From Myxococcales bacterium (lineage in GTDB: Bacteria > Myxococcota_A > UBA9160 > SMWR01), in NCBI GenBank assembly GCA_022572485.1, contig JACZVU010000146.1:1-6799 (forward strand): DNA of 6,799 nucleotides, in the 5' to 3' direction. Position 1 is the first letter of the stretch, and each line of letters opens with the position of its first letter. This document shows positions 1 through 6,799 of the stretch, one piece after another. The notes beneath the pieces were generated by a model, which had not been told where the DNA came from, searched no databases, and saw nothing but the letters and a program-made list of their open reading frames with translations. The position numbers and the translations under genes were made by a program.

Positions 1-1
1 C

Positions 2-430
2 CTGCACGAGTTCGCTTTCGAGTTGCCCCGGCCCCCAGCCCGCATAACCGAGCAACACGCGCATCCTGCCGGGCGGATCGCTCGCGATGCCTCGGAGCAC
101 GTCGAGCGAACCCGCAAAGCACAAGCCCGGTCGGATCTGGGTGACATCTTCGCCTCGCTCGCAACGCTCCTCCGAGCCGAACAACACCCAGCCCGTCTGA
201 GGCTGAACGGGACCGCCCCAGTTGATCTCCCAGGCGGGGTCACCCCGCCATTCGATCTCGAGGGTCGAGCACAGTACGGGAGCCGTGATGTCGGTCGAGC
301 GATTCAGTACGACCCCAAAGCTGCCGGTCTCATCGTGGTGGATCACCAAGATGACCGTCCGTTGGAAATTCGGATCCATCAGCTGGGGCATCGCCACCAG
401 GAGGCCCGGAGCGAGGGCAGATTCCGACAC
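2..430 (-). CDS. yqgE: YqgE/AlgH family protein (UPF0301, DUF179), 3' end beyond window
   Basis: The minus strand reads openly to the left edge and gives the first 143 residues of a YqgE/AlgH protein (family length about 185-190). Near the N-terminus is the signature LLVAMPQLMDPNFQRTV (about residues 10-26), followed by GSFGVVLNR (36-44). An INWGGPVQ segment follows in mid-protein, and LLGYAGWGPGQLESEL sits at about residues 126-141. These are the conserved blocks of the family. It is a soluble cytoplasmic protein whose biochemical role is not established; the algH name comes from Pseudomonas work on alginate regulation. I chose the GTG at 428-430 because it places the family's usual few residues before the AMP motif. 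I see no clear Shine-Dalgarno sequence there, so the start is uncertain. The gene diverges from the CPBP protease gene, and a hairpin repeat copy lies just upstream of it. The plus-strand reading across this stretch is spurious. Confidence 0.93.
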   Translation of the reverse strand, partial: MSESALAPGLLVAMPQLMDPNFQRTVILVIHHDETGSFGVVLNRSTDITAPVLCSTLEIEWRGDPAWEINWGGPVQPQTGWVLFGSEERCERGEDVTQIRPGLCFAGSLDVLRGIASDPPGRMRVLLGYAGWGPGQLESELVQ

Positions 431-460
431 GAGCAGAAGGATAGCAGCCGGTGAGGTACC

Positions 461-515
461 GCCAGACGAGACCGCATAGGTCTCGTCGCCGCAAAGCGAA
501 TCCGAAGGATTCGCC
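461..515 (-). repeat. Bipartite hairpin repeat, copy 1 (inverted)
   Basis: A 55-bp element read on the minus strand. It holds two perfect hairpins: GCGAATCC/GGATTCGC (496-503/507-514, 3-nt loop) and GACGAGACC/GGTCTCGTC (465-473/479-487, 5-nt loop), joined by a TTTGCGGC spacer. It matches copy 2 at 48 of 55 positions and copy 3 at 41 of 55, both without gaps. It lies between the divergent yqgE and CPBP genes. There is no T-run on either side, so it is not a textbook intrinsic terminator. On the plus strand the first stem-loop carries a GAAGGA that may serve as ribosome binding site for the ATG at 520. Confidence 0.85.
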
Positions 516-519
516 AGCC

Positions 520-1365
520 ATGCTCCCCACCAGTCCACGGACGCTGTACGTTGCCTGCGTGAGCACTCGACGCAGCGCGCTCGCTCTCGCGTTCGCCTTG
601 CTGGCCGTCGGAGCATTGGTGGCGATTCGACCTCTGGCGAGCAGCAGCGGTCGATTTGCCGGCACGCTCGGATTTGAAATCTTCCTCGCGATGCTCGCAC
701 TGATGTTCGCAACGCGTTCACCGCTCGGGATCGGAGAGCGACTGGGGCTCGGGCCGAGCAAGCTTTCGCGAGGCGCACTGACGCTGCTCGCGCTCGGAAC
801 CCTCGCTCTGAGTTACTCGCTCGATGGCCTCTACCGACTCATCGAGCTGCCGGACCGCGGCGCGCTCTTTCAATTCGAGTCCGAACTCGCCGGAGCCCGC
901 GGTGGAACGCTTGCCTTCGCGCTGCTGAGCTTCGCGCTGGTACCGGGTATCGCCGAAGAACTCCTCTGCCGCGGCCTGGTACAGCGCGGCCTCCAATCCC
1001 GATATGGGCCGATACCTGCGATTTTGCTCGCTTCACTCTTCTTCGGTGCGCTCCACGTAGATCCGGTCCACTCGGCGTTCGCCGCGATTCTCGGCCTCTA
1101 TCTGGGCGCCATCGCATGCCTGGCGGGAAGCGTGCGGGCATCCATGGGCTGCCACATCGCGAACAACATTGCCGCCGTCCTCGGCGTGGCAATCACCTCA
1201 GGACTCGAACCGATGCCGGCGCCTTCCCGGGTCGCCGCCGCAGCCTTTTCCCTGGGGGTACTCGGGTGGCTCTGGCACCACCACAGGCCCGCAGCCTTCG
1301 CCCGGATCCCGGAAAAAGACCACCCACGGGGACTACAGAAGAGAGGCGGATTGGACGACTCGTAG
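520..1365 (+). CDS. CPBP family intramembrane metalloprotease (Rce1/Abi type)
   Basis: A 281-residue polytopic membrane protein with the three CPBP motifs in order: EELLCR (E146, E147, R151), FGALH (F175 to H179) and HIANN (H212 to N216). In this family these residues form the active site of Rce1-like intramembrane glutamate proteases; bacterial members act in CAAX-like processing, bacteriocin self-immunity or unknown proteolysis. Hydrophobic segments lie around residues 20-40, 48-64, 86-100, 130-144, 165-180, 185-203, 212-226 and 238-252. The same frame is open from a GTG at 451, but that would translate through the hairpin repeat as an Arg-rich stretch. I therefore prefer ATG 520, which has GAAGGA at 504-509; GTG 559 is the alternative. 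The substrate cannot be told from the sequence. The PilZ gene follows after 35 bp, so co-transcription is likely. Confidence 0.88.
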   Translation: MLPTSPRTLYVACVSTRRSALALAFALLAVGALVAIRPLASSSGRFAGTLGFEIFLAMLALMFATRSPLGIGERLGLGPSKLSRGALTLLALGTLALSYSLDGLYRLIELPDRGALFQFESELAGARGGTLAFALLSFALVPGIAEELLCRGLVQRGLQSRYGPIPAILLASLFFGALHVDPVHSAFAAILGLYLGAIACLAGSVRASMGCHIANNIAAVLGVAITSGLEPMPAPSRVAAAAFSLGVLGWLWHHHRPAAFARIPEKDHPRGLQKRGGLDDS

Positions 1366-1388
1366 GAGGATGACCTGAAGACGGTATC

Positions 1389-1393
1389 GAGGT
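1389..1393 (+). promoter_or_regulatory. Ribosome binding site for the PilZ gene (fixes its GTG start)
   Basis: GAGGT followed by a 7-nt spacer and the GTG at 1401. No in-frame ATG lies near the N-terminus of the domain, so this site decides the start. A stronger AGGAGG at 1364-1369 overlaps the CPBP stop codon but directly abuts an ATG-ACC-TGA, too close to initiate well. Confidence 0.6.
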
Positions 1394-1400
1394 AAATCGC

Positions 1401-2807
1401 GTGGCAAACATTCCCTCGGTTCTCATACTGGACGACGGCGAGCTAGACGACGTCCAGAAGATTCTCGAGGAACTCCAGGTAGAATTCGGCCGCGTGCGGG
1501 GAGGTGCAATCGCGCCCAACACGCCTCACCCCAAAGCGCTGCTGATGGCGACTCCTCGGCGGATATCTGCCGTTGCCGCGATCAACGACGCTTCGGGTGA
1601 CGAGGACCCGCCCGTTCGCGTTGTCGTAGTCGACCAAGACTCGAAGGCGCTACGCGATCAGCTTCGCCAAGTCGGGTTCGACTACCTGGTGCGGCGCCCG
1701 GTGCACCCAGAAGCACTTCGGCTGCTGGTCATGCACAGCCTCTACCGCGGAGAAGAGAAGCGGCGTGAGCCGCGCGTTGTCGTCGGGCTCGAAATTTCCT
1801 TTCAGACCGGAGAAATCCCGCGCCACGCCACGCTGGTCGATCTATCGACGAAGGGCTGCCGGCTGATCTCATCCTTCGATCTCGAAGCCGGCAAGCAGAT
1901 ACTCGTAACGCTGCCGGAGACCCTCGGTGCCACGGAATCGATCACCCTAGAGGGCAAGATCCTGCGCAGCAACTACGACAAACGCATCGGCGAAGAAGGC
2001 ATGTACAGCGTGGCGGTGCAGTTCGCAAACCTGTCGAGTGACCTCCGGCACGAACTCGAGTGGATCATCGAGGACAAAGTGGGTGGACCGCCGGTCCTGA
2101 ATACCCCGCCCGAGCCTGCCCAGGGCGACGCGGGAGCAAACCCATCGACACCGCACCCAAAGCCGACCTACACCATCAAGCGCGTCGAGCAGCGGGCTCC
2201 GCTGCGGCGAACGCTCCTCGAAAAAGATTCGCCTGTCCTGAGAACGGACCCGCGCTCGGAAGGCGCTGCCTCTCCGGTGGCCCGCAACCCAATTTCAGAT
2301 GCGGCGGTCGAGCAGGAGCATTCCCCGCTCTCCATGCCGGTCGACGTAAAGATGGCTCGGAAGCAGCACTTGGCGCAGGAGCCCGGCGAAAAAATCGAAC
2401 AGGGCGCCGAACCGGAGTCCTGGACTTCGCGCGAAGACCGGCGCGCGGCGCCGCGATACCCCTACGCGGTAAAGGTCCCGACCTTCGGAACCCGGGCGTT
2501 GCGGGTGCTCATCGGACGCGACCTCAGCGTGGGCGGTATGCGAATCGAGTCGAATCCGGATCTCGAAGTCGGAGACCGCCTGCACCTCGCAATCTATGGG
2601 AACGCGAGCGAAGAACCCTTCCTGGTCTGGAGCACGGTTTTGCGCAGCGATGAAAAGGGCGGGACGGCCGTGGCCTTCGACCCGGTTCACCCGAGTATCG
2701 CAAATAAACTGGAAGCCCTGGTGGCGAGCCTTCCCTCCGTCGAGTCGCTTCGCGATGACGAGGCCAGCGCGATGGGAACCGTACTCACCGAAATCATCAA
2801 CGAGTAA
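1401..2807 (+). CDS. Degenerate receiver plus two PilZ domains, predicted c-di-GMP effector
   Basis: A 468-residue soluble protein. Residues 5-115 have the alternating strand/helix pattern of a response-regulator receiver domain: VLILDDGELDD at the first strand, VRVVVVDQD at the fourth, FDYLVRRPVHPEALRLLV at the end. The third strand ends in LLMATPRR, with no phosphoacceptor Asp, and the usual Lys before Pro is Arg99. The domain is therefore probably not phosphorylated. The first PilZ domain (about 118-225) has RREPR (R121 to R125) and DLSTKG (D147, S149, G152). A charged, Pro-rich linker of about 120 residues follows. The second PilZ domain (about 344-450) has RAAPR (R348 to R352) and DLSVGG (D374, S376, G379). 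RxxxR and D/NxSxxG are the known c-di-GMP ligands of PilZ, so both domains look competent to bind. No output domain is visible; it may act by protein contact. It follows the CPBP gene by 35 bp and is followed by repeat copy 2. Confidence 0.88.
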   Translation: MANIPSVLILDDGELDDVQKILEELQVEFGRVRGGAIAPNTPHPKALLMATPRRISAVAAINDASGDEDPPVRVVVVDQDSKALRDQLRQVGFDYLVRRPVHPEALRLLVMHSLYRGEEKRREPRVVVGLEISFQTGEIPRHATLVDLSTKGCRLISSFDLEAGKQILVTLPETLGATESITLEGKILRSNYDKRIGEEGMYSVAVQFANLSSDLRHELEWIIEDKVGGPPVLNTPPEPAQGDAGANPSTPHPKPTYTIKRVEQRAPLRRTLLEKDSPVLRTDPRSEGAASPVARNPISDAAVEQEHSPLSMPVDVKMARKQHLAQEPGEKIEQGAEPESWTSREDRRAAPRYPYAVKVPTFGTRALRVLIGRDLSVGGMRIESNPDLEVGDRLHLAIYGNASEEPFLVWSTVLRSDEKGGTAVAFDPVHPSIANKLEALVASLPSVESLRDDEASAMGTVLTEIINE

Positions 2808-2809
2808 CC

Positions 2810-2864
2810 GGAGAATCCTTCGGATTCGCTTGGCGGCAACGAGACCGCTTCGGTCTCGCCTGGC
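2810..2864 (+). repeat. Bipartite hairpin repeat, copy 2
   Basis: The 55-bp element starts 2 nt after the PilZ stop codon. Hairpin one is GAATCC/GGATTC (2813-2818/2822-2827, loop TTC). Hairpin two is CGAGACCG/CGGTCTCG (2840-2847/2851-2858, loop CTT). The spacer is TTGGCGGC. It matches copy 1 at 48 of 55 positions with no gap. It is probably transcribed as the 3' end of the PilZ mRNA. It could stabilise or end the transcript, but no T-run follows. Confidence 0.85.
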
Positions 2865-2971
2865 CCCAGCGGCGATCGCCGTGATCCGTGCGGCGGCCTC
2901 CCTGCACCGCCCGAGCGCGCCCCGCTGCGCGTTGCTCTCCTTTCCATTAGTCTCTCTCGATCAGCTGATTT

Positions 2972-2976
2972 GGAGG
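2972..2976 (+). promoter_or_regulatory. Ribosome binding site of the small basic ORF
   Basis: GGAGG (inside TGGAGGGG) with a 6-nt spacer to the ATG at 2983. It is the clearest Shine-Dalgarno in the window and the main argument that the 34-codon ORF is translated. A perfect 10-bp palindrome, ATCAGCTGAT (2960-2969), sits directly before it. Confidence 0.7.
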
Positions 2977-2982
2977 GGCTCG

Positions 2983-3087
2983 ATGGCGCGAAGCAAGAGC
3001 AAGCAGAAGATCAAACGACACCGGCACAAGCTTCGGCGCAATCGCGCCCTCGCCCGCAAGAAGGCCACCCAAGCCGCCAAGCACTGA
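2983..3087 (+). CDS. 34-residue highly basic small protein, unrecognised
   Basis: The protein begins MARSKSKQKIKRHRHKLRR and ends QAAKH. It has 15 Lys/Arg in 34 residues, three His and no acidic residue, and is predicted helical over its middle. I cannot assign it to a family with confidence. Its composition resembles small ribosome-associated or nucleic-acid-binding peptides such as THX/COX24-like proteins, but that rests on composition only. Support for translation is the strong GGAGG at 6 nt spacing, its own intergenic space on both sides, and a perfect hairpin 43 bp after the stop. A longer reading in the same frame starting at 2596 lies inside the PilZ gene and is not credible. It is probably its own short transcription unit or the tail of the PilZ operon. 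Confidence 0.65.
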   Translation: MARSKSKQKIKRHRHKLRRNRALARKKATQAAKH

Positions 3088-3129
3088 GCCGCGCGGCGTC
3101 GGGAGCCCTGCTCGGCGCGGGCCGCGCGC

Positions 3130-3154
3130 GCTCGATCGAATGACTCGATCGAGC
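3130..3154 (+). terminator. Perfect 10-bp hairpin, possible terminator
   Basis: GCTCGATCGA (3130-3139), a 5-nt loop (ATGAC) and TCGATCGAGC (3145-3154) form a perfect inverted repeat. It lies 43 bp after the small-protein stop and 55 bp before the SCO gene. No T-run follows, so it may be a factor-assisted terminator, an mRNA-stabilising hairpin, or a protein site; each arm also contains the self-complementary TCGATCGA. Confidence 0.5.
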
Positions 3155-3209
3155 ACGCCGCGGTGCTGCATTAGATCAACATCCCGCCGGCACCTGGAAG
3201 CGGAGGTTC

Positions 3210-3827
3210 GTGCGCATTCAATTCGACACCCGAGCAGCCGCGAAGGTGGCTCTCGTTGCACTCGCACTGTACCTGCCGGGCTGTGGTCCGGTCGCAGACA
3301 TTCCAGTCTGGGGCACGCTCCCGGAATTCAGCCTCATCAACCAGAGCGCCGAACCCTACGGAACCCAGCAGCTCGAAGGCCGGCCCTGGATCGCGAACTT
3401 CATCTTCACCCGCTGCCCGGGCCGCTGCCCGATGCTGACCCGCGAGATGTCGCGGCTCCAGACCGAGTTGCGCGGGCGCGGTTGGGATGACGTGATGCTG
3501 GTGAGCATCAGCGTGGATCCCACGAACGATACGCCCGAAGTACTGACCGCATACGCTGCCAAGCACGGCGCGAAGCAAGACGGCTGGCAATTCCTGACCG
3601 GCACTCGGGACAGCATCTGGTCGCTCAGCGTCGACGGTTTCAAACTCGCCGTCGAGGAGATCGAAGACACGGGCGAAGGCCCCATCCTGCACAGCAACCG
3701 ATTCGTGCTCGCGGACGGGCAGCGCCAGATTCGCGGTTACTACGACGCCTTCGATGCAGACGATCGCGCCAAGCTGTTGCGCGATCTCGAAATCGTCCGC
3801 GCGGAATCCGCGTCGGCGACCCGCTGA
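3210..3827 (+). CDS. sco: SCO1/SenC/PrrC family copper chaperone, predicted lipoprotein
   Basis: A 205-residue thioredoxin-fold protein of the SCO family, which delivers copper to the CuA centre of cytochrome c oxidase or acts in related thiol/copper handling. The signature TRCPGRCPM gives the copper-binding pair C69 and C73; the third ligand is His161 in GPILHSNRF. The core fold is typical: PEFSLINQ (38-45), WIANFIF (60-66) before the Cys pair, and VSISVDPTNDTPEVL after it. The N-terminus has basic residues, a hydrophobic run (13-22) and a lipobox LPGC ending at C25, so it is probably exported and lipid-anchored facing the periplasm. The GTG at 3210 is chosen because it supplies the basic n-region; upstream lie GGAAG (9-nt spacing) and GGAGG (3-nt). 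No cytochrome oxidase gene is in view. Repeat copy 3 starts 2 nt after the stop. Confidence 0.93.
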   Translation: MRIQFDTRAAAKVALVALALYLPGCGPVADIPVWGTLPEFSLINQSAEPYGTQQLEGRPWIANFIFTRCPGRCPMLTREMSRLQTELRGRGWDDVMLVSISVDPTNDTPEVLTAYAAKHGAKQDGWQFLTGTRDSIWSLSVDGFKLAVEEIEDTGEGPILHSNRFVLADGQRQIRGYYDAFDADDRAKLLRDLEIVRAESASATR

Positions 3828-3829
3828 CC

Positions 3830-3884
3830 CGCGAATCCTCCGGATCCGCTTTGCGGCAGCGGGACCTGCTCGGGCCCAGTTGGC
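3830..3884 (+). repeat. Bipartite hairpin repeat, copy 3 (diverged)
   Basis: A 55-bp element starting 2 nt after the SCO stop. Hairpin one is GCGAATCC/GGATCCGC (3831-3838/3842-3849) with one A-C mismatch. The spacer TTTGCGGC is identical to that of copy 1. Hairpin two is GGGACC/GGGCCC (3861-3866/3872-3877) with one A-G mismatch. It matches copy 1 at 41 of 55 positions with no gaps. One stem pair is A-T in copies 1 and 2 and G-C here, a compensatory change that suggests the folded form matters. Confidence 0.78.
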
Positions 3885-4098
3885 CGGATCGAGTTCTGAG
3901 CGATTGGCCCTTCCCCCCGGCTCCCCAAAACAGACCCCACGTTGGCAAGGCGATGCGTCGCGCGATTTCATTGAGGAATTCCGCCTGAACCCGATCAAGT
4001 CGGTTCGTTTCGATCAATTGGTGGGGGAAGTTGAGGGCAGGCCCATTTGGAGCGGCGCCTGTCACATGCGTCGGCCTCGCGGCGATTACGACTTCTAT
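3885..4098 (+). other. Gene-poor stretch upstream of fic, nothing recognised
   Basis: Together with repeat copy 3 and the fic control region this makes about 350 bp between the SCO stop and the fic start. One plus frame stays open from 3754 to 4224, and one minus frame from 4065 down into the SCO gene. Neither has a recognisable motif or a convincing ribosome binding site. The base composition looks less GC-rich than the flanking genes, especially towards 4098. A 10-bp string TCCCCCCGGC at 3912-3921 recurs after fic at 5329-5338. It may be leftover DNA from the arrival of fic, which is only a guess. Confidence 0.5.
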
Positions 4099-4123
4099 TC
4101 ACCGCAAACATTGCTGCGAATAC

Positions 4124-4152
4124 TTGCAGATGCGGTGATTGGATCCTATAAC
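4124..4152 (+). promoter_or_regulatory. Candidate sigma70-type promoter of fic
   Basis: A -35 hexamer TTGCAG (4124-4129) and a -10 hexamer TATAAC (4147-4152, five of six to consensus) are separated by 17 bp. Transcription would start near 4159, leaving a leader of about 15 nt that carries just the ribosome binding site. The match is good for such a GC-rich window, and half-site repeats border both hexamers. Confidence 0.6.
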
Positions 4153-4171
4153 CACCGCAAGAGGTGCGGTG
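4153..4171 (+). promoter_or_regulatory. Hairpin with the fic Shine-Dalgarno in its loop
   Basis: CACCGCA (4153-4159) and TGCGGTG (4165-4171) form a perfect 7-bp stem. The 5-nt loop AGAGG holds the Shine-Dalgarno core, and the start codon follows 3 nt after the stem. If transcription starts near 4159 most of the left arm would be missing from the mRNA, so it may act as DNA operator rather than RNA; a longer transcript read through from upstream could fold it. Confidence 0.5.
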
Positions 4172-4174
4172 AAA

Positions 4175-5293
4175 ATGGCATTTATTCACGAGCAGCCTGG
4201 CTGGCCAGAGTTCTCCTGGGATAGCGGGGCCTTGGCAGGAATCCTTGCAGCCGTGCGCCACAAGCAGGGCCGGCACCTCGGGAAGATGGAGACCCTGGGT
4301 TTCGAGTTTCGCGCAGACGCCAGCCTCACCGCGCTCACGGAAGAAGTCGTGAAGTCCTCGGCCATTGAGGGGGAGCACCTCGACCCCGAAGAGGTCCGTT
4401 CGTCCATTGCTCGCAAGCTCGGGCTCGATGTCGCGGGCCTGCCTGAGCCAGGGCGAGAAGTCGAAGGCATCGTCGAGATGATGCTCGATGCCACACGGAA
4501 TTTCGACGTGCTGCTCACAGCGGAGCGCTTGTTCGGCTGGCACGCCGCGCTGTTTCCGACTGGTCGAAGCGGCATGGGCCGCATCACGGTCGGCGCATGG
4601 CGCACTGCGGAAGCAGGTCCGATGCAGATCGTCTCTGGGCCCATCGGTCGCGAGAAGGTGCACTACGAGGCACCCGCGGCTGAACGTCTTGAAACCGAGA
4701 TGAAATCGTTTCTTCAGTGGTTCAACACGCCTTCAGAGATCGACCCCGTTCTCAAGGCGGCAATCGCGCACTTCTGGTTCGTCACAATCCACCCGTTTGA
4801 AGACGGCAATGGACGAATTGCCCGCGCGATCTCTGACATGGCGCTATCGCAAGCGGACGACACGAAGGACCGCTTCTACAGCATGTCTTCGGGAATCGAG
4901 GAAGAACGAAAAGAGTACTACCTCCAGTTGGAGTCTGCGCAGCGCGGCGACCGCGATATCACAGAATGGCTCGTATGGTTTCTCGGTTGCCTCGATCGAA
5001 CCATCGAAGATGCAAACGAGAAGCTCTCGTCCGTCCTTCACAAGGCGAGGCTCTGGCAGCGAATCAACCCCAGCCCCGTGAATGACCGACAGCGAAAGAT
5101 CATCAACCAAATGCTCGACGATTTCAAAGGTCACCTGACCACGTCGAAGTACGCCAAGCTCGCAAAATGCTCAAACGACACGGCGCTTCGAGACATTCGT
5201 GAGTTGTTGAAGCGAGGCATCGTCGCGAAGAACGTAGGCGGCGGTCGAAGCACCAGCTATCGACTGGCTGAGCCCGATGAGGTGTTGGAGTGA
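4175..5293 (+). CDS. fic: Fic family protein (DUF4172 N-terminus, Fic core, C-terminal winged helix)
   Basis: A 372-residue protein of the common three-part Fic type. Residues 9-43 (GWPEFSWD, RHKQGRHLGKMETLGF) match the DUF4172 N-terminal domain. S61-S-A-I-E65-G66 fits the inhibitory motif (S/T)xxxE(G/N), here placed before the core, the class II arrangement; its Glu normally blocks productive ATP binding. The catalytic motif HPFEDGNGRIAR (H206 to R217) is complete, so it should be able to transfer AMP from ATP to hydroxyl side chains. A flap-like segment lies near 136-169 (RITVGAWRT, VHYEAPAA). Residues about 303-364 look like a winged helix (LTTSKYAKLAKCSNDTALRDIRELLKRG, read as two adjoining helices, then GGGRSTSYRL), suggesting DNA binding. 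ATG 4175 is chosen over an upstream TTG because of GAGGTG at 4161-4166. Gene-poor DNA on both sides and a private promoter suggest an accessory unit. The target protein cannot be told. Confidence 0.93.
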   Translation: MAFIHEQPGWPEFSWDSGALAGILAAVRHKQGRHLGKMETLGFEFRADASLTALTEEVVKSSAIEGEHLDPEEVRSSIARKLGLDVAGLPEPGREVEGIVEMMLDATRNFDVLLTAERLFGWHAALFPTGRSGMGRITVGAWRTAEAGPMQIVSGPIGREKVHYEAPAAERLETEMKSFLQWFNTPSEIDPVLKAAIAHFWFVTIHPFEDGNGRIARAISDMALSQADDTKDRFYSMSSGIEEERKEYYLQLESAQRGDRDITEWLVWFLGCLDRTIEDANEKLSSVLHKARLWQRINPSPVNDRQRKIINQMLDDFKGHLTTSKYAKLAKCSNDTALRDIRELLKRGIVAKNVGGGRSTSYRLAEPDEVLE

Positions 5294-5700
5294 GACGCTC
5301 CCGGGTTGTTAGGGAATGCTGGCCGCGCTCCCCCCGGCCTAATTCGCTACTTTGCAGAATCAGATACTCGCCTCCGCGAGGCCATCGCCAAGCAGGCCTC
5401 CGCACGCCAGTACCGTGGCAATCACGAACCCAAGCGCGTTTCGGCTTGTGGCATCGGTATTCGACGGCGCGGGCTCCCAAACGGGACTGACTGAACGCGC
5501 GAGGCGTGCCGGAGCCATAGAGCAATTTCGGTGCCGCACCTGGTCAGTCGGTACGCTGCCATCTTCTGGGCCACCCGTTGGGATCGAAGCGGGGCGCAGA
5601 ACCACTCGAGACCCATGTCGCCCGAAGGCCTCCCGTCACTGCACCCGAGCGACATCGCATTCGATCGGGCCTGAATGCGGTGGTTCTTCTTCACGCGCCA
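5294..5700. other. 407-bp stretch without a recognisable gene
   Basis: It lies between the convergent fic and antiporter stop codons. Short open frames exist on both strands, but none has recognisable motifs or a convincing start. A minus-strand reading around 5360-5440 gives a membrane-helix-like run (ALGFVIATVLACGGLLG) that ends at once, perhaps chance. Weak inverted repeats are present: GGCCG/CGGCC (5321-5325/5335-5339) after fic, and GAGGCC/GGCCTC (5378-5383/5395-5400). Neither is followed by a T-run. It is long for a 3'-3' junction in such a compact window and may hold decayed sequence. Confidence 0.5.
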
Positions 5701-6799
5701 TCAGCCACGTCGCATCATTGCGTAGATGTCCGTACGGCGCACGATTCCCAGGAGTTGGCGCTCTTTGACGACGGGCCAGGATTGAACGCGATGGCGGTCG
5801 AGGACTTCGAGAGCCTTGGCGAGCGAAGCGTCGGGATCCAGTGCGTCATCGACTCTGCTCGTCAGATCCTCGGCAATGACGAGATCGCGGAGGACGGGGT
5901 CGTAGAGGGCGTTCTTGACTTCCTCGTAGGAGATGACGCCCTTGAAGTGGGCGTCGTGATCGATCACCGGCAGCAGGTCGGCACCGGTCTCCCCCAGAGC
6001 TTTGAGCACCCGCTCGAAGGAGAGCGATTCGGACACGTAGCGGGGTCGCCGCCGCATGGCGTGCTCGACGGTCGTCTTGCTATCGCGGTCAAAATGGTCG
6101 CCCTTCAACAAACCGAGATTGCGCTGAAATTCCAGGTACACCCAGCGCAATGCCTCTGTGCCCTTGGCTTCTGCGTGAGGAAGGAGGTTCGCGAGCGTGA
6201 CTTCGCCCGCGCGCACGGCGACGTGACGAACGAGAAAGGGGCCGATCAGTTCGAAAACCACCACCGACGCCACGACGACCTGGCGCAGCTGAGCGGTTTC
6301 TGCGGGCGCGATCGCCTCGAGGCTCGCCACCAATCCCAGCGCAATGCCGGCCTGGCAGAGCAACCCCGAACCCAACGATGGCGGCAGCGAGCTGGACAAG
6401 CCCGTCAACCGCATACCGAGGTATGAACCGTAGAGTTTACCGGCCGTCCGCGCCGCGATGAACAGCGCGGCAAATAGACCTCCCTGCGCGAGTGCTTCGA
6501 GGTGGAGGTCGCGACCCGCAGCGATGAAGAAGAGCACGTAAATGGGGTAGACGGTGTTCTCGAGGTAGCGGAACAACTCGCCGGAGTGGGGCGATCCGTT
6601 TGCGAGCGCGAGGCCCGCCGAAAAGCAAGCCAGCATTCCCAAACCCGTTCCACCCGCCTCGCCCCAGTGCGCGATGCCGAGCGCTGCCAGAACCACGAGG
6701 ATCCCGAGCAGCACCAACTCGCGTCGTCCCGTGATCGACTCGAGCCAGACAGCCGCACCGAAGCCAATCACCCCGCCGCCGATCAGCGCGATCAGCGCC
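5701..6799 (-). CDS. CPA-type Na+(K+)/H+ antiporter with tandem C-terminal CBS domains, 5' end beyond window
   Basis: The minus strand is open to the right edge and gives the last 365 residues. About seven hydrophobic segments come first (nucleotides about 6220-6799). They include VYPIYVLFFIAAGRDLHLE and ARTAGKLYGSYLGMRLTG, then LLCQAGIALGLVASL and VVVASVVVFELIGPFLVRH. This pattern is that of the C-terminal half of a Na_H_Exchanger (CPA2-like) domain, which swaps cations for protons across the inner membrane. The ion-binding acidic residues of the middle helices are not in view. A cytoplasmic linker follows, then two CBS domains (about 5704-6060): LLPVIDHDAHFKGVISYEEV in the first and VQSWPVVKERQLLGIVRRTD in the second. 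CBS pairs usually sense adenine nucleotides, so gating by cell energy state is likely. The GTG at 6771 lies inside a hydrophobic run and is not the true start. Confidence 0.87.
   Translation of the reverse strand, partial: ALIALIGGGVIGFGAAVWLESITGRRELVLLGILVVLAALGIAHWGEAGGTGLGMLACFSAGLALANGSPHSGELFRYLENTVYPIYVLFFIAAGRDLHLEALAQGGLFAALFIAARTAGKLYGSYLGMRLTGLSSSLPPSLGSGLLCQAGIALGLVASLEAIAPAETAQLRQVVVASVVVFELIGPFLVRHVAVRAGEVTLANLLPHAEAKGTEALRWVYLEFQRNLGLLKGDHFDRDSKTTVEHAMRRRPRYVSESLSFERVLKALGETGADLLPVIDHDAHFKGVISYEEVKNALYDPVLRDLVIAEDLTSRVDDALDPDASLAKALEVLDRHRVQSWPVVKERQLLGIVRRTDIYAMMRRG

Follow-up and report, generated by a model that had tools for sequence, protein, structure and literature searches.

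A conserved array of inverted half-sites in front of a fic gene is the probable operator of its own winged-helix product

Results

The fic locus and its product

The window analyzed here is the whole stretch of 6,799 nucleotides that opens contig JACZVU010000146.1 of a Myxococcales bacterium. It carries on the + strand a fic gene (4175..5293, ATG at 4175) that encodes a protein of 372 aa and is flanked by genes for a SCO1/SenC protein and a CBS-domain protein. The upstream open reading frame at 3754-4224 had no hit in Pfam or NCBIfam at E 0.001. No adjacent antitoxin gene was found among the flanking genes, so that the locus does not qualify as a Fic-based toxin-antitoxin operon.

The product combines on one chain a DUF4172 domain (PF13776, residues 3-84, 106.1 bits) and a Fic domain (PF02661, residues 114-222, 65.9 bits), both above cut-off. 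The catalytic Fic motif HPFEDGNGRIAR (206-217) and the inhibitory motif SSAIEG of class II type (61-66) are intact, and both stretches are largely invariant in a 30-sequence alignment that includes the window protein. In the structure model, a single AlphaFold monomer with a mean pLDDT of 76, the C-terminus forms a winged helix with helices at 304-316, 323-330 and 334-346 (the recognition helix) and strands at 350-352 and 361-364. The C-terminal segment matched the DIP2311-like_C profile with 28.9 bits (cut-off 27), and the HTH_DeoR match, with 20.4 bits, fell below its cut-off of 21. The best fold match, and the closest solved structure, is CbFic2 of Coxiella burnetii (PDB 8cil; 338 bits over positions 4-364), which has the identical DUF4172-Fic-winged-helix order. 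By its domains, motifs and C-terminal winged helix the window protein is thus a CbFic2-like Fic protein, with a predicted AMPylation/deAMPylation activity.

SoFic proteins are likewise class II Fic proteins with a C-terminal HTH. The window protein falls outside this family (58.6 bits against a cut-off of 550 for the equivalog NF046030), and it is matched with 157 bits by the SoFic model of PADLOC, whose library covers established as well as candidate anti-phage systems. Relatives of the window Fic are encoded on 137 IMG/VR stretches, and a role in defence is possible.

Two further features of the window were recorded. A 468-residue protein with two PilZ matches is encoded at 1401-2807, and a repeat of ∼54 nt with internal palindromes occurs in three copies, at 461-515, 2810-2864 and 3831-3884. 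The first copy is inverted relative to the others, which are 87% and 76% alike to it, and the third sits in the DNA that separates the SCO1-like gene from the fic operator.

Six half-sites in two units cover the fic promoter

The original prediction described four exact 7-mers within 72 bp, arranged as two inverted pairs around the fic promoter. The 7-mers are present (CACCGCA/TGCGGTG at 4100-4106 (+), 4131-4137 (-), 4153-4159 (+) and 4165-4171 (-)), and their clustering is as improbable as had been claimed: the maximum per 72-bp stretch was two in 2000 dinucleotide-preserving shuffles. Over the whole window the 7-mer was observed six times, and 1.21 occurrences were expected. The layout in two inverted pairs did not hold. 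A family consensus derived from relatives, TGCGGNGAWT, recognized six half-sites at 4078-4174, two of which, R1 and R2, had been missed.

The upstream half of the array consists of R1 (CGCGGCGATT, 4078..4087, + strand, one mismatch), F2 (TGCGGTGAAT, 4097..4106, - strand, exact, 9 bp after R1) and R2 (TGCTGCGAAT, 4112..4121, + strand, one mismatch, 5 bp after F2); relatives too have a site at the place in the layout that corresponds to R1. The downstream half consists of R3 (TGCGGTGATT, 4131..4140, + strand, exact), F4 (TGCGGTGGTT, 4150..4159, - strand, one mismatch, 9 bp after R3) and R5 (TGCGGTGAAA, 4165..4174, + strand, one mismatch), whose last base directly precedes the ATG. The order is therefore R-9-F-5-R-9-R-9-F-5-R, in which a 44-bp unit, R-9-F-5-R, occurs twice (4078-4121 with two mismatches and 4131-4174 with one); the expected number of units was 0.00 in 200 shuffles. 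A functional unit of four sites was dropped, because the two further half-sites complete two R-9-F-5-R units. Centre spacings of three, two and one helical turns, once read as the sign of cooperative binding, give way to a rigid R-9-F pair, the recognition cores being 21.0 bp apart in both R1/F2 and R3/F4. The gap between F2 and R3 is 24 bp in the window, and the commonest value among relatives of at least 51% identity is 26. A lone half-site-like TGCGGTGGTT at 5676-5685, 3′ of fic, is unpaired and probably due to chance.

The -35-like hexamer TTGCAG (4124-4129, + strand) lies between R2 and R3, and R3 itself lies inside the spacer of 17 bp that separates it from the -10-like hexamer TATAAC (4147-4152, + strand), which overlaps F4. 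The positions of this promoter and of the start codon agree with those first proposed; the output of a generic sigma-70 scan did not contain the fic promoter. The ribosome-binding-site-like AGAGG (4160..4164, + strand) makes up the 5-bp gap between F4 and R5 and would form the loop of a possible RNA hairpin at 4153-4171. TTG begins 26 bp before F4 in the window, and this is the commonest place for it in 116 aligned regions (66 matches). The hexamers at the aligned -10 place were CATAAT in 26, TATATT in 19 and TATAAT in 15 of these 116 regions, and the overlap of the -10 hexamer with F4 is present in relatives too.

The array is conserved in relatives from 14 phyla and on viral contigs

Relatives were drawn with the 30-sequence alignment, as the best 80 of a larger number of genome loci and the best 80 of a larger number of viral-contig loci. 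The original prediction had made its case depend on homologues sharing the half-sites, and the half-sites do recur, with their geometry unchanged, in the upstream regions of homologues. Of 126 non-redundant upstream regions of proteins with at least 51% identity (window included), 125 contain a half-site with up to one mismatch, and 123 contain two or more. Upstream of fic there were on average 4.48 half-sites per 180 bp; the corresponding values were 0.06 within the genes (126) and 0.10 for DNA farther upstream (117 regions with enough sequence). Neighbouring half-sites of this set were spaced by 9 bp in 156 of 176 R-F pairs and by 5 bp in 128 of 160 F-R pairs. When 143 upstream regions of a later, larger set were scanned for full R-9-F-5-R units with up to four mismatches, 61 had two units, 53 one and 29 none, and the reversed-sequence control gave 0/143; the linker between the units measured 8-13 bp in 60 of the 61 two-unit regions.

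The 75 usable loci of the best 80 genome loci fall into 14 phyla, as assigned by record titles, many of the records being binned metagenome assemblies. At least two half-sites were found in 72 of these 75 loci, with all 14 phyla represented, and strict 9/5 pairs in 55, from 12 phyla. Fic loci on IMG/VR viral contigs share the array as well.

The geometry was also recovered by a rule free of any consensus, which asked for 10-bp arms that start with TG, match at 8 or more positions and are separated by exactly 9 bp (R-F) or 5 bp (F-R). Three short regions, 34 duplicate regions and frames outside 330-620 residues were dropped, leaving 182 non-redundant upstream regions. The rule was obeyed in 142 of them and in 0/182 shuffled sequences. 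With R-F gaps from 0 to 25, 127 pairs were counted at 9 bp, 14 at 8 bp and at most two at any other value. Of the 40 regions without strict pairs, 27 still have two or more TGCGG half-sites with up to one mismatch, and several of the other 13 lack them because they have a visibly different type of half-site; four (L029, L142, L147 and L244) show none. At 34-50% protein identity the spacing was kept and the half-site altered, to TGAAGCGATT (L140), TGAGCCGAAT (L143), TGACCCGATT (L175), TGAGTTATAG (L183) or TGGGCGATAA (L179).

As a hold-out we used two sets of loci on the strand that the consensus-free test had left unread and one later set, 14 loci of which had received an earlier first look; three loci with no usable frame or region and four duplicates were excluded. 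Exact 9/5 pairs were present in 42 of 49 hold-out loci, absent from seven, and found in 0/49 shuffled sequences. These loci are relatives of the training loci and non-redundant only in their upstream DNA, so the hold-out checks the rule and is not phylogenetically independent.

The R-9-F element is almost confined to fic genes

Forty-five whole genomes, each with a Fic relative, were scanned for the R-9-F pattern. With up to one mismatch it was found at 56 places in 35 of the 45. Of these places, 53 precede a full-length fic relative by no more than ∼140 bp, one precedes a broken fic-like gene and two are elsewhere (G015 C6 and G568 C46). The broken gene, a second fic-like gene in genome G015 (L186, 1990-2740), is in pieces and keeps its upstream R-9-F-5-R unit. 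Ten of the 45 genomes had no R-9-F at this threshold despite a relative, some of them with proteins of the His/Lys334 types described below. In one of the scans, two mismatches added seven places away from fic, a number near that of its reversed-pattern control (four). A wider regulon was discarded as an explanation, the 45-genome scans having given almost no sites beyond fic. From these sequence scans the R-9-F sites look dedicated to fic. No neighbouring gene recurred in 10 annotated plasmid neighbourhoods (11 were examined, one of them without annotation).

The half-site covaries with the winged helix

Half-site differences were compared with amino-acid differences in sliding windows of eight residues, corrected for the rest of the protein. 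Of 365 windows (n=142), the highest partial correlations were those of the start of the recognition helix (331-338, 0.40) and of the wing (354-363, 0.38), with a background mean of 0.03 and sd of 0.11. In the subset below 60% identity (n=35) the wing leads with 0.49, and the helix gives 0.38.

Single residues yield a partial code. Proteins with Asp335 have C at position 3 of the half-site in 112 of 113 cases, the exception having T, and proteins with another residue at 335 have A (27) or G (2) there (29/29). In the hold-out, Asp335 went with C3 in 29/29 and other residues with A3 in 13/13. Among Asp335 proteins, position 5 is not G when residue 334 is His or Lys (6/6), and is G with other residues at 334 in 105/107. 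The only hold-out case of this rule, L297, obeys it, as does L042, which lacks strict pairs (His334, TGCGTCGAAT). Asn334, the residue of the window protein, goes with T at position 6 (6/6), and Gln334 mostly with A at that position (41/52; 11/13 in the hold-out). In a single case, L240, the half-sites read TTCGGNGAWT in place of TGCGGNGAWT, and Asn replaces the usual Arg339 of the recognition helix; residue 339 perhaps contacts G2 of the half-site.

Some correlation was also seen elsewhere than in the DNA-binding domain: Q256 ranked second among single columns in both sets, and the window 75-82 correlated too. When the winged helix was left out of the tree, three changes of residue 335 and four changes of residue 334 to His/Lys were counted. 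Paired sign tests on this tree did not reach significance, or could not, because the independent changes are too few, and shared descent therefore accounts for part of the correlation. The covariation with the recognition helix that the original prediction had proposed as a check was seen in both training and hold-out loci.

Discussion

A probable autorepressor operator

Sequence comparison establishes four things: the array itself, the geometry of its sites, an occurrence almost limited to fic, and a covariation of the half-sites with the winged helix. Because the sites recur in fixed geometry and change with the DNA-binding domain of the protein itself, Fic very probably switches off its own gene, the segment 4078-4174 serving as the operator to which the fic product would bind as dimers. 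One dimer would occupy each R-9-F pair, the cores of which, 21 bp or two turns apart, would lie on the same face of the DNA. With R3/F4 occupied by a dimer, the spacer between the -35 and -10 hexamers and the -10 hexamer would be covered and RNA polymerase thereby excluded; repression would be the natural result of R3/F4 covering the promoter core. A second dimer at R1/F2, together with R2 and R5, would raise occupancy, probably via contacts between neighbours, and the Fic protein would thereby hold its own level low.

As in Fic-HTH autorepressors of the CccR type, inverted half-sites lie over the protein's own promoter. CccR, a Fic-HTH effector of Yersinia pseudotuberculosis, represses its own promoter through inverted repeats, and in the available part of that report a dimer-interface mutant did not restore repression (PMC9755527). 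The two systems share a Fic domain with a C-terminal HTH, an N-terminal inhibitory helix and inverted repeats near the -35 and -10 elements (PMC9755527). The DNA-binding helices of CccR are 70.2 Å apart in the structure (PMC9755527), close to the ∼71 Å of B-DNA spanned by the 21.0 bp between the R and F cores of the window. The assignment of one dimer to each R-9-F pair is inferred from this distance and from CbFic2, for which the accessible text reports a dimerization signal with DNA of at least 20 bp and none with 10 bp (PMC10628234). The CbFic2 authors considered it unlikely that both HTHs of the crystal dimer bind ∼20 bp at once without major rearrangement or DNA bending (PMC10628234). CccR differs in its half-site, AGATAATCAT, and in its footprint with a 26-bp spacer, and the part of the report available mentions no R-9-F-5-R array (PMC9755527). 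Equating that 26-bp spacing with the F2-R3 gap was dropped, the register of the CccR half-site being uncertain in the same text.

With CccR a proven autorepressor, as described in the text available (PMC9755527), the autorepression mechanism is not new in kind, and the original view that DNA-binding autoregulation by such Fic proteins is little described is corrected accordingly. Neither the R-9-F-5-R operator nor the recognition code was described among the matches listed in our literature search, which covered titles and the starts of abstracts and few subscription journals. As far as that search goes, three things are new: an operator grammar that extends through the family, the occurrence of this grammar across phyla and on viral contigs, and a partial code of recognition.

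In Doc/Phd and FicT/FicA toxin-antitoxin operons, expression of a Fic-fold enzyme is also autoregulated, and the DNA is bound by a separate antitoxin. The window Fic, in contrast, has enzyme and DNA-binding domain in one chain, and its locus showed no partner gene.

Other readings of the array

The array may be an allosteric ligand as well as an operator. Dimers bound at the promoter with the 21-bp core spacing would then be locked in one catalytic mode and free monomers in the other, the bound mode being perhaps the deAMPylating one by analogy with the proposal made, in the accessible text, for CbFic2 (PMC10628234). We regard this extension as tentative and rather doubtful. If it is true, promoter occupancy both reports and sets the activity state of the enzyme, and does so through a single conserved element whose amino-acid-to-base code can be read.

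It is improbable that the array mainly serves the enzyme, with bound DNA dimerizing Fic and switching its catalytic mode and repression a side effect. DNA binding by CbFic2 via its winged helix does induce dimerization and alter (de)AMPylation, according to the part of the report available (PMC10628234), but the array has the conserved position that a repressor requires, over the -35 and -10 elements and close to the start codon, and a single locus offers each cell little ligand.

Very unlikely, in our estimate, is that the F4-R5 inverted repeat controls translation by forming an RNA hairpin (4153-4171) in which AGAGG is either exposed or masked. Folding of 4151-4190 gave -11.6 kcal/mol (z -2.38), AGAGG being the loop, and 3 of 200 shuffles did equally well. 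Of 72 regions that contain both F4 and R5, 30 have GAG, AGG or GGA in the gap, and in 35 the variable bases of the two arms match, where 22.9 were expected; this ratio of 1.53 is the highest of five pair classes. Direct R-R repeats 34 bp apart, however, which are unable to pair, give 66/139 against 47.0 (1.40), and the upstream R-F, upstream F-R and core R-F classes give 38/75 against 25.4 (1.50), 28/67 against 21.2 (1.32) and 39/98 against 31.1 (1.25). A hairpin as the main driver was rejected on this excess, which is little above that of the other classes. It would also leave R1, F2, R2, R3 and the covariation with the recognition helix unexplained, and in L179, L183 and like relatives R5 is not to be seen, the F arm extending into the ATG.

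Least probable of all is that the sites belong to another regulator, e.g., a global repressor, with fic merely a target, given an element found almost only at fic in 45 genomes and shared among fic loci of 14 phyla (75 usable of the best 80 genome loci) and IMG/VR viral contigs, a site sequence that tracks the Fic winged helix, and the absence of a recurrent neighbour in the 10 annotated plasmid neighbourhoods. The array is thus best read as the operator of the Fic protein itself.

Implications for CbFic2-type and SoFic enzymes

CbFic2 was studied on random DNA, for which it has high affinity, and as a modifier of host histones, and its specificity was left open in the text available (PMC10628234). 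For enzymes of its type, whose reading of sequence had thus been open (PMC10628234), there is now a likely cognate operator with rigid geometry. The aligned CbFic2 helix SRTTAYREL resembles that of SRATAYRE proteins, the half-site of which is TGAAGCGATT in 4/4, and a TGAAGCGATT-like half-site is predicted for CbFic2 from this resemblance. The partial recognition code holds in hold-out loci, and the half-sites recur in 14 phyla (75 usable of the best 80 genome loci) and on viral contigs. Which DNA controls AMPylating Fic enzymes thereby becomes a directly testable question, and the operator can help to recognize and class uncharacterized members of the family.

The grammar differs in the SoFic family. 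Exact 9/5 pairs were found in 0/28 usable upstream regions (of 30), and extending the grammar to these proteins was dropped; when 8-bp gaps were also allowed, on one strand only, 2/15 had pairs. The SoFic loci (L249-L278) do show TG-anchored inverted pairs at other spacings, with an R-F gap of 7 bp in 5/28 and an F-R gap of 14 bp in 5/28, and perhaps follow a sister grammar with a TGTATAGAAA-like half-site.
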